Below are positions 1 through 64,000 of a DNA stretch of 64,000 bases, piece after piece. The notes beneath the pieces are model-generated. The model was not told where the DNA came from, did no database searches, and saw nothing but the letters and a program-made list of their open reading frames with translations. The first letter of the stretch is position 1. Every line of letters begins with the position of its first letter. Made by a program: the position numbers and the translations under genes. The DNA comes from Thalassospira lucentensis (GTDB lineage Bacteria > Pseudomonadota > Alphaproteobacteria > Rhodospirillales > Thalassospiraceae), in contig NZ_CP136684.1 in the NCBI RefSeq assembly GCF_032921865.1, positions 4,003,001-4,067,000 on the forward strand, in the 5' to 3' direction.

Positions 1-266
1 CGGGCTTCCACGATCTGGCTGGCGGCCCAGATCAGGATGTCGGCATCCCATATCGTGGCGATGCCATGTTCCTGTGTGCCTTCCACGCGGATGGTGATGC
101 TCCCGCTGCGGAAATCGATCGGCGCGGTGCGCCGCGACTTCGCCAGCGAGAAGAACGGAAAGGCCATCAAGTCCTGGCTGTCGCGCGGCGCCATGTCGCC
201 CGGCAGCGCGCGGAACAGGTCGAGCTGTTCGCGCTGCGGCAAGGCGTGCCCTGGTGGGCGGAACAT
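1..266 (-). CDS. repA: Replication initiator protein RepA (N-terminal part, runs off window)
   Basis: The first 88 codons of a minus-strand gene are present. They read as the start of the RepA family encoded by Tn4371-like ICEs, with the stretches LPQREQLDLFRALPGDMAPR, FPFFSLAKSRR and ATIWDADILIWAASQIVEAR. RepA proteins of this type are thought to start replication of the excised circular element. I chose the ATG at 266, eight bases after a weak GGTGG; an in-frame GTG at 278 is possible. The gene starts 27 bases after the HTH gene stop and is probably co-transcribed with it. The C-terminal part is outside the window. Confidence 0.82.
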   Translation of the reverse strand, partial: MFRPPGHALPQREQLDLFRALPGDMAPRDSQDLMAFPFFSLAKSRRTAPIDFRSGSITIRVEGTQEHGIATIWDADILIWAASQIVEA

Positions 267-292
267 GGCGATGGCCACCGACGATGCGCCGA

Positions 293-574
293 TCAGCGCG
301 CACGGCTGTCAGCCGAGTGGTGCTCGGCATATTCGGGGTCGGAAGTGGTCTCGAAGCTGCGCGTTTCCGCCCAGGCATCAAGGTCGGCCACGGCGTACAT
401 CACACGGCGGCCGAACTTGCGGAACTTCGGGCCGCCGCCGATCACGCGCTGTTTCTCCAGCGTGCGCGGTGACAGGCGCAGGTAATCGGCAGCTTCATCG
501 TTGGTGAGATAGCGTTGGGGGTGTGCGGGTGTGGCAGCGGGAACGGCGGCAGGCCGCAAGGGAGCGGGTCGCAT
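293..574 (-). CDS. AlpA-like helix-turn-helix DNA-binding protein
   Basis: A 93-aa protein with a MerR/AlpA-type helix-turn-helix near residues 24-75 (YLTNDEAADYLRLSPRTLEK followed by a wing-like segment with RRVMYAVADLDAW). Such proteins act as excisionase or transcription factors in integrative elements, and this one is a standard backbone gene upstream of repA in Tn4371-type ICEs. The ATG at 574 is chosen because GGAGG stands eight bases upstream; a longer frame to 610 lacks a good site. The N-terminal 20 residues are Pro/Ala-rich. Whether it controls repA or excision cannot be told from sequence. Confidence 0.83.
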   Translation of the reverse strand: MRPAPLRPAAVPAATPAHPQRYLTNDEAADYLRLSPRTLEKQRVIGGGPKFRKFGRRVMYAVADLDAWAETRSFETTSDPEYAEHHSADSRAR

Positions 575-657
575 GGGATGTACCTCCATCGGTAGGTAAA
601 GCCCGGCCACACAGCGCGACCGGATGGAGGCAGTCTCAAGAAACTTGGGGTTCTTGC

Positions 658-1464
658 TCAGGGACGTTCTGCAGGGGATGCGAAACGTCCCCCCTCATGC
701 GGCGGAACGGGGGGAAGTTGCGCCAGACGGCGATAGCCACCGCGCATCAGCCCATTGGCCCGGCGCACCAGCCGCCGCACGCGGGCGCGCAAAGCGCTGT
801 CGGCGTGCCAGTCGGCGGCAACGGCATCCACACCAAACAGCCCTTCGGCCACCTCCCGCAAGGACGCACCCGCCAGGGTCGCGTCCAGCGCCTGAAGCGT
901 GTGCAGTTCCAACAATGCGGACAGCGGCGGACGTGGCCGGACGGTCGCCGCAGGTACGGCACCTGCGGCTACGGCGATCTTGTTCAATTCGCTCACCAGG
1001 GCTGCATAGCGTTCGCAAGGTGCGACGCAGGCCCGGATGGCATAGGCGTAAGCCATGCCGTCGGCCAAGCCTGGCGCGAGCACGAAACGCAGGCAGCAGC
1101 CGGGCCAGCGTGCCACCAGCACCAGGCGCTTGCCGTCATGGATCAGGTGTTTGTGGCCCGGCAGCTTCCAGAACGCAAAGCACAAGGCATCGGGCGGCGG
1201 ATCGGCATCCGGGTAGAGCTGCACCACGGCATCGTGATCGGGGAACCAGGCCGGGTGTGCATCCCGCGCATCCAGGGCGGGATCTTCCAGCAGGCGCAGC
1301 CCCCAATGCCCGGCGGCATCCGGTTGGCGACGACGGCGCAGCCAGTCGCGCTGGTAGTCTGGATGACGGCGCAGGTACTCCCAGGCCAGCGCCGGGCCAT
1401 CCAAGTGCAGAACGTAGAGATAGGCCGCCGTGGCATACCACGGCTCGGCACTGCGATCAGCCAT
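658..1464 (-). CDS. DUF2285 (with N-terminal DUF6499-like) protein
   Basis: A 268-aa backbone protein. The N-terminal 60 residues (AEPWYATAAYLYVLHLDGPA, AWEYLRRHPDYQRDW) match the DUF6499-like region, and the C-terminal half (RPRPPLSALLELHTLQALDA onward, ending in an Arg-rich helix) matches DUF2285. Proteins of this build are annotated as putative transcriptional regulators in Tn4371-like ICEs, but no function is proven to my knowledge. GGAGG lies seven bases before the ATG at 1464. The gene reads toward the AlpA-like gene with an 83-bp gap. Composition is GC-rich like the rest of the backbone. Confidence 0.85.
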   Translation of the reverse strand: MADRSAEPWYATAAYLYVLHLDGPALAWEYLRRHPDYQRDWLRRRRQPDAAGHWGLRLLEDPALDARDAHPAWFPDHDAVVQLYPDADPPPDALCFAFWKLPGHKHLIHDGKRLVLVARWPGCCLRFVLAPGLADGMAYAYAIRACVAPCERYAALVSELNKIAVAAGAVPAATVRPRPPLSALLELHTLQALDATLAGASLREVAEGLFGVDAVAADWHADSALRARVRRLVRRANGLMRGGYRRLAQLPPVPPHEGGRFASPAERP

Positions 1465-1786
1465 ACGGCAACCTCCCTGTGCTGGGGATGCGTCGCCACG
1501 GCGAAACGGCGTGCTACGAGGCCATCGTCAAAACGTCATGGGTGAAGCGTAAACTGGCAGTGTCAAGACCGATGAACTCCGATACGTTGCTGAAATCGTC
1601 CGAGTGCGACGGCGGCAACGCACTCCAATGGCATGCCGCGTCGGTCAGCTTGCCGCAGCCCGCGCCAGGCATCATGACCGTTTCGATCTGGCACGCACCG
1701 CTTCGGTGCAACACTGCCAATTCAGACCGAACGGGTCACAGACCAGACCGAAATAGACACAGTGCGCCACCGCTTCGCGGTGGCCC
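1465..1786. other. Intergenic region with two short perfect hairpins
   Basis: No convincing gene. Two stem-loops stand out: GCACCG-CTT-CGGTGC near 1696-1710, and an 8-bp stem with a TTC loop at 1766-1784. The second lies three bases after the DUF2958 stop on the minus strand. It lacks a T-tract, so it may stabilise the mRNA 3' end or slow transcription rather than act as a classic terminator. A 68-codon minus-strand frame (1514-1720) has no family features and I do not call it. Confidence 0.5.
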
Positions 1787-2134
1787 TCAATCGGTGATCG
1801 AGCCGTTGTCTTCGGCCAGCCGCAGGTATTCCGACAGCCGCCGCACCGGCTGGAAATAGCGATCCCGCATCACGGACTGCTGCCGCGGCCCGACGATGGC
1901 GGCCAGGTCGGACAGCTTCACCGTTCCCAGTGCAGGCATGCCAATCCCCAAGCCGATCAGGCCGTGGGCAGTATCGCCATCGGCTGGGTCGAGCGAAGCC
2001 AGCAGCCAGGTGGCATGCGCATCCGGGGTGAACAGGCGCACCACGGGCTGCGGGTCGGTGTCCTGCCCGGCAGCGCGGGCCTGGCCGTTGGCCAGCAGGC
2101 GCGTGCGCTCGTCGGCGGTGATGAGCGGGGTCAT
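1787..2134 (-). CDS. DUF2958 domain protein
   Basis: A 115-aa protein opening MTPLITADERTRLLANGQ and containing WLLASLDPADGDTAHGLIGL and GTVKLSDLAAI, the hallmark of DUF2958. These small proteins are common on conjugative plasmids and Tn4371-type ICEs and have no established role; an anti-restriction or single-strand-related job has been only guessed at. The start at 2134 has GGGAG seven bases upstream. The upstream flank (2135-2404) is the border where the HTH-TIR accessory operon begins on the other strand. Confidence 0.86.
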   Translation of the reverse strand: MTPLITADERTRLLANGQARAAGQDTDPQPVVRLFTPDAHATWLLASLDPADGDTAHGLIGLGIGMPALGTVKLSDLAAIVGPRQQSVMRDRYFQPVRRLSEYLRLAEDNGSITD

Positions 2135-2353
2135 GGCTGCACTCCCACGCATGCACGAAACATCAGGGACGCTTTACCGCATTCCCTCGAAAGCGCAGAT
2201 GCGCAAGCCCACGCATCCGCAAAAGCGTAGAAGCACGAAGGCACATGCACGGAAGTCAGGAAAGACACGGATCAGGCTCTCCGCTTTTGCTGAAAGCCGC
2301 CAATGCGGATTTCAGTAAAGGCACAAACGGAAAAATGAACACTATAGATTGTA

Positions 2354-2410
2354 GCCCTATAGGGCGCAACAGGTTGTCATTCTGGATTTTGGGGAAAGTT
2401 CAGAATGACA
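2354..2410 (+). promoter_or_regulatory. Operator/translational-control region of the HTH-TIR operon
   Basis: Two perfect symmetric elements precede the HTH gene. GCCCTATAGGGC is a 12-bp palindrome at 2354-2365. TGTCATTCTG (2375-2384) is repeated in inverted form as CAGAATGACA (2401-2410), and the second arm contains the HTH start codon (2405-2407). The purine-rich GGGGAAAG that would bind the ribosome lies in the 16-nt loop. Either the HTH protein binds these DNA sites and represses itself, or the mRNA folds and hides the start codon; the sequence allows both. Confidence 0.55.
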
Positions 2411-2698
2411 GCATTCAAGCCATCGTTGCCCGATGCACTACGGCGGATCAGAAAGGCGCGTGGCCTGAGCCAGGAGGCGTTCTCGGATGTGTCCAGCCGA
2501 ACTTACCTCAGCTCTTTGGAGCGAGGGCTGAAAAGCCCAACATTGAATAAAATTGAAGATGTTTGTGCCGTGCTGGATGTTCACCCACTCACGCTGCTGG
2601 TCCTTGCGTATGCAGGCAGTGATCCCAAAAACGCCCACGAACTGATGGATCACATTGCTCGGGAAGTTTCATCATTTTCCGAGCATCTGAATAAATAA
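2405..2698 (+). CDS. XRE-type helix-turn-helix regulator of the TIR-like module
   Basis: A 97-aa protein with a Cro/C1-type HTH in residues 8-62 (LPDALRRIRKARGLSQEAFS, then SSRTYLSSLERGLKSPTLNK) and a short helical tail. It starts an operon with the 95-aa gene (13-bp gap) and the TIR-like gene (overlapping stop/start). The ATG lies inside an inverted repeat, which suggests autoregulation. Small XRE proteins commonly silence toxic effectors until needed, and that is my inference here. Base composition is lower in G+C than the flanking backbone genes, pointing to separate acquisition. Confidence 0.85.
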   Translation: MTAFKPSLPDALRRIRKARGLSQEAFSDVSSRTYLSSLERGLKSPTLNKIEDVCAVLDVHPLTLLVLAYAGSDPKNAHELMDHIAREVSSFSEHLNK

Positions 2699-2711
2699 AA
2701 GGAGGTGAGTC

Positions 2712-2999
2712 GTGTTCAAAATTACCGGACTGGATAAGCTTCAGAAAAACCTGAAAGATGCGCAGCGCGCCTTGAGTGAGTTAGACGGCGAACTGGGGGT
2801 CGTAAACTTTGATCCAAATGATCCCGCCAGCATTGAGGGCGCAATTCAATCGGTCAATCGAATGATCGACGACCGCTTAGGAGAATATTCTTCGAACCCT
2901 ATCGTTGGCCCTCTCGCAGAACAAATGAAGGAAAAGTATCGGGAGAGTATTCTTGAAAAAGCGGCAGAAGCTAGATTGAAGTCGGATGGGGATGATTGA
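2712..2999 (+). CDS. 95-aa protein of unknown function between HTH and TIR-like genes
   Basis: I do not recognise a family. The protein is acidic and mostly helical in appearance: residues 1-25 look like a heptad-rich amphipathic helix (ITGLDKLQKNLKDAQRALSE), followed by a loop with NFDPNDPASIEGAI and a second helical half ending in GDD. It starts with GTG, six bases after a strong GGAGG. Its stop overlaps the first base of the TIR-like start codon (TGATG), so the two are probably translationally coupled. Coupling and size would fit a partner or antitoxin-like regulator of the TIR protein; that is inference. Confidence 0.78.
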   Translation: MFKITGLDKLQKNLKDAQRALSELDGELGVVNFDPNDPASIEGAIQSVNRMIDDRLGEYSSNPIVGPLAEQMKEKYRESILEKAAEARLKSDGDD

Positions 3000-3895
3000 T
3001 GGCTAAAGACTTATTCTCGGAAATAAACAATGCAGTTCTAGATTTGCAGTCCTCACAGCTTCAAACTTACGAAAGACCTCTCAAAAAATTGGCTCAACTG
3101 CTACGACATCCCGACCTTGAGCCATACAACGCCGAGCTCACGGAAGGTCTCGACGTTGAGGCGTTCATCGCTGAAAGTGAAAAGTCTGGGGGCAGCATGA
3201 TTGGAAGCGCCCAGCTTGCTTGGCCAGACGACCCCAAGCAGGCGCTGGGGTTGACGTTGCTTTTAATCGAGAAGCTGGCGGCAGATCCCGGCTACGCTAC
3301 CAATTTCGGACACCATTTTTTCTATTCCGGAAAAAAGGTCATTGCTGGAATTCACGCACTTACTGGCCAGCTAATCATTCCCTTTGTGCGGGATTACAAG
3401 AGTTATATCCAGACCAAGGGGAGCACGGATACCATGTTAAAAGCTCAATTTTCGCGCAAAGTCTTTATCGTTCATGGTCACGACGATGGTGCTCGTGAAA
3501 CAGTGGCACGATTTCTTGAGCGAATCGGGCTTGAAGCCGTCATCTTGCACGAACAGGCTAACCAAGGACGAACAATTATCGAAAAAGTGGTTGCTCACAG
3601 TGATGTTGGTTTCGCAGTAGTTCTGCTTACTCCAGACGATGAGGGCTGCGTAAAAGGAGGAACACCTGAGCCCAGAGCCCGTCAGAATGTGCTTTTGGAG
3701 TTGGGGTACTTCATTGGTCGCCTAGGCAGAGACAAGGTATGTGCTCTCAAACGCGGGGCGGTGGAAATTCCAAGCGATTTCGCCGGTGTTGTTTGGGAGA
3801 CGATGGATAGCGGCGGGGGCTGGAAACAGGCACTCGCGCGTGAGCTTGAAGCTGCCGGTCATAGCATCGACTGGAATAAGGTCATGCGTGCATAG
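2999..3895 (+). CDS. TIR-like nucleotide-binding effector protein (PF10137/CAP12-like TIR)
   Basis: A 298-aa protein. Residues 1-148 form an uncharacterised, partly helical domain. Residues 153-290 match the TIR-like nucleotide-binding family: RKVFIVHGHDDGARETVARF (strand A and BB-loop region), VVLLTPDDEG, and RARQNVLLELGYFIGRLGR, in which E234 sits where TIR NADases keep their catalytic glutamate. Relatives in Pycsar/CBASS systems degrade NAD+ once triggered. No cyclase gene lies nearby, so the trigger may come from the N-terminal domain or the 95-aa partner. The start is the ATG at 2999; a TTG codon just before it is less likely. I infer an abortive-infection role. Confidence 0.85.
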   Translation: MAKDLFSEINNAVLDLQSSQLQTYERPLKKLAQLLRHPDLEPYNAELTEGLDVEAFIAESEKSGGSMIGSAQLAWPDDPKQALGLTLLLIEKLAADPGYATNFGHHFFYSGKKVIAGIHALTGQLIIPFVRDYKSYIQTKGSTDTMLKAQFSRKVFIVHGHDDGARETVARFLERIGLEAVILHEQANQGRTIIEKVVAHSDVGFAVVLLTPDDEGCVKGGTPEPRARQNVLLELGYFIGRLGRDKVCALKRGAVEIPSDFAGVVWETMDSGGGWKQALARELEAAGHSIDWNKVMRA

Positions 3896-3937
3896 AGTTG
3901 TGCCCCGCCGTAATGGGCGGGGCGCGGTGAGCGACTA

Positions 3938-4252
3938 TCAGGCGGCCTTGGGCTTGCTGCGCGACCAGATCAGGTCGTGCGTGCCGTCCTCGCCTTCGAT
4001 CAGGCGGGCATAGACCGTTGCAGGGAACGATGGATCGTCAAGGGTCACGGACACATAAGGGCGTCCGGCCTCGCTGGTCTTTTTCCACGCTGCGCCGATG
4101 TCGTGGCCAGCCGCTTGCAGGCGGTAGTCGGGTGCGCTTTCGTTGTCACCCTTGTCGTTGGGAACCAGCTTGACCTTGACGTTGAGCGTCAGGGTGCGAA
4201 GCGTGCCGGTGAAGCCGTCTTTCTCTGCGGTGAAGGTGCCAATGTTAGCCAT
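3938..4252 (-). CDS. DUF736 domain protein
   Basis: A 104-aa protein opening [20 protein letters not shown] and ending with HDLIWSRSK, a full-length DUF736 member. DUF736 proteins are single-domain, beta-rich and very common on ICEs and conjugative plasmids; their function is unknown. AAAGGAGA lies before the ATG at 4252. A longer frame to 4540 has poor coding character and no site, so I reject it. The gene converges with the TIR-like gene (42-bp gap). Confidence 0.9.
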
Positions 4253-5027
4253 GATGATTTCTCCTTTCGGGTTGAACAAGGTCGCGCCAGTGCGTCCTTG
4301 TTGTGATCCGCCCGGCGGGGGATGGGCTGGCCGCACCGCGGAGCGGTCGCAACAACGTGGAGAACCTGGAGGCGAAAAGAATTTGTCCCGCGAGGAATGC
4401 GCGCAGCGTAGGGGAAATTGTTTTCGCCGCAATGTTGCGGTCATAAAGCCCAATGCGCAGCCGCGCCACCGCCAGGATTCACGACAAGCCAAGGACGCAC
4501 GGGTCGCCTCTCCCGAATGGAGACATGACCAACTCGGCATCCCCGTATGACAACCTCACCGGCTTGTTCCCTGACGCGGCCAGGTCAATGCCCCAGCAAC
4601 AAGGTACGAGCGCTCCTGCCACAACTTGCGGCCACATGCTTGATGCGTGGCGTGGAAGCTCCACATCGAGGCCAGGTGGTGTGTCGGTGAACCGTCCTTC
4701 GTGACGTACAGGCAACGAACCGCCAGCGTCGAGCACGGCACGCTTTCGTGCAACCTGCCGCAGCAAGCCGGGGCGTAGCCCCACAAGCGCCGCCCATTGC
4801 GGCGAGGTGCTGTCGGAATGTCGGCGGCGCGTGCGCCGCTGCACTTGCATGGCTTCAATGGTTTTTGCGCAAAAAGCGACTTGTGCGCGGCCCCTTTGCC
4901 GCCTGACCGAAGGCGGTAAAGGGGCGTTTTGGCTTTGAGCCTTGAAACCGGGCGCGGCCACCGCCGCGCCCGGATTTTTGGCATTCCCCGCGCCCAAGAC
5001 GGAACGGCTTGGGCGCGGAGCTGCTCC
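4253..5027. other. Long non-coding backbone region with stacked hairpins
   Basis: About 775 bp without a gene I can support. Near its right end four symmetric elements follow each other: the 14-bp palindrome TTTTTGCGCAAAAA (4862-4875), a 14-bp stem with one wobble and an 8-nt loop (4890-4925), a 10-bp perfect stem (4948-4973) followed on the plus strand by ATTTTT, and an 11-bp perfect stem with a 9-nt loop (4988-5018). They sit right after the stop of the 69-aa gene on the minus strand. They could be terminators, a single-strand initiation site or part of a transfer origin. Overlapping frames of 168-172 codons on the minus strand look like GC-rich chance frames. Confidence 0.6.
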
Positions 5028-5237
5028 CTATTCTTTGGTTTCGATGATCCACCACACGGCACGCGGCAAGGCGCGGCCCGTGATGGGGTGTAGGTCGGTC
5101 AGGTCGGCACGGGCTGTCCAGCCGCGAGGCGGACGGTAGCCCCGCACGTCGCTATCGCCATGCCAGCGGCGGGCGCGTACCGTGCCGGGGGCATAGGTCG
5201 CGGCCATGCGCGGACGGTTCGTGGTGTCGTGGCTCAT
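5028..5237 (-). CDS. Small conserved ICE backbone protein (69 aa)
   Basis: A 69-aa protein starting MSHDTTNRPRMAATYAPG and rich in Arg and Trp (RARRWHGDSDVRGYRPPRGW), ending PRAVWWIIETKE. I recognise it only as a companion of parB in Tn4371-like elements, with no known function. The ATG at 5237 follows GAGG by seven bases; the longer frame to 5333 would overlap the end of parB and lacks a site. It lies 61 bp downstream of the parB stop and is probably read in the same transcript. Strong hairpins follow its stop. Confidence 0.68.
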   Translation of the reverse strand: MSHDTTNRPRMAATYAPGTVRARRWHGDSDVRGYRPPRGWTARADLTDLHPITGRALPRAVWWIIETKE

Positions 5238-5298
5238 AGGGGAATCCTCGGCATGAAAGCGCCCCGGCCGGAACCGGGGCGCTATCTGTGGTACGGGG

Positions 5299-7384
5299 TC
5301 AAACGGCCAGTGCCTCGGCCTGCGTCTGCTCATCCGCCACGGCGGCGGCTTCCTCCGGCGCTTCGGCTGCCTCGTCCGTCACCACCTCCTGCGCGGCCTG
5401 CTGCGTGGCTTCGGCGGCGAAGATTGCGGGCATCCAGCCAGTTCCATCGGCCAGCCGTTCGGCTTCGCTGGCAATGTCGCCTTTTTTCAACTTCGCCAGC
5501 CGGGTGACGTGCTCCGGTGCGAATTCGCCCACGGCTTCCAGAATCGCGGCCTTCGGCACATGCTGGAAATAGCCGTCTGCGGTCGGTTGCCACCATGCCG
5601 CCATGTCCAGCGCCACGGCCTGCGCCAGTTCAGCGCCGGGCTGGTGCTGCGTGGCGCGGAGCGTCACCACATCGACCGTGGATGCCACGCATACGGCCAG
5701 CAGGCGCACCAGTTCATCCTGCGACTTAGCCAGCAGTGCGGCGAACAGTTCGGCGCTGTCCTCCGGCAAGGCTTCACCCGCTACCTGTTGCAGTTCGCGC
5801 AGTGCCACGGCGGCGGGCAATTCCGGCCAGTCCGGGGCCATGCCTTCCAGCCGATCCTGCTGGGCCAGCTTCACGCCCAGCGGCAGATCGTGGCCGTAGT
5901 GGCTGCCTTGCAAGACAGTCTGCACCATGCCATGCACCAGTGCGGCCAGCGCTACCTGCGGATGCCGGGCTACTTCGATTTGCAGCGCGGCGGTACGGTG
6001 GGCACTCAACCGCTGCGCCAGCCGGTCGGACATGGCGGCGGGCTTAGGGGCGTCGCCCGCTTCCTCGCCGGTGTCGTCGTTCCCGGCTTCGCCCTCGCTG
6101 CCGAAACCTTGCCGCAGTCGTTCAAGCGTGCGCAGTGCCTTGGCTTGCGCTTCGCGCAGCAGGCCACGATGAATCACGGCCTGCCCGTTGCTGTCGATGG
6201 TGACGATGGCACCGGCGGCAGCTTTGACGGCTTCCCCATAGTCCTGCAAGCCATCTTCCAGCGCCTGCAACTGTACGCCCAGGTGTTCGCCTTCCTCCTG
6301 CAAGGCATCGGCCTTTTCTTCATCGTCGGCGTCCAGGGCGGCATCCACGGCCTCGGCCAGCGCCTGCATCTTGGCTTGCAGGTTCTCGATGCGTTGGGCT
6401 TCGCGCTTGTTCGGGCTCCGGCGCTGCCTCGGGGCGCGCTGGAAGGCTTGCAGGTCGGCATGGGTCGTGCCGGGGGTGGCATCCACCCATGCCCAGCCTT
6501 CGGCCTTCACCTCGGCGGCAAGGCTGGCCAGCTTGTCCTGCGCCAGCCGTTCCAGCAGCGTGGCATCGGTCAGATACACGCCGCTATCGGCTTCCGCGAA
6601 CAGATCGCGGCGGGTGCCACCGCCTGCGGCCTCGTAAGCATTCAGCCCAACGAAGCGCACCAGCGGATGCCGGTGGGCATCAATCTCGCGCTCGGTCAGG
6701 CGGTCGCGCAGGTTGTGCGGGCTGCGCTGCCATGTCGGCGCATCGTAGAACGCAGCTTCCTGCGCGGCGTGGTCGTCGGTGATGGCAAGGGCCATCAACT
6801 GGTCAAGGCTCACGGCTTCGGCCCGGTAGTCGGCCAGCAGGCGCGGCGACACGTTGGCGAGTTTCAGGCGGCGCTGCACCACCAGCGGCGTGACGCTGAA
6901 ATCTGCGGCAATGTCCTCGATGGGGCGGCCTTCGGCCACCAGCGCGGCAAATGCCTCGAACTGGTCGGCGGGGTGCATGGCTTCGCGCTGCACGTTCTCG
7001 GTCAGGCTGGCGGTGCGGGCGGTGCCATCGGCCACCAACAGGCAAGGCACCTCCCATTCCTTGCTGATGCGGTGCTTTTTCGCCAGCAGCTTGAGGGCGG
7101 CAAGGCGACGGCCTCCGGCCACGACTTCGTAACGCTCGCCGTCAGCGGTCGCGGTGACGATCAGGTTTTGCAGCAGGCCGACACGCTGGATGCTGGCGGC
7201 GAGTTCGGGAATCGACATGCGCGGGGTCTTGCGCACGTTGCGGCCCGTGGGGCGCGATACCAGCCGCGACAGCGGCACCAGAATCAGAATTCTTGCTCGG
7301 GTCGGCGGCTTCCAGCAGCACGGCAGGCGCAGTGCTGGCTGCGGGGTGGATGGCTTGGGCTTCGGTGTGGTTAATGGCGTTCAT
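5299..7384 (-). CDS. parB: ParB/RepB/Spo0J-type partition protein, apparently frameshifted near its N-terminus
   Basis: The main frame (5299-7278) encodes a ParB-family protein of the large Tn4371 type. It has a ParB/Srx domain in the first 100 residues (SIPELAASIQRVGLLQNLIV, YEVVAGGRRLAALKLL, ENVQREAMHPADQFEAF), an HTH with FSVTPLVVQRRLKLANVSPR, then a long C-terminal part with an acidic coiled-coil near residues 290-340. The natural start appears to be the ATG at 7384 (MNAINHTEAQAI), but that frame runs AADPSKN and shifts by one base around 7288-7291, where GAATTC stands instead of an expected GAATC. Without the extra base it would read on as ILVPLSRLV. As it stands, translation could only restart at the GTG at 7278. 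This may be a sequencing error or a real mutation. Confidence 0.85.
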
Positions 7385-7465
7385 GGTGAAAACTCCTTGC
7401 GATGATGGAATGCAGCAGCGAATAGCGCGGCAAGGGCTGCTGCCTGCCCCTGCCGCGCAGGGGAA

Positions 7466-8296
7466 TCAGGCTTTCAACTGGCGCAGGCCATCGGCCAGCA
7501 GCCACAGGGCGCGATTGAGGCGAATATCGGAATCAATGCCCTGCACGGGGCGGGTTTGCTGGCGGCGTCCGTTGGCGCTGCGCCCATGCAAACCGCCTTT
7601 GGTCAGGTTCTCTTGGGTGCGGTTGAACACGCTCCACAAGTCCGGGCGGCGGTCGTCGAAGCGGCGCGGCATCAGGATTTGCGATTCGGTGATGGGCGCG
7701 GGCTTGTTGTCCGTGGGGTCGTACTTGAGGGCCAGCGCGGAACGGGCGAATACTTCGGCTTCGCCTTCATCCAGCGTGATCGTGCGCATAGCATCGCGGG
7801 ACTCCTTCACGCGCTCGAAACCGCTCAACACCTCGAAAGCGCCTTCAATGACGGAACTGGCCACGTCGCCTTTGTGGGGTACGCGCACGTCTGCCACGGT
7901 GTCGCCGCAGACAAGGCCATTGCTGCAAACGAAGCGGAACATTCCGGCCAACATCTGATAGCTGCTGGTGCCGTCGTGCGAGTTCAGCAGCACGATTTCG
8001 TTGGCTTCCGCGCCGTTGATCTGGCTGGCGTGGCGCAGGCGAATCATGTGTTTGGTGTGTTCGCGCTTGCCTTCATCGCGCACGCGGGTTTGCGTCACCA
8101 TGAAGGGTTGAAACCCCTCCTTGCGAAGCTCGGTCAACACGGCAGCGGTGGGGATGTAGGTGTACCGCTCGGAACGGCTCTCATGCGCGGCATCCGCGAA
8201 GATGGACGGGGCCACCCTGCGAATCTGGCCATCGGACAGCGGGTAGTCGCTGCGCAGTGAGGGGGAGCGGGAAGCGAAACGGGATGCGAGTTGCAT
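7466..8296 (-). CDS. DUF932 (phage/plasmid-like, TIGR03299-type) protein
   Basis: A 276-aa DUF932 protein: RRVAPSIFADAAHESRSERY near the N-terminus, then the conserved core IRLRHASQINGAEANEIVLL, NSHDGTSSYQMLAGMFRFVC and SNGLVCGDTVADVRVPHKGD. DUF932 proteins are spread by phages and plasmids; their role is unknown. The ATG at 8296 has GGAGA eight bases upstream, while a longer frame to 8524 reads into GC-rich leader DNA. It lies upstream of parB on the same strand and is a fixed part of the Tn4371 backbone. Confidence 0.88.
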   Translation of the reverse strand: MQLASRFASRSPSLRSDYPLSDGQIRRVAPSIFADAAHESRSERYTYIPTAAVLTELRKEGFQPFMVTQTRVRDEGKREHTKHMIRLRHASQINGAEANEIVLLNSHDGTSSYQMLAGMFRFVCSNGLVCGDTVADVRVPHKGDVASSVIEGAFEVLSGFERVKESRDAMRTITLDEGEAEVFARSALALKYDPTDNKPAPITESQILMPRRFDDRRPDLWSVFNRTQENLTKGGLHGRSANGRRQQTRPVQGIDSDIRLNRALWLLADGLRQLKA

Positions 8297-8916
8297 GGTC
8301 TTTCTCCTGACGAAAAGGGTTTGCTGTTCAAACCGCACACCGGATTCCAAGATTCGGAGCCCAGCCTTTCGGCTGTTCGGTGCGGTTGGCACGAGGAACC
8401 CGGTTGGCCCTGTTGCCACCGTCTTTCCTGAGTTCATCGCCCGCGGCCAAAGGAGCGCGCGGACGGGGGCCGTCAAGGAAACAAGCGCAGGGTTGGTGCG
8501 GCCCGCAGGCGCAGCCGAGGACACGGCCCTGCGCGCCTTGACGGCTCACGGAAGCGGGCTACGGTCGCGGACAAGGTGATGAAGTCAGGGGAGACGGCTG
8601 GACAAGGCAACGGCCGCCCTTGTGTGCTGAGCCGCACGCAAGCGAAGCGCGCAGGCCCGAAGCTGGAAGCCGGGCCGTAGGCGTCAGCCGAGCGGAGCGA
8701 GGGAACGATGGAAGCCCGTCAGGGGCGAGAACTCGCGTAGCGAGGCTCGATGCGCAGCACGACAGCGCGGCCGGCCGTGCTCTTGGGCCGGGGACGCCCG
8801 CCATGTTTGTTCCTTCAGCCCTATGCGTCCGACACGATTAATACCGAAATATCTGTTACATTCGATACGAAGTATCGAGACAGGCACTCCAACACCATTT
8901 CGGCAAAGAGGATCAC
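8297..8916. other. Non-coding spacer: DUF932 leader and promoter side of the TIR-caspase operon
   Basis: About 620 bp without a supported gene. The left two thirds are GC-rich. The block at 8638-8659 recurs with one mismatch at 11702-11723 upstream of radC, so backbone genes seem to share a leader type. From about 8830 the composition drops sharply toward A+T, marking the border of the inserted TIR-caspase operon. An inverted repeat, TCGATAC-GAA-GTATCGA, lies at 8862-8878, 39 bases before the first TIR start codon, a plausible operator or promoter element. Confidence 0.55.
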
Positions 8917-9288
8917 ATGGCAGACAAGAAAGTTATTTTCGTTGCATTCGCTATTGAAGACGAAAGGCAAAGGGACTTTTTGAAAGGTCAATCACTCCTT
9001 ACGAATTCCCCTTTCGAATACATAGATATGTCAGTCAAGGAGGCCTATGCATCGGAGTGGAAAGACAAAGTCCGTGCCCGAATTCGTCGATCGGATGGCG
9101 TGATCGCCTTGATTAGCAAGAACTCCTTGGCGTCTAGCGGACAGAAATGGGAGATTGCATGCGCACGTGAGGAAGGAAAGAAAGTGTTGGGCGTCTGGGC
9201 CTATTCCGATGATCGGACTAAAGTTGAAGGCGTAAACACTGTCGCATGGACATGGGATGCCATAAAGAACTTTATCAACGGTCTTTGA
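8917..9288 (+). CDS. ThsB-like TIR domain protein (MTH538/DUF1863 type), first gene of TIR-caspase operon
   Basis: A 123-aa single-domain TIR protein. It opens KKVIFVAFAIEDERQRDF (strand A), then YASEWKDKVRARIRRSDGVI and ISKNSLASSGQKWEIACARE, where W78-E79 matches the W-E signature with the catalytic glutamate of ThsB-like TIRs. ThsB proteins sense infection and turn NAD+ into a cyclic ADP-ribose-type signal. The gene is followed after 18 bp by the caspase-like gene and then by a second TIR gene, all on one strand. Composition is far more A+T-rich than the backbone. I infer that it makes the signal for the caspase-like effector. Confidence 0.87.
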   Translation: MADKKVIFVAFAIEDERQRDFLKGQSLLTNSPFEYIDMSVKEAYASEWKDKVRARIRRSDGVIALISKNSLASSGQKWEIACAREEGKKVLGVWAYSDDRTKVEGVNTVAWTWDAIKNFINGL

Positions 9289-9306
9289 CATACGCGGAGT
9301 GACGTT

Positions 9307-10281
9307 ATGCGCATAGCTCTAATCGTTGGCATAAATCATTACGAGCATGGTGGCTCTTTATATGGATGTGTCGATGACGCTCACGCGGTGCAAGCTGTCC
9401 TAGCTCGTCATGGGGATGGCTCTGTCAACTTCGATTGCAAAATGTTCACCGGGACTGGTCCAGCAGATCGCGTCGAACGGTCTTTATTAAAAGATCGCGT
9501 TGAGGAGCTTTTCAAGGCACAAGCTGATATTGCTCTTTTTTATTTTGCTGGTCATGGACATATTGAGGCGACTGGGGGATATCTGCTGGCGACGGATTCT
9601 CGCCGTGGTGACGAAGGGCTATCGCTCTCCGAAGTCCTTGCGTTGGCCAACAAATCGCCAGCACGCAACAAGATAATCATCCTTGATAGCTGCCACTCAG
9701 GAATAGCCGGCACTCCTCCAGTCGCTGGAGAGCTAGCCAGCTTGTCTGAAGGTTTGACGATCCTTACTGCCTCAGCGGCTGATCAGTATGCAACGGAGGA
9801 AAACGGCAGAGGCGTATTCACGACCCTATTGGTAGATGCCCTTCATGGAGGGGCGGCCAACCTCACTGGCGACATCACGCCAGGTAGCATTTATGCACAT
9901 GTTGACCAATCCCTGGGGGCTTGGGAACAGCGTCCGATTTTTAAAACCAACGTCCGTCAATTCGTCTCGCTTCGAAAGGTCAATCCGCCTATCTCCTTAG
10001 ATGATCTCAGGCGTATAACGGAATTTTTCCCCCGACGTGGTTTTGAATACAAGCTCGACCCTACATTCGAGCCGGAGCTGAAGGGGAGAGATCCCGGCAT
10101 GCCTCCGCCAGATCCTGAAAATACGCGCAAATTCGCGTTGCTGCAGCGATACAATCGCCTTAACTTGGTCGCGCCTGTGGATGCCCCTCATATGTGGCAC
10201 GCTGCCATGCAGAGCAAGTCCTGCAAGTTGACAGTGCTAGGGGAGCATTATCGGCTTCTTGCTGAAAAACAACGCCTGTAA
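9307..10281 (+). CDS. Caspase-like (peptidase C14) effector of a TIR-caspase system
   Basis: A 324-aa protein. Residues 1-215 form a caspase fold: [32 protein letters not shown] with the catalytic His at H83, and [10 protein letters not shown] with the catalytic Cys at C129. Residues 225-324 are a C-terminal domain with [19 protein letters not shown], a pattern I associate with bacterial caspase-family proteins and a candidate ligand-sensing part. There is no signal peptide, so it should act in the cytoplasm. Flanking TIR genes suggest activation by a TIR-made nucleotide, as in type IV Thoeris, followed by protein cleavage and growth arrest. Catalytic residues are complete; the target is unknown. 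Confidence 0.9.
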
Positions 10282-10301
10282 AGTGTATAAAAAGGAAAGG
10301 C

Positions 10302-10781
10302 ATGAAGATATTTTTATCTCATCAACAAACTGATTCGGCGTTAGCCTTGAGAATTCAAGGTCATTTAAAAAGAAATCACAACATTGATTGTTATTTGGAT
10401 GTCATTGATCCAAAATTTAATAACGGGGAAGATATTGCGGCACATGTCAGAAAGGAGCTTGACAAATGCACGCAACTGCTGGCTGTTGTTTCTGATGCAA
10501 CTAAGGCATCATGGTGGGTGCCATGGGAAATAGGTGTTGCAACGGAAAAGGATTTTCCACTTGCCACATTCGGTGGAAACATTGAGCTTCCAGATTATTT
10601 AAAGAAATGGCCGTATCTCAAAAGCACTTCTGATCTGGATATATACGCTGAGACATCCAAAGAAGCGGCCAAGCGCGTGCTAACTGCAAGCAACGAGTCA
10701 GCTTCATCTGGAACGACTGTATTCAGGGTGGATGCAACTAGACACTTCTATAAAACATTGCGAGCAAAGCTTGGGCAATAG
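10302..10781 (+). CDS. Second TIR domain protein of the TIR-caspase operon
   Basis: A 159-aa TIR_2-type protein. Residues 1-80 hold the core: MKIFLSHQQTDSALALRIQG, IDCYLDVIDPKFNNGEDIAA, and KASWWVPWEIGVATEKDFPL with E76 at the catalytic glutamate position. The last 60 residues (YAETSKEAAKRVLTASNESA onward) form a helical tail without a family I know. It starts 20 bp after the caspase gene, behind AAGGAAAGGC. It belongs to a different TIR subfamily from the first gene, so the two may have distinct roles, such as signal maker and sensor. Very A+T-rich. Confidence 0.88.
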   Translation: MKIFLSHQQTDSALALRIQGHLKRNHNIDCYLDVIDPKFNNGEDIAAHVRKELDKCTQLLAVVSDATKASWWVPWEIGVATEKDFPLATFGGNIELPDYLKKWPYLKSTSDLDIYAETSKEAAKRVLTASNESASSGTTVFRVDATRHFYKTLRAKLGQ

Positions 10782-10819
10782 AAGTGCGGGGGGCAGAAAT
10801 CCCTGTCACATTGGCGTGA

Positions 10820-10972
10820 TCAAGTCTCTGCCAACAATGTTTCCTTGAGCCACCGCGCAAGCTCCATATCGGCCCGCAATGGCTCAAGATTCGAGCTAGT
10901 ATGGCTCCACGAGCGGGCTACTACCTCCGCATTGAATTGAGATGTCTCCTTTGACCATATAAGAATATCGCA
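10820..10972 (-). pseudogene. Possible 3' remnant of an unknown gene
   Basis: On the minus strand an open frame of about 50 codons reads like real protein (DILIWSKETSQFNAEVVARS, then LEPLRADMELARWLKETL) and ends in TGA at 10820-10822. It has no start codon and runs upstream into the radC terminator. I do not recognise the family. Its position between the TIR-caspase operon and radC suggests the leftover of an earlier accessory gene cut away when the operon was inserted. Confidence 0.35.
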
Positions 10973-10991
10973 AAAGGGGCCGAAGCCCCTT
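10972..10991 (-). terminator. Rho-independent terminator after radC
   Basis: A 7-bp stem (AAGGGGC/GCCCCTT) closed by a TTCG tetraloop on the minus strand and followed by TTTTGC, starting just after the radC stop. Confidence 0.75.
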
Positions 10992-10994
10992 GGG

Positions 10995-11504
10995 CTAGAT
11001 TAGCCCGCGCTCGGCGAATGATGCCGTGGAGCTACCCGCAACGATGACGTGATCGAGCACCCGCACGTCCACCAGCCCCAGCGCCTCCCTGAGCCGCTGG
11101 GTCAGCGCCCGGTCGGCCGCGCTCGGCTCGGGGGTCCCGCTCGGATGGTTGTGCGAAACGATGACCGCCGCCGCATTCAACCGCAGCGCCTCCTTGACCA
11201 CTTCGCGCGGATACACCGAAGCACCGTCGATGGTGCCGTGGAACATCTCCCGGTATTCGATCAGCCGATGGCGCGTGTCCATGAACAGCACCGCGAACAC
11301 TTCATGCTCGAAGCCGGCCAGCTTGGTGCGCAGGTACTCCTTGACCGCCGCTGGCGAAGTGAACTCGGCCCCGCGCTGCATCTTCTGGTCGATGACCTGG
11401 CGCGCAGCTTCCAGAATGTCGCCGGCTGATGCCGGCAGATAGCGTCCGTGTGCGTCGCGCACCAGTAGCGAGGAATCGAAGGAAGGAAAGGACAGTTGTG
11501 ACAT
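10995..11504 (-). CDS. radC: RadC-like JAB/MPN domain protein
   Basis: A 169-aa RadC-family protein consisting mostly of the JAB metallo domain. The metal-site pattern is complete: E in GFEHEVFAVLFMDTRHRLI, then VIVSHNHPSGTPEPSAADRA giving the HxH-x(6-7)-S-xx-D motif, and DHVIVAG. Chromosomal RadC is longer and carries N-terminal helix-hairpin-helix motifs, which this ICE version lacks. ICE-borne RadC proteins are widespread, but their job is not settled; a DNA repair role is traditional rather than proven. It is a fixed Tn4371-backbone gene. A hairpin terminator follows. Confidence 0.92.
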   Translation of the reverse strand: MSQLSFPSFDSSLLVRDAHGRYLPASAGDILEAARQVIDQKMQRGAEFTSPAAVKEYLRTKLAGFEHEVFAVLFMDTRHRLIEYREMFHGTIDGASVYPREVVKEALRLNAAAVIVSHNHPSGTPEPSAADRALTQRLREALGLVDVRVLDHVIVAGSSTASFAERGLI

Positions 11505-11836
11505 GATCGTGCTCCGGTTGCTCGGGCGGAATTGCCCGGAACCGTGGAGAGCACGGCGCAGCGAAAGCAGTCAGGGTTCAGGGACGGCCACAGGCCGCAA
11601 GCGTGCAAGCACGCGCAGCCCTTGACGGCGAGAACGCCGTGATACGGTGAAGGGAACAGCAAGACCGCCTACCCCCGCCCACTGCATACACTTGCCATTG
11701 GGCAAGCGCAGCGCGCAGGCCCGCAAGGGCCGAAGGCATCAGCAACTGTCTTGAATGTCAAGCATGAAGGCTCGACAGCAGCCGACGTTCACGTTCTGTC
11801 TTGACATTCGACCTCAAACAGAACATCATTAGTTAC
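11505..11836. promoter_or_regulatory. radC leader and Rrf2 promoter/operator region
   Basis: No gene. The left half is a GC-rich radC leader carrying the 22-nt block shared with the DUF932 leader (11702-11723). The right half holds the promoter of the Rrf2 operon: TTGACA at 11801-11806, a 17-bp spacer and CATCAT at 11824-11829, just upstream of the ATG at 11837. The decamer CTTGACATTC overlaps the -35 box and recurs in inverted orientation about 50 bp upstream within CTTGA-ATG-TCAAG. These are good candidates for Rrf2 operators. Confidence 0.6.
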
Positions 11837-12280
11837 ATGAAACGCGACAGCCGCCTGTCTTCCGTCCTGCATGCACTGCTGCACATGGCTGAGCAGGATG
11901 GCCCCGTCACTTCTGAAACCCTGGCTCAATGCTTGGGTACCAACCCCGTTGTCGTCCGGCGCACCATGGGGTATTTGCGAGAAGCGGGCATCGTCACTTC
12001 AGATCGAGGCCACGCGGGTGGATGGCGCATCCATGCCGACCTTGGCGCCGTCACCCTGCTCCAGTTGCACGAGGCGCTGGGCGAGCCGGCCATGTTTGCC
12101 ATAGGCAATCGCAACGAAACACCGGAGTGCCTGGTCGAGCAATCGGTGAATGCCGCGCTCGAAGGCGCCTTTGCCGAGGCCGAGGCGCTGCTGCTGAAAC
12201 GGTTCTCGGAAATCACTCTGGCCGATCTGGCCGCCGACTTCGCGCGCCGGCATGCGGCAGCACGACGCAAGAGGAGTTGA
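11837..12280 (+). CDS. Rrf2-family transcriptional regulator
   Basis: A 147-aa Rrf2-type winged-helix protein: RLSSVLHALLHMAEQDGPVT, SETLAQCLGTNPVVVRRTMG as recognition helix, and HAGGWRIHADLGAVTLLQLH as wing. The iron-sulfur-type cysteine cluster of IscR is absent: only one cysteine lies in the usual sensor region (ETPECLVEQ), so sensing may rely on cysteine oxidation or another ligand. The ATG at 11837 is preferred over the upstream in-frame TTG at 11801, because that TTG is part of the predicted -35 box. It is followed after 2 bp by the flavoprotein gene, and I infer that it controls the three-gene operon. Confidence 0.88.
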   Translation: MKRDSRLSSVLHALLHMAEQDGPVTSETLAQCLGTNPVVVRRTMGYLREAGIVTSDRGHAGGWRIHADLGAVTLLQLHEALGEPAMFAIGNRNETPECLVEQSVNAALEGAFAEAEALLLKRFSEITLADLAADFARRHAAARRKRS

Positions 12281-12282
12281 CC

Positions 12283-13205
12283 ATGCACCACGACGTCATC
12301 GTCATCGGCGGGAGCTATGCGGGCATGGCCGCCACCCTGCAACTGGTACGAGCGCGCAGGTCCGTGCTGGTGATCGACGCTGGCGAGCGGCGCAATCGCT
12401 TTGCCAGCCATTCGCACGGGTTTCTCGGCCAGGATGGCGTCCCTCCCGGCGAGATCGCGGCGAACGCACGTCGCCAGCTCGAAACCTATCCGACGTTGAC
12501 CTGGCTCGAAGGCCGGGCCGAAGCCGTTTCAGGGCAGGTGGACGAATTCACTGTCACGACGTCCGATGGCGTACCGCACCAAGGCCGCCGCATCCTGCTG
12601 GCCACCGGCGTGGCCGACCAGTTACCTCCCATCGCCGGACTCGCAGAGCGCTGGGGCAAGGCGGTCTTCCATTGCCCGTACTGCCATGGCTACGAACTCG
12701 GCCAGGGCCGCATCGGCATCATCGGCGCCGGACCGCTGTCCGTCCATCAGGCCGAACTGCTCACCGATTGGAGCGATGTGACCTTGCTCGTCAACAGTGC
12801 CGTGGAACTGAGTCAGGAGGCCAGGGCCACTTTGGAACGCCGGGGCGTGACGATCGAGGAGGCACCCATCGACAGGATTGACGGGCATGCCGACGTGGCG
12901 ATGACCGACGGACGGCTGTTGCCCTTTGCGGGCCTGTTCACGGCGACGCGCACCGTTCCTTCCGGCTCTCTGGTCGAAGCGATGGGCTGCGCGCTGGAAG
13001 AAACGCCCCTCGGCATGCAGGTGCGCACCGACGCCGAGAACAAGACTTCGGTGCCGGGTGTGTTTGCCTGCGGCGATGTGGCCCGGGCACCCCATTCAGT
13101 ATCGCTGGCCGTGGGCAATGGCGCCATGGCCGGCGCCCAGGTGCACCGCTCGCTGCTCTGGCCAGAGACCGTCCAACCCGTGCAACAAGAGAAGGCTGCC
13201 GCCTC

Positions 13206-13209
<4 letters not shown>
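12283..13209 (+). CDS. Thioredoxin-reductase-like NAD(P)/FAD-dependent oxidoreductase
   Basis: A 308-aa two-dinucleotide-domain flavoprotein. It has DVIVIGGSYAGMAATLQLVR at the N-terminus for FAD, a CPYC redox pair in AVFHCPYCHGYE near residue 130, GRIGIIGAGPLSVHQAELL for NAD(P)H, and VPGVFACGDVARAPHSVSLA at the FAD-binding C-terminus. This is the thioredoxin-reductase fold, but the gene pairs with an Rrf2 regulator and a methyltransferase instead of a thioredoxin. The physiological substrate is unknown. AGGAG lies six bases before the ATG at 12283. Its stop overlaps the next start codon (ATGA). Confidence 0.88.
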
Positions 13210-15081
<1,872 letters not shown>

Positions 15082-15271
15082 TCACGTGGAATGGAAGATA
15101 CAAGGGATCAAAGCCGGATGGCCGCGATTTGGCACCAAGCGCGGGGCGCAGCCCGTGAACCCGACGGCGGTAGGCCGGGACGCTATCGCACTGCGGAATT
15201 GCCACAATGAAATGCAACAGATCGTTAAAATAACGTCATATCAAGGAAAATACTGAGGCAGGGAGACGGTC

Positions 15272-17920
15272 ATGGCTATATTGCAAGAGATATTGGTTTG
15301 GACCCAGGGAATTCCCGCGTGGCAGAGCGATGCAATTTCTCGCTTGCTGGCGAAACAAACACTGACACCGCAGGACTACGAGGATTTGTATGCCTTGCTC
15401 AAGCTGGCACACGGAATCCCTGACCCAAAGAATCGTCAACCTCAGCCACTAACCGCCGACCAGATCCCAGCGAAGGTTAAGGCGACCACGCACATCGAGC
15501 TGCGGGCCATCAAGAATCTGCTTAACGTCAACGCAATTGCCGAGAATCAGCAGTTGGCGGTGGGTTCGGCGGGCATGACTGTCATTTATGGCGACAACGG
15601 ATCCGGCAAGTCAGGATATTCGCGCGTTCTTAAGCGTGCCTGCCGCGCTCGCGATCAGTCCGAGCCCATTCATCCCAATGCCAATCTGCCCGGGGCCAAG
15701 GCAGGTAATGCTCAAGCATCCTTCGATATCACGATTGACGGTGCCGTCAAGGAAGTGACTTGGCACCAAGGGAAAGAGGCTCCACCAGAGCTTTCTTCAT
15801 TCGCTATCTTCGACGCGCATTGCGCCCGGGCATATTTGGATAGTGAGGATGACTTCTCCTACGTGCCGTATGGTCTTGAAGTATTCGAGACGCTCGCCAA
15901 GGTCTGTCAACAGCTTAAAAACTCCGTTGAGCAGGAACACAAGCAGTCGGCTGTAGACCTCGCCGTATTCGCCCCGCTGCACGGCGAAACAGCCGTCGGC
16001 AAGCTGATCACGGGGCTCTCCGCGAAAACGACCACGGCTCAGATTGAGGCACTTGCCACTTTGAAGCAGGAAGAGCTTGAGCAGCGGGAAACGCTGGAGA
16101 AAAGCCTCAAAGAGAACAACCCGAAGGAGAAAGCCGGTCTCTTGCGTTTGCGCGCACGCCGCATTGCGGCGATCGCCAAGAATGCAGCCGATAAAGGACT
16201 TGTCGTCGGCCCCGAAGCCATCGCCAAGTTGAAGGCGCTGGCTGATAGCTTCCGTACAGCACAGGTCGCCGCCGCCCTTGCAGCGAAGAATTTCAAGGAG
16301 GGCGAAAATCTGCTGCCGGGGACTGGCGGAGAGGCGTGGCGGGAATTGTTTGATGCCGCCCGGAAGTTCGCGCTTGAAGCTCATCCAGATAAACAGTTCC
16401 CTGACTTGGGGACGGATGCCGCATGCCCGTTGTGTCAGCAGCCTCTGGCTGCGGGCGCAGAACGGTTGCTGCGATTCGAGGCGTTCATACAAGCGGAAGC
16501 GGAAAAGACGGCGCAAGCGCGGCGCCAAGCGCTTGCCGCCGACTACCGCCCATTTGCGGCCTCCGTCATGGTGTTGAACTTTGATGAGGCGACGCAGGCG
16601 GAAGTAGCGGAAATCGACTCACCGCTAGTGGCCGACACCAAGACTTTCGAGGCCGCACTGTCGGCGCGGCACGAAGCAATCAAGGCAGCGGTCGTCTCGC
16701 ATGACTGGACGGGACTGGATCAGGCCCTGGTCAGCCCAGCGGATCGACTACAGGTGCTCGCTGACAAATTGAATGCGGAGGCGGAGGCCCTGGATAGAGC
16801 CTCGAATGAAGAAGCTCGCGCTGTGTTGCAGAAGCAACTAGGCGAGTTGGATGCGCGCGTAAAACTCAGTCAAGTTAAGGAGGCCGTGGCTACGGCAGTG
16901 ACGAAGTTGGTGCACCAAGGGAAACTGAAGAACTGCCTGACTGCGGTCAGGACAAACGCTATATCCCTCAAAGCATCGGAACTCGCGGAAAAGGTGGTCT
17001 CCAAGGAACTGGCCGATGCGTTGAACTGGGAATTCAAAGCACTGGGCGTAGGGAGCTTGAGAGTTTCGCTGCAAAGCCGTGCCGACCGAGGGAAGGCGCT
17101 GCACAAGCTGAAACTGCAACTGCCGCAGGTTCGTAGTCCGGGTGAGATTCTGAGCGAAGGCGAGCAGCGTGCCATTGCGATCGGCTCGTTCCTCGCCGAG
17201 GTGGGATTGAGCGGTGGGAAAGGCGGAATCGTCTTCGACGATCCAGTCTCGTCCCTAGATCATCGTCGGCGCGAGCGCGTGGCCAAGCGCCTGGCCGCTG
17301 AAGCGGTGCAGCGGCAGGTCATCATCTTCACGCACGACATCTATTTCCTCTGTCTGCTAGCCGAAGAAGCAAAGCAAGTGGGTGCGGCAGTGGTCACGCA
17401 GAGCCTGACGCGGCGTGCTGAAGGCTTCGGCATAGCCGACCCGGAATTGCCGTTCGAAGGAAAGAACGCGAGCAAGCGCATCGGGGTGCTGAAAGCACAG
17501 CAGCAAGCAATCGCCAAACTGCACAAGGAAGGCAACGAGCAAGAACATCAAAGGCAGACGGTTGATGCGTACTTCCGCCTGCGCATGGCATGGGAACGCG
17601 CGGTGGAAGAAGTCCTCCTGCGAGAAGTCATTCTCCGCTTCCGAAAAGGTGTGGAGACACAACGGCTCGTCGGCGTGAGTGTGGGCGACGATGACTACGC
17701 GCAGGTCAACGCGGGAATGAGCAAGTGCTCCAACTATGCCCATGACAAAGCGATGATGGGCGGTGTTGCTATTCCTGATCCAGACGAACTGCTCACAGAC
17801 ATCCTCGCGCTGGAGAGCTGGCGTGCACAGGTTCACAAGCGTTCGGAAGAAACCGCCAAGAAGCGCAAAGCAGGGCCGCCGATTCCCGCAGGAGCTGGCG
17901 TGCAGGTCGCTCCAGCCTGA
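15272..17920 (+). CDS. Large zinc-hook AAA/ABC-type ATPase (RloC-like, AAA_13)
   Basis: An 882-aa SMC/Rad50-like ATPase. A roughly 100-residue N-terminal helical domain is followed by Walker A GDNGSGKS (residues 107-114), long coiled-coil segments (about 200-330 and 390-560), a zinc hook CPLCQQ near 385, signature ILSEGEQRAIAIG, Walker B GGIVFDDPVSSLDH near 651-664 and an H-loop IIFTHD. This layout is that of RloC, a DNA-damage-responsive anticodon nuclease. The last 190 residues contain RMAWERAVEEVLL and NYAHDKAMM, reminiscent of but not clearly equal to the Arg-Glu-His nuclease triad. Function is probably phage defence by translation arrest or nucleic-acid sensing; the nuclease claim is unproven. 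It starts seven bases after GGGAGA. Confidence 0.85.
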   Translation: MAILQEILVWTQGIPAWQSDAISRLLAKQTLTPQDYEDLYALLKLAHGIPDPKNRQPQPLTADQIPAKVKATTHIELRAIKNLLNVNAIAENQQLAVGSAGMTVIYGDNGSGKSGYSRVLKRACRARDQSEPIHPNANLPGAKAGNAQASFDITIDGAVKEVTWHQGKEAPPELSSFAIFDAHCARAYLDSEDDFSYVPYGLEVFETLAKVCQQLKNSVEQEHKQSAVDLAVFAPLHGETAVGKLITGLSAKTTTAQIEALATLKQEELEQRETLEKSLKENNPKEKAGLLRLRARRIAAIAKNAADKGLVVGPEAIAKLKALADSFRTAQVAAALAAKNFKEGENLLPGTGGEAWRELFDAARKFALEAHPDKQFPDLGTDAACPLCQQPLAAGAERLLRFEAFIQAEAEKTAQARRQALAADYRPFAASVMVLNFDEATQAEVAEIDSPLVADTKTFEAALSARHEAIKAAVVSHDWTGLDQALVSPADRLQVLADKLNAEAEALDRASNEEARAVLQKQLGELDARVKLSQVKEAVATAVTKLVHQGKLKNCLTAVRTNAISLKASELAEKVVSKELADALNWEFKALGVGSLRVSLQSRADRGKALHKLKLQLPQVRSPGEILSEGEQRAIAIGSFLAEVGLSGGKGGIVFDDPVSSLDHRRRERVAKRLAAEAVQRQVIIFTHDIYFLCLLAEEAKQVGAAVVTQSLTRRAEGFGIADPELPFEGKNASKRIGVLKAQQQAIAKLHKEGNEQEHQRQTVDAYFRLRMAWERAVEEVLLREVILRFRKGVETQRLVGVSVGDDDYAQVNAGMSKCSNYAHDKAMMGGVAIPDPDELLTDILALESWRAQVHKRSEETAKKRKAGPPIPAGAGVQVAPA

Positions 17921-18037
17921 GCCAATTGGATCAAGCGCACAAGAATCAGGCGAGCGATCACGAGCCAAGCCAGCAGCAACGCGGCAGTATTGCCTTCTGG
18001 AATCGGTTCATCAGGACCGCGCGAGGCGGAAAGGTCG

Positions 18038-19321
18038 TCACGCCTCTTGGCTTGTTTCCACATGATTGCGGTGCAGATCTGAAACCACCGCGATCAACCT
18101 GTTGATCGGCTCGGCCAGCCGCTTCGGCAATACACGGTGCTGGGTATGGGTTTTCAGATCGGCAATCCAGCGGTGCGCCACCCACACGTCCTCTTCGGGG
18201 TGGTGGTTGTCCACGCCGTTGCAATACTTGTAGCCAACGAGCGCATCCGTGTGCGACAGCAGGATGCGCGCCATCGTCATGTGGAAGCGATGGGCCTGGA
18301 GGTCCGCCGGGCTTCTGGGGCGCGGGAGGGTCAGCCGAAGGCATCGCTGGGCGTTGAACTCACTCCAGTCAGGGCCAACGACCTGCCCCGCGCGTTCAAG
18401 CATCTTGCGCGACTGCTCGTTCTTGCCGTTGACCAGCGCAACGGCGACCGTACCCTTCGAGTACTCCAGCTTTTCGGCGAGCAGGTTCATCCAGCGCACC
18501 AACTTGTTCAGGGTCTGATCGTCGGCGAACACAAGGAACTGATGGCGTTGCTCGTCATCCAGAAACGCCGGCAATTGCGCGTAGAGGGGGTACAACAGAT
18601 CGTGGAGATAGATGTAGGTTTGCCGGCGTCCTTGCTCGTGGCTCTGCGTGGTTGCGGTTAGTACCCGTTGTGCCCACTCGGGCGTAAGTTCGTCCAGCAC
18701 CATTTCGGTGATGTCGATGGAAATCAGCGGAAATCCGAGCGACTTCCCGATTAGTGCCTTGCGCCCGTCGAAGGCGTGGCCGAGTTCGATTTCAACGCCA
18801 CCCAGTACCATCGGCTCGGTTTGAACAGGTGGCCCAAGCACGGCAACGTCGAGCCGGAATTTGCTGCCGAATGGCGTTTCCAGAGGATGCTCGGTTGCCA
18901 CTTGGTCGGCACCGAGCAACATGTTGCCTTCCAACGGATAGTCCGACGCATCCGCATCCTTGAACGCCCAGGGCATCGCAAGCCCGGCACTCAAGCGCCG
19001 GGAGAGCTCGGCCGCGACAAGTTCTTTTGCCCGCCGGTGTTCGGGACTTTCCTGGACAGCGTGCCACCGACTGGCTTCTTCATCGTCAAAGTGCGCTTTG
19101 GGATTAAAGGCGTGCTGAGTTGGAAGCACACGAAAATGGGATCGCCGACGCAGTTTCCCACTTTCAAAGGAAGGGCTAACCCATGTCACCATCTGCCGCG
19201 ATGCGCCGGGAGACACTAGAGGCCAAAGCTTGCGCGCATGCTCCCGGCTGCGAACGTCGCGCGCAGCGATCGTGGTCTGGAAAATTCCTTTTCGAGAGAA
19301 GACAACGATCGCCTCGTCCAT
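18038..19321 (-). CDS. Protein of unknown function with a possible PD-(D/E)XK-like core
   Basis: A 427-aa protein with no family I can name firmly. Residues 85-190 contain HRRAKELVAAELSRRL, FGSKFRLDVAVLG and MVLGGVEIELGHAFDGRKAL: a helix with Glu, then D in a strand, E-x-E in the next strand and a following Lys, the order seen in PD-(D/E)XK nucleases such as CoiA-like proteins. The rest is helical. The ATG at 19321 is chosen over one at 19369, because the earlier start would overlap the upstream gene by 35 bp. It lies 13 bp after the Ymh-family gene and is surely in its operon. It converges with the zinc-hook ATPase, so these genes may form one system. Confidence 0.72.
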   Translation of the reverse strand: MDEAIVVFSRKGIFQTTIAARDVRSREHARKLWPLVSPGASRQMVTWVSPSFESGKLRRRSHFRVLPTQHAFNPKAHFDDEEASRWHAVQESPEHRRAKELVAAELSRRLSAGLAMPWAFKDADASDYPLEGNMLLGADQVATEHPLETPFGSKFRLDVAVLGPPVQTEPMVLGGVEIELGHAFDGRKALIGKSLGFPLISIDITEMVLDELTPEWAQRVLTATTQSHEQGRRQTYIYLHDLLYPLYAQLPAFLDDEQRHQFLVFADDQTLNKLVRWMNLLAEKLEYSKGTVAVALVNGKNEQSRKMLERAGQVVGPDWSEFNAQRCLRLTLPRPRSPADLQAHRFHMTMARILLSHTDALVGYKYCNGVDNHHPEEDVWVAHRWIADLKTHTQHRVLPKRLAEPINRLIAVVSDLHRNHVETSQEA

Positions 19322-19334
19322 TCCTGTCTTGCCC

Positions 19335-20153
19335 CTATTGCGATGCGGCAGCGAACTTCGTGGTGCCATCCAGCTTGCGGTGAATCAGCGATACCAGCGT
19401 CAAGATGTCCAGCGCGTCCTGTTCGGACATGGGCCAATTCGTCTTGGGTGCATGGGCCAGCGGATTGCGCACAGCACCAAACAGTCCGATCAGCAGGTTG
19501 GCAAAGCCTTTCTGCTCGCTTTTTTCGGACTCGGTGGCGAGTGGTCCCAAAGCGAGAACAGGCTGCTGGCCCGCGAATGCCTTGTTCACCAGATCCGCGC
19601 CATCGCTGTTCAGGCCTGATAGCAGGCGAATCCGTTCTGCAACGCCTTTCGTTGCCTCAAACACGGCATGGAAGTAGTTTTCGTCCAGCAACTCGGCGCG
19701 GCAGTAGCTCAGCACTTCCGCATGAACGACACGGCTTTCCAGTGCGGCCTTGAGTTGTCCTGCACGGGCGCGCGCGGCATCGAGCGTCGTGGCCTTGTCG
19801 GCATGCCCGACCTTGCCGTCTTCGCGCATGTAGAAACCGGAGAAGGCCAGGACGACATTGAGTTCGTCGCGCCGCCAAGTGAATGTCACGGGGTCGCGGG
19901 CGTAGTTCACCGGGTTCATAGCGCGATTGATGAACATGATGAGATGGTTCCCGATCTGGTGCCGGTTTTGCGCGCCAGCCAGCGCATTGAACAACCGCTT
20001 CCATTTGGTAATGCCGGGCGACGTGTCGGCAACCTCGATTTCTTGCAACAAGCGCTCGATCTGCGTTCCACTCAGGCCCCGTTCGGTATCTGCAAGCACA
20101 CGGCAAGCGGCTTCAAGATGCTGTGAGCTGAAAGGATCAATTCGCGTCGCCAA
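19335..20153 (-). CDS. TIGR02391/Hypoth_Ymh family protein with HEPN-like RNase motif
   Basis: A 272-aa protein. Its C-terminal half (about 150-262) matches the Ymh/TIGR02391 family: YFHAVFEATKGVAERIRLLS, LVNKAFAG, ESEKSEQKGFANLLIGLFGA, and VRNPLAHAPKTNWPMSEQDA ending LTLVSLIHRKLDG. RNPLAH is an R-x4-H motif, the active-site signature of HEPN ribonucleases, which often serve as toxins in abortive infection. The N-terminal half includes a helical domain with a NRHQIGNHLIMFINRAMNPV stretch. It is the first gene of a pair with the 427-aa protein. I infer a defence role; the RNA target is unknown. Confidence 0.82.
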   Translation of the reverse strand: MATRIDPFSSQHLEAACRVLADTERGLSGTQIERLLQEIEVADTSPGITKWKRLFNALAGAQNRHQIGNHLIMFINRAMNPVNYARDPVTFTWRRDELNVVLAFSGFYMREDGKVGHADKATTLDAARARAGQLKAALESRVVHAEVLSYCRAELLDENYFHAVFEATKGVAERIRLLSGLNSDGADLVNKAFAGQQPVLALGPLATESEKSEQKGFANLLIGLFGAVRNPLAHAPKTNWPMSEQDALDILTLVSLIHRKLDGTTKFAAASQ

Positions 20154-20175
20154 TGTTTATCTCCCTCGTCAGGCA

Positions 20176-20478
20176 TCAGATGATGGCCTGCAAGCCCTTG
20201 TCGGCGATGACGTTTAGCAGCTTGAGTGCCGGGCCGGTGGGATGGGTTTCGCCTTGCTCCCACTTGCGCACAGTCGAGGCCGAGGTATGCAGGTGCAGCG
20301 CAAACACCGGCTGGCTGAACTTCAAGGCTTCACGCAGGCGCTTGATGTCAGCAGCGCCAAACTCCCGCACTGGCGGCGGGCAAATCGCGTCGAACTCGCG
20401 CATCGTCACCTTGCTGATCGCTCCGGCTTCGTGGAGCGCCGCCAGGTCGCCGCGCAGCGATTCAATGATCTTGCTCAC
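20176..20478 (-). CDS. XRE-family antitoxin (HigA/NadS-like)
   Basis: A 100-aa protein with a C-terminal Cro/C1 HTH: FGAADIKRLREALKFSQPVF then LHLHTSASTVRKWEQGETHP. The N-terminal 35 residues would wrap the toxin. It starts with GTG at 20478 behind GGAGG and overlaps the toxin gene by 17 bp, so synthesis is coupled. This toxin-first order is typical of HigBA-like and NadS-type modules. It should repress its own promoter, probably through the palindrome at 20862-20876. Confidence 0.87.
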   Translation of the reverse strand: MSKIIESLRGDLAALHEAGAISKVTMREFDAICPPPVREFGAADIKRLREALKFSQPVFALHLHTSASTVRKWEQGETHPTGPALKLLNVIADKGLQAII

Positions 20479-20845
20479 AATGCACCTCCAGTAAAACACC
20501 CGACTGCAACGCCTTCGACAAGGCTTCGGCAGGCAGTTCCAAGAACACCTTGCCGGCGAATTGCAGCGCCTTCTTCTCGTCCTGCGTGATGTTCGCCTTG
20601 TCGCTCTTAGGGAACCCATGCAGGAACACATAGCGGCTGCCAATCTTGGCCGACAGCAACGTGCGATAGCTGCCGCTCTTGCCTGCGCCAGGGCGGGCCA
20701 CCCGCTTCTTGTAGAGGAAGCCTCCCAAGTCCGCGTCGATCAGACCGCTTTCCATCTCCTGAACTGCCTTGCACAAGGCAGCATCGGGCAGCTTCTCGCC
20801 CGACTGCCACCGAGCAAAGTCCTTGCGCTTGAGGATGGGCGTCAT
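20462..20845 (-). CDS. RelE/HigB-type toxin (PF06296-like)
   Basis: A 127-aa toxin of the RelE/HigB superfamily: KRKDFARWQSGEKLPDAALC, GLIDADLGGFLYKKRVARPG, GSYRTLLSAKIGSRYVFLHG and FPKSDKANITQDEKKALQFA. These proteins cut mRNA on ribosomes when the antitoxin is lost, which stabilises the mobile element. GGAGG stands five bases before the ATG at 20845; the codon TTG four codons earlier overlaps that site and is rejected. It lies at the distal end of the accessory region next to int. Confidence 0.88.
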   Translation of the reverse strand: MTPILKRKDFARWQSGEKLPDAALCKAVQEMESGLIDADLGGFLYKKRVARPGAGKSGSYRTLLSAKIGSRYVFLHGFPKSDKANITQDEKKALQFAGKVFLELPAEALSKALQSGVLLEVHCEQDH

Positions 20846-20857
20846 ATCGACCTCCAA

Positions 20858-20886
20858 ACTATACCCGTAACGGGTACACTTTTCAA
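20858..20886 (-). promoter_or_regulatory. Toxin-antitoxin promoter with operator between -35 and -10
   Basis: On the minus strand TTGAAA (20881-20886) and TATAGT (20858-20863) are separated by 17 bp. The perfect palindrome TACCCGT-T-ACGGGTA (20862-20876) fills the spacer and overlaps the -10 box. GGAGG and the toxin ATG follow within 20 bases. Binding of the antitoxin HTH here would block RNA polymerase directly. Confidence 0.78.
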
Positions 20887-20984
20887 GTTGGCGCGGTGAG
20901 GCCGCCCCGGAAGGGGCGGCACACCCGATTGTCGTGATAGCAACACGACAATCGGGGCTGGCAAGGCGGGAGCATGGTCGCCGG

Positions 20985-22184
20985 TCACGCCGTCGCCTCC
21001 GCAGCGCGGGATACGCCTGTGATCGTCTTGCGCCGATTTGCCACCAAATCAGCCGCTTCGCGCACCGGTTTGTCCTCTGTGTGGACGTAGCGCATGAACA
21101 TCGCCACGGTCTTGTGCGCCGTCAGCGCCATGCCGACCTTCACCGGGATGCCGGAATTGGCAATGTCCGTCGCTGAACGGTGACGGATGCCGTGCGTGCC
21201 CACATGCGTCACGCCTGCAGCTTTGAGAGTGCGGCTCCAACCGTTGTAATACTCGCCGTCGGTCAGATGCCGATCAGGGTGACGCGGAGACGGTAATACA
21301 TGGGGCGTCGTAGCATTGCGAGCCGCCGTCGAAAGAAGCCGATAGGCTTCTTCGCTCATGGGCTTGGACATACCGCCTGTCTTGCTGTCAGGCCACACCA
21401 CCCGCCGGTTTTCCAGATCAATCCAATCCCATTGGAGTGAGACGATCTCAGAAAGGCGAGCGGCAAACTCGAATTGCAGGCGGATGGCCAACGGGATCAC
21501 AGCATGCTCCAGGCCTTCCACCTCCAACTGGCCAAGGTAGCGAAACAACTTGCCCATTTCCTCGTCGCTGATCAGGTGAGTCGCCTTGCCGTTGGGGTAC
21601 ATCGGTACATGACGGCATGGGTTGGTGCCGTCAGGGCGATAGCCCCATACCTCGGCCAAGTTGAACATCTTGCGCATCACGCTGAACGTGCGGTTCGCAT
21701 CGGCGGGCTTGTGCGCCATCTTCTTCATCATTGAAGCGACATCGGGCCGCTTCAGATCCTGCACCTTCAAGCGGCCAAGCATCGGAATGATGTTGCGATC
21801 AATGACGCTCTGGTAGCCTTCCTGCGTGCTCGGCTTGTTGCGCTGGCTGGAGTAGTCCTCCATGAACTTGATACACAGTTCCTTGACGGTGGGTGCCTGA
21901 CGCGCTGCAGCCTTCTCTGCGGCAGGATCTCCACCCCGGCGCACTTGCGCCAGCCACTCCTGGGCTAGCGACCGGGCTTGTTCGACGGTCAGCTCTCCAT
22001 ACAGTCCCAAGGCAGGTTTGCGCCGCTCTCCGGCGTTTGTCCGGTACTGGAGCATGAACACCTTGCGGCCTGCCGGGGTGATCTTGCACAAGAAGCCAGG
22101 AACCAGGGTATCGCGCAGTTCGATGGGCTGAGCTTGGGCTTGTGCCGCATCGACTGCGGACTTGGTGAGTTTGATTTTCGCCAT
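20985..22184 (-). CDS. int: Tyrosine recombinase/integrase of the ICE (Tn4371 type)
   Basis: A 399-aa P4-type integrase with an N-terminal arm-binding DUF4102-like domain (MAKIKLTKSAVDAAQAQAQ, RDTLVPGFLCKITPAGRKVF), a SAM-like core-binding domain (PSTQEGYQSVIDRNIIPMLG) and a catalytic domain. Catalytic residues are visible: Arg in FAARLSEIVSLQW, H-x-x-R in HGIRHRSATDIA, His in LTAHKTVAMF and the Tyr in MRYVHTED. It catalyses integration and excision of the element. The start is about 175 bp from the predicted attachment site, as in other Tn4371-family ICEs. A toxin-antitoxin module lies downstream. Confidence 0.95.
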   Translation of the reverse strand: MAKIKLTKSAVDAAQAQAQPIELRDTLVPGFLCKITPAGRKVFMLQYRTNAGERRKPALGLYGELTVEQARSLAQEWLAQVRRGGDPAAEKAAARQAPTVKELCIKFMEDYSSQRNKPSTQEGYQSVIDRNIIPMLGRLKVQDLKRPDVASMMKKMAHKPADANRTFSVMRKMFNLAEVWGYRPDGTNPCRHVPMYPNGKATHLISDEEMGKLFRYLGQLEVEGLEHAVIPLAIRLQFEFAARLSEIVSLQWDWIDLENRRVVWPDSKTGGMSKPMSEEAYRLLSTAARNATTPHVLPSPRHPDRHLTDGEYYNGWSRTLKAAGVTHVGTHGIRHRSATDIANSGIPVKVGMALTAHKTVAMFMRYVHTEDKPVREAADLVANRRKTITGVSRAAEATA

Positions 22185-22358
22185 GATGACTCCTCGGAAG
22201 ACCCGATTTCCAGGAGCCTGTTGGGAGCCAAGCGGGTGGAAGCCGGGTCAGGTTTCAGAAAGCACCGGCATATGATGAATCTGCCTAAGTTATTGATAAA
22301 CCTGCTGTATCGAGCAACGGCGTAGCCCAGCGAAGTTCGGTGCTGGAGTCATGGTGAA

Positions 22359-22366
22359 ATAAAAAA
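22359..22366 (-). other. Predicted attachment site (ICE-chromosome junction)
   Basis: The octamer TTTTTTAT on the minus strand fits the TTTTTYRT-type target of Tn4371-family ICEs as I remember it. It coincides with the T-tract of the clpP terminator. Left of it the sequence leads to int; right of it the chromosome begins. The opposite end is outside the window, so the repeat cannot be confirmed here. Confidence 0.6.
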
Positions 22367-22395
22367 AACGCCCCGGCAAAACACCGGGGCGTTTT
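22365..22395 (-). terminator. clpP terminator at the ICE junction
   Basis: A perfect 12-bp stem (AAAACGCCCCGG and its complement, 7-nt loop) lies 21 bp after the clpP stop. On the minus strand it is followed by a run of eight T's, which overlaps the predicted attachment site. Confidence 0.88.
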
Positions 22396-22416
22396 CATCG
22401 GATCGTTATGGAACGA

Positions 22417-23046
22417 TCAATCTTTTTTCGCATCAGAATCCGGTTTCGGACGTGACGTAACCACCTCGTCAATCAGGCCGAATTCCTTGGCCTGATCCGG
22501 GGTAAGGAAGTTATCTCGCTCCATCGCGTCTTCAATCGTCTTGAGATCACGGCCGGTATGCTCGACATAGATCTCGTTAAGACGCTGACGCAACGCCAGA
22601 ATTTCGCGAGCATGGATTTCGATATCCGATGCCTGCCCCTGGAACCCGCCGGACGGCTGGTGAATCATGACGCGCGCATTCGGCAGGCAGTAACGCTTGC
22701 CCTTTGCACCGGCCATCAGCAACAGCGATCCCATGGAAGCCGCCTGCCCCATGCACACCGTGGAAACATCGCAACGGATGTATTGCATGGTGTCATAGAT
22801 CGCCAGACCCGACGTCACAACCCCGCCCGGGGAGTTGATGTAAAGCGAGATATCCTTGTCCGGGTTTTCCGATTCGAGATGCAGCAACTGCGCGCAGATC
22901 AGTGACGACATGCCGTCATGTACCTGGCCGTTGATGAAGACGATCCGCTCCTTGAGAAGACGGGAAAAGATGTCATAGGCCCGTTCACCACGGCTGGTCT
23001 GTTCAACCACCATCGGCACGAGCGAGTTCATCTGTGCTTCAATCAT
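22417..23046 (-). CDS. clpP: ATP-dependent Clp protease proteolytic subunit
   Basis: A 209-aa ClpP, the serine peptidase barrel that works with ClpA/ClpX to degrade tagged or misfolded proteins. The catalytic triad is present: Ser in [19 protein letters not shown], His in [20 protein letters not shown] and Asp in [20 protein letters not shown]. The usual short N-terminal propeptide is present ([20 protein letters not shown]). AAGGAG lies ten bases before the ATG at 23046. It follows tig on the same strand (46-bp gap), the standard tig-clpP order; clpX would come next but the ICE has separated whatever lay downstream. Confidence 0.97.
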
Positions 23047-23092
23047 CGACTGCAATCTCCTTGCTGCATCCTAAACCGGTATGTCGGACGGA

Positions 23093-24550
23093 TTACTTCT
23101 CTTCCGATTTATCGGCCTTTTTCTTGGCGGCCGGCTTCTTGGCAGCAGCTTTCTTGGCCGGAGCCTCTTTGTCTGCAGCTTTTTTAGCCGGTGCCTTCTT
23201 GGCAGCCGATTTCTTCTTCGGAGCTTCGTCTTCCTCTTCCGGTTTCAGAAGGTCTTCGACCGAAACGGTCTTGTCTTCTACCTTGGCGAGTTCGACGATG
23301 AAATCCACGACCTTGTCTTCATATACAGGGCCCTGAAGCGCCTGCAAGGCCTGCGGGTTATTTTTATAGAATTCAATAACCTGCTGTTCCTGACCCGGAT
23401 ATTTCTGGGCTTCGGCAACGAGGACCTTGTTTACGTCTTCCTGGGTAACCTGGATTTCGTTTTTACGGCCAACTTCTGCCAGCAGAAGACCAAGAAGAAC
23501 GCGGCGTTCTGCGATTTCGCGGAACTCGGCGGTCAGTTCTTCTTCGGACTTGCCTTTGGTTTCGTCATCTTCCTGACCGGCTTCACGCGCCTGTTTGATC
23601 TGGCCGATGATGCCTTCCAGCTCGTTCTCGACCAGGCTGGTCGGCAGTTCGAAGCTGTGGTTTTCAGCAAGCGCGTCAAGCAACTGGCGTTTCAGTTTCT
23701 GACGGGCAACCGATTCGTACTCGCGGCCGTAATCCTTACGGATTGCGTCTTTAAGCGCGTCAAAGCTTTCCTGGCCGAGTTTCTTGGCGAGTTCATCATC
23801 AAGAGCAGCCGGTTTCTTTTCCTTGATTTCCTTGACGGTTACGTCGAACTCGGCATCTTTGCCTGCAAGTTCAGCCGCACCATAGGCTTCCGGGAATTTC
23901 ACCTTGACGACAACTTCGTCACCAGCATTGACACCGGTCAGCTGGTCTTCGAAACCTTCGATGAACGAGCCCGAACCAAGTTCGAGTTCGTAATCTTCGG
24001 CTTTACCGCCTTCGAAAGCTTCGCCACCGATTTTGCCAAGGAAGTCGATGACGACAACGTCACCGGCTTTCGATTTGCGCTTGCGTGCGAGCGGCTCGGT
24101 GGTGCCCTGCGCTGCTGCAATACGATCAAGCGTTTCGTTGACTTTCGCATCGTCAAGTTCAACGACTTCGCGGGTCAGCTTCAGCTTTTTGAAGTCCATC
24201 GGCTCGATGGCCGGGATGACTTCGACAGCAATGGCGAACTCAAGATCCTTGCCTTCGTCAAACGAGGTCACTTCGATTTTCGGCTGAACGGCCGGGCGCA
24301 GGTCATTATCGTTAAGAACCTTGCCGGTGTTTTCGTTTACAGCGGATTCGAGAACTTCACCCATGACGGCCTGGCCATAGCGCTGGCGCAGCAGTTTCGC
24401 CGGTACTTTGCCCGGACGGAAGCCCGGAAGGCGAACCTGGTCTTTGATCTCGTCGAGTTTGGCGACGACTTTTTCTTCGATCTGAGCGGCGGGCACAACG
24501 ACTTTGAACTCGCGCGCCAGGCCTTCGTTTTTGGTTTCAGTAACCTGCAT
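23093..24550 (-). CDS. tig: Trigger factor, ribosome-associated chaperone/peptidyl-prolyl isomerase
   Basis: A 485-aa trigger factor. The N-terminal ribosome-binding domain carries the signature LPGFRPGKVPAKLLRQRYG near residues 40-60. A FKBP-type PPIase domain follows (GDVVVIDFLGKIGGEAFEGG, SFIEGFEDQLTGVNAGDEVV), then the helical C-terminal chaperone domain. The protein is longer than the usual 430-450 residues because of a tail of about 45 residues made almost wholly of Lys, Ala, Pro and Glu (AAKKAPAKKAADKE-like repeats). Such tails occur in some alphaproteobacterial trigger factors. It folds nascent chains at the ribosome exit. Confidence 0.97.
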   Translation of the reverse strand: MQVTETKNEGLAREFKVVVPAAQIEEKVVAKLDEIKDQVRLPGFRPGKVPAKLLRQRYGQAVMGEVLESAVNENTGKVLNDNDLRPAVQPKIEVTSFDEGKDLEFAIAVEVIPAIEPMDFKKLKLTREVVELDDAKVNETLDRIAAAQGTTEPLARKRKSKAGDVVVIDFLGKIGGEAFEGGKAEDYELELGSGSFIEGFEDQLTGVNAGDEVVVKVKFPEAYGAAELAGKDAEFDVTVKEIKEKKPAALDDELAKKLGQESFDALKDAIRKDYGREYESVARQKLKRQLLDALAENHSFELPTSLVENELEGIIGQIKQAREAGQEDDETKGKSEEELTAEFREIAERRVLLGLLLAEVGRKNEIQVTQEDVNKVLVAEAQKYPGQEQQVIEFYKNNPQALQALQGPVYEDKVVDFIVELAKVEDKTVSVEDLLKPEEEDEAPKKKSAAKKAPAKKAADKEAPAKKAAAKKPAAKKKADKSEEK

Positions 24551-24664
24551 AGATAACTCTTTTGCTTGGTTCGAATAATGTCCGTTACGCGACGCAGTCC
24601 GGACGTCAGAAAGTCAATATGACTAAACGAATATGCATCCTGGTCTTAATTTATGGTCAGCTTA

Positions 24665-24749
24665 TGGTACGGGCGAAGGGACTCGAACCCCCACGGATTG
24701 CTCCACTGGAACCTAAATCCAGCGCGTCTACCAGTTCCGCCACGCCCGC
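24665..24749 (-). tRNA. tRNA-Leu (anticodon UAG)
   Basis: An 85-nt gene on the minus strand starting GCGGGCGTGGCGG and ending GTTCGAGTCCC-TTCGCCCGTACCA, with CCA encoded. The anticodon stem CTGGA/TCCAG encloses loop TTTAGGT, giving anticodon TAG for CUN leucine codons. The long variable arm (GTGGAGCAATCC) marks a class II tRNA. The first acceptor pair is G-U. Confidence 0.94.
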
Positions 24750-24917
24750 ACACAAGCATACCAAACACACCGGAAGTACCGGTGTGGGTGCGCCTTAATA
24801 CAAACTTCGATCACCTCATGCAAGCATCGCCTTTTAGACAGATGCATTCAGGCCTGAATTTAATGTCCGACAGGCAGGATTTCTGCGTTTCACAACGCTT
24901 TTGGAAGGTACAAAAAA

Positions 24918-26348
24918 CTATCGCGCAAGGCGCTTTACAGCCCCCGATGCGGCTATTCTACCCTGCCCGATATAGCTTTCATGGTTCTTTTCGATATCGG
25001 CAAGATCGTAAAGATAGTTGACCATCATGCCAAAAGACTGCTGCCAACCGGCTTCGTTTCCATTGCCAAGCCAGTTCAGCCTCTCAACCCGAGCGCCGTT
25101 GGTCAGATGAAAATGCGCAACAGGATCAAAGGCCGTCCCGCTATCAGGACGCCGGGCATTCAGAAGATACCAGCAACACAACTGCTCCAGTGCCTCGCGC
25201 GTTTCCGGGCTTACCTGCTCAGGCCGCTCCGCAGATGGTTGCGGTTCAAACAGATCTTCGCAGTCGGTAATTGCCGCTTCGATATGGACAGGAAGTCCTC
25301 TATTCGACTTGGCTGTTACACTGGGGCCCGCAATTGCGGGCAAACCGGTCACTTCGCCACGATGGCGTGCGTCGACCTGTTTTTGCACCCAGGACCGGAA
25401 TCCCGGAATCGGAGACAGGGTACTGAACTGTTTAAGGTTCGGCAGGTCACGCTGCAATTCTGCGACCACCCGCTTGATCAGGAAATCGCCAAAACTGATA
25501 CCGGCCAGACCAGCCTGCGCGTTCGAGATCGAATAAAATATTGCCGTATCGGCGTGCCGGGGATCGGCCGCATCTTCGTCCCGGTTGATCAGATCGTCGA
25601 CACTGCCTGCAATCCCGTTGACCAATGCAACCTCGACAAAAATCAGCGGTTCATCTGGCATACCGGGATGGAAAAACGCAAAGCAACGACGATCCGATGC
25701 CAGACGCCCCTTCAGGTCATCCCAGCTTTTGATCGCGTGAACCGCTTCATAAGCAATCAGTTTTTCAAGCAGTGCGGCTGGCGAATTCCAGGTGATTCGC
25801 GACAGCTCAAGGAATCCGATGTCAAACCATCCCGCCAGCAATGTTTTCAGATCGCGTTCCAGAATGCCAAGCCCCGGCGCTTCGCGGCGCCATCGCAAAA
25901 GATCCGCGCGAAGATCGACCAGAAATTTAACACCTTGCGGTAATGAATTGAATTCTTTCAGTAATGACCGGAATGGCGGTACCAATGCTGTACGCAATTC
26001 TGCTTCCAGCAAGGCACGTTCGGCAACATCGTCCGCCGCCGTCCAATCGGAAACAACATCGGCAACCCGATCCCGATCGACATCAAATTCGGTGATCAGA
26101 AGGTGCAGGAATTCCTTTTTTCCGGCTTCATCAAGGCGCAAAAAGTCATGCCCCAAAGTCGCCGCCCGCGCACGTGCCGAAACCGCGCCACCGCGCCGTG
26201 CCAGACAGGCTTCTATCTGGTTGCGCCATCTTTCCTTGCGGTTCTCGTTTTCGTCAAAGCCAAGCCCGCGTGCGACCGTGCTGTCGCGCAATTCGCGCCA
26301 TGCAGAACGCAGGTTATCAAGCGTTCGATCCAGAAAGGTCTGCGACAT
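24918..26348 (-). CDS. Malonyl-CoA decarboxylase
   Basis: A 476-aa malonyl-CoA decarboxylase, which converts malonyl-CoA to acetyl-CoA and CO2. It has an N-terminal helical domain (residues 1-140) and a GNAT-like catalytic domain. The family's catalytic Ser and His lie in KQFSTLSPIPGFRSWVQKQV and in DPVAHFHLTNGARVERLNWL. The RCFAFFHPGMPDEPLIFVEV and IFYSISNAQAGLAGISFG stretches are also diagnostic. The ATG at 26348 follows GGAG by six bases; an upstream TTG overlaps that site. No mat or mdc partners are nearby, so it stands alone and may serve malonate or odd fatty-acid turnover. Confidence 0.94.
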   Translation of the reverse strand: MSQTFLDRTLDNLRSAWRELRDSTVARGLGFDENENRKERWRNQIEACLARRGGAVSARARAATLGHDFLRLDEAGKKEFLHLLITEFDVDRDRVADVVSDWTAADDVAERALLEAELRTALVPPFRSLLKEFNSLPQGVKFLVDLRADLLRWRREAPGLGILERDLKTLLAGWFDIGFLELSRITWNSPAALLEKLIAYEAVHAIKSWDDLKGRLASDRRCFAFFHPGMPDEPLIFVEVALVNGIAGSVDDLINRDEDAADPRHADTAIFYSISNAQAGLAGISFGDFLIKRVVAELQRDLPNLKQFSTLSPIPGFRSWVQKQVDARHRGEVTGLPAIAGPSVTAKSNRGLPVHIEAAITDCEDLFEPQPSAERPEQVSPETREALEQLCCWYLLNARRPDSGTAFDPVAHFHLTNGARVERLNWLGNGNEAGWQQSFGMMVNYLYDLADIEKNHESYIGQGRIAASGAVKRLAR

Positions 26349-26562
26349 CCCATTCTCCAAAACCTGTTGTGTCGGCTCCGTGCAGAACCACCGCGCATTT
26401 GCAACAGCCTTGGCGTTTCACATTATTTTGTTTCCAGCCCGTTTCGGGCGATATCCACTGCCACTGCCATTGATATTGTGATCGCGGCGACATTCCGCCA
26501 GCCGTCGATCCAATCCCATCTTAATGACAGGAACACAGACCATTTGTGTTCGATCTGTTAAA

Positions 26563-28020
26563 TCATTTGGGCAATGCGTGCCAAAGTTCGCCCAGCAAAA
26601 CCGGCAGATGTTCCGGGATATCTTCGGCAATCAGCCCCGGGCCAAGATCGGCCCCGGCGCGGGCATGAAGCCACGCCCCCATGCAGGCCGCATCAAACAT
26701 TTCCATGCCCTGTGCCATCAGTCCGCCAATAATCCCCGCAAGCACATCACCCGATCCGGCCGTTGCCAGCCACGGCGCATCAATCGCATTGATTGCTGCC
26801 CGGCCATCGGGTGCGGCAATTACCGTATCCGCCCCTTTGATCAGGACAGTTGCCCCGCTTCGCTTGGCAGCGGCACGCGCACGACTTAGCTTATCGCCTT
26901 CGATATCAGGAAACAGACGAGCAAATTCACCTTCGTGCGGCGTCAGGACCGTGGGCCCCTGAATGGCGAAAAACAACGTACTTGGTTGTTCGGCAAAGCT
27001 TGTCAGCGCATCGGCATCCAGAACCGTGCACCGACAATAATGCAGCAGCGGAATGATACGACTGCATGTTTCATCGCCGACACCAAATCCCGGCCCGATG
27101 ATCAGCGCATTGTGGCGGCAATCCTTTAAAAGGTCGTCCAGACTGGCAATCGGGGCCGTCATGATGCCCGGGCTGTCAGCCGCATAGACCGGAAGCGCCG
27201 AAGGATCAGCAACAACCGTAAGCAACCCTGCCCCGGCGCGCCGCGCCGCACGTGCTACCAGTCGCCCTGCCCCGGTCATGGATGCCCCCCCCACCACCAG
27301 CAGATGACCACGATGATATTTGTGCCCGTCAACACCTGGCCAATGTATTCCCGCCCGCCAGATACCGGGCTCGTTCCGCATCAAAGACGGGCGTATATCG
27401 CGGATGGTCTGATCGGTTATACCGATATCACGCACAATTACCTGCCCGCACAAAACGCGACCGGGCAATAAATAATGCCCCGGTTTTGGACGACAGAATG
27501 TCACGGTCACATCCGCCTTGATCGATACACCGCGCACTTCACCGCCGTTACCATCAACACCACTTGGCACATCAACGGCGATAACCGGCACGCCACAGGC
27601 ATTTACGGCCCAAACCAGTTCGGCAAGTTCACCTTCGATTGATCGGGCGAGCCCGGCGCCAAACAGGCAATCAACAATCAGGTCAGCCCCGACCAGCAAT
27701 GCGGGCGAAAGCCTCTCGACCGCACCGTCCCAACGCCCGGCATTCAATGCGGCATCGCCGGTAAGCTTTTCAGCTTCACACAGTAATCCTAACCGCACCG
27801 ACCAACCGGCATGACGCAGCAGACGGGCAACAACAAATCCGTCGCCACCGTTATTGCCCGGACCACATAGCACCGTTACGGAACGCGGCGTCCAGCGCGA
27901 TACGATTTCTGCAACAACGGCCGCACCGGCATTTTCCATCAGAACATCGCCAGCCGTTCCGGCGTCGATGGTTTTGCGGTCGGCTTCATACATCTGTTCG
28001 GTGGTCAGGATTTCGAACAT
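26563..28020 (-). CDS. nnr: Bifunctional NAD(P)H-hydrate epimerase / ADP-dependent NAD(P)HX dehydratase
   Basis: A 485-aa fusion repairing damaged NAD(P)H. Residues 1-210 form the YjeF-N epimerase (VTVLCGPGNNGGDGFVVARL, IVDCLFGAGLARSIEGELAE, VIAVDVPSGVDGNGGEVRG). Residues 225-485 form the ribokinase-like dehydratase (HKYHRGHLLVVGGASMTGAG, ALIIGPGFGVG, TVLTPHEGEFARLFPDIEGD, ATAGSGDVLAGIIGGLMAQG). Both active sites look complete. The ATG at 28020 is behind AGGTG; a GTG two codons earlier is an alternative. It is widely conserved, single copy, and stands alone here. Confidence 0.95.
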   Translation of the reverse strand: MFEILTTEQMYEADRKTIDAGTAGDVLMENAGAAVVAEIVSRWTPRSVTVLCGPGNNGGDGFVVARLLRHAGWSVRLGLLCEAEKLTGDAALNAGRWDGAVERLSPALLVGADLIVDCLFGAGLARSIEGELAELVWAVNACGVPVIAVDVPSGVDGNGGEVRGVSIKADVTVTFCRPKPGHYLLPGRVLCGQVIVRDIGITDQTIRDIRPSLMRNEPGIWRAGIHWPGVDGHKYHRGHLLVVGGASMTGAGRLVARAARRAGAGLLTVVADPSALPVYAADSPGIMTAPIASLDDLLKDCRHNALIIGPGFGVGDETCSRIIPLLHYCRCTVLDADALTSFAEQPSTLFFAIQGPTVLTPHEGEFARLFPDIEGDKLSRARAAAKRSGATVLIKGADTVIAAPDGRAAINAIDAPWLATAGSGDVLAGIIGGLMAQGMEMFDAACMGAWLHARAGADLGPGLIAEDIPEHLPVLLGELWHALPK

Positions 28021-28179
28021 TTTCACCTGTCACATTCGGTACTTTGGGGTAGTTGCCCGATCATCCGAAAATCGAACAGACACCGGTAGCTATTTGTTTT
28101 CCTGATCAGTATATTGCAAACGCAATCGCGAGTCAGAGACTAACGCGTACTTAACGATCTGCAACGAGGCTTTTCCGGC

Positions 28180-29430
28180 ATGCATGTTGTCGTGATGGGC
28201 GCTGGAGTCATCGGGACGACGGCGGCCTGGTATCTTTTGGAAAACGGCCATCAGGTTACGGTCATTGATCGACAGCACGCCGCCGGACAGGAAACAAGCT
28301 TTGCCAATGGCGGGCAGATTTCCGCCTGCCACGCTACCCCCTGGGCAAATGAACATACCCCTGCACAAATTCTGAAATGGCTTGGCCGCGAAGAAGCGCC
28401 GCTTCTGTTCCGGATGCGCTGGGACCCGCAATTGTTTTCATGGGGCCTGCGTTTCCTGCGCAACTGCACTGACAAACGGGCCCGCGAGAACCTTGAAAAG
28501 GCATTGCGCGTCGCGACATACAGCCGCGCCTGCCTGAAAGACCTGCGCAGTACTCTTGGCCTTGAATATGATCACCTTGAACAGGGTATTCTTCACGTCT
28601 GCCGCAACGAGAACGAGCTGGCAACGGTTGAAAAGGCAACACGCCAGATGCAGGAATTCGGCCTGAACCGCCATATGGTCAGTGCCGAGGAATGCCTTGA
28701 AATCGAACCGGCATTGCGCGACAGCAATGCCAAAATCATCGGTGGCAGTTTTACGCCCGACGATGAAAGCGGCGATGCACGCAAATTTACCGAACTTCTG
28801 GCGGACCGGTGCCGTCAACGGGGTGCAGTATTCAAACTCGACACCATCATCACCGGACTGAAACAGGATCAGGGCCGCATTACCGCCGTCGTCACGGATC
28901 AGGGCGATATTTCCGGTGATCGCTATCTTATGTGTCTTGGCAGTTACAGTCCGCTTCTTTTAAAGCCCCTTGGCATCCATTTGCCGGTTTACCCATGCAA
29001 GGGATATTCGATCAGCATTGATACCACGGGATATAACGGCGCCCCGCAGGTGGCCCTGATCGACGACAGTGTAAAGATGGTCTATTCGCGGCTTGGAAAC
29101 CGGCTTCGGGCTGCGGGGACAGCGGAACTGGACGGCTACAACCTCAGAATGTCGGAACGACGCCAAAAGATGATTGCCGATAAGGCATTCGAATTGTTTC
29201 CAAATTCCGGGGATCGTTCGACAATCGAGTTCTGGTCGGGACTTCGTCCCGTAACCCCGGATTCTGCCCCTGTCATTAGTGATACCAAATATGATAATCT
29301 GTATCTTAATACGGGGCACGGGACATTGGGGTGGACCATGAGTTGTGGTTCTGGAAAGGCGGTTGCCGATCTGATCGACGGTCGCACACCTGACATCTCG
29401 CTTCTCGGACTGGGCATCGACCGTTTTTAA
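28180..29430 (+). CDS. dadA: D-amino acid dehydrogenase small subunit (DadA-like)
   Basis: A 416-aa FAD-dependent DAO-family dehydrogenase that oxidises D-amino acids to 2-oxo acids and feeds electrons to the respiratory chain. The FAD motif is HVVVMGAGVIGTTAAWYLLE, followed by ETSFANGGQISACHATPWAN, a DadA hallmark. The C-terminal GLRPVTPDSAPVIS and YLNTGHGTLGWTMSCGSGKA complete the fold. Length matches E. coli DadA (432 aa). No alanine racemase gene lies beside it; the next gene is an orphan sensor kinase after about 40 bp, possibly in the same transcript. Confidence 0.93.
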   Translation: MHVVVMGAGVIGTTAAWYLLENGHQVTVIDRQHAAGQETSFANGGQISACHATPWANEHTPAQILKWLGREEAPLLFRMRWDPQLFSWGLRFLRNCTDKRARENLEKALRVATYSRACLKDLRSTLGLEYDHLEQGILHVCRNENELATVEKATRQMQEFGLNRHMVSAEECLEIEPALRDSNAKIIGGSFTPDDESGDARKFTELLADRCRQRGAVFKLDTIITGLKQDQGRITAVVTDQGDISGDRYLMCLGSYSPLLLKPLGIHLPVYPCKGYSISIDTTGYNGAPQVALIDDSVKMVYSRLGNRLRAAGTAELDGYNLRMSERRQKMIADKAFELFPNSGDRSTIEFWSGLRPVTPDSAPVISDTKYDNLYLNTGHGTLGWTMSCGSGKAVADLIDGRTPDISLLGLGIDRF

Positions 29431-29469
29431 ACGATTGATTACTGGATAACGATGGGACCAGGGGCCGAC

Positions 29470-30582
29470 ATGACCACAGACTCCCCGATTGACGCTGAAA
29501 CCGCGCCATTGGCAGATCAGGTTGTTTTGAATGCACTGCCCTATGCCGCAGTAATTTGCGAACGTAGTGGCAAGGTTCTGCAATGCAACGACGCCATGGC
29601 AAATCTGATCGGCGTTGCCCGCGACCGCATGATCGGGCGCAAGGCGGGCTTCCTGTCTGCCGGACTTCTCAATGACATCGACGACGTGTTCGCATCAGGC
29701 CGTACGTGGCGCGGGGATATCGTGCTGGTCAATGCCAGCAACGAAAGCCATATGTGCGATCTCTCCATTGCTCCGTTGGAATATTTCCGTGAAAGCGAAA
29801 CCTGCACAGCGGTCCTGATGACGCTTCTGGAAAATGACCGGCAGCAACAGGCAGAACGCACCTTAATGGAACAGAATCGCGACCGGTCAGATGCCAATGC
29901 GTCAAAATCGGACTTCATAGCGAATATGGGGCATGAATTGCGCACCCCGCTTAACGCCATCATCGGGAACTCAGAACTGATCGCGCAGGGTGTTCTGGGC
30001 GAGCTTTCCGAGAGCTATCGTGATTGCGGACGAGACGTTCACGAGGCCGGAACCCACCTTCTGGAACTCGTGAACAATGTTCTTGATGTTTCCAAACTGT
30101 CAAACGGTTCGATGGCGCTGCAACTGGCCGAGGATGACATCAGTTCCGTGACGCAGGAAGCAGCAAAGCTTGTTCGCGACGATATCAAGAAACGGCATCA
30201 TAAACTGACCCTGAATTTGCCAGAAAAACCGCTGGTGATGCCATGCGACCGGCTGAAACTGAAACAAATCCTGATCAATATCCTGAGTAATGCGGCCAAG
30301 TTCACCCCCGACAAGGGCCAGATTTCGCTGACATTGACGGTACTGGATGATGAAATCTGCTTTGCGGTGCAGGATAACGGCGTCGGCATGAGCCCGAATG
30401 ACATTCCCCGCGCACTGGCCCGTTTTTCGCAATTGCATCCTTCGGGGGTCAAGGAAAGTGCCGGTACGGGTCTTGGCCTGCCGCTGGCGAAGCTTCTGGT
30501 CGAATTGCATGGCGGTCGGCTGAGCATCGAAAGCGACCTTGGCAAGGGCACGACGGTGCGGATCACCCTGCCCCGCGTTTGA
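29470..30582 (+). CDS. PAS-domain sensor histidine kinase (orphan)
   Basis: A 370-aa soluble histidine kinase. A PAS domain (about 20-125: VVLNALPYAAVICERSGKVL, MANLIGVARDRMIGRKAGFL) precedes a HisKA domain with the H-box FIANMGHELRTPLNAIIGNS and an HATPase_c domain with N-box KQILINILSNAAKFTPDKGQ, DNGVGMS and GTGLGLPLAKLLVELHGG. There is no membrane helix, so it senses a cytoplasmic signal. No response regulator is adjacent. The start at 29470 has AGGGG upstream; an ATG at 29452 is also possible. A terminator follows. Confidence 0.9.
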   Translation: MTTDSPIDAETAPLADQVVLNALPYAAVICERSGKVLQCNDAMANLIGVARDRMIGRKAGFLSAGLLNDIDDVFASGRTWRGDIVLVNASNESHMCDLSIAPLEYFRESETCTAVLMTLLENDRQQQAERTLMEQNRDRSDANASKSDFIANMGHELRTPLNAIIGNSELIAQGVLGELSESYRDCGRDVHEAGTHLLELVNNVLDVSKLSNGSMALQLAEDDISSVTQEAAKLVRDDIKKRHHKLTLNLPEKPLVMPCDRLKLKQILINILSNAAKFTPDKGQISLTLTVLDDEICFAVQDNGVGMSPNDIPRALARFSQLHPSGVKESAGTGLGLPLAKLLVELHGGRLSIESDLGKGTTVRITLPRV

Positions 30583-30602
30583 ATCTACCGGTAGAAATCA
30601 GA

Positions 30603-30632
30603 AAGGCTCGGCTGTTATCGCCGGGCCTTTTG
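30603..30632 (+). terminator. Terminator after the orphan kinase
   Basis: A 10-bp stem AAGGCTCGGC/GCCGGGCCTT with one wobble and a 7-nt loop, followed by TTTGTTTTG, 20 bp after the kinase stop. Confidence 0.75.
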
Positions 30633-30643
30633 TTTTGTTTGCA

Positions 30644-31120
30644 TTACTGCGTGGCCGACTGGTTGATCTGATCATGACGCAACCGGATTTCTTCAGGCCA
30701 GCGGCTTTTGATATAAGACAGCGACGCAATAATTTCCTCGTCGGGCAAAACATCTTCGAACCCCGGCATTGCCGATTGATAGCCATCGCCGATCATCTTT
30801 GCCGGACCATACTTGGTCAATGCAAACAGCAAGTCATCCGGATGATGCCACGTATGACCGGTTTCGTCATGGGGTGGTGCCGGCAATAACCCGTCATCGC
30901 GCCGTTCACGCCAGTTTGCCTCGCCTTTGAAATCGCGTCCGTGGCAGGACGCACAATTGACGTCATAGATTTTCTTGCCCATTGCCACCAATTGCAAATC
31001 ATCAGGCCGCAAACGTACCTGTTTGGCATCTTCTGTCTGGCTGTTGCCATAAACGACCAAACCAATCACGAAGATTGCAGATAGAGCTCCGCCGATGGCG
31101 AAAATCGACTTCTTTTTCAC
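30644..31120 (-). CDS. Membrane-anchored c-type cytochrome of the copper operon
   Basis: A 158-aa protein with an N-terminal membrane segment (KKKSIFAIGGALSAIFVIGL) and one class I cytochrome c domain in the periplasm. Haem attachment is in NCASCHGRDFKGEANW, and the axial Met is probably in YQSAMPGFEDVLPDEEIIAS. GTG at 31120 is preferred because GAAGGAAG stands seven to eight bases upstream; ATG at 31141 is the alternative. It lies 32 bp after cueR on the same strand, so it is likely read with copA-cueR. The role could be electron transfer linked to copper stress; that is inference. Confidence 0.87.
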   Translation of the reverse strand: MKKKSIFAIGGALSAIFVIGLVVYGNSQTEDAKQVRLRPDDLQLVAMGKKIYDVNCASCHGRDFKGEANWRERRDDGLLPAPPHDETGHTWHHPDDLLFALTKYGPAKMIGDGYQSAMPGFEDVLPDEEIIASLSYIKSRWPEEIRLRHDQINQSATQ

Positions 31121-31151
31121 CGAACTTCTTCCTTCTTTCATGCTGAACAGG

Positions 31152-31535
31152 CTATCCAGCCAGATCATTGATAATGGGGCAATGTGGCCGGTGATCGCCT
31201 TGGCATGCGTCAACCAGATGCGCCAATGTCTTTTGCAGGCTTTGCAGTTCCGCGATCTTGCGTTCAATCTCGATCAGATGCGTTTTGGCAATCTGTTTCA
31301 CATCGGCCGAGGCCCGATTGCGATCCTCGTAAAGCGAGAGTAAAACCCGACAATCCTCGACCGAAAAACCTAGGCCACGGGCGCGCTGCAGAAAACGCAG
31401 TTTGTGCAGGTCCTCGTCGCTGTAATCGCGATATCCGTTTTCCAGACGGCCAGGTTTTATCAGGCCTATATCCTCGTAATAACGGATGGTTTTTGCCGGA
31501 AGACCACTATCGCGTGATGCATCGGAAATGTTCAT
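31152..31535 (-). CDS. cueR: CueR-type copper-responsive MerR regulator
   Basis: A 127-aa MerR-family activator. The winged HTH (NISDASRDSGLPAKTIRYYE, LIKPGRLENGYRDYSDEDLH) is followed by the dimer helix and a C-terminal metal loop. The loop contains C-QGDHRPH-C, the Cys-x7-Cys pattern that binds Cu(I)/Ag(I) in CueR. It starts two bases after the copA stop, with GGAG eight bases before the ATG at 31535. It should bind the dyad at 34068-34082 in front of copA and activate the operon, including its own gene. Confidence 0.95.
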   Translation of the reverse strand: MNISDASRDSGLPAKTIRYYEDIGLIKPGRLENGYRDYSDEDLHKLRFLQRARGLGFSVEDCRVLLSLYEDRNRASADVKQIAKTHLIEIERKIAELQSLQKTLAHLVDACQGDHRPHCPIINDLAG

Positions 31536-31537
31536 GA

Positions 31538-34030
31538 TTATTCTCCGCGTACTTTCCATCGGCGCAGCAACAACGAGTTGCTCACAACCGAGACCGAGCT
31601 TAGCGCCATCGCAGCCCCTGCAATCGCCGGGCTAAGGATACCGAACGCCGCCAAAGGAACGCCGATGACGTTATAGGCAAAAGCCCAGAACAGGTTTTGT
31701 GCGATCTTGCGCCGGGTCGAGATCGATACATCAATCGCACCGGCGACAAGTGCCGGATCGGATCGCATCAGGGTGATACCCGCCGTTTCCATGGCAACAT
31801 CTGTCCCGCCACCCATGGCAATGCCGACATCGGCCGCTGCCAATGCAGGTGCATCATTGATGCCGTCACCAACCATCGCGACATGGCGACCGTTTTTGCG
31901 AAGTTTTTCGACCTCGCGCGCCTTGTCCTGCGGGCGAATGCGACCGCGCCCTTCTTCCAGTCCAAGCTGACCCGCGACATAGGCAGCGACATCTTCGCTA
32001 TCGCCAGACAGCATGATGCTGGTGATCCCGCGCGCTTTCAGATCGGAAATCGCCTGCTTTGCAGAGGCACGGATACGGTCTTCGAGTGTGATGAACCCGG
32101 CAAAACGGCCATCAATCGCCGCCAGAATAACGGTCTGGCCCCGACCTTCGTGATCGGTAATTTGCCGGGCAAGTCCGCCCTCCGGCAAAGCAATATCAAG
32201 ATCGGCAAGCATTGCCTCGCTACCGATCACGACTTTGTGACCCTCGACCATTGCCTGAACACCGGAACCTGTTTTGCTGCTAAAGTCGGTGATATCGGGA
32301 ACTTTGACGCCCTGTTTCCGTGCCATATCGACAACGGCACGTGCCAGCGGATGTTCACTCGCGGCCTGAACGGCTGCGACCATACGCAGCAGCTCGGTTT
32401 TATCCGTTCCTTCCCCGGGGATGATATCGCGAACCGTTGGGGTGCCTTCTGTCAGAGTACCGGTTTTATCAAAAATTACGGTATCGACGTTATGCGCCTG
32501 TTCCAGCGCATCGAAGTTACGGATCAGAATACCGCTTTTGGCAGCCGCCCCCGTCCCTGCCACCAGTGCGGTTGGCGTTGCAAGCCCCAATGCGCAGGGG
32601 CACGCAATGACCAGAACCGAAACCGCGGCAACAATCGATGCCTCAATACCTGCACCGAAAAACAGCCATCCGCCAAAGGTAACCAAGGCAATCACAATAA
32701 CCACCGGCACAAAAATCCCGGAAACCTTGTCGACCAGTTTCTGAACCGGTGCCTTTCCGGTTTGCGCCTGTTCAACCAGCCGAATGATCCGCGACAGGGT
32801 TGTATCTTCGCCGATTGCCGTCACTTCAATATCCAGCCGCCCGGTGCCATTGACCGCTCCGCCGACAACCCTATCGCCGGGCACGCGTGCCACGGGGCGC
32901 GTTTCACCCGTGATAAGGCTTTCATCCAGTTCACTTTCACCGGCCGAAACCTTGCCATCGACGGGAACCCGTTCACCGGGCAATACCCGGACGATATCCC
33001 CGATAACAAGCTCGGCGATATCGATTTCAATTTCACCCTTGGCCTGATCAAGTTTGCGGGCCTTACGCGGACGCAATGCCATCAGTTCACGAATGGCGGC
33101 TGACGCACCACGTTTGGCGCGCTCTTCCATAATCTTGCCCGCAAGGATCAGGGTGATGATCGCAGCCGATGCCTCGAAATAAAGATGCGTCTGCTCGTCA
33201 TGACCGGCCACCAGCATGTTATACAGGCTAAGGAAATAGGCAGCCGATGTACCAAGGGCGACCAGCACGTCCATATTGGCGCTGCCATTGCGCAACGCCA
33301 TCCATGCACCGCGATAGAACCGCCACCCGATCAGGAACTGCACAGGCGTAGCAAGGGCCAGTTCGACCCAAGGGCTCAAATGAAAATCGACACCCAGATA
33401 CATCCAGATCATCTGGGCAACCAGTGGCACTGTCAGGACGATTGACACACCCAACCACAGAAGCGATTTATCGAAACCGGTTTTGTCAGAACCCTGCCCG
33501 TCAATTGGGTTGGACTTGTTGCGTGAAACCGCGTGATAGCCAGCCTTTTCAACCGCGGCAATGACATCCGCATCCCCCCCCTGCCCGGGCAAGGTACGGA
33601 TATCGGCACGCTCCAGCGCGAAATTGACGCTGGCTTCGGTAACGCCGGGCAATTTGCCCAATGCCTTTTCCACACGAAGCGCGCAGTTGGCACAGGTCAT
33701 GCCATCAATATCAAAGGACCGGCTTTCATCCGCCACGGAATATCCTGCGGAACGAATGGTGTCGGCCAGTTTCCCCACAGATGTCTGATCACGATCAAAG
33801 GTGATATGCGCAGAATTCAGCGCAAGGTTCACCTCGGACGATACATCGGGCAACTTACCAAGTGCCTTCTCAATTCGCCCGGCACAGGATGCGCAGTTCA
33901 TACCACCGATCTGCAGGGTAACTTCGTCTTTCAATCCCTCACGTACGGCTTTCACCGCACCGGGTGCACCGTTGCCATCGTTTTTTTCGGGAATATCGGC
34001 TTCTGATCGCCTATCCATTCTGGTCACCAT
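31538..34030 (-). CDS. copA: P1B-type copper-translocating ATPase
   Basis: An 830-aa Cu(I) efflux ATPase of the inner membrane. Two HMA domains carry GGMNCASCAGRIEKALG and DGMTCANCALRVEKALG. The transport site is the CPC in VLVIACPCALGLATPTALVA, the phosphorylation site DKTGTLTEGTP, and the ATP-binding SEHPLAR and GDGINDAPALAAADVGIAMG motifs are complete. Eight membrane segments are expected and visible. The 34-residue leader before HMA1 is polar. It heads an operon copA-cueR-cytochrome c driven by a MerR-type promoter. Export of Cu(I) to the periplasm is the expected function. Confidence 0.97.
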   Translation of the reverse strand: MVTRMDRRSEADIPEKNDGNGAPGAVKAVREGLKDEVTLQIGGMNCASCAGRIEKALGKLPDVSSEVNLALNSAHITFDRDQTSVGKLADTIRSAGYSVADESRSFDIDGMTCANCALRVEKALGKLPGVTEASVNFALERADIRTLPGQGGDADVIAAVEKAGYHAVSRNKSNPIDGQGSDKTGFDKSLLWLGVSIVLTVPLVAQMIWMYLGVDFHLSPWVELALATPVQFLIGWRFYRGAWMALRNGSANMDVLVALGTSAAYFLSLYNMLVAGHDEQTHLYFEASAAIITLILAGKIMEERAKRGASAAIRELMALRPRKARKLDQAKGEIEIDIAELVIGDIVRVLPGERVPVDGKVSAGESELDESLITGETRPVARVPGDRVVGGAVNGTGRLDIEVTAIGEDTTLSRIIRLVEQAQTGKAPVQKLVDKVSGIFVPVVIVIALVTFGGWLFFGAGIEASIVAAVSVLVIACPCALGLATPTALVAGTGAAAKSGILIRNFDALEQAHNVDTVIFDKTGTLTEGTPTVRDIIPGEGTDKTELLRMVAAVQAASEHPLARAVVDMARKQGVKVPDITDFSSKTGSGVQAMVEGHKVVIGSEAMLADLDIALPEGGLARQITDHEGRGQTVILAAIDGRFAGFITLEDRIRASAKQAISDLKARGITSIMLSGDSEDVAAYVAGQLGLEEGRGRIRPQDKAREVEKLRKNGRHVAMVGDGINDAPALAAADVGIAMGGGTDVAMETAGITLMRSDPALVAGAIDVSISTRRKIAQNLFWAFAYNVIGVPLAAFGILSPAIAGAAMALSSVSVVSNSLLLRRWKVRGE

Positions 34031-34057
34031 TCCATAGTCAATAACTTGATATGGGCG

Positions 34058-34088
34058 ACCATAGAGATTCCAGCAACTGGAAGGTCAA
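34058..34088 (-). promoter_or_regulatory. CueR-controlled copA promoter
   Basis: On the minus strand TTGACC (34083-34088) and TATGGT (34058-34063) are separated by 19 bp, the stretched spacing typical of MerR-family promoters. The spacer holds the dyad TTCCAG-TTG-CTGGAA (34068-34082), close to known CueR boxes. Confidence 0.88.
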
Positions 34089-34150
34089 GCGGAAACTGGC
34101 GAATTGATTTTGCATTATCAATTCATCACCAAACATCGGATAAAAAAGAA

Positions 34151-34175
34151 AAACCCCGGACAATGCCGGGGTTCT
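34151..34175 (-). terminator. Terminator after the bacterioferritin pair
   Basis: An 8-bp stem AACCCCGG/CCGGGGTT with a 6-nt loop, followed on the minus strand by TTTCTTTTTT, 20 bp after the stop of the downstream bacterioferritin gene. Confidence 0.85.
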
Positions 34176-34195
34176 TTTGATGGCAGGTATCGACC

Positions 34196-34687
34196 TTAGG
34201 CGTGCGGGTTTGGCTCGCCCACAGCGCGGAACTGGATATAGTTCGGCAGGCCCATCATATCGATCAGGCGGATTTGCTGTTCCAGCCAATATGCGTGATC
34301 CTCTTCACTGTCATCAAGCAGCGTGGTCAGCATATTGCGCGTCTGGTAATCCTCTTCCTTCTCGGCAAGTTTGATCGCCTTTTTCAGAAGATCGATCACA
34401 TGATATTCGTGCTCAAGATCATTTTTCATCATCTCGAGCACGGTTTTGCCGATCTTGATCGGGCTGCGCGACGCGGTATCGGGCACGCCTTCAAGGAACA
34501 GGATACGCTCGATCAGGCGTTTTGCATGTTCGAGTTCCTCGTCCTTTTCATGGTGCATCCGGGTATAAAGCGCATGCAAACCCCAATCGAGGTACATCTC
34601 GGCGTGGGTGTTGTATTGGTCTGCAGCAGACAATTCAGCCGTAAGCTGCTTGTTCAGCGCGTCGATAACCTTCTTGTTACCCTTCAT
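34196..34687 (-). CDS. bfr: Bacterioferritin subunit, ferroxidase-type (no haem Met)
   Basis: A 163-aa bacterioferritin subunit of the four-helix ferritin fold. The ferroxidase ligands known from E. coli Bfr are all kept: Glu18 in AELSAADQY, Glu51 and His54 in DEELEHAKRL, Glu94 in DLEHEYHVID, Glu127 and His130 in SEEDHAYWLEQQ. The haem-ligating Met52 is replaced by Leu. It lies 20 bp downstream of a second bacterioferritin gene with the opposite defects, so the two probably form mixed 24-mers for iron storage. The ATG at 34687 follows AGGAG by nine bases. Confidence 0.93.
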   Translation of the reverse strand: MKGNKKVIDALNKQLTAELSAADQYNTHAEMYLDWGLHALYTRMHHEKDEELEHAKRLIERILFLEGVPDTASRSPIKIGKTVLEMMKNDLEHEYHVIDLLKKAIKLAEKEEDYQTRNMLTTLLDDSEEDHAYWLEQQIRLIDMMGLPNYIQFRAVGEPNPHA

Positions 34688-34707
34688 GGCGTTAAGCTCC
34701 TGCTGTA

Positions 34708-35184
34708 TTAGTCGCCGTCGCCAGAACGGCTTTGAATGTAATTCTGCATCCCGACATTTTCGATCTGCCACTGCTCTGTTTCCAGCCAGTCGACATGTTC
34801 TTCCTGATCTTCAAGGAATTTGACCAGCAGATCGCGGGTTACGAAATCTTCGGCTTTTTCGCAGGCGGTAATCGCCTCGCGCAGAAGCGGAAGGCTTGCC
34901 AGTTCGAACTTCATATCGCAGGAAACGATTTCCTCGACATTCTCGCCGATCATAAGCTTGTTCAAATTCTGAAGGTTGGGCAGTCCTTCAAGGAACAGAA
35001 TGCGCTCGATGGTGTCATCAGCACGTTTCATTTCCTTGATCGAAAGCTTGTATTCGTACTCGCCCATTTCTTCCACGCCCCAGTCGCGAAGCATACGGGC
35101 ATGCAGGAAATACTGGTTAATCGCCGTCAACTGATTGGTCAGCACGCGATTAAGATAACCGATGATCTTGGGATCACCCTTCAT
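34708..35184 (-). CDS. bfr: Bacterioferritin subunit, haem-binding type (ferroxidase site lost)
   Basis: A 158-aa bacterioferritin subunit. Met52, the axial haem ligand, is kept in KEMKRADDTIERILFLEGLP. Three ferroxidase residues are changed: Glu18 to Gln (NQLTAINQYFLHARM), His54 to Arg (EMKRAD) and Glu127 to Gln (DQEEHVDWLE). It is therefore expected to bind haem at dimer interfaces and to pass electrons for iron release, but not to oxidise iron itself. It is the first gene of the pair, with AGGAG before the ATG at 35184. Confidence 0.93.
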   Translation of the reverse strand: MKGDPKIIGYLNRVLTNQLTAINQYFLHARMLRDWGVEEMGEYEYKLSIKEMKRADDTIERILFLEGLPNLQNLNKLMIGENVEEIVSCDMKFELASLPLLREAITACEKAEDFVTRDLLVKFLEDQEEHVDWLETEQWQIENVGMQNYIQSRSGDGD

Positions 35185-35458
35185 GGTGGCACTCCTGATG
35201 ATTGGGCTGTTCAAATAGTGGGATCGACCATCCCCCTTTTCAAGGGAAAACCACGCCTTTGATTACCATTATCAATAATTTAGCCGATTTTTACGCTAAT
35301 TCTCAATTCACGGCATACAAGTAAAAATCATTCGCGTGTTTAGTCCTGCGAATGAAAATCGGTTAGCGCTTTGCCGTCTGATTTTGATCTTTTTTCCGAT
35401 CTTCGGGGCGAAATCCTTCGTACGAGTCGTGATCCAGCTTCATGCCGTCGGAGCCACC

Positions 35459-37039
35459 TTGGAAATACCTGCCTGTAAAACCATTCGCTTTGTTCTTGGC
35501 GACCAGCTTTCCACCACTCTTTCAAGCCTGCGTGATGCCAATCCGGCGCAGGATGTGATTGTGATGGCAGAACCTCGTGATGAGGCGACCTATGTTCCGC
35601 ATCATCGACAAAAGATCGTTTTCATTCTGTCTGCCATGCGCCATTTCGCCCAAGATTTGCGCGAAATGGGTTTCGAGGTTTGTTATTTCGATTACCAAAC
35701 TCACCCCACCAGCAGCTTTACCGATGCCCTGAAACTGGCGTTGAAACATCACCCGGTGAAACAGGTGATCATTACGGAGCCAGGTGAATGGCGAATACTT
35801 GGCGAGGTCGCAAAATGGGCCCGTACATTTGATATCACGCTTGATGTTCGTGCTGATGATCGTTTCTTTGCCCCGCTTTCAGCATTTGCCGAGTTTGCCG
35901 AGAACCGCAAGGAACTCCGTATGGAGTATTTCTATCGGCAACTGCGACGTACGACCGGCATATTGATGGAACAGGACGGAAAACCGGTCGGCGATCAGTG
36001 GAATTTTGATCACGATAATCGCAAACGTCTTCCCGACGATAAAAGACCACCAAGCCCCCTCACTTTCAAACCAGACGCGATCACACAGACATTACTGGAA
36101 CACGTTGCACAAGATTTCCCGAACGCCTGTGGGAAGCATGAAGGTTTCGGCTGGGCGGTCACCCGACAGGATGCACTAAAAGCCATAGATCACTTTATCG
36201 AACATCGATTGCCGCTATTTGGCGACTATCAGGATACGATGACGGTAAAAAGCAGCACCGTTTATCACGCTCTTCTAAGCGGCTATATCAATGTGGGCCT
36301 TTTGCTTCCCGATGAAGTATGCCGTGCCGCCGAAGATGCCTATCGCAACGGTAAAGTGCCGATCAACGCCGCCGAAGGCTTTATTCGTCAGATACTCGGC
36401 TGGCGCGAATATGTGCGTGGGCTTTACTGGCACATGGGGCGGGACTATGGAAAAAGCAGCTATTTCGATGCTAGGCGCCCTCTGCCCGCCTTTTTCTGGA
36501 ATGGTGACATTGCGATGAACTGCCTGCATCACGCCATCACCGAAACACTTGATAATGCCTATGCTCATCACATTCAGCGACTGATGGTGATTGGCAACTT
36601 TGCGCTTTTATCCGGACTTGATCCGAAGGAAGTCTGTGAATGGTATCTGGCCGTTTATATCGACGCATTTGAATGGGTCGAACTTCCCAACACCTATGGC
36701 ATGGCACTTTATGCTGACGGCGGGAAAATGGCGTCCAAGCCCTACGCCGCCAGTGGGAAATACATCAACCGGATGTCCGATTACTGTTCGGATTGCCAGT
36801 ACAACCCCAATAAGAACACAGGCCCCGATGCATGTCCCTTTAACGCGCTTTACTGGCACTTTCTGGATCGTAACGCCGAAAAACTTGGCAATAATCCGCG
36901 CCTTGGTATGCCTTATCGCAACTGGTCAAGCATGAATGGGAACAGTAAAACAGCATTGATACAACAGGCCGAAAGTTTCCTGAAACAGATGGATTGCGGA
37001 AAAACCCCACAGCCATCACGTCAGGGGAGCCTGTGGTAA
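35459..37039 (+). CDS. FeS-containing photolyase/cryptochrome (deoxyribodipyrimidine photolyase-related, PhrB/CryB type)
   Basis: A protein of about 526 aa in the iron-sulfur bacterial cryptochrome/photolyase class, which repairs UV-made (6-4) lesions or acts as a blue-light sensor. It has TIRFVLGDQLSTTLSSLRDA at the N-terminus, FIRQILGWREYVRGLYWHMG and LMVIGNFALLSGLDPKEVCE in the FAD domain, and cysteines for the 4Fe-4S cluster in MNCLHHA, YCSDCQYNPN and DACPFNALYW. No in-frame ATG precedes the domain. I favour TTG at 35459, five bases after GGAG; GTG codons at 35336 or 35429 are alternatives. Confidence 0.9.
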   Translation: MEIPACKTIRFVLGDQLSTTLSSLRDANPAQDVIVMAEPRDEATYVPHHRQKIVFILSAMRHFAQDLREMGFEVCYFDYQTHPTSSFTDALKLALKHHPVKQVIITEPGEWRILGEVAKWARTFDITLDVRADDRFFAPLSAFAEFAENRKELRMEYFYRQLRRTTGILMEQDGKPVGDQWNFDHDNRKRLPDDKRPPSPLTFKPDAITQTLLEHVAQDFPNACGKHEGFGWAVTRQDALKAIDHFIEHRLPLFGDYQDTMTVKSSTVYHALLSGYINVGLLLPDEVCRAAEDAYRNGKVPINAAEGFIRQILGWREYVRGLYWHMGRDYGKSSYFDARRPLPAFFWNGDIAMNCLHHAITETLDNAYAHHIQRLMVIGNFALLSGLDPKEVCEWYLAVYIDAFEWVELPNTYGMALYADGGKMASKPYAASGKYINRMSDYCSDCQYNPNKNTGPDACPFNALYWHFLDRNAEKLGNNPRLGMPYRNWSSMNGNSKTALIQQAESFLKQMDCGKTPQPSRQGSLW

Positions 37040-37089
37040 ACCAGCTTGCCGACAAAACAGCGGCGCGTTCAAAAGCCAGACAAACAAAA

Positions 37090-37112
37090 AGCCGGACAAA
37101 TTGTCCGGCTTC
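37090..37112 (+). terminator. Bidirectional terminator between photolyase and DUF1127 genes
   Basis: An 8-bp stem AGCCGGAC/GTCCGGCT with a 5-nt loop, flanked by an A-run and TCT; it serves both convergent genes. Confidence 0.7.
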
Positions 37113-37160
37113 TGCTTACACAGCTGCCTACAAACTGGCGCTGTCGAAATTCAGTCTGGC

Positions 37161-37325
37161 TTAAGCGATCGCGTCACGAGCAGCTTTGCGCGCTACGTCT
37201 TTGATCTGCCAGTGGGAAATCCCGACATCATCCAGATCACGCTTGTCGAGATTGTAGAGTTCGTTCGCGACAGAGCGTGCATAGGCCCAACGGCGAACAG
37301 CAACGAGAATACTGGACAGGAACAT
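37161..37325 (-). CDS. DUF1127 small protein
   Basis: A 54-aa basic protein: MFLSSILVAVRRWAYARSVA, then ELYNLDKRDLDDVGISHWQI and KDVARKAARDAIA. The L-x-D-DL-x-DIGI-type core defines DUF1127, a family typical of alphaproteobacteria. Relatives in Agrobacterium bind RNA and affect growth, phosphate and stress physiology. A perfect AAGGAGG lies six bases before the ATG at 37325. The gene stands alone between a terminator and a long perfect hairpin. Confidence 0.9.
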   Translation of the reverse strand: MFLSSILVAVRRWAYARSVANELYNLDKRDLDDVGISHWQIKDVARKAARDAIA

Positions 37326-37470
37326 GTTGAACCTCCTTGGGTTAAGAATAAGAACGCTTGCCTGCGGGTCTTCCGCTTTTGGTCGGCGCGTTCATCACTT
37401 CACTTTCTGCAATGCAATATGCCCCCAAGTGACATATGTCTCAACCGCCAAAGATTGCATATCATCTATT

Positions 37471-37512
37471 CCAAAGTGTCACAATTGAATGGGTTCAATT
37501 GTGACACTTTGG
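37471..37512. repeat. 19-bp perfect inverted repeat with 4-nt loop
   Basis: Arms 37471-37489 and 37494-37512 are exact reverse complements (CCAAAGTGTCACAATTGAA) around TGGG. It lies between DUF1127 and the TyrA-like gene, about 150 bp upstream of the DUF1127 start. There is no T-tract on either strand. It could be an operator, a small repeat element or a structured RNA. Confidence 0.85.
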
Positions 37513-37603
37513 CCCCGATCAAAAGAAAAATTGAAATAAATCATATATTTCAGCGTACGCCGAGCATGCGGCAACGCAACATAGTCAATCATGTTCGCAC
37601 CGC

Positions 37604-38401
37604 TCATTCCGCCGTTACCGCGACAACAGCACATTTACCACCGGCAAGTTGGTCACGCACGCCCATCGCCAATTCAAAGAACTGTTCCCGCACGGCACCG
37701 GCATAAGGGTTCGCATTTTCAATCGCCCAGAAAACGCCGGGCGCATCGTAGCGCACCATTTCGGTCGCCTTTACGAGCAAATCAAAGCTTGCCGTTGTCA
37801 TGCGCGCGGGCAATGGATCCATCCGGACCAGAACCTTGGCAATCAGGTGTGTCACCCCCTGCACGATAGCGGCCTCGCGGTCATGCTCATCGGGTGTAAC
37901 TACAAACACCTTAAGCCGAAGAACGTGACGCAGGAACGCCGCAATTCGGCAGAATCTGCGCCCCCTAACAGGACAAATCGCGATCTTGAGCTCGGCAATA
38001 CCGTCCCGAGCACTTTGCGGACCGAACAGGGGATGGGTTCCGATAATATCCACATGATCGGGAAGCCCCTCAAGCATTGCCCGCACCGGTTCCATTTTCA
38101 CGGACCCTACATCCAGAACAATCGCCCCCGCACGCAAATGCGGTGAAATCTGTGCGATCACCGCCCTCATCTCTGTAACCGGGACAGCCAAAATGACGAT
38201 ATCGCATTTCGCCACGTTAATAATGTCAGCCGCCCGAATGTTTCCGGGCGTTGCTACCGACGCACATGCCGAAACCGCATCAGGATTAACATCATGCACC
38301 AAAATCGGAAAATGATCCGCCAGATGAAGCGCCGTCAAACGCCCAAAGGCGCCGAACCCCAAAATCCCTATCGTCGGATGAGCTGGAAATAAAAAAGGCA
38401 T
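37604..38401 (-). CDS. TyrA-like prephenate/arogenate dehydrogenase
   Basis: A 265-aa NAD(P)-binding protein of the prephenate dehydrogenase family: TIGILGFGAFGRLTALHLAD for nucleotide binding, CDIVILAVPVTEMRAVIAQI, VLDVGSVKMEPVRAMLEGLP and IIGTHPLFGPQSARDGIAEL with the catalytic His. The C-terminal helical half is short, and there is no chorismate mutase or ACT domain. It makes the precursor of tyrosine, or an analogous secondary product. Stand-alone enzymes this short are often extra copies beside a main TyrA. GGAG lies eight bases before the ATG at 38401. Confidence 0.85.
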   Translation of the reverse strand: MPFLFPAHPTIGILGFGAFGRLTALHLADHFPILVHDVNPDAVSACASVATPGNIRAADIINVAKCDIVILAVPVTEMRAVIAQISPHLRAGAIVLDVGSVKMEPVRAMLEGLPDHVDIIGTHPLFGPQSARDGIAELKIAICPVRGRRFCRIAAFLRHVLRLKVFVVTPDEHDREAAIVQGVTHLIAKVLVRMDPLPARMTTASFDLLVKATEMVRYDAPGVFWAIENANPYAGAVREQFFELAMGVRDQLAGGKCAVVAVTAE

Positions 38402-38446
38402 CGTCTGTCTCCAAAGAGCCGCGATGCCGGTGCCTGCCTTTTAAAA

Positions 38447-38476
38447 TCAACCGCCGACGACGCAGCGGTTGAACAT
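38447..38476 (-). promoter_or_regulatory. Hairpin with T-tract and nine-codon reading frame in the TyrA-like leader
   Basis: On the minus strand TCAACCGC and GCGGTTGA pair around a 10-nt loop and are followed by TTTTAAAA, a terminator-like shape 46 bp before the TyrA-like gene. A nine-codon frame (MFNRCVVGG) spans exactly the same bases. It might be an attenuator, but only one aromatic codon is present, so the case is weak. The rest of 38402-38945 holds the gtsA promoter region and no other gene that I can see. Confidence 0.35.
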
Positions 38477-38703
38477 AGAAAAACGCTCCCGCCTTATGTG
38501 GCAGGGCCGTAATAGAAATCAGCAAACAGGCAAATAACGTTTTTCATGATTGCGATTAATAGTGCCAAACCATTTGATGTCAAGGCATCTTGATAGCAGC
38601 AATTCAAGCGGCATCCATTTGATGCCAGGCTCTTCCTGCCCCGTATATGACGGCCAGCCTAAAGGTCCCGTATTAAGTTAAACCTGCCCGTTTTGTTCTA
38701 TGG

Positions 38704-38875
38704 CTGTTACAAATTCGAGCACATTTGATCGAATTGTGCATCACTGGAATAACTGTCTTGCGGCGAAATACGCTAATCATCTTTGCTGCCGTGCAATACA
38801 ATCCAGAGATATAACGCTATTTTTGTAACAGTTTGTTTCAGTTCGCATTCTGGAAACGCCCTGTTACAGTTTTGT
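38704..38875 (+). promoter_or_regulatory. Regulatory region of the sugar ABC operon with three CTGTTACA octamers
   Basis: The octamer CTGTTACA occurs at 38704-38711 and 38861-38868 and in inverted form at 38824-38831. The last two form an inverted pair 29 bp apart, about 75 bp before gtsA. They are likely operators, either for a sugar-responsive repressor or for a PhoB-like activator, since CTGTTAC also fits half of a PHO box. Confidence 0.5.
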
Positions 38876-38945
38876 GAGTGCAAAGGGTCCCCCTTGGCAG
38901 CATGTTGTCGCTGCAATTGGTTTAAAGCCAGGGAGGAAACCTTAA

Positions 38946-40208
38946 ATGAATCTGCGCAAAACCATTCTCGCCACCGGTGTGGCGTTCTCTGCTCTCGCGA
39001 CTGCAAGCTTTGCACATGCCGAACCGACTGCCGAAGTCCTTCATTGGTGGACTTCGGGCGGCGAAGCCAAAGCCGTCGCTGCCCTTAAAGAAGATTTCGA
39101 AGCACATGGTGGCAAATGGGTTGATAGCCCGGTTGCCGGTGGCGGCGGTGACGCAGCCATGACCGTGCTGCGTTCGCGCGTTCTGTCCGGCGATGCCCCG
39201 GCTGCCGTTCAGCTTAAAGGCCCGGCGATCCAGGATTGGGCCGAACAGGGTGCACTCGCTGATCTCAATGACGTTGCCGAAGCTGAAGGCTGGGACAAGG
39301 TGATCCCGCCGGCAATTCAGAGCGTCATGAAGTATGAAGGCGACTATGTTGCCGTTCCGGTAAACATTCACCGTGTTGACTGGATCTGGGCAAACCCGGA
39401 ATTGCTGGCCAAAGTTGGTGCCACCGAAGCACCGAAAACCTGGGACGAATTCAACGCCCTTGCTGACAAGCTGAAAGCTGCTGGCATCACGCCAGTCGCG
39501 CACGGTGGCCAGCCATGGCAGGACGCAACCGTCTTTGAAACCGTCGTTCTTGGTCTTGGCGGTCCGGAATTCTACCAGCAGGCTCTGGTTGATCTCGACG
39601 AGGACGCGCTGAAATCCGACACGATGAAAGCTGTGTTCGACCAGATGCGCAAAATCCGCGGCTATGTCGATGCCGACTTCCCGGGCCGTGACTGGAACCT
39701 TGCAACTGCAATGGTCATGAATGGCGATGCCGCCATGCAGATCATGGGTGACTGGGCAAAAGGCGAATTCCTTGCAGCGGGTAAAGTCCCGGGCAAAGAC
39801 TTCATCTGCTCGGCAACCCCGTCTGAACACGGTTACCTGTTCAACGTTGACAGCTTCGCGATGTTCAATGTTTCCGGCGATGACAAGGTCGAAGGTCAGA
39901 AACTGCTTGCAGAACTGATCGTTGGTGAAAAATTCCAGGAAACCTTCAACCTTCTCAAGGGTTCGATTCCGGCACGTCTTGGCGTAGCACTCGACAAATT
40001 CGACGATTGCGCAAAGAAATCCGAAGCTGACCTTCTGGCAGCACAGGACGCTGGTGGCTTCCTGCCTTCCATGGCGCATGGCATGGCGCTTCGCGGTCAC
40101 CTTTCGGGTGCGATCGTTGACGTCGTGACCGCCCACTTCAACTCCGATATGTCGTCCGACGAAGCCGTCGAGCGTCTTGTCGAAGCAGTTGAACTGGCCA
40201 AAGACTAA
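38946..40208 (+). CDS. gtsA: Sugar ABC transporter periplasmic substrate-binding protein (GtsA-like)
   Basis: A 420-aa extracellular solute-binding protein. A Sec signal peptide ends at ASFAHAEP (cleavage near residue 25). The mature protein starts with TAEVLHWWTSGGEAKAVAAL, typical of the glucose/mannose-binding GtsA group, followed by VPVNIHRVDWIWANPELLAK and VMNGDAAMQIMGDWAKGEFL. It captures sugar in the periplasm for the permeases encoded next. GGAGG lies eight bases upstream of the ATG. The gene is highly codon-biased and probably strongly expressed. Glucose specificity is inferred from similarity and from pgi and sugar kinase genes nearby. Confidence 0.92.
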   Translation: MNLRKTILATGVAFSALATASFAHAEPTAEVLHWWTSGGEAKAVAALKEDFEAHGGKWVDSPVAGGGGDAAMTVLRSRVLSGDAPAAVQLKGPAIQDWAEQGALADLNDVAEAEGWDKVIPPAIQSVMKYEGDYVAVPVNIHRVDWIWANPELLAKVGATEAPKTWDEFNALADKLKAAGITPVAHGGQPWQDATVFETVVLGLGGPEFYQQALVDLDEDALKSDTMKAVFDQMRKIRGYVDADFPGRDWNLATAMVMNGDAAMQIMGDWAKGEFLAAGKVPGKDFICSATPSEHGYLFNVDSFAMFNVSGDDKVEGQKLLAELIVGEKFQETFNLLKGSIPARLGVALDKFDDCAKKSEADLLAAQDAGGFLPSMAHGMALRGHLSGAIVDVVTAHFNSDMSSDEAVERLVEAVELAKD

Positions 40209-40307
40209 TCTCATCTGACCTGTGCAGTCACACTGACTGACAACGCGCCGGCCCCGGATATATCCGGGGCCGGATTCCCGCTACTTTAATTGTTTGAGGC
40301 AAAGGGT

Positions 40308-41216
40308 ATGGGGGCTTCTTCAAGCACCGAAAGCAACCTGACGGCCAGCATACAACGCCATCTTTCGAAGATCGTTGTTGCACCGTCCTTTGCTGCGTCC
40401 CTGTTTTTTGTCTACGGGTTCATCCTGTGGACAGGCTATATGGCGTTTTCGAAATCGCGCATGCTTCCGGTCTGGGATTGGGCTGGTCTGCGGCAATACG
40501 AACGCCTCTGGCAAATGGAACGCTGGCATGTTGCCATCGAGAATCTGCTGATTTTCGGCGGTCTCTTTATCGTTATCTGCCTGTTTCTTGGCTGCCTGCT
40601 TGCAGTCCTTCTGGATCAGCGCATTCGCGCCGAAGGCGTACTTCGCACTATTTTCCTTTATCCGATGGCGCTGTCATTTATCGTGACCGGCACCGTCTGG
40701 AAATGGCTTCTCAATCCGGGCCTTGGTCTGGAAAGCATGATGCATGACCTTGGCTGGACCAGCTTCAAATTCGACTGGCTGGTGAATTCGGACATGGCGA
40801 TCTATACCGTCGTGATCGCAGCCGTCTGGCAGGCATCGGGTTTTGTCATGGCAATGTTCCTTGCGGCATTGCGCGGCGTCGATCAGGACATCATTCGCGC
40901 AGCCTATATGGATGGCGCCAGCCTGCCCCGCATCTATTTCGGCATTATCATCCCGTCAATCCGTCCGGTTTTCCTCAGTGCCATTGTCGTTCTGGCCCAT
41001 CTGGCCGTTAAAAGTTTCGACCTTGTCATTGCACTTACCGGTGGTGGACCGGGTTATTCATCCGATCTTCCGGCCACCTTCATGTACACGATGGCCTTCC
41101 AGCGCAACCAGCTGGGCGTGGGTGCCGCAAGTGCCATGATGATGCTGGCGACCGTAATGGCAATCATTGTGCCGTATCTTTATTCCGAACTGCGCGGAGG
41201 CAAGAAAAATGGCTGA
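40308..41216 (+). CDS. gtsB: Sugar ABC transporter permease (MalF/GtsB-like)
   Basis: A 302-aa inner-membrane permease with six membrane segments. The cytoplasmic EAA loop reads AALRGVDQDIIRAAYMDGAS followed by LPRIYFGIIIPSIRPVF, the surface that docks on the ATPase. The ATG at 40308 is preferred; a TTG six codons earlier is less likely. The 3' end overlaps the next permease gene by 8 bp, so they are coupled. It works with GtsA, GtsC and the ATPase. Confidence 0.92.
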   Translation: MGASSSTESNLTASIQRHLSKIVVAPSFAASLFFVYGFILWTGYMAFSKSRMLPVWDWAGLRQYERLWQMERWHVAIENLLIFGGLFIVICLFLGCLLAVLLDQRIRAEGVLRTIFLYPMALSFIVTGTVWKWLLNPGLGLESMMHDLGWTSFKFDWLVNSDMAIYTVVIAAVWQASGFVMAMFLAALRGVDQDIIRAAYMDGASLPRIYFGIIIPSIRPVFLSAIVVLAHLAVKSFDLVIALTGGGPGYSSDLPATFMYTMAFQRNQLGVGAASAMMMLATVMAIIVPYLYSELRGGKKNG

Positions 41217-42096
41217 TATTCAGCATTATAGCCACGACGCAGGCTGGAAGCATACCATACTGCGCGGGTTGCTTTATCTCGTTTTGATCCTGTTCGCCGC
41301 CTACTATTTGTTCCCGCTTTTCGTGATGATTTCGACCTCGTTGAAATCGCTTAGCGAAATCCGGGAAGGCTCGCTCATTTCGCTGCCGCGTGTCGTGACC
41401 TTCGATGCATGGACCTATGCGTGGAACGAGGCCTGTGTGGGCGTTGAATGTTCGGGGATCAAAATTTACTTCTGGAACTCTGTCAAAATGGCGGTTCCGG
41501 CGGTTCTGATCTCGACCTTCCTTGGTGCGATCAACGGTTATGCGCTGACCAAATGGCGCTTCAAGGGTGCGAATATCGTCTTTGCCCTGCTGCTGTTTGG
41601 CTGCTTCATTCCGTTCCAGGTCGTTCTGCTGCCGATGTCACAGGTTCTGGGATCGCTTGGTCTTGCAAGTTCGACCACGGGCCTTGTTCTCGTGCATGTC
41701 GTATACGGTCTGTGCTTCACCACACTGTTCTTCCGGAACTATTATGTTTCGATCCCGGATGAACTGGTGAAAGCTGCAACCATCGATGGCGCAGGATTCT
41801 TCACCATTTTCTGGCGTATCATTCTGCCGATCTCGACCCCGATCATTGTGGTGTCGGTTATCTGGCAGTTTACCCAGATCTGGAATGACTTCCTTTTCGG
41901 TGCTTCCTTCGCCTCGGGCGACAATGCACCGATGACTGTCGCACTCAACAATATCGTCAACACCACGACCGGCGTGAAACAGTACAATGTCGATATGGCC
42001 ACAGCCCTGCTGACCGGCCTGCCGACCCTGCTTGTTTATGTTCTGGCCGGAAAATACTTCGTCCGCGGCCTGACCGCCGGTTCGGTGAAGGGATAA
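41209..42096 (+). CDS. gtsC: Sugar ABC transporter permease (MalG/GtsC-like)
   Basis: A 295-aa permease with six membrane segments (RGLLYLVLILFAAYYLFPLF first) and the EAA loop SIPDELVKAATIDGAGFFTI with FWRIILPISTP. The C-terminus carries LTGLPTLLVYVLAGKYFVRG. The ATG at 41209 overlaps the previous stop and has GGAGG about nine bases upstream. It pairs with GtsB to form the channel. Confidence 0.92.
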   Translation: MADIQHYSHDAGWKHTILRGLLYLVLILFAAYYLFPLFVMISTSLKSLSEIREGSLISLPRVVTFDAWTYAWNEACVGVECSGIKIYFWNSVKMAVPAVLISTFLGAINGYALTKWRFKGANIVFALLLFGCFIPFQVVLLPMSQVLGSLGLASSTTGLVLVHVVYGLCFTTLFFRNYYVSIPDELVKAATIDGAGFFTIFWRIILPISTPIIVVSVIWQFTQIWNDFLFGASFASGDNAPMTVALNNIVNTTTGVKQYNVDMATALLTGLPTLLVYVLAGKYFVRGLTAGSVKG

Positions 42097-42100
42097 GCAA

Positions 42101-43213
42101 ATGGCATCACTCACCCTTGATAAAGTTCGCAAGGCCTTCGGTCCTGTCGAGGTTCTCAAAGAAATCAATATTGCTATTGAAGACGGCGAGTTCCTGGTTC
42201 TGGTCGGCCCGTCGGGTTGCGGCAAATCCACCCTTCTGAACCTGATTGCAGGTCTTGAGGGTTCCAGCGACGGGGAAATCCGCATCGGTGATCGCGTGAT
42301 CAACGACGTGCATCCCAAGGACCGCAACATCGCGATGGTGTTCCAGTCCTACGCGCTTTACCCAAATATGACCGTTCGCAAGAACATTACCTTCGGTCTT
42401 GAGATCCGTGGTGTTTCGGCGGCAGAACGCGACAAGGCCGTTGCCGATGTTGCCAAACTGCTGCAGATCGAAGCCCTGCTGGACCGTAAGCCATCCCAGC
42501 TTTCGGGTGGTCAGCGCCAGCGCGTTGCAATGGGTCGGGCGCTTGTTCGTGATCCGGATATCTTCCTGTTCGACGAACCGCTCTCGAACCTTGATGCCAA
42601 GCTGCGCGTCGATATGCGTACCGAGATCAAGAAACTGCATCAGCGTCTGGGTGCCACCATCGTTTACGTGACCCACGACCAGATCGAAGCCATGACCCTT
42701 GCCTCGCGCATTGCGGTCATGAAAGATGGCATCCTGCAGCAGTTCGATACGCCGCAGAATATCTACGAACGCCCGAACAACATTTTTGTTGCCGGCTTCA
42801 TCGGTTCGCCTTCGATGAACTTCATCAATGCAACCCTGATCAATGACAATGGCAATCTGGCCGTATCGATCAAACGCGATAACGACCCGATCATTCTGCC
42901 GCTGAAAGATGCACCGGAAAGCTATCAGGGCTATGTCGGCAAAGATGTCGTTTTTGGCATCCGTCCGGAAGGCCTTACGCACAAGCGCACCGGCTCCGAC
43001 CAACCGGGCAGCCAATATGTCAATTTCGACTGCAAGGTCGAAGTCATTGAGCCGACCGGTGCCGACACCATGACGGTTGTCGAAATCGGCGGAAAGGAAA
43101 TCGTTGCGCGCGTCCGGCCAGACCGGGCACCGCAACCGGGCGAGATGATGACATTCTCGGCCGACATGTCTCAGATCAGTCTGTTTGATCCGGTAACGGA
43201 ACTTCGGATCTGA
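42101..43213 (+). CDS. Sugar ABC transporter ATP-binding protein (MalK/UgpC/MsmX type)
   Basis: A 370-aa ATPase: Walker A VGPSGCGKSTLLNLIAGLEG, signature LSGGQRQRVAMGRALVRDPD, Walker B IFLFDEPLSNLDAKLRVDMR and H-loop YVTHDQIEAMTLAS, then a C-terminal OB-fold regulatory domain (residues 240-370, TOBE type). It powers import through GtsBC and may be shared with other CUT1 systems. It begins four bases after gtsC. A 20-bp-stem terminator ends the operon. Confidence 0.95.
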   Translation: MASLTLDKVRKAFGPVEVLKEINIAIEDGEFLVLVGPSGCGKSTLLNLIAGLEGSSDGEIRIGDRVINDVHPKDRNIAMVFQSYALYPNMTVRKNITFGLEIRGVSAAERDKAVADVAKLLQIEALLDRKPSQLSGGQRQRVAMGRALVRDPDIFLFDEPLSNLDAKLRVDMRTEIKKLHQRLGATIVYVTHDQIEAMTLASRIAVMKDGILQQFDTPQNIYERPNNIFVAGFIGSPSMNFINATLINDNGNLAVSIKRDNDPIILPLKDAPESYQGYVGKDVVFGIRPEGLTHKRTGSDQPGSQYVNFDCKVEVIEPTGADTMTVVEIGGKEIVARVRPDRAPQPGEMMTFSADMSQISLFDPVTELRI

Positions 43214-43284
43214 TCTGATCGGCGGGTGGTTCTGGGGGCCACCCGCCGTTCTTCTCTTTGGGGTATCGTATCACCTTGATCCCC

Positions 43285-43330
43285 CTGATACCAAAAAGGC
43301 CCGGAAACATCCGGGCCTTTTTGGTATCAG
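43285..43330. terminator. Strong bidirectional terminator between the ABC operon and the sensor kinase
   Basis: A perfect 20-bp stem (43285-43304 with 43311-43330) and a 6-nt loop. The inner GGCCCGG/CCGGGCC is flanked by five A's on one side and five T's on the other. The kinase stop codon lies inside the right arm. Confidence 0.93.
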
Positions 43331-44835
43331 GTTTTGGCAACGCGCCGTGGCAATGCAATCGTGACCTCAAGCCCGCGTCTGGGCAAATTGCGTAGCCGTA
43401 CCGTACCGTCATGGGCATCTATAACTGTTTTCACAATCGACAGACCAAGGCCGCTGCCCCCTGTAGTACGTGCACGTGATCCTTCGACACGGAAGAATGG
43501 CAGGAAAACATTTTCCTGATGTTCCTCGGCAATGCCCGGCCCCTCGTCCCGAATGGAAATCAGCACCGTGTCGGCTGTCGCATCCAGACTGACATAGGCA
43601 CGATAACCGTATTTCAGGGCATTTTCGATCAGGTTGGTGAAGGCACGTTTCAAGGTTCCCGGCCGACAGGTCAGACGGATGCTGCGCTTGTCGCCAAATG
43701 AATGCGCTTCATCCCCGCCCCCAAAAACCGTATGCACCGAACTGAACCGAAGCGGCTGAGGCCCCTCAAAACTGACAGGTCGACCAAGATCAGCGTAATC
43801 GTCGCAAATCGCTTCAAGCACCGAAGTGAAATCAACAGTGCGCTCTTCTTCCTTGTGAATCCAGTCACCAAGGAAATCGAGCGCATCATTCAAAAGCCCG
43901 TCCATTTCATCAAGGTCACGCAATACGGTTTCGCGCAACTCATCATTATCGATAAATTCCGCACGCAGACGCAGGCGCGTACTGGGCGTGCGCAAATCGT
44001 GTGAAATCGCGGCCAGCATGCGGGTTCTATCCCCCAGCATGCGTGAAATCCGTTCGCGCAATCCGTTATAGGCCGCGGCCATTGATCTTGCCTCGGTCGG
44101 GCCGCGTTCCTCAACCGGGGGGCCTTCGACTTCGTCGCCCTGACGAATGATCGCCTCGGTCAGATTTTTGAAAGGCCCGGCCAGAAGGTCGGCTAAGGCA
44201 GCGAATACCGCCAACACCGCGATAACCCCGACCAGAAAAATCAGAAAAACCATGGATGGCGATGCATAATCCGACCACAGCACCGAATGGCTAAGCAGCA
44301 TCCGCATGCCTGATGGCAACATGATCTCGATACGGGCTTCCAACCCCTGACGTGCTATTTCCCGCGATAGACCGGCAAAAAACAGGCTGGGATTTTCGGC
44401 CGTTTCAATCAGGTCACGCTGTTCGGAACCAAGGCGACCCCGACGAAAATGGACCTTTACCGATGTTGGCCAGCCTGTATCGGCTAAACGCGCAGGCATT
44501 GCGATATGTTGTGCCGGGCGCGAAAACAGAAGAATTGTACCGATGTCGTCAGGTGGTAGAACACGGACAGAAAGCCCGTCACGCGCGGCTATATCAACGA
44601 TATTTCCCTGTAATTCCGGGCTTTCCGCGATCAGGATCAGTTCGCGAATGGTAAAGCCCAGCGTATAGGCACGGCTGATCCGTTCGCTTCGTTCGATAAT
44701 GTATTTCGATGCGATTGAACTGATCCCGGCGATGATGACACCACCGACCATCATGATCATAAAGATGCGTCCGCCCAGCGTGCGGGGCTTGAACCGCCGC
44801 ATATATTCGGAAAACGCACCAATCTGATCTGTCAT
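43327..44835 (-). CDS. Membrane sensor histidine kinase (EnvZ/GltS-like) paired with OmpR-type regulator
   Basis: A 502-aa sensor kinase. TM1 is near residues 23-43 (FMIMMVGGVIIAGISSIA) and TM2 near 195-218 (MVFLIFLVGVIAVLAVFAAL), enclosing a periplasmic domain of about 150 residues. A HAMP region and the H-box LAAISHDLRTPSTRLRLRAE follow, then N-box LKRAFTNLIENALKYGYRAY, DEGPGIAEEH and GGSGLGLSIVKTVIDAHDGT. It lies 11 bp after its response regulator. Convergence with the gts operon suggests, without proving, that it regulates sugar uptake, as GltR-type systems do in Pseudomonas. Confidence 0.92.
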   Translation of the reverse strand: MTDQIGAFSEYMRRFKPRTLGGRIFMIMMVGGVIIAGISSIASKYIIERSERISRAYTLGFTIRELILIAESPELQGNIVDIAARDGLSVRVLPPDDIGTILLFSRPAQHIAMPARLADTGWPTSVKVHFRRGRLGSEQRDLIETAENPSLFFAGLSREIARQGLEARIEIMLPSGMRMLLSHSVLWSDYASPSMVFLIFLVGVIAVLAVFAALADLLAGPFKNLTEAIIRQGDEVEGPPVEERGPTEARSMAAAYNGLRERISRMLGDRTRMLAAISHDLRTPSTRLRLRAEFIDNDELRETVLRDLDEMDGLLNDALDFLGDWIHKEEERTVDFTSVLEAICDDYADLGRPVSFEGPQPLRFSSVHTVFGGGDEAHSFGDKRSIRLTCRPGTLKRAFTNLIENALKYGYRAYVSLDATADTVLISIRDEGPGIAEEHQENVFLPFFRVEGSRARTTGGSGLGLSIVKTVIDAHDGTVRLRNLPRRGLEVTIALPRRVAKT

Positions 44836-44846
44836 GGATCGAATTC

Positions 44847-45581
44847 CTAGACGGTCCTCGTATCGGCGCAGAACTGATAGCCGATCCCGCGCACTGTTTT
44901 GATCAGTTTGGGATTTTTGGCATCTTTTTCAATTTTCCGGCGCAGGCGGCTGATCTGGATATCGATGCTGCGATCAAACGGGATCGAACTTTGACCGCGC
45001 ACGATATCGACAAGCTGTTCGCGCGAAAGCGCACGCTTGTTATGCTTTACCAGTGCCAGCAACAGCGAAAATTCCCCGGTCGACAAATGCACCGCAACAT
45101 CATCCAGATCACGCAATTCGCGTGATCCAATGTCGAGCGTCCAGTCGGCAAACAGGATTTTCTGGGTCTTGGTTTCTTCGTGATGGACCTGTGTCACGGT
45201 GCCGGTTTCAAAACGACGGAACACGGCACGAATACGTGCCAGCAATTCGCGCGGATTGAACGGCTTGGTCAGATAATCATCTGCACCCAGTTCCAAACCA
45301 AGAATACGGTCCGTATCCTCACCCACCGCGGTCAGCATGACGATCGGTACCTTGGAATTGCGGCGCACATCCCGGCACAGCGCAAAACCATCCTCGCCGG
45401 GTAACATGATATCAAGGATCACCAGATCAATATTCCAGTCGCGAAGCGCACGATGCATCTCCGCCCCGTCGGAAACGGTGGTGATACGAAACCCGTGCTG
45501 GAGCAGGAATTTTTTCAGGAGCTTCTGGATTTCCTGATCGTCATCGACAACCAGAATATGGGGTTCACGTCGCGTACTCAG
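44847..45581 (-). CDS. OmpR-family response regulator with a probable CTG start codon
   Basis: A 244-aa regulator. The receiver domain begins REPHILVVDDDQEIQKLLKK, carries the phosphorylated Asp in DLVILDIMLPGEDGFAL and the Lys in DDYLTKPFNPRELL. The C-terminal winged helix has LDIGSRELRD and SIDIQISRLRRKIEKDAKNP with IKTVRGIGYQF. The first ATG in frame (45458) would remove the acidic pocket and first strand. Upstream, the frame is open back to TAA with no ATG, GTG or TTG. CTG at 45581 lies six bases after GGGAGG and gives a full-length protein, so I take it as the start. It is paired with the kinase downstream. Confidence 0.88.
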   Translation of the reverse strand: MSTRREPHILVVDDDQEIQKLLKKFLLQHGFRITTVSDGAEMHRALRDWNIDLVILDIMLPGEDGFALCRDVRRNSKVPIVMLTAVGEDTDRILGLELGADDYLTKPFNPRELLARIRAVFRRFETGTVTQVHHEETKTQKILFADWTLDIGSRELRDLDDVAVHLSTGEFSLLLALVKHNKRALSREQLVDIVRGQSSIPFDRSIDIQISRLRRKIEKDAKNPKLIKTVRGIGYQFCADTRTV

Positions 45582-45687
45582 TCTCCGCCTCCCTTCGGTC
45601 GACAGGTCCGTAACCGGACCGTGGCGCGGAGTTTAGTTCATATCGTTGCAGTATTGAACCATTTTACCAAACGGACAGGATAAATGA

Positions 45688-45716
45688 AAAAGCCGGGGAG
45701 AGAATCCCCGGCTTTT
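45688..45716 (-). terminator. Terminator after the choice-of-anchor I lipoprotein gene
   Basis: A 12-bp stem AAAAGCCGGGGA with its complement and a 5-nt loop, bounded on the minus strand by a T-run, 38 bp after the gene's stop. Confidence 0.88.
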
Positions 45717-45753
45717 GATCTACAAATCCTTTGCATACAGAGACTTATACAAC

Positions 45754-47352
45754 CTATTTTAGGTCATAAACTTTCGTGCTGCCCGATACTTCGCTTGCTA
45801 CGATCAGCATGGCGTTGCCCGTCGGGCTATCTTTTGGCTCAACAAACAGCATGCCTTCCGGTGCAAGTTCACCCGCGGTACCTGCTTCCGGATTACCGGA
45901 AAAACGACGATCTGAATGATAGGTCACGAATTGCGGATTGGTCGGATTTGTCAGGTCATAGACCATAAATCCGCCCTGGCGTTCCAGACCAATGAAAGCA
46001 TAAGGCGTACCATTGACGTAACCGGTTGCCAGACCTTCGGGTTCCGGCCCCTTATCATCAGAACGGTCATCACGGCTGTAGTTCTCGGTGTCAGATGCAT
46101 TGAACACATTGCCATAATTCGCGGCCATGTACTGTTCAAACTTGTCACCACTGTCAAAGACCATATTACCATCGGCATCAAGGACAGAGAACGAACGTGC
46201 GCCATAGCTATAGATCACGTCGAAATCACCATCACCATCCGTATCCCCCTGCGCCGTGGTCGTTTTCAGACGTCCAAGGTTTTCGTCCTTCTGCAAGGAG
46301 CTAGCATTCGGGAATGCGACCGGATCAAGGGTCAGTTTGCCAACGCGGGTTTCTTCGCTGTAACCGTCGTAATCGCGAGAATCCCCTTCATTTGCCGTCA
46401 GGACCCAGGTTTTGCCGCCGATTTCGATCGTATCAATCGTATCTGGCATATACATGCCCATGACCGGCCAGGTGCGAATGTTGATTTCGCCGTCCTTGTC
46501 GCTGGCATCAAACGCGTTGACCGAATGATCCTTGAAGCCAAGACCGGCAACCCGGATAACATTTGCGGTCTCAATATCGATGACCGCCACCGCGTTGTTT
46601 TCCTGAAGCGAAACATAAGCCGTTTTGCTGTCTTTCGAGACGGCGATATATTCCGGTTCGATATCCTGTGCCACGCTCGAAGTGCCCGGGTTTGACGTGC
46701 GCATGCCATATGGCAGGTCCGTCCCGTTCAGGAATGCGAAGGAAATATTCCGCACATCGGCATCCGACAGATCGGCAAGATTTCCGGACACGGGAATAAT
46801 CGAAATGCTGCCTTCGGGATCATTGTCGAATGCGTCGTTCGGCTCCCCTTCGTTCGCAACCAAAACGTATTTTCCATCCGGGGTAAACTTGATCATGTCA
46901 GGCAACGCGCCGACAGTTACCGCAGCAATGAAATCACCATTGGTGTCGAAGAAGACGGCCTTGCCCGGTGCCTGTTTGTCGTCATTCTCGACCGCGGCGG
47001 CAACGATGTTGCCATGGATGGCAACGCTGTTTGCTGCCTTACCCCAGGTTGCAAGTTCGATCGAGCCAAGTTTGGCAAGTTTGTCCGGGTTCGACATATC
47101 AAGAATATCGATTGCCTTTTCACCGCCATTCACGACGAAAATGCGCTTGCTTGCCGGATCATAAGCCGGGATTTCAGCCGCACCTTCGTCAAAAAGACCG
47201 GTGCGATATTCACCCATCGGCACAATCGAAAGCGGTTTGGCCGCTGGCGAGGCCGTATCGACCGTCATGGCCATGTTGCTCGAATGAGGCGCCGTACCAC
47301 AAGCCCCAAGAAGCACAGACATCGCTACAGTCGCCATTAAAGAATAACGCAT
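45754..47352 (-). CDS. Choice-of-anchor I family secreted lipoprotein (esterase/phosphatase-like beta-propeller)
   Basis: A 532-aa exported protein. A lipoprotein signal ends at MSVLLGACGTAP (lipobox Cys18). The mature part is a seven-bladed-propeller-like protein of the choice-of-anchor I family: KRIFVVNGGEKAIDILDMSN, GKYVLVANEGEPNDAFDNDP, ADLPYGMR-like and WVLTANEGDSRDYDGYSEET, and EPEGLATGYVNGTPYAFIGL. Acidic clusters (DTDGDGDFD) suggest Ca2+ binding. Members are often annotated as alkaline-phosphatase- or phytase-like, but catalysis is not shown. A PHO-box-like array lies upstream, which supports a role in phosphate scavenging. AGGGGG precedes the ATG. Confidence 0.87.
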   Translation of the reverse strand: MRYSLMATVAMSVLLGACGTAPHSSNMAMTVDTASPAAKPLSIVPMGEYRTGLFDEGAAEIPAYDPASKRIFVVNGGEKAIDILDMSNPDKLAKLGSIELATWGKAANSVAIHGNIVAAAVENDDKQAPGKAVFFDTNGDFIAAVTVGALPDMIKFTPDGKYVLVANEGEPNDAFDNDPEGSISIIPVSGNLADLSDADVRNISFAFLNGTDLPYGMRTSNPGTSSVAQDIEPEYIAVSKDSKTAYVSLQENNAVAVIDIETANVIRVAGLGFKDHSVNAFDASDKDGEINIRTWPVMGMYMPDTIDTIEIGGKTWVLTANEGDSRDYDGYSEETRVGKLTLDPVAFPNASSLQKDENLGRLKTTTAQGDTDGDGDFDVIYSYGARSFSVLDADGNMVFDSGDKFEQYMAANYGNVFNASDTENYSRDDRSDDKGPEPEGLATGYVNGTPYAFIGLERQGGFMVYDLTNPTNPQFVTYHSDRRFSGNPEAGTAGELAPEGMLFVEPKDSPTGNAMLIVASEVSGSTKVYDLK

Positions 47353-47404
47353 AAATTCCCCCTGATGTTCGGTTTAATCGTGGCAGATAACCTGCTGATA
47401 ACGC

Positions 47405-47433
47405 GTAACAGTTTGATGACGACAAGGTGACAG
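47405..47433 (-). promoter_or_regulatory. PHO-box-like array upstream of the choice-of-anchor I gene
   Basis: Three heptamers follow each other on the minus strand with an exact 11-bp period: CTGTCAC (47427-47433), TCGTCAT (47416-47422) and CTGTTAC (47405-47411), each separated by 4 bp. This is the layout of PhoB-binding PHO boxes. A TTATCT-like -10 element lies downstream, before the ATG at 47352. Confidence 0.75.
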
Positions 47434-47525
47434 TTTCATAAATATCGGGCACTGCACGATGCTCCAAACGCCATCGGCCAGCGTAAGACATCAAAGGTTG
47501 AAAGTTTTCAGGCAGGAACAGCAAA

Positions 47526-48551
47526 ATGGCCGCAATCAAGATCGCCATTATCGGTGCAGGAATGGCCGGTTTAAAGGCAGCAGCCACGCTTCACCGGATC
47601 GGTGTGAACTTAACGGTCTTTGAAAAAAGCCGCGGCATGGGTGGACGTCTGGCGACACGGCGCACTGAATTCGGCAATTTCAATCACGGCGCCCAATATG
47701 TCACTGCCCTTCATCCTGATTTTAGGGCGTTCCTGCATCAGGCGGAAAACCGGAAAGCAGCCCACAACTGGAACCCGAACCTGCATCGTGGAGCTTTGGC
47801 GCACCTGGATATGCCGTCGCAATCAATCACAGACGGCAATGCCGCCAAAGATATCTGGTATCAGGGCGCACCGCAGATGAACAAACTGATCACCCCGCTT
47901 CTGGCACCGTTTGAAATCTGCACGCAACACCGCATTACCCGTATCGAAACCGCCGGACCGTGCAATTTTGTCCTGCATGACGATTTGGATGGTGAATTCG
48001 GCCCGTTTGACGGTGTGATCGTTACCGCGCCAGCCCCGCAATCGGCAGAATTGCTGCAACCGCTTGCCGCACGATTTGATCCGATTGCCGATGTTGAAAT
48101 GGCCCCATGCTGGGCTGTGATGATCGCTTTTGCCAAACCGTTGCCAACGGCATTTGACGCGATGATCCATCCTGATCCGGCGATAAGCTGGGCGGCGCGC
48201 AGTGGCGATCACCGTCATCTGATCCACAAGCCATTCCCCGACCTTTGGGTTTTGCATGCCAGTCCCGAATGGTCCCGCGACAACCTTGAAGAGGACAAGG
48301 AACGCATCGCATCCCGATTGCTCGATAAACTGCGCGCGGCAAGTGGTGCCAAACTTCCCGATGTGATTTCAATAGACGCCCATCGCTGGCGATATGCCCG
48401 AACAATCACGCCACTTGGCCGAAGCCATTTGGCCGGAATGAACGGACGCATAATTGCCGCGGGTGACTGGTGCCTGGGGGCAAGGGTAGAAGCGGCATGG
48501 CGCAGCGGAAAATGCGCCGCACACGCCATGATCGAAGCTCTAATCGGGTGA
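47526..48551 (+). CDS. FAD/NAD(P)-binding oxidoreductase (renalase-like)
   Basis: A 341-aa flavoprotein. The FAD-binding start is KIAIIGAGMAGLKAAATLHR followed by FEKSRGMGGRLATRRTEFGN and FNHGAQYVTA, a renalase/monoamine-oxidase-like signature. The C-terminal GRIIAAGDWCLGARVEAAWR closes the FAD domain. Bacterial renalases oxidise off-path isomers of NAD(P)H, which would fit a repair role, but the substrate here is not shown. It is followed after 4 bp by a DUF2256 gene. It is divergent from the choice-of-anchor I gene. Confidence 0.88.
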   Translation: MAAIKIAIIGAGMAGLKAAATLHRIGVNLTVFEKSRGMGGRLATRRTEFGNFNHGAQYVTALHPDFRAFLHQAENRKAAHNWNPNLHRGALAHLDMPSQSITDGNAAKDIWYQGAPQMNKLITPLLAPFEICTQHRITRIETAGPCNFVLHDDLDGEFGPFDGVIVTAPAPQSAELLQPLAARFDPIADVEMAPCWAVMIAFAKPLPTAFDAMIHPDPAISWAARSGDHRHLIHKPFPDLWVLHASPEWSRDNLEEDKERIASRLLDKLRAASGAKLPDVISIDAHRWRYARTITPLGRSHLAGMNGRIIAAGDWCLGARVEAAWRSGKCAAHAMIEALIG

Positions 48552-48555
48552 TCGG

Positions 48556-48756
48556 ATGGCCCGAAATGCCAACGGTAAACGACCTGAAAAGGCGAACCTG
48601 CCGAACAAGGTTTGCATGACCTGTCATCGGCCCTTCGCATGGCGACGCAAATGGCGCGATTGTTGGGACGATGTCAAATATTGCTCTGCCCGTTGCCGGG
48701 ATCATCGCGAACATAACAAGGGCGGCACCAGACGACAGACTGACACCGCCCCATAA
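48556..48756 (+). CDS. DUF2256 small zinc-ribbon-like protein
   Basis: A 66-aa basic protein with KVCMTCHRPFAWRRKWRDCW and VKYCSARCR: two CxxC-like pairs that probably bind zinc. DUF2256 proteins often lie beside photolyase or flavoprotein genes and have no known function. It begins four bases after the renalase-like gene and is surely in its operon. Confidence 0.9.
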   Translation: MARNANGKRPEKANLPNKVCMTCHRPFAWRRKWRDCWDDVKYCSARCRDHREHNKGGTRRQTDTAP

Positions 48757-48779
48757 ATCCGGTCTTGCTTAGGATCGAC

Positions 48780-50426
48780 CTAACGGCGAAGTGCGTGTAA
48801 CTGATTGATCAGCCCCGCCGTTGAAGCATCACGCGCATCGGCTGTTTCATTCCCCTGCACCATCGGCAGCAATTCCTTGGCAAGCTGCTTGCCAAGTTCA
48901 ACCCCCCACTGGTCATAGGAATTGACGTTCCAGATGATGCCCTGAACAAAGATTTTATGTTCATACATTGCGACCAGACGCCCCAGCGTAAAGGGATCAA
49001 GCTGCTTATAGAGGATCATGGTGCTGGGCTTGTTCCCGGCAAAGACCTTTTGCGGGGCCAGAACATCAATCTCGGCCGGGGACAGATTGCCACCGGCAAG
49101 TTCATCGCGGACTTCCGCCTCTGTCTTGCCGCGCATCAGGGCTTCGGCCTGCGCAAAGCAGTTTGCGACCAGTTTGTCATGGTGGTTCGATAACGGGTGC
49201 AAGGCATTCGCCGCAACTATGAAATCAACCGGGATCAGTTCTGTACCCTGATGGATCAACTGATAAAAGGCGTGCTGGCCATTGGTGCCGGGTTCGCCCC
49301 AGATGATCGGACCGGTTTCATAATAGATCGGCTTGCCATCGCGGGTAACGGATTTGCCGTTACTTTCCATATCGGCCTGCTGCAAATAAGCTGGCAGGCG
49401 CGAAAGATGCTGGTCATAAGGCAGGATCGCCTGACTGGAAGCCCCCAGAACATTGCGATACCAGACCCCGATCAACGCCAGCGTTACCGGAATATTCCGG
49501 TCAAGCGGAGCTGAACGGAAATGGTTATCCATCACCTGTGCGCCACGCAGCAATTCTTCGAATTTCTCGTACCCGACCGCAAGAATGATCGGCAATCCGA
49601 TAGCCGACCAAAGGCTGTATCGCCCACCGACCCAGTCCCAGAAACCAAACGCGTTGTCAGTATCAATGCCGAATTCTGCAACCTTGTCCAAGGCAGTTGA
49701 CACCGCGACAAAATGCTTGGCAACTGCACCTTCATCTTTCAGCAAACCAACCAGCCAGTCACGGGCCGAATAGGCATTTGTAAGGGTTTCGTCGGTGGTG
49801 AAGGTTTTGGATGCAATGATGAAAAGCGTCGTTTCCGCATCAAGGTTTTTCAGTGTATCAACGATATGCGCACCATCGACGTTGGAAACGAAATGGCAGC
49901 GAATACCGTCGATATGATACGGACGAAGTGCCTCGTTCACCATGACCGGCCCAAGATCGGAACCGCCAATCCCGATATTGACGACATCGGTGATCGCCTT
50001 GCCGGTATGGCCTTTCCAGTCGCCGGTATGCACGCGCGCGGCAAAGCGTTTCATACGTACAAGGACTTCCTTGATGTCGGGCATAACGTCCTTGCCGTCA
50101 ACCATCACCGGATTACCATCCAGATTGCGAAGGGCTGTATGAAGAACAGCGCGATTTTCGGTGACATTGATCCGGTCACCGGCAAACATCCGTTCGCGCC
50201 AGCTTTCGACATTGGCTGTTTCCGCCAATTCGCGCAGCGCGGCCATCACATCATCGGTGATCAGGTTTTTCGAATAATCGATAAACAGATCATCCTGTGT
50301 AACGTGGAAACGGTCGAACCGTGCCGGATCGTCGGCAAAGGCTTTGCGCAAATTCAGGTTCTTGGAAACTTCTGCGCCCAGTCGATCAAGCTTTTCCCAG
50401 CAGGTCGTCAGATTTTCTGTGGACAT
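48780..50426 (-). CDS. pgi: Glucose-6-phosphate isomerase
   Basis: A 548-aa phosphoglucose isomerase interconverting glucose 6-phosphate and fructose 6-phosphate. Signatures are [60 protein letters not shown] (catalytic Glu and His) and [20 protein letters not shown]. Length is that of E. coli Pgi. The sugar kinase gene lies 154 bp upstream on the same strand, and the sugar transporter is nearby, so the region links uptake with entry into central metabolism. Confidence 0.97.
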
Positions 50427-50579
50427 TCCACCCTCAGCTTCAAACAGATAGCAAACAATATCGGTGTCATGTCAAAACACTAACACGCCGATACGACCAT
50501 TTGTGGGACAGTGTGTGGGACATTTTGATGGCAATCTGGCGGGAACAGGATTGCCATCGCATGAATATTATCCGGCCAA

Positions 50580-51539
50580 TCAGTTCGCGGAAAGGAATTC
50601 CGAAACCTGTGCCTCGGTCGGAAGGGCTGCAATCGCACCACGTTTTGTTGCGGTAATCGCCCCAACCGCATTGGCAAAGCGACAGGCGGCTTCGACCTTT
50701 TCCGCGGATTTCAGCAATTCCGGATCTTTGAGCAAACGTGACAGGAAGCCTGCGGTAAAACCGTCCCCTGCCCCGGTCGCGTCAACCGCCGTGACCTTGA
50801 ACGGTTCGGCCGAACCTTCGAAATCAGGGGTAAAGAACCGGCTGCCTTTCGGGCCCGACGTCACGATCATCAGTTTCCAGTGATCGCACCACAATTCACG
50901 CACGCCAGCCTCAAGATCGTCCTTGCCGGTGATAAAGGCGACTTCGTCGTCGGAAATTTTCACAACATCCGCCTTGGTGATCGCAAGACGCAGCATATCA
51001 CGGGCGGCATCCGCACTGGGCCAAAGCGGCAGGCGAAGGTTGGGGTCACATGAAATGATCGCACTGTTTTTACGCGCAATGTCAATCGCCGCAAGCGTCG
51101 CCGCACGCGGGTCGTCATCAATCATGCAAAGCGTGCCATAGTGAAACAGCGCGCATCCTTTAAGCATATCCTCATCCAGATCCGACGGGCACAGCAGCAT
51201 GTCGGCAGACGGACTGCGATAGAAGGAAAATTCACGTTCGCCATCAGCCCGCAGCGAAACAAAGGCAAGCCCTGTCAGGGCTTCCTTGGTCAGGACAATG
51301 CCCGATGTATCGACATTGTCGGCTTTGAGCGTATCGACCAGAAAATGACCGAATGCATCATCACCAAGCTTGCCGATAAAGCCCGTTTCAATTCCAAGCC
51401 GCTGCAATCCCACAGCCACATTGCCCGGCGCACCACCCGCGGCCTTGGCAAATGCCGGTGCATCGGCAAGGCCGGTACCGGTTACGGTCGGAACAAAATC
51501 GATCAGCAATTCCCCAAGGCAAACTGCTTTTGCGCTCAT
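50580..51539 (-). CDS. PfkB-family sugar kinase, probably fructokinase
   Basis: A 319-aa ribokinase-fold kinase: KAVCLGELLIDFVPTVTGTG, AGGAPGNVAVGLQRLGIETG (PfkB signature 1), TGLAFVSLRADGEREFSFYR and VDATGAGDGFTAGFLSRLLK (signature 2 with catalytic Asp). The pattern fits bacterial fructokinases (ScrK/Frk) that make fructose 6-phosphate. 2-Keto-3-deoxygluconate kinase is the main alternative. It lies upstream of pgi on the same strand. Confidence 0.88.
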   Translation of the reverse strand: MSAKAVCLGELLIDFVPTVTGTGLADAPAFAKAAGGAPGNVAVGLQRLGIETGFIGKLGDDAFGHFLVDTLKADNVDTSGIVLTKEALTGLAFVSLRADGEREFSFYRSPSADMLLCPSDLDEDMLKGCALFHYGTLCMIDDDPRAATLAAIDIARKNSAIISCDPNLRLPLWPSADAARDMLRLAITKADVVKISDDEVAFITGKDDLEAGVRELWCDHWKLMIVTSGPKGSRFFTPDFEGSAEPFKVTAVDATGAGDGFTAGFLSRLLKDPELLKSAEKVEAACRFANAVGAITATKRGAIAALPTEAQVSEFLSAN

Positions 51540-51690
51540 AGCGTTTCTCCGTTTATATCGCCCGGCAAACGGGTTGCGGGCATTATCATTTGCTGTGGGA
51601 CGCGACGTTTTTAAATCGATTCAATTCATCAGGCAAAGGAAAAGCCACTTCGCGAACAAAGTGGCTTAATCCAGCGTATCTAAGACACAC

Positions 51691-52275
51691 TCAGGCCGCT
51701 TTCCCAAGTGCCACTTCACGCGCACGGCCAAGCGATGTCATCCATTCATCGAAATGATCGTCATGTTCAAGCTGATAGCGATAATGCCGGTTAAGGGCTG
51801 CCGTCAGCTTACCATCCCGCCCAAGCAGATCATCGGCAAAGGCAATCATGCGCGAATTTGGCCATGCAATCGGACGAATGGCACGAAGAGCGGCAAACAG
51901 TTCATCTTCTGTCACGTCGGGCTGGGTCTGCGCCATCAGGGTCAGCATCGCCGCTGTCGAGCGCGACACACCCATATGGCAATGCACCAGCAAATGGCCG
52001 TCCTCACGGGCATCGACCGTGTTTTTAAGCCCCTCGCCAAAGGCAAGAACCTCTTCAACATGGGCTGATGTCGGCGCCATCTGGCCCGGCAGTTCCTCGA
52101 TAATATCGTGGAAGCGCAGAATGGTACGTTCGTGCGGCGCATATGCCGCAAAGGCATCCGGGTCCGGACGTTCCGGATCAAGGACGGAAAGCACATGCGA
52201 AACCGATCGGGTCTGATGGGTTGGCAGTTCATCAATGCCACAAATCGTCAAAAGCGAAATTGAAACCGGTTTCAT
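51691..52275 (-). CDS. Dual-specificity/tyrosine phosphatase-like protein
   Basis: A 194-aa protein with the phosphatase P-loop HLLVHCHMGVSRSTAAMLTL, a perfect HCx5R motif with catalytic Cys and Arg. The general acid may be Asp in the FHDIIEELPGQMAPTSAHVE loop. It belongs to the cytosolic cysteine phosphatases seen in many alphaproteobacteria; its substrate is unknown. GGAGG stands six bases before the ATG at 52275. No partner genes are apparent. Confidence 0.87.
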   Translation of the reverse strand: MKPVSISLLTICGIDELPTHQTRSVSHVLSVLDPERPDPDAFAAYAPHERTILRFHDIIEELPGQMAPTSAHVEEVLAFGEGLKNTVDAREDGHLLVHCHMGVSRSTAAMLTLMAQTQPDVTEDELFAALRAIRPIAWPNSRMIAFADDLLGRDGKLTAALNRHYRYQLEHDDHFDEWMTSLGRAREVALGKAA

Positions 52276-52331
52276 ATCTTTCCTCCAATACACTGATTAA
52301 GCGCAATAACATCACAGCAGCACCGAAAAGC

Positions 52332-52367
52332 AAAGGGCCGGTATTGTTAAAATAACCGGCCCTTTTT
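52332..52367. terminator. Terminator between phosphatase leader and agmatinase gene
   Basis: An 11-bp stem AAAGGGCCGGT with its complement, a 12-nt loop and a TTTTT end on the plus strand; on the minus strand it ends the agmatinase gene, whose stop lies 22 bp upstream. Confidence 0.82.
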
Positions 52368-52388
52368 GAATTCTTTATGATCGCGCGT

Positions 52389-53360
52389 TTACGGCTTTCG
52401 GTTCACTGCATGGATGTTGAGCATTTCCCACGCAATTGTCGCCCCGGCCAATGATGTAATGTCCGAAACGTCATAAGGCGGGGAAACTTCGACCACATCC
52501 GACCCGATCAGGTTGATCCCGCCCGCAAGACCGCGCAGGATCGAAACCGCCTGATGGCTGGTCAATCCGCCTAAAACCGGTGTGCCGGTGCCAGGGGCAT
52601 AGCACGGATCAAGCCCGTCGATATCAAAGGTGATATAGGCGTGATTGTCGCCGACCACGTCCTTGATTTTGGCAACGATCTGATCAATTGACATCGCCTG
52701 CACATCCGGCCCGTACAGGATGTTATATCCATGGGTCAATTCATTATGCGTGCGGATGCCAACCTGAATGGATTTCGACGCGTCAACAATGCCATTCTTT
52801 GCCGCATGCCAGAACATGGTGCCATGATCGATACGATCGCCGTCATCTTCCCATGTGTCGGAATGGGCATCGAACTGGATCAGCGAAATTCCCTTGCCGT
52901 ACTTTTCGGCATGAGCCTTCAGGATTGGATAGCTGATGAAATGGTCGCCACCAATCGTCAGCATTTTCGCACCCGAGCTGACGATATCGCGTGCGTGATC
53001 CTCGATCATCTCCGGGATTTTATGCGGGTAACCGGGATCAATCACCATATCGCCATAGTCGATCACGGCCAGTTCGCCAAAGATATCGCGCCCGGACGGG
53101 AAATGCGGTGCCCATGCAAGATTTACTGACGCACGGCGCACACCCTGCGGGCCAAGGCGCGTACCGGGGCGGCTTGACGTTGCAAGATCAAAGGGAATAC
53201 CGGTTACCGCAACATCAATGCCCGTAAGATCACGGGTGTATTTGCGGCGCATGAATGACAGCGCACCGGAATACATCGGCTCACTGGTATTCTGATGCAC
53301 GGATTTCGCAGTAAAAGCGTTGTCGCCGCCTTTGGTATCAATAACCCCGGTACTGCTCAT
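52389..53360 (-). CDS. speB: Agmatinase (ureohydrolase)
   Basis: A 323-aa ureohydrolase converting agmatine to putrescine and urea. The binuclear Mn site is complete: GGDHFISYP, FDAHSDTW and FDIDGLDPCYAPGTGTP, with the substrate-loop VEVSPPYD. The N-terminal TGIDVAVTGIPFDLATSSRP is typical of agmatinases rather than arginases. It lies 27 bp downstream of puuC on the same strand, so putrescine made here feeds the catabolic enzymes of the cluster. Confidence 0.94.
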   Translation of the reverse strand: MSSTGVIDTKGGDNAFTAKSVHQNTSEPMYSGALSFMRRKYTRDLTGIDVAVTGIPFDLATSSRPGTRLGPQGVRRASVNLAWAPHFPSGRDIFGELAVIDYGDMVIDPGYPHKIPEMIEDHARDIVSSGAKMLTIGGDHFISYPILKAHAEKYGKGISLIQFDAHSDTWEDDGDRIDHGTMFWHAAKNGIVDASKSIQVGIRTHNELTHGYNILYGPDVQAMSIDQIVAKIKDVVGDNHAYITFDIDGLDPCYAPGTGTPVLGGLTSHQAVSILRGLAGGINLIGSDVVEVSPPYDVSDITSLAGATIAWEMLNIHAVNRKP

Positions 53361-53387
53361 AATTCGTCCCCTTGTCCTTTCCGAACC

Positions 53388-54893
53388 TCAGGCGTCGCCC
53401 AGTGCAATCCAGGTCGACTTGATTTCACAATATTTGTCCATCGCATGCAGCGAACGGTCGCGACCGGTGCCCGATTGCTTGTAACCGCCAAACGGCATGG
53501 TGATGGATCCACCATCCCAGCAATTGACCCAGACAAGACCGGCACGCAGTTTTTTCGCGGCCAGATGCGCCTTGTTGATATCGCGCGTCCAAACTGCCGC
53601 AGCAAGTCCATATGGCGTATCATTTGCCGTCTGAACAGCCTCTTTCCAATCCTTAACCGAAATCACCGACAAAACCGGGCCAAAGATTTCTTCCTTGGCG
53701 ATTATCATGTCGTTTTTGACCGCGTCAAACACGGTCGGCTCGACATAATACCCACCGGACTCGGTACGTGCTCGCTTTCCACCCGTGCAGAGTTTTGCGC
53801 CCTCTGCCGCACCCTTCTCGATATAGCCCAGAACGCGGTTCATCTGATTTTCATCGACAATCGCGCCCATCTGGCTGTTTGGGTCCAGGGGGTCACCCGG
53901 CTGCATTTTGCGGCCTGCTGCAACCACTTTCTCGATGAATTCGTCCTTGATGCTTTCTTCGACAATCAGGCGCGAACCAGCCGTGCAAACCTCGCCCTGA
54001 TTATAGAAAATGCCGCCTGCTGCGGCTTCTGCTGCCGCGTCCATATCCGGACAATCGGCCAGAACGATATTGGGGCTTTTTCCACCGCATTCCAGCCAGA
54101 CGCGTTTCATGTTCGACTGACCGGAATATTGCAGGAACAGCTTGCCCACTTCGCCCGAACCGGTAAAGGTCACGCAATCGACATCCGGATGCAGGCCAAG
54201 TGCCTTACCTGCCGTCGGACCAAAGCCGGGCAGAACGTTCAAAACACCAGCCGGAATGCCTGCCTCGACCGCCAGCTCCGCGACACGTATTGCGGTTAGT
54301 GGCGATTGTTCGGCAGGTTTGAGAATGATCGAATTGCCCATCGCCAATGCCGGACCAAGCTTCCAGACCGCCATCATCAGCGGGAAGTTCCATGGCACGA
54401 CTGCCGCCACGACGCCCAGCGGTTCACGCGTGATCATGCCAATTGCGCGCGCTTCGCGCGGTGAAATTTCGTCATAAATCTTATCAATCGCCTCGGCATA
54501 CCAGCGAATGCATTTATAGGACAACGGGATGTCATCACCGGCTGCCAAGCTGATCGGTTTGCCCATATCAAGACTTTCAAGCAGCGCCAGTTCGGCAGCA
54601 TGCTTTTCCATCAGATCTGCAAACTTCATCATCACGGCCTTGCGCTTGCCCGGCGATGCTTCCGACCAGCTGCCTTTTTCAAAGACCGCACGCGCGGATT
54701 GCACCGCGCGATTGACGTCTTCAACATCGCATTCGGCGACCCTGGTCAGAACCCTGCCGTCGCGCGGGCTGATGCAATCAAACGTTTTGCCCGATGCCGC
54801 ATCGACATAAGCCCCATTGATAAAGGCCTTGTTACGGATCGCCAGGCTGGCTGCCTGTGCGCTCAGCTGTTCGAAATTCAACTGGTTTGTCAT
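53388..54893 (-). CDS. puuC: Aldehyde dehydrogenase PuuC (gamma-glutamyl-gamma-aminobutyraldehyde dehydrogenase)
   Basis: A 501-aa aldehyde dehydrogenase: VVPWNFPLMMAVWKLGPALA for NAD binding, VWLECGGKSPNIVLADCPDM with catalytic Glu, and NQGEVCTAGSRLIVEESIKD with the catalytic Cys. End pattern WVNCWDGGSITMPFGGYKQS is typical of PuuC. It oxidises gamma-glutamyl-aminobutyraldehyde, or 4-aminobutanal made by the aminotransferase, to the acid. It lies between puuR and speB and is probably read from the same promoter. Confidence 0.93.
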   Translation of the reverse strand: MTNQLNFEQLSAQAASLAIRNKAFINGAYVDAASGKTFDCISPRDGRVLTRVAECDVEDVNRAVQSARAVFEKGSWSEASPGKRKAVMMKFADLMEKHAAELALLESLDMGKPISLAAGDDIPLSYKCIRWYAEAIDKIYDEISPREARAIGMITREPLGVVAAVVPWNFPLMMAVWKLGPALAMGNSIILKPAEQSPLTAIRVAELAVEAGIPAGVLNVLPGFGPTAGKALGLHPDVDCVTFTGSGEVGKLFLQYSGQSNMKRVWLECGGKSPNIVLADCPDMDAAAEAAAGGIFYNQGEVCTAGSRLIVEESIKDEFIEKVVAAGRKMQPGDPLDPNSQMGAIVDENQMNRVLGYIEKGAAEGAKLCTGGKRARTESGGYYVEPTVFDAVKNDMIIAKEEIFGPVLSVISVKDWKEAVQTANDTPYGLAAAVWTRDINKAHLAAKKLRAGLVWVNCWDGGSITMPFGGYKQSGTGRDRSLHAMDKYCEIKSTWIALGDA

Positions 54894-54962
54894 CGGATAT
54901 CCTCCTGACGGGTCGCGCGTTCTGTTTGTTCCGCGCGATATTCAAACATGATGATTGTGCAA

Positions 54963-55511
54963 TCAGTATGACGGCGGTGTTGCGGCACTGACGACTTCGC
55001 ATTCCGTGTCACCAGCATTTCGGAACCGGTGCGGGATTTCCGCATTAAAGTAATAGGCATCACCCGGTCCAAGAACCTGAACCCGTTCGCCCACCGTGAC
55101 CTCAAGCTTGCCACGGACAACAACACCGGCCTCCTCACCCTTCTGGACGATCAGATTGTCGCCGGTATCGCCGCCGGGCGGATAAATTTCATGAAGGACG
55201 CGCAGATTGCGGTCCTTGCGGGTCGCGCCGACAAGACGCATCGACATGGTGCCATCGGAAAGTTCGACGAGATCTTCCTTGCGAAAGAAAATCTCTTCGC
55301 CGTTTTCCAGATCAATCGTAAAGAAGTTGATCAGGCTCATGGGGATACCCGCCAGAACCTTGGCCAGACTGTCGACCGACGGGCTGACCCGGTTCTGTTC
55401 AATCGTCGATATCGTGCTGTTGGTGACACCGGCGCGGCGCGCCAGTTCACGCTGGGACAACCCGTACATGGTACGTACAGCTTTCAGGCGGTCCCCAACC
55501 TTTTGTGACAT
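54963..55511 (-). CDS. puuR: PuuR-type transcriptional repressor of putrescine catabolism
   Basis: A 182-aa regulator with an N-terminal XRE HTH (VGDRLKAVRTMYGLSQRELA, GVTNSTISTIEQNRVSPSVD) and a C-terminal cupin (HEIYPPGGDTGDNLIVQKGE, VQVLGPGDAYYFNAEIPHRF). Length and order equal E. coli PuuR (185 aa), which is released by putrescine. The ATG at 55511 follows GGAAGAG. Likely targets are the TGTTCA/TGAACA sites in the puuA-aminotransferase intergenic region. Confidence 0.93.
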   Translation of the reverse strand: MSQKVGDRLKAVRTMYGLSQRELARRAGVTNSTISTIEQNRVSPSVDSLAKVLAGIPMSLINFFTIDLENGEEIFFRKEDLVELSDGTMSMRLVGATRKDRNLRVLHEIYPPGGDTGDNLIVQKGEEAGVVVRGKLEVTVGERVQVLGPGDAYYFNAEIPHRFRNAGDTECEVVSAATPPSY

Positions 55512-55565
55512 CCGGTCTCTTCCCTGTCGGTCGCTCTTGTCGGCGACCATTTTGCAAAAGTGGCG

Positions 55566-56948
55566 TTATACCGCGTCAAGATACCAACGGTACTCAAGCG
55601 GCGTGACCTCGGAAAAGAATTCGTCATATTCGGAACGTCGGCAGATATCGAAAACCTCGACAAACCGCTCGCCCAGATATTCCTTGACGATGTCACCTTC
55701 GACAAATCGGTCGAGTGCCGAAATCATGCTGCGCGGCACGATCCGCCCGCCATGCTGCTCATAGCCGTTGCCGACAATCGGATCACCCGGATCAAGCTTG
55801 TTCTTCATGCCGTAATGCATGCCTGCCAAAACACAGGCCAGAACCAGATACGGGTTGGCATCCGCGCCCGACACACGATGTTCGATGCGGGCCGCTTCCG
55901 GGCCGCCTGCCGGAATGCGAAGTGCCACGGTACGGTTATTGAGCCCCCAGTTCGGTGACATAGGCGCATAGGCCTTGTTCTGGAACCGGCGATAGGAATT
56001 CGGGTTGGGCGCAAAAATCGCCATGCTTTCAAACATTGACGCCTGCAAACCGCCAATCGCGTGCAACAGCAGGTCGGAAACATCCTCGTCCCCCTTGGGC
56101 GAAAGAACGTTCTTGCCTTCCTTGTCACGCAGGGACACATGAACGTGCAATCCGTTACCCGCCTGATCGGAATAGGGTTTGGCCATGAATGTTGCGGTCA
56201 CGCCGTGATCCCAGGCAATGCCTTTGACAACGCGCTTAAGCTGCATGGCGTGATCAGCCGCCTGCATCGGGTCATTCACATGCCCCAGATTGATTTCAAA
56301 CTGGCCGGGCCCGGCTTCGGCAACGATAGTATCGGCCGGAATGCCCTGACGGTTCAGTTCGGCAACCGCGTCATGAAGGACTTTTTCGAAATCCTCGATC
56401 TGCTGAAGGCCATAGACCTGAACACCATCCGATGCGATCCCGCCGCCAAGCGGTGCAGGCGGCAACGGTGCAGCGGTTTGTTCATTCTGATCGGCAAGAT
56501 AGAATTCAAGTTCCAGCGCCACGGTCGGATAGAAACCATCCGCTGCCAGACGGTCAACAACCGCCTGCAGAACGTTCCGCGGATCGGCAAAAAATTTTGT
56601 ACCGTCCAGATTATACAGGCTCATCATGACCTGGGCCAACGGCAGTTCACCATACGGAACCGCATGCAGGGTTCCCGGGATCGGCTTGGCAATATTGTCC
56701 TGATCACCACTGGACCAAAGCAGACCGGTACCTTCCGGGTTGTCGCCGGTGATATCTACCAGACACACAGAACCCGGCATATTGATGCCTTCATGGAAGC
56801 TTTTGAGAAACTTCTGCTTGCTGATTCGCTTGCCCCGGAACACCCCATTCACGTCAGGAATGAGTAATTCGACAAGTTCGATATCCGGATTTGCTTCAAA
56901 GAATCGTTGAGCTTCCGCCCTACTGTCTTCGACGAACGACTTGTTCAT
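55566..56948 (-). CDS. puuA: Gamma-glutamylputrescine synthetase (glutamine synthetase family)
   Basis: A 460-aa glutamine-synthetase-fold enzyme that joins glutamate to putrescine using ATP. Signatures are VALELEFYLADQNEQ, VAEAGPGQFEINLGHVNDPM, FMAKPYSDQAGNGLHVHVSL and YAPMSPNWGLNNRTVALRIP, the last two marking the polyamine-type (GlnT/PuuA) branch. It heads the cluster puuA-puuR-puuC-speB on the minus strand. The aminotransferase gene diverges from it. Confidence 0.93.
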   Translation of the reverse strand: MNKSFVEDSRAEAQRFFEANPDIELVELLIPDVNGVFRGKRISKQKFLKSFHEGINMPGSVCLVDITGDNPEGTGLLWSSGDQDNIAKPIPGTLHAVPYGELPLAQVMMSLYNLDGTKFFADPRNVLQAVVDRLAADGFYPTVALELEFYLADQNEQTAAPLPPAPLGGGIASDGVQVYGLQQIEDFEKVLHDAVAELNRQGIPADTIVAEAGPGQFEINLGHVNDPMQAADHAMQLKRVVKGIAWDHGVTATFMAKPYSDQAGNGLHVHVSLRDKEGKNVLSPKGDEDVSDLLLHAIGGLQASMFESMAIFAPNPNSYRRFQNKAYAPMSPNWGLNNRTVALRIPAGGPEAARIEHRVSGADANPYLVLACVLAGMHYGMKNKLDPGDPIVGNGYEQHGGRIVPRSMISALDRFVEGDIVKEYLGERFVEVFDICRRSEYDEFFSEVTPLEYRWYLDAV

Positions 56949-57250
56949 CGTCTAATACTCCCAGAAAAGCCTATTTATTTCACTTTTTCATCGTGCCCCG
57001 CCCAATGATTGCGGTCAAGCCCCTCGTTCGATATATCGTGCAAATAATGCAGTGCAAAATAAATCCCTGACGCGGTTGCCATGGATATTAAGAATGGTTT
57101 GAAACAACCAGCCCATATCAAATTTGGCTCCAGGACGACAAATTTGTTTCATAAAATTTCCCCTTGCAAAGGTGTTCAAAAAAACGAACACTTATCCGAG
57201 ATGTTCAACATATCGCACAAAACAGGCAAGTATCGCTGTCAGGAGACGTT
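56949..57250. promoter_or_regulatory. Divergent promoter region with PuuR-like sites
   Basis: The region between puuA and the aminotransferase holds the inverted repeat GTGTTC-8 nt-GAACAC (57172-57191) and the palindrome ATGTT-C-AACAT (57201-57211), both containing TGTTCA-type half-sites resembling the TGAACA core of E. coli PuuR sites as I recall it. A second pair, GAAACAA and TTGTTTC, flanks an A+T-rich stretch further left. No gene lies here. Confidence 0.6.
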
Positions 57251-58621
57251 ATGAATAATTTCGACAAAACCGCCTATTGGCAGGATATAGATCAGCAGCA
57301 CCATATTCATCCGTTTACCGATACAGCGGATCTAAACAGCCGCGGCACACGCGTGATTACACGCGCCAAAGGCGTTTTCATCGAAGATTCGCACGGCAAA
57401 CAATATCTGGATGGCATGGCAGGCCTTTGGTGCGTCAATGTCGGCTATGGCCGCAAGGAACTTGCCGACGCCGCCTATAATCAGATGCTTGAGCTGCCCT
57501 ACTACAACAACTTCTTCCAGTGCGCGAACACGCCTGCGATCGAGCTTTCAAAGGTTCTCGCCGAAATCACGCCGGACGGGTTAAACCATGTCTTTTATGC
57601 CAATTCCGGCTCGGAAGCGAACGACACGGTCGTTCGCATGGTCCGCCAGTACTGGAATCTTAAAGGTCAGCCGGAACGCACCTTTATCATCAGTCGCAAA
57701 AACGCCTATCACGGCTCGACCATTGCCGGGGCGTCGCTTGGCGGCATGGCTGGCATGCATTCTCAGGGCGGACCGCTTCTGCCCGATGTCGCCCATATCG
57801 ATCAGCCATACTGGTATGGTGAAGGCGGCGATCACACCCCCGAAGAATTCGGGTTGATTGCGGCGCGCAAGCTCGAAGAAAAAATCGAAGAACTCGGTGC
57901 TGATCGCGTCGGTGCCTTCATTGGTGAGCCCATACAGGGGGCCGGTGGCGTGATCATTCCGCCATCAACCTACTGGCCGGAAATTCAACGCATCTGCAAA
58001 AAATACGATATCCTTTTGATTGCTGACGAGGTCATTTGCGGCTTTGGCCGCACCGGTAACTGGTTTGGGTCGGACACGTTCGATATCAAGCCGGACCTGA
58101 TGCCGATGGCAAAGGGCATGTCATCGGGTTACCTTCCGATTTCGGCTGTCATGGTGGGCGAACGGGTTGCTGATGTCCTGATCAATGAATGCGGCGAGTT
58201 CACCCACGGATTTACCTATTCCGGTCACCCGGCAGCAGCAGCCGTGGCATTGGAAAACATCCGCATCATTCGTGATGAAAAACTGGTTGAACGCGTTCGC
58301 GATGACATCGGTCCGTATTTTGCCGAAAAGCTCAAAACCCTTGCCGATCATCCGCTGGTCGGTGCGGTTGAAACCGTCGGCCTGATTGCTGGTATTCCGC
58401 TGGTGGAAAACAAGGCAACGCGCAAACCGTTCGATAAACCGGGCACGGTCGGCACCATCTGCCGTGATGCCTGTGTGGAAAATGGCGTTATCATGCGGGC
58501 CTGCGGTGATCGCATGGTGGCCTCGCCGCCGCTTTGCATCACGCACGGCGAAGTTGATGAACTGGTCAAACGGGCCCGTGCGGCCTTTGATGCGACAGCC
58601 AAAAAAATCGGAAAAATGTAA
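57251..58621 (+). CDS. spuC: Putrescine aminotransferase (SpuC-like, class III)
   Basis: A 456-aa PLP-dependent omega-aminotransferase: FYANSGSEANDTVVRMVRQY, KNAYHGSTIAGASLGGMAGM, LLIADEVICGFGRTGNWFGS and the PLP lysine in LMPMAKGMSSGYLPISAVMV. The start motif and length are those of putrescine-pyruvate aminotransferases. It converts putrescine to 4-aminobutanal, an alternative to the glutamylated route. The ATG at 57251 has AGGAGA nine bases upstream. A terminator follows. Confidence 0.9.
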   Translation: MNNFDKTAYWQDIDQQHHIHPFTDTADLNSRGTRVITRAKGVFIEDSHGKQYLDGMAGLWCVNVGYGRKELADAAYNQMLELPYYNNFFQCANTPAIELSKVLAEITPDGLNHVFYANSGSEANDTVVRMVRQYWNLKGQPERTFIISRKNAYHGSTIAGASLGGMAGMHSQGGPLLPDVAHIDQPYWYGEGGDHTPEEFGLIAARKLEEKIEELGADRVGAFIGEPIQGAGGVIIPPSTYWPEIQRICKKYDILLIADEVICGFGRTGNWFGSDTFDIKPDLMPMAKGMSSGYLPISAVMVGERVADVLINECGEFTHGFTYSGHPAAAAVALENIRIIRDEKLVERVRDDIGPYFAEKLKTLADHPLVGAVETVGLIAGIPLVENKATRKPFDKPGTVGTICRDACVENGVIMRACGDRMVASPPLCITHGEVDELVKRARAAFDATAKKIGKM

Positions 58622-58649
58622 GTTCTGATTTAAATCAAGACATTACACA

Positions 58650-58684
58650 AACACCCGGCGCGATATATCATCCGCCGGGTGTTT
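58650..58684 (+). terminator. Terminator after the putrescine aminotransferase gene
   Basis: An 11-bp stem ACACCCGGCG-type with a 12-nt loop and TTTATC after it, 28 bp downstream of the stop. Confidence 0.8.
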
Positions 58685-58736
58685 ATCATTTCCCCCCAGA
58701 ACACCGCTTAGACGCGCCACCTCTAAAGAGTTCGCC

Positions 58737-60086
58737 ATGCTTAAACGCCTTTATCAACCTGCGGCCTATCAAACCAATAGCATGCCCCAAAGCTTCTGGG
58801 CTGTCAGTGCCGCCCCCCTGCCCGACTGCGATCACCTCCCCGAGGATGGCACGATCACGGCCGATGTCGCGATCATCGGTGGCGGCTATACCGGGCTGTC
58901 GGCTGCGTTGGAACTGGCCGAAAATGGTGTTGATGTTGCCGTGTTTGATGCCGGGCGTTCTGGCTGGGGCGCATCGGGGCGCAATGGCGGATTTTGCTGC
59001 ATGGGCGGAAGCGGCAAAAGCTATGCCCAGCTTGCCAAACAGTTTGGTGATGACCAAACACGCCATTTTGCCAAGCTTCAGCGTGCTGCAATCGACCTTG
59101 TCGCATCACGGCTTGAAGAGTGGAATGTTGATGCGGATCGTCATTCGGACGGCGAAGTCATACTGGCGCACAAGGCCAACCGCGTGAAAGAATTGCGTGA
59201 AGAGGCCGCCGAAAATGCCCATTTTACCGGTATCGAAACCGAATTCCTGACGAAGGATCAGCTTCGTGAACGCGGCCTTCATGCACGGGAAACCCATGCC
59301 GGATTGCATGTCAAACAGGGCTTTGGACTACATCCGTTAAAATATCTTGCCGGGTTGCACCGCATGTGCGCGGCCAAAGGTGTTCGGATATTCGAACAGG
59401 CGACCATTGAAGACCTCCAAGACACCGGGGACGGTTACATCCTGACCTGCAAAAATGTGCGAATTTCGGCGAACAAGGTCGTCGTCGCCACCAACGGTTA
59501 CAGTGCCGAAAACCTGCCCGACTGGATCGGCGGGCGATTGATGCCGGTGTTTTCCGGTATCCTTGTCACGCGTCCGATGTCCGATAATGAACTTGCCGAC
59601 CAAGGCTGGACCAGCGACCTGATGGCATTTGATAGCCGCATTCTGCTGCACTATTTCCGCAAGCTGCCCGACAATCGCTTCATGTTTGGTGGTCGTGGCG
59701 GCATTACGGCAACCCCGACAGCCTTTGATGCCGCAAAACGGCACCTGTTGTCGCATTTTCACCGGATGTTCCCGGCATGGCCGGATGTTGAAATCACCCA
59801 TCACTGGAACGGGCTCGCCTGTCTGTCGCAGTCGTTCCGCCCCTATGTGGGATGGGTTCCGGGGCATCGGGATGTCTGGACGGGGCTTGCATGGCATGGC
59901 AATGGCGTCGCACTTGGAAGTCTGGCCGGGAAAATGCTGGGTCAGCAAATGCTTGGTATCAAGGGCCCGGATGACATCGGCGCGATCATGGGTACACCGC
60001 CCGATCGTTTCCCGCTGGCACGGTTCCGCCGGATTGGCCGCAGCCTCGCCTATCGATATTATGGTTTGCGTGACGAGTTTGCGTAA
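58737..60086 (+). CDS. puuB: FAD-dependent gamma-glutamylputrescine oxidase (PuuB-like), copy 1
   Basis: A 449-aa DAO-family flavoenzyme: DVAIIGGGYTGLSAALELAE, VFDAGRSGWGASGRNGGFCC, LHVKQGFGLHPLKYLAGLHR and the C-terminal GLAWHGNGVALGSLAGKMLG. It should oxidise gamma-glutamylputrescine (made by PuuA) to the aldehyde, with H2O2 as by-product. Copy 2 lies at 61577-62890 in opposite orientation and is only moderately similar, so substrates may differ. GAG precedes the ATG weakly. Confidence 0.88.
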   Translation: MLKRLYQPAAYQTNSMPQSFWAVSAAPLPDCDHLPEDGTITADVAIIGGGYTGLSAALELAENGVDVAVFDAGRSGWGASGRNGGFCCMGGSGKSYAQLAKQFGDDQTRHFAKLQRAAIDLVASRLEEWNVDADRHSDGEVILAHKANRVKELREEAAENAHFTGIETEFLTKDQLRERGLHARETHAGLHVKQGFGLHPLKYLAGLHRMCAAKGVRIFEQATIEDLQDTGDGYILTCKNVRISANKVVVATNGYSAENLPDWIGGRLMPVFSGILVTRPMSDNELADQGWTSDLMAFDSRILLHYFRKLPDNRFMFGGRGGITATPTAFDAAKRHLLSHFHRMFPAWPDVEITHHWNGLACLSQSFRPYVGWVPGHRDVWTGLAWHGNGVALGSLAGKMLGQQMLGIKGPDDIGAIMGTPPDRFPLARFRRIGRSLAYRYYGLRDEFA

Positions 60087-60169
60087 TCGGGCAAACTGAC
60101 CTATGTCATGTCGCGGCCCCGGCCTTTGCGCTATTGCCCGGATCAAACCTTATCGAGCACGAGACGACC

Positions 60170-60652
60170 ATGTCAGATCAACCGACCCTTGCCGAAATCA
60201 AAGAACGCCGCGAAATCGCGACCCGGAAAATCCGCGAGGAAACCGGCATCGATCACGACATGATCAAAAATATCGTGCATGGCTTTTACGCAAAGGTGCG
60301 CGATGACGCGATGCTGGGTCCGGTATTTGCGGAGAAAATTACGGATTGGGATCACCATCTGGAACGGATGTGCATGTTCTGGGCATCTGTGGCACTTGCC
60401 AGTGGTGCCTATGACGGCCGCCCAATGCAAAAGCACCTGACGCTCAGGATCGACCGGAACCATTTTGATCGCTGGCTGGAATTGTTTGCCGAAACACTTT
60501 CAGAATACTGTGAAACAGCCGCCGCGCGCCATTTCATGGAACGCGCCCTTCGGATTGCATCAAGTTTCGAAATCGGCATAGCCGCGCATAACGGCGTCAT
60601 TTTGGGTAAAGGCGAACGTTACGATCCGGTTTCGGCATGGTCCCCGAAATAG
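60170..60652 (+). CDS. Group III truncated haemoglobin
   Basis: A 160-aa globin of the truncated type: MIKNIVHGFYAKVRDDAMLG, PVFAEKITDWDHHLERMCMF, and ALASGAYDGRPMQKHLTLRI with the haem-ligating proximal His in the F-helix. The short E-F region and lack of Gly-Gly motifs fit group III. It would bind O2 or NO in the cytoplasm; a role in NO detoxification is usual for the family but not shown. It follows puuB copy 1 by 83 bp. Confidence 0.9.
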   Translation: MSDQPTLAEIKERREIATRKIREETGIDHDMIKNIVHGFYAKVRDDAMLGPVFAEKITDWDHHLERMCMFWASVALASGAYDGRPMQKHLTLRIDRNHFDRWLELFAETLSEYCETAAARHFMERALRIASSFEIGIAAHNGVILGKGERYDPVSAWSPK

Positions 60653-60896
60653 GCCAGAATTCATAGCAATCAGCACACTGCAAAACTTTTTGTCAGCTTT
60701 CTTAAGACCGACATGTTGACAACATTGTCCTGCTCCGAACAAAATATTGTTACGTGTTATTACTAGACGGGGGCAATCTTCACGCGCACTGAACTGGCAA
60801 ATCAAAGGGCTTATATTGGCAGCCCTGCAAGATTGCTATGTGCCAGACCGATTGCAAAGTAAGACGGACGAACGGACGACAGCGGAGAAAGACGAT

Positions 60897-61571
60897 ATGT
60901 GGCTTTGGATTGGCATCGGAGCAGTCATCATTCTAGCCCTGATTACCACCTATACGATTTATGGCCACAAGCGTCATCTGAGCCCGACAAAGGGCAAGAA
61001 AATAGACTTTTCGCAACGCCCCAACAGCGCCCTTGTTATCATCGATCTGCAAGAAGATTTTACGCTGGCCACGGGCAAAAATGCCTATGACCCGGCCCTG
61101 GTCGAAAAAACGATTTCCGCGATCAACGAACTTGTTCAACTTGCCAACGAAACCGGCCAGCCGGTGATCTCGGTTCGTCAGATATTCAAGGGCTGGTACA
61201 TCAATCTTCTGGTAAAGCTGTTGAACAAGGGGCGCGGCAGCCCGAAATCAGCTGGCCTTGATCTTGATTCCCGCCTGAACGGTGATATCGACCACGATAT
61301 CACAAAGGCCCGTGCCGATGCCTTTACCGCACCGGAACTCGAACGCGTTCTGGAACGCCAGAAAGTCGGCAGACTGCAAATCGTCGGTCTCGATGGCAAT
61401 TACTGCGTCAAAGCAACGATGCAGGCAGCCATTAATCGCGGATATGACGTATCATTTACCGACGCAGGTATTTTGACTGTCAATCCAGCCATCTGGCAGA
61501 AGACCAAGGCCCGCCTCGCCGCCAGTGGCGTGACGAGCGGCAGCGCACAAGCATCAGCCGAAGCATCCTGA
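60897..61571 (+). CDS. Membrane-anchored isochorismatase-family cysteine hydrolase
   Basis: A 224-aa protein. A single N-terminal membrane segment (MWLWIGIGAVIILALITTYT) precedes an isochorismatase fold: ALVIIDLQEDFTLATGKNAY with catalytic Asp, ITKARADAF with the usual Lys, and RLQIVGLDGNYCVKATMQAA with the nucleophilic Cys. Most family members are soluble, so the anchor is uncommon. The substrate is unknown; nicotinamide or an N-carbamoyl compound are examples from relatives. The ATG at 60897 follows GGAG by nine bases. Confidence 0.86.
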   Translation: MWLWIGIGAVIILALITTYTIYGHKRHLSPTKGKKIDFSQRPNSALVIIDLQEDFTLATGKNAYDPALVEKTISAINELVQLANETGQPVISVRQIFKGWYINLLVKLLNKGRGSPKSAGLDLDSRLNGDIDHDITKARADAFTAPELERVLERQKVGRLQIVGLDGNYCVKATMQAAINRGYDVSFTDAGILTVNPAIWQKTKARLAASGVTSGSAQASAEAS

Positions 61572-61576
61572 AAACT

Positions 61577-62890
61577 TCACAGCCTGTCGCGGATTGAATA
61601 CCAGGTCATGGCAAGCACCAGGAATGGATAGCGCAATGCCTTCCCGCCCGGGAAGCTTGGAATGCTGATATTCGACATCACATCAAACCGTTCCATCGTG
61701 CCCGATACCGCATCGGCCATGATCTGCCCGGCCAGTGTTGCCATCGCAACCCCGTGCCCTGAATACCCGGTCGCGGTGAATACCCGGTCCTCGACCTTGC
61801 GGAAGAACGGCATACGGTTCATCGTAATCGCAAGCGTCCCGCCCCAGCCATAATCGATTTTAACGTCTTTAAGCTGCGGATAAACTTCCAGCATATGCGG
61901 GGCGACAAAGGATTTGATGTCTTTGGGGAAGTGATAGCTATATGTCTCCCCGCCGCCAAACAGCATCCGTTTATCGGCCGACAGACGATAATAGTTGATC
62001 ACGAATTTTGAATCCGCGACGGCAACATCATCGCGGATCAGTTCGCGCGCCAGATCATCGCCCAATGGCTCGGTCGCGATAACGAAATTGTTGATCGGCA
62101 TCACCCGTTTGGCAACCCGGTCTTCGAGCCCGTCAAGATACCCGTTGCAGCCCAGCACCATCATGTCGGCTGTCACACGGTGCCCGCCCGCTGTTGTGAC
62201 AACGACCTTTTCACCATTGTCATAGCTGGTGACAGTCGCGTTTTCGTAGATATTCGCCCCGGCAGCACGTGCCGCATCCGCAAGCCCAAGCGCGAAGTTC
62301 AGCGGATGAAGATGCCCTGCCTCCATATCAAGCGACCCGCCATGATAAAATTCCGACCCCAGCATGTTGCGGATTTCATCCCGGTCAACGGCACGAATGG
62401 CTTCATAACCGTATTCGGTTCGGAGCTTTTCGGCATATTCGTGCGTGCCTGAAACAAATCGTTCGCGATGATCAGCGTGCAGAATGCCCGGCTTCCAGTC
62501 ACATTTGATGTCATGCTTGGTGATCAAGCTTTTGACAATATCCTTGGATTGCTCGGCAATATCCCAAAGCTTTCTGGCGTCTTCGCGACCGACCATTTTT
62601 TCAAGGTCGTCCTGCTCCCGGCGCTGCCCCGATCCAACCTGTCCGCCATTGCGTCCTGATGCGCCCCAACCAACCCGGTGCGCCTCAAGCAACACAACAC
62701 TGTATCCGCGTTCTGCCAGATGAAGTGCCGATGACAAACCGGTAAACCCGCCGCCCACAACAACGACATCACAAGCCTTATTCCCGTCCAATTCGGCAAA
62801 GGGTGCGATCTTGTTCGCCGTTGCCGCGTAGTAGGATGGCGGATATGCGCCAGATTTGTCATTTGCGGTCAGGAAGTTCGGGGTAAACAC
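61577..62890 (-). CDS. puuB: FAD-dependent gamma-glutamylputrescine oxidase-like (PuuB), copy 2
   Basis: A 437-aa DAO-family flavoenzyme: DVVVVGGGFTGLSSALHLAE, VVLLEAHRVGWGASGRNGGQ, VGSGQRREQDDLEKMVGRED and the C-terminal FTATGYSGHGVAMATLAGQI. It converges with the isochorismatase gene (5-bp gap). Relative to copy 1 it lacks the tight link to other puu genes, and it may oxidise another amine or amino acid. The final residues (YPFLVLAMTWYSIRDRL) are common among PuuB proteins. Confidence 0.88.
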   Translation of the reverse strand: MFTPNFLTANDKSGAYPPSYYAATANKIAPFAELDGNKACDVVVVGGGFTGLSSALHLAERGYSVVLLEAHRVGWGASGRNGGQVGSGQRREQDDLEKMVGREDARKLWDIAEQSKDIVKSLITKHDIKCDWKPGILHADHRERFVSGTHEYAEKLRTEYGYEAIRAVDRDEIRNMLGSEFYHGGSLDMEAGHLHPLNFALGLADAARAAGANIYENATVTSYDNGEKVVVTTAGGHRVTADMMVLGCNGYLDGLEDRVAKRVMPINNFVIATEPLGDDLARELIRDDVAVADSKFVINYYRLSADKRMLFGGGETYSYHFPKDIKSFVAPHMLEVYPQLKDVKIDYGWGGTLAITMNRMPFFRKVEDRVFTATGYSGHGVAMATLAGQIMADAVSGTMERFDVMSNISIPSFPGGKALRYPFLVLAMTWYSIRDRL

Positions 62891-63068
62891 ACGGCGCCTC
62901 GGAATTTTTGTCTTGTGATTTATTAATCCCCTAATGGTGCCGGAATTGGCCGGACCATCAAGGGAAAACTGGCTAAAACCGGCCTCTTCGCATGCTTTTC
63001 ACCGATTATGCAAAAACAGGCAACATGCAGAACAAAGGATTGCGTAAAAACCGGTTTATATGGGTCAT

Positions 63069-64000
63069 TCAGCGCGCCTGCGTTACCGCCTCAACCATCC
63101 TAAGGGCTGTTTTGGTGGCCGCACATCCACCACGTGCCGTGCAACGCAAATCCGGATGCATCATCGCCCCGATTTTAACCGTCTGATCGACCAGCTCGTC
63201 ATATCCCAGAACTGCATCAAACCCGGCCAGAACCGCCATTGCTGATGAAAAGGCGTGCGACACCCCGGCGACATTACGCGCATGGCACGGAATTTCAACA
63301 TCCCCGCCCACCGGGTCACACACAAGGCCCAGCGTATTCATCAAACACATGCTTGCCGCGTCAAAACATTGCACAGGTGTTCCGCCAAATGCCTGCGCGA
63401 CACCGGCCGCTGCCATTGCCGCCGATGCGCCCGTTTCCACCGAACAGCCCCCGCATTCTGCGGCAAAGGTTCCGCGTGCGGCAAACACGGCACCCACCAG
63501 CGCCATCACCTGCAACGCATCGGTGGCACCTTCCAGATCAATGCCATGCCGGATCAAGCCATACAGCGTCCCCGGAACCACGCCTGCACTGCCCGCGGTT
63601 GGTGCGGCACAAACCAGTCCACGATTAGAATCCCGTTCCATCGCCGAAAGCGCGCCTGCAATTGCATCCTGCAAAACCGCCCCGCCAAGCCCGGCGGGCA
63701 GATTGGCATCGCGAACCTTGCGTGCGCGAAGGGTTAAAAACCGCATCACATTGTCTTCGGGCTTGGCATCGAACCCTTCGGCCACCACACGCAACATCAA
63801 TTCGCACCGTTCTCGAAACAGCGCGCGCGTTGCATCTCGTGACAGGCCAAGACGCCTTGCTTCCAGAACAAGTCCCGCCTCGGCAAGCGATCCGCCCTGC
63901 TGTTCTGCCACGGCAATCACCGCATCGCTGCTCGAAAACAGATCGTCAGTCGCACACACCGGATATTGCGAGGCCGCAGCGAAACGAACGTCTTTGATAC
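63069..64000 (-). CDS. sdaA: L-serine ammonia-lyase (iron-sulfur), C-terminal catalytic part, runs off window
   Basis: Over 300 residues of an SDH_alpha domain are present: NRGLVCAAPTAGSAGVVPGT, GTFAAECGGCSVETGASAAM, GLVCDPVGGDVEIPCHARNV and ARGGCAATKTAL. The conserved cysteines for the 4Fe-4S cluster are visible. The frame is open to the window edge (IKDVRFAAASQYPV precedes the GTG at 63959), so the gene starts outside and is probably the single-chain SdaA with an N-terminal beta domain. The enzyme deaminates serine to pyruvate and ammonia. Confidence 0.9.
   Translation of the reverse strand, partial: IKDVRFAAASQYPVCATDDLFSSSDAVIAVAEQQGGSLAEAGLVLEARRLGLSRDATRALFRERCELMLRVVAEGFDAKPEDNVMRFLTLRARKVRDANLPAGLGGAVLQDAIAGALSAMERDSNRGLVCAAPTAGSAGVVPGTLYGLIRHGIDLEGATDALQVMALVGAVFAARGTFAAECGGCSVETGASAAMAAAGVAQAFGGTPVQCFDAASMCLMNTLGLVCDPVGGDVEIPCHARNVAGVSHAFSSAMAVLAGFDAVLGYDELVDQTVKIGAMMHPDLRCTARGGCAATKTALRMVEAVTQAR

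Follow-up and report, generated by a model that had tools for sequence, protein, structure and literature searches.

The locus raises the question of what a second TIR protein contributes to an operon in which one TIR protein is already paired with a caspase-like protease. The window, which is the whole stretch of 64,000 nucleotides that was analysed, carries the three genes TIR1, caspase and TIR2 in this order. The features are as follows.

8917..9288, + strand: TIR1, an open reading frame of 123 aa, ThsB_TIR-type, with F8 and E79 as its catalytic-type pair (E79 codon 9151-9153)
9307..10281, + strand: caspase-like (C14) protease, an open reading frame of 324 aa (H83 codon 9553-9555, C129 codon 9691-9693)
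9982..10278, + strand: conserved C-terminal domain of the caspase (residues 226-324), the proposed signal sensor
10302..10781, + strand: TIR2, an open reading frame of 159 aa from a separate TIR family whose C-terminal end, ...LR..LGQ, is conserved (E76 codon 10527-10529)
8889..10803, + strand: extent of the cassette as judged from another context (Paracidovorax oryzae, L004), being the borders of a blastn match with 83% identity over 1,917 columns

Calling of open reading frames returns the same three genes that a sequence-only reading had marked, with the same coordinates, residues and order on one strand, and with intergenic gaps of 18 bp (TIR1-caspase) and 20 bp (caspase-TIR2). The A+T-rich patch that it had placed between DUF932 and radC is also found. 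GC content is 0.42-0.54 over the three genes as against 0.60-0.66 on either flank, and the neighbours are DUF932 (7466-8524, - strand) and RadC (10995-11504, - strand). The operon is not a product of chance, since 7,796 of 7,999 scored candidates are relatives of the caspase at E <= 0.001 and TIR2 has 637 relatives at the same threshold. A perfect palindrome of 17 bases at 8862-8878, 5' of TIR1 (0.08 expected), was considered as an operator and rejected because it is absent in the near relatives L002, L003, L004 and L082. Promoter-like sites (2, with 2.0 in shuffles) and terminator-like sites (3, with 2.2 in shuffles) show no clear excess over shuffled sequence.

The HMM search that had been proposed as a check places all three proteins above curated Pfam cut-offs. 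TIR1 matches ThsB_TIR (PF08937) at 31.5 bits (cut-off 21.2), the caspase matches Peptidase_C14 at 66.7 bits (21.4), and TIR2 matches both TIR_2 at 43.9 bits (28) and ThsB_TIR at 25.8 bits (21.2). The PADLOC ThsB models match both TIR proteins, and the PADLOC 'caspase' model matches the protease. Both glutamates that had been called catalytic-type align at conserved positions. E79 of TIR1 is a glutamate in 98 of 99 aligned rows, the remaining row having a gap, and F8 is kept in 99%. In TIR2, neither F4 nor E76 varies across the 28 chosen sequences, and E76 aligns with the glutamate of BcThsB (PWELG). In staphylococcal ThsB2, a pair of this kind, a phenylalanine opposite the glutamate, has been shown to be important, according to the available part of PMC12578639. 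The His83/Cys129 dyad, which had been described as complete, is kept in all 107 caspase rows. Beside the cysteine (DSCHSG), D127 is conserved in 95% or more of the rows. In metacaspases, such an acidic pocket goes with cleavage after Arg or Lys. From the acidic D127 and this rule, it is a testable prediction that the caspase would cut after Arg or Lys.

Other collections were searched as well. Of 5,426 E. coli genomes, 7 show a partial match, in each case on a plasmid and in none over 80%, and megablast gave no near-identity match among 50,697 phage records. The PDB sequence search gave no match for TIR1 at E <= 1 and only weak metacaspase-9 matches for the caspase. Among NCBIfam models, the caspase matches one, NF047832 (EACC1-associated caspase), over residues 3-203 at 103 bits, which is below the curated cut-off of 140 bits for membership, and no type IV Thoeris model is among the NCBIfam matches. 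Pfam detected no SIR2 or macro domain, as found in the Type I/II ThsA effector, in the three operon proteins or in ten other proteins of the window. Residues 226-324 of the caspase have no Pfam match, and structure comparison listed no match for them, though they may still have a known fold; the aligned range of the MALT1 paracaspase (PDB 3uo8, 18% identity to the caspase) stops at residue 225. When searched alone in 398 genomes, this C-terminal domain occurs in seven, namely the window and six others. Five of the six carry it in caspase frames of 320-361 residues with TIR1 upstream, and the sixth in a frame of 131 residues near a contig start.

TIR1 and the caspase form a very widespread two-gene unit. 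A scan of genome contigs confirmed 231 caspase relatives, and the best 80 of these, with 58-100% identity, were taken as loci. Their records are titled Pseudomonadota, Bacteroidota, Cyanobacteria, Planctomycetota, Bacillota and others. Two are titled archaeal (L013 and L037), with a caspase of up to 76% identity and TIR1 upstream, and they show the breadth over which the core pair has spread. A TIR frame of at least 30 bits lies within 3.5 kb of the caspase in 80 of these 80 loci (one TIR in 54, two or more in 26); the count is of open frames rather than proven genes, and the HMMs behind it, built from matches in the same loci plus A1, favour TIR1 and TIR2 relatives over other TIRs. The neighbourhood survey suggested by the sequence-only reading could have found caspase homologues that mostly stand without TIR genes; among the best 80 of 231, none does.

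A TIR1-type gene lies at most 160 bp upstream on the same strand in 75 of the best 80 of 231. The exceptions are a weak TIR match downstream that runs to the contig end (L017), TIR genes downstream with the nearest on the opposite strand (L036), a TIR fragment of 37 bits at a contig start (L047), a TIR match inside a frame of 1,010 residues on the opposite strand (L052), and a locus where another TIR type is directly upstream with TIR1 types on either side (L056). All 11 caspase loci on viral contigs have an adjacent TIR1-type frame. When every caspase locus scoring 250 bits or more is taken, window duplicates and loci fetched via TIR2 among them, TIR1 is upstream in 98 of 106.

In type IV Thoeris, a cyclic ADP-ribose isomer made by a TIR protein switches on a caspase-like protease, as stated in the available part of PMC12847820. 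The operon shares with this system adjacent TIR and caspase-like protease genes in one operon, an arrangement kept in 75 of the 80 relatives (best 80 of 231), and the catalytic-type residues of both proteins: the glutamate of the TIR (E79) and the His/Cys dyad of the protease (H83, C129). The ThsA effector of Types I and II (SIR2-STALD or membrane-macro) is not found, and the effector of the operon is a C14 protease. In every feature of gene content and conserved residues that can be tested, the TIR1-caspase pair appears as a type IV Thoeris-like core. The earlier suggestion of such a likeness gains support, at the level of sequence, from the gene pairing, the conserved catalytic residues and the co-occurrence of TIR and caspase. 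In the type IV system of Rousset et al. (2025, Science, doi 10.1126/science.adu2262), N7-cADPR made by the TIR protein upon infection reportedly activates the protease, and degradation of cell proteins then stops the phage.

Unlike type IV Thoeris as described, the window has a third gene after the caspase, and it belongs to a separate TIR family. This third gene, TIR2, is the new part; multi-TIR Thoeris as such is already known in type I. In the available excerpts of the literature on Thoeris with a caspase, N7-cADPR and ThsB1/ThsB2, no TIR-caspase-TIR form is described; the original type IV paper lay outside that search. A literature search on 'type III Thoeris' found no paper. The type I systems of S. 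aureus and a streptococcus resemble the operon in having one effector and two different TIR proteins in one operon, but their effector is a ThsA with a STALD domain that cleaves NAD+, whereas the effector in the window is a protease (PMC12578639, in the part available).

Seen from the caspase side, TIR2 is found in only 5 of the 80 genome-contig loci (best 80 of 231), and two of these five (L001 and L005) are nearly identical to the window. On plasmids, it is present in 16 of the 43 records in which the caspase match spans 80% or more of the query. Seen from the TIR2 side, 18 plasmid records hold a homologue and 16 of them have a caspase within 2.5 kb; these 16 include four alike Agrobacterium and two alike Rhizobium records and so represent about 12 distinct loci. 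The two remaining records (H18, H19) are the weakest TIR2 matches, partial and at most 30.3% identical, and no caspase is annotated within 4 kb of either match. Strong TIR2 matches outside the window were obtained in the class sample (n=289; G051) and the phylum sample (n=398; G401 and G489), and 3 of 3 lie beside TIR1 and a caspase. The phylum search gave 25 TIR places; none of the 22 weaker matches has a caspase in its locus of 1.9-3.4 kb, where the flanks are shorter than the 2.5 kb used for plasmids.

Two viral contigs also carry TIR2. L128 holds all three genes, and L127 holds TIR2 (164 bits) at 0.5 kb from the contig end with no caspase in view. Among 120 listed TIR2 homologues, the window's own included, 89 end exactly in LGQ. 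Judging from these neighbourhoods, TIR2 makes up a TIR family of its own that is linked to these caspases.

The position of TIR2 varies. The order TIR1-caspase-TIR2 is found in the window, L002, L004, plasmids of Klebsiella, Sinorhizobium, Methylorubrum and Bosea, G051 and G401, and the order TIR2-TIR1-caspase in Bradyrhizobium, Methylobacterium, L063 and G489. Both TIR genes stand together and divergent from the caspase in R. rhizogenes and L128, and R. binae has the order TIR1-caspase-DUF1273-TIR2. TIR2 also stands behind an S8 peptidase gene, directly in Agrobacterium (L119, 3682-5498), where a CHAT gene precedes the S8 gene, and with one gene between in Sphingomonas (L117, 1600-5507). These neighbours suggest that TIR2 may serve other effectors, or a second protease type, as well. 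In the P. aeruginosa plasmid p30Pae2-KPC (L082), an unannotated caspase between TIR1 and TIR2 is matched in two pieces with extra DNA between them.

The divergence of the three genes differs as well. Across 17 loci, which were picked for holding all three genes and are not independent, and from which L082 was excluded for its interrupted caspase gene, the distance correlation is 0.40 for caspase-TIR1 (2 of 2000 permutations), 0.38 for caspase-TIR2 (4 of 2000) and 0.15 for TIR1-TIR2 (170 of 2000). Between L119 and L120, TIR2 is 93% identical, the caspase 59% and TIR1 33%. In the near relatives L002 and L004, the caspase is 98% and 95% identical to that of the window, TIR1 93% and TIR2 84% and 86%, and so TIR2 changes fastest. 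The core also occurs without TIR2, as in L003 (caspase 95%, TIR1 93% identical). By this pattern, TIR2 reshuffles against both TIR1 and the caspase.

The gene content, the conserved catalytic residues, the conserved pairing and the recurrence and exchange of TIR2 are observed. As an explanation, we hold it somewhat more probable than not that the operon works by abortive infection as a type IV Thoeris-like system that takes two TIR inputs. The constant partner, TIR1, would sense phage infection and convert NAD+ to a cyclic ADP-ribose-type signal, which is N7-cADPR in the published system. Binding of this signal to the caspase, probably in the C-terminal domain, would activate the protease, which would then degrade cell proteins and stop the phage. 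TIR2 would be a second, separately recruited TIR enzyme that responds to a different phage cue and acts through the same caspase. The sequence-only reading had left the second TIR as either another synthase or a regulator; the comparative data favour the first, as an extra sensor/synthase, and the second is kept among the rivals below. A more specific version is tentative, and we lean against it. It holds that TIR2 is a plug-in alarm, a mobile sensor-synthase family swapped among TIR-caspase cores. A single suicide protease would then integrate two phage cues that are independent of each other (either one sufficing, or both required), and the constant C-terminal end would make contact with the trigger or the protease.

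The two TIR proteins could instead form one sensing complex, in which one binds the phage trigger and then recruits and activates the other to make the signal. There is a direct precedent in S. aureus type I Thoeris, where Sau-ThsB1 binds a phage capsid protein and activates ThsB2, and where the catalytic residues of ThsB2 are needed and those of ThsB1 are not (from the part of PMC12578639 available). This precedent keeps the complex alive as a reading, as does the presence of TIR1 in 17 of 17 examined loci with caspase and TIR2. The S. aureus proteins form a complex, whereas the comparative data for the window's family lean to separate inputs. The streptococcal system with two ThsB proteins speaks for the two-input reading, as ThsB1 alone is enough there against one phage (same part of PMC12578639). 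A single TIR accompanies the caspase in 54 of the best 80 of 231 loci, the catalytic pair is kept in both TIR proteins, the distances of TIR1 and TIR2 show hardly any correlation, and TIR2 proteins with 93% identity accompany TIR1 proteins that share only 33%. Because TIR2 is missing from most cores, is linked to the effector and is not tied to a given TIR1, an exchangeable second sensor/synthase fits better than an obligate TIR1-TIR2 complex, which we consider rather unlikely.

Bacterial TIR proteins are often plain NADases, and TIR2 might not feed the caspase at all. It could be a second effector that depletes NAD+, or a regulator such as a modulator of TIR1. The constant LGQ end suggests a special contact, and the S8 peptidase genes ahead of TIR2 in L119 and L117 also speak for this reading. 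We judge a separate effector or regulator improbable. That TIR2 is an unrelated defence gene which entered the mobile cassette by chance is very improbable. The element bears other defence-model matches, but TIR2 is near a caspase in the 16 of 18 plasmid records and in the three strong genome-sample cases outside the window, and this proximity holds over several gene orders and in both alpha- and gammaproteobacteria.

With two TIR inputs, a single suicide protease probably obtains a further phage alarm from the second, swappable TIR. Should TIR2 act as an input of its own, this would be a bacterial caspase switch in which the sensors are interchangeable. By analogy, several sensors feed one caspase in animal inflammasomes. 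The phage protein that each TIR recognizes, and whether the two share one signal, would then be directly testable in an operon of 1.9 kb.

The putative immunity operon of three genes is mobile, as judged from its contexts. Bordetella petrii (L005) shares 17 kb with the window at 99.8% identity, a Pseudomonas contig (L001) shares 5.5 kb at 99.9%, and L004 carries the bare 1.9-kb cassette in a different context. Three genomes of the same genus in the phylum sample have neither TIR2 nor the C-terminal domain of the caspase. Upstream of the operon, the window encodes a further TIR protein (2996-3892; CAP12/Pycsar TIR domain) that matches the candidate defence model PDC-S35 at 240.6 bits. The region 15272-24749 holds a PDC-S06 ATPase (733.5 bits) and a PD-Lambda-3_B protein (19335-20153; 579.3 bits), and a tyrosine recombinase (20985-22184) and a tRNA-Leu (24665-24749) are near these genes. 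With these neighbours, the operon appears to belong to a defence island.

Other variants of the core were also seen. Two tandem TIR1-type genes precede the caspase in ten loci titled Bacteroidota (L019, L029, L048, L053, L057, L059, L067, L074, L075 and L079), which represent another two-TIR solution. In nine plasmid records (H63-H71), the match is limited to the first 128 residues of the caspase at 75.8% identity; in one of them (L179, H65), a TIR1 gene stands before the caspase fragment, with aadA1 and a transposase-domain gene nearby. These short matches are a recurrent remnant. In three alphaproteobacterial plasmids, a metallophosphoesterase gene adjoins the caspase or is one gene away from it (L118, 4883-7560; L180, 3879-6468; L116, 445-2833), and it is a possible further partner of the type IV-like caspase.
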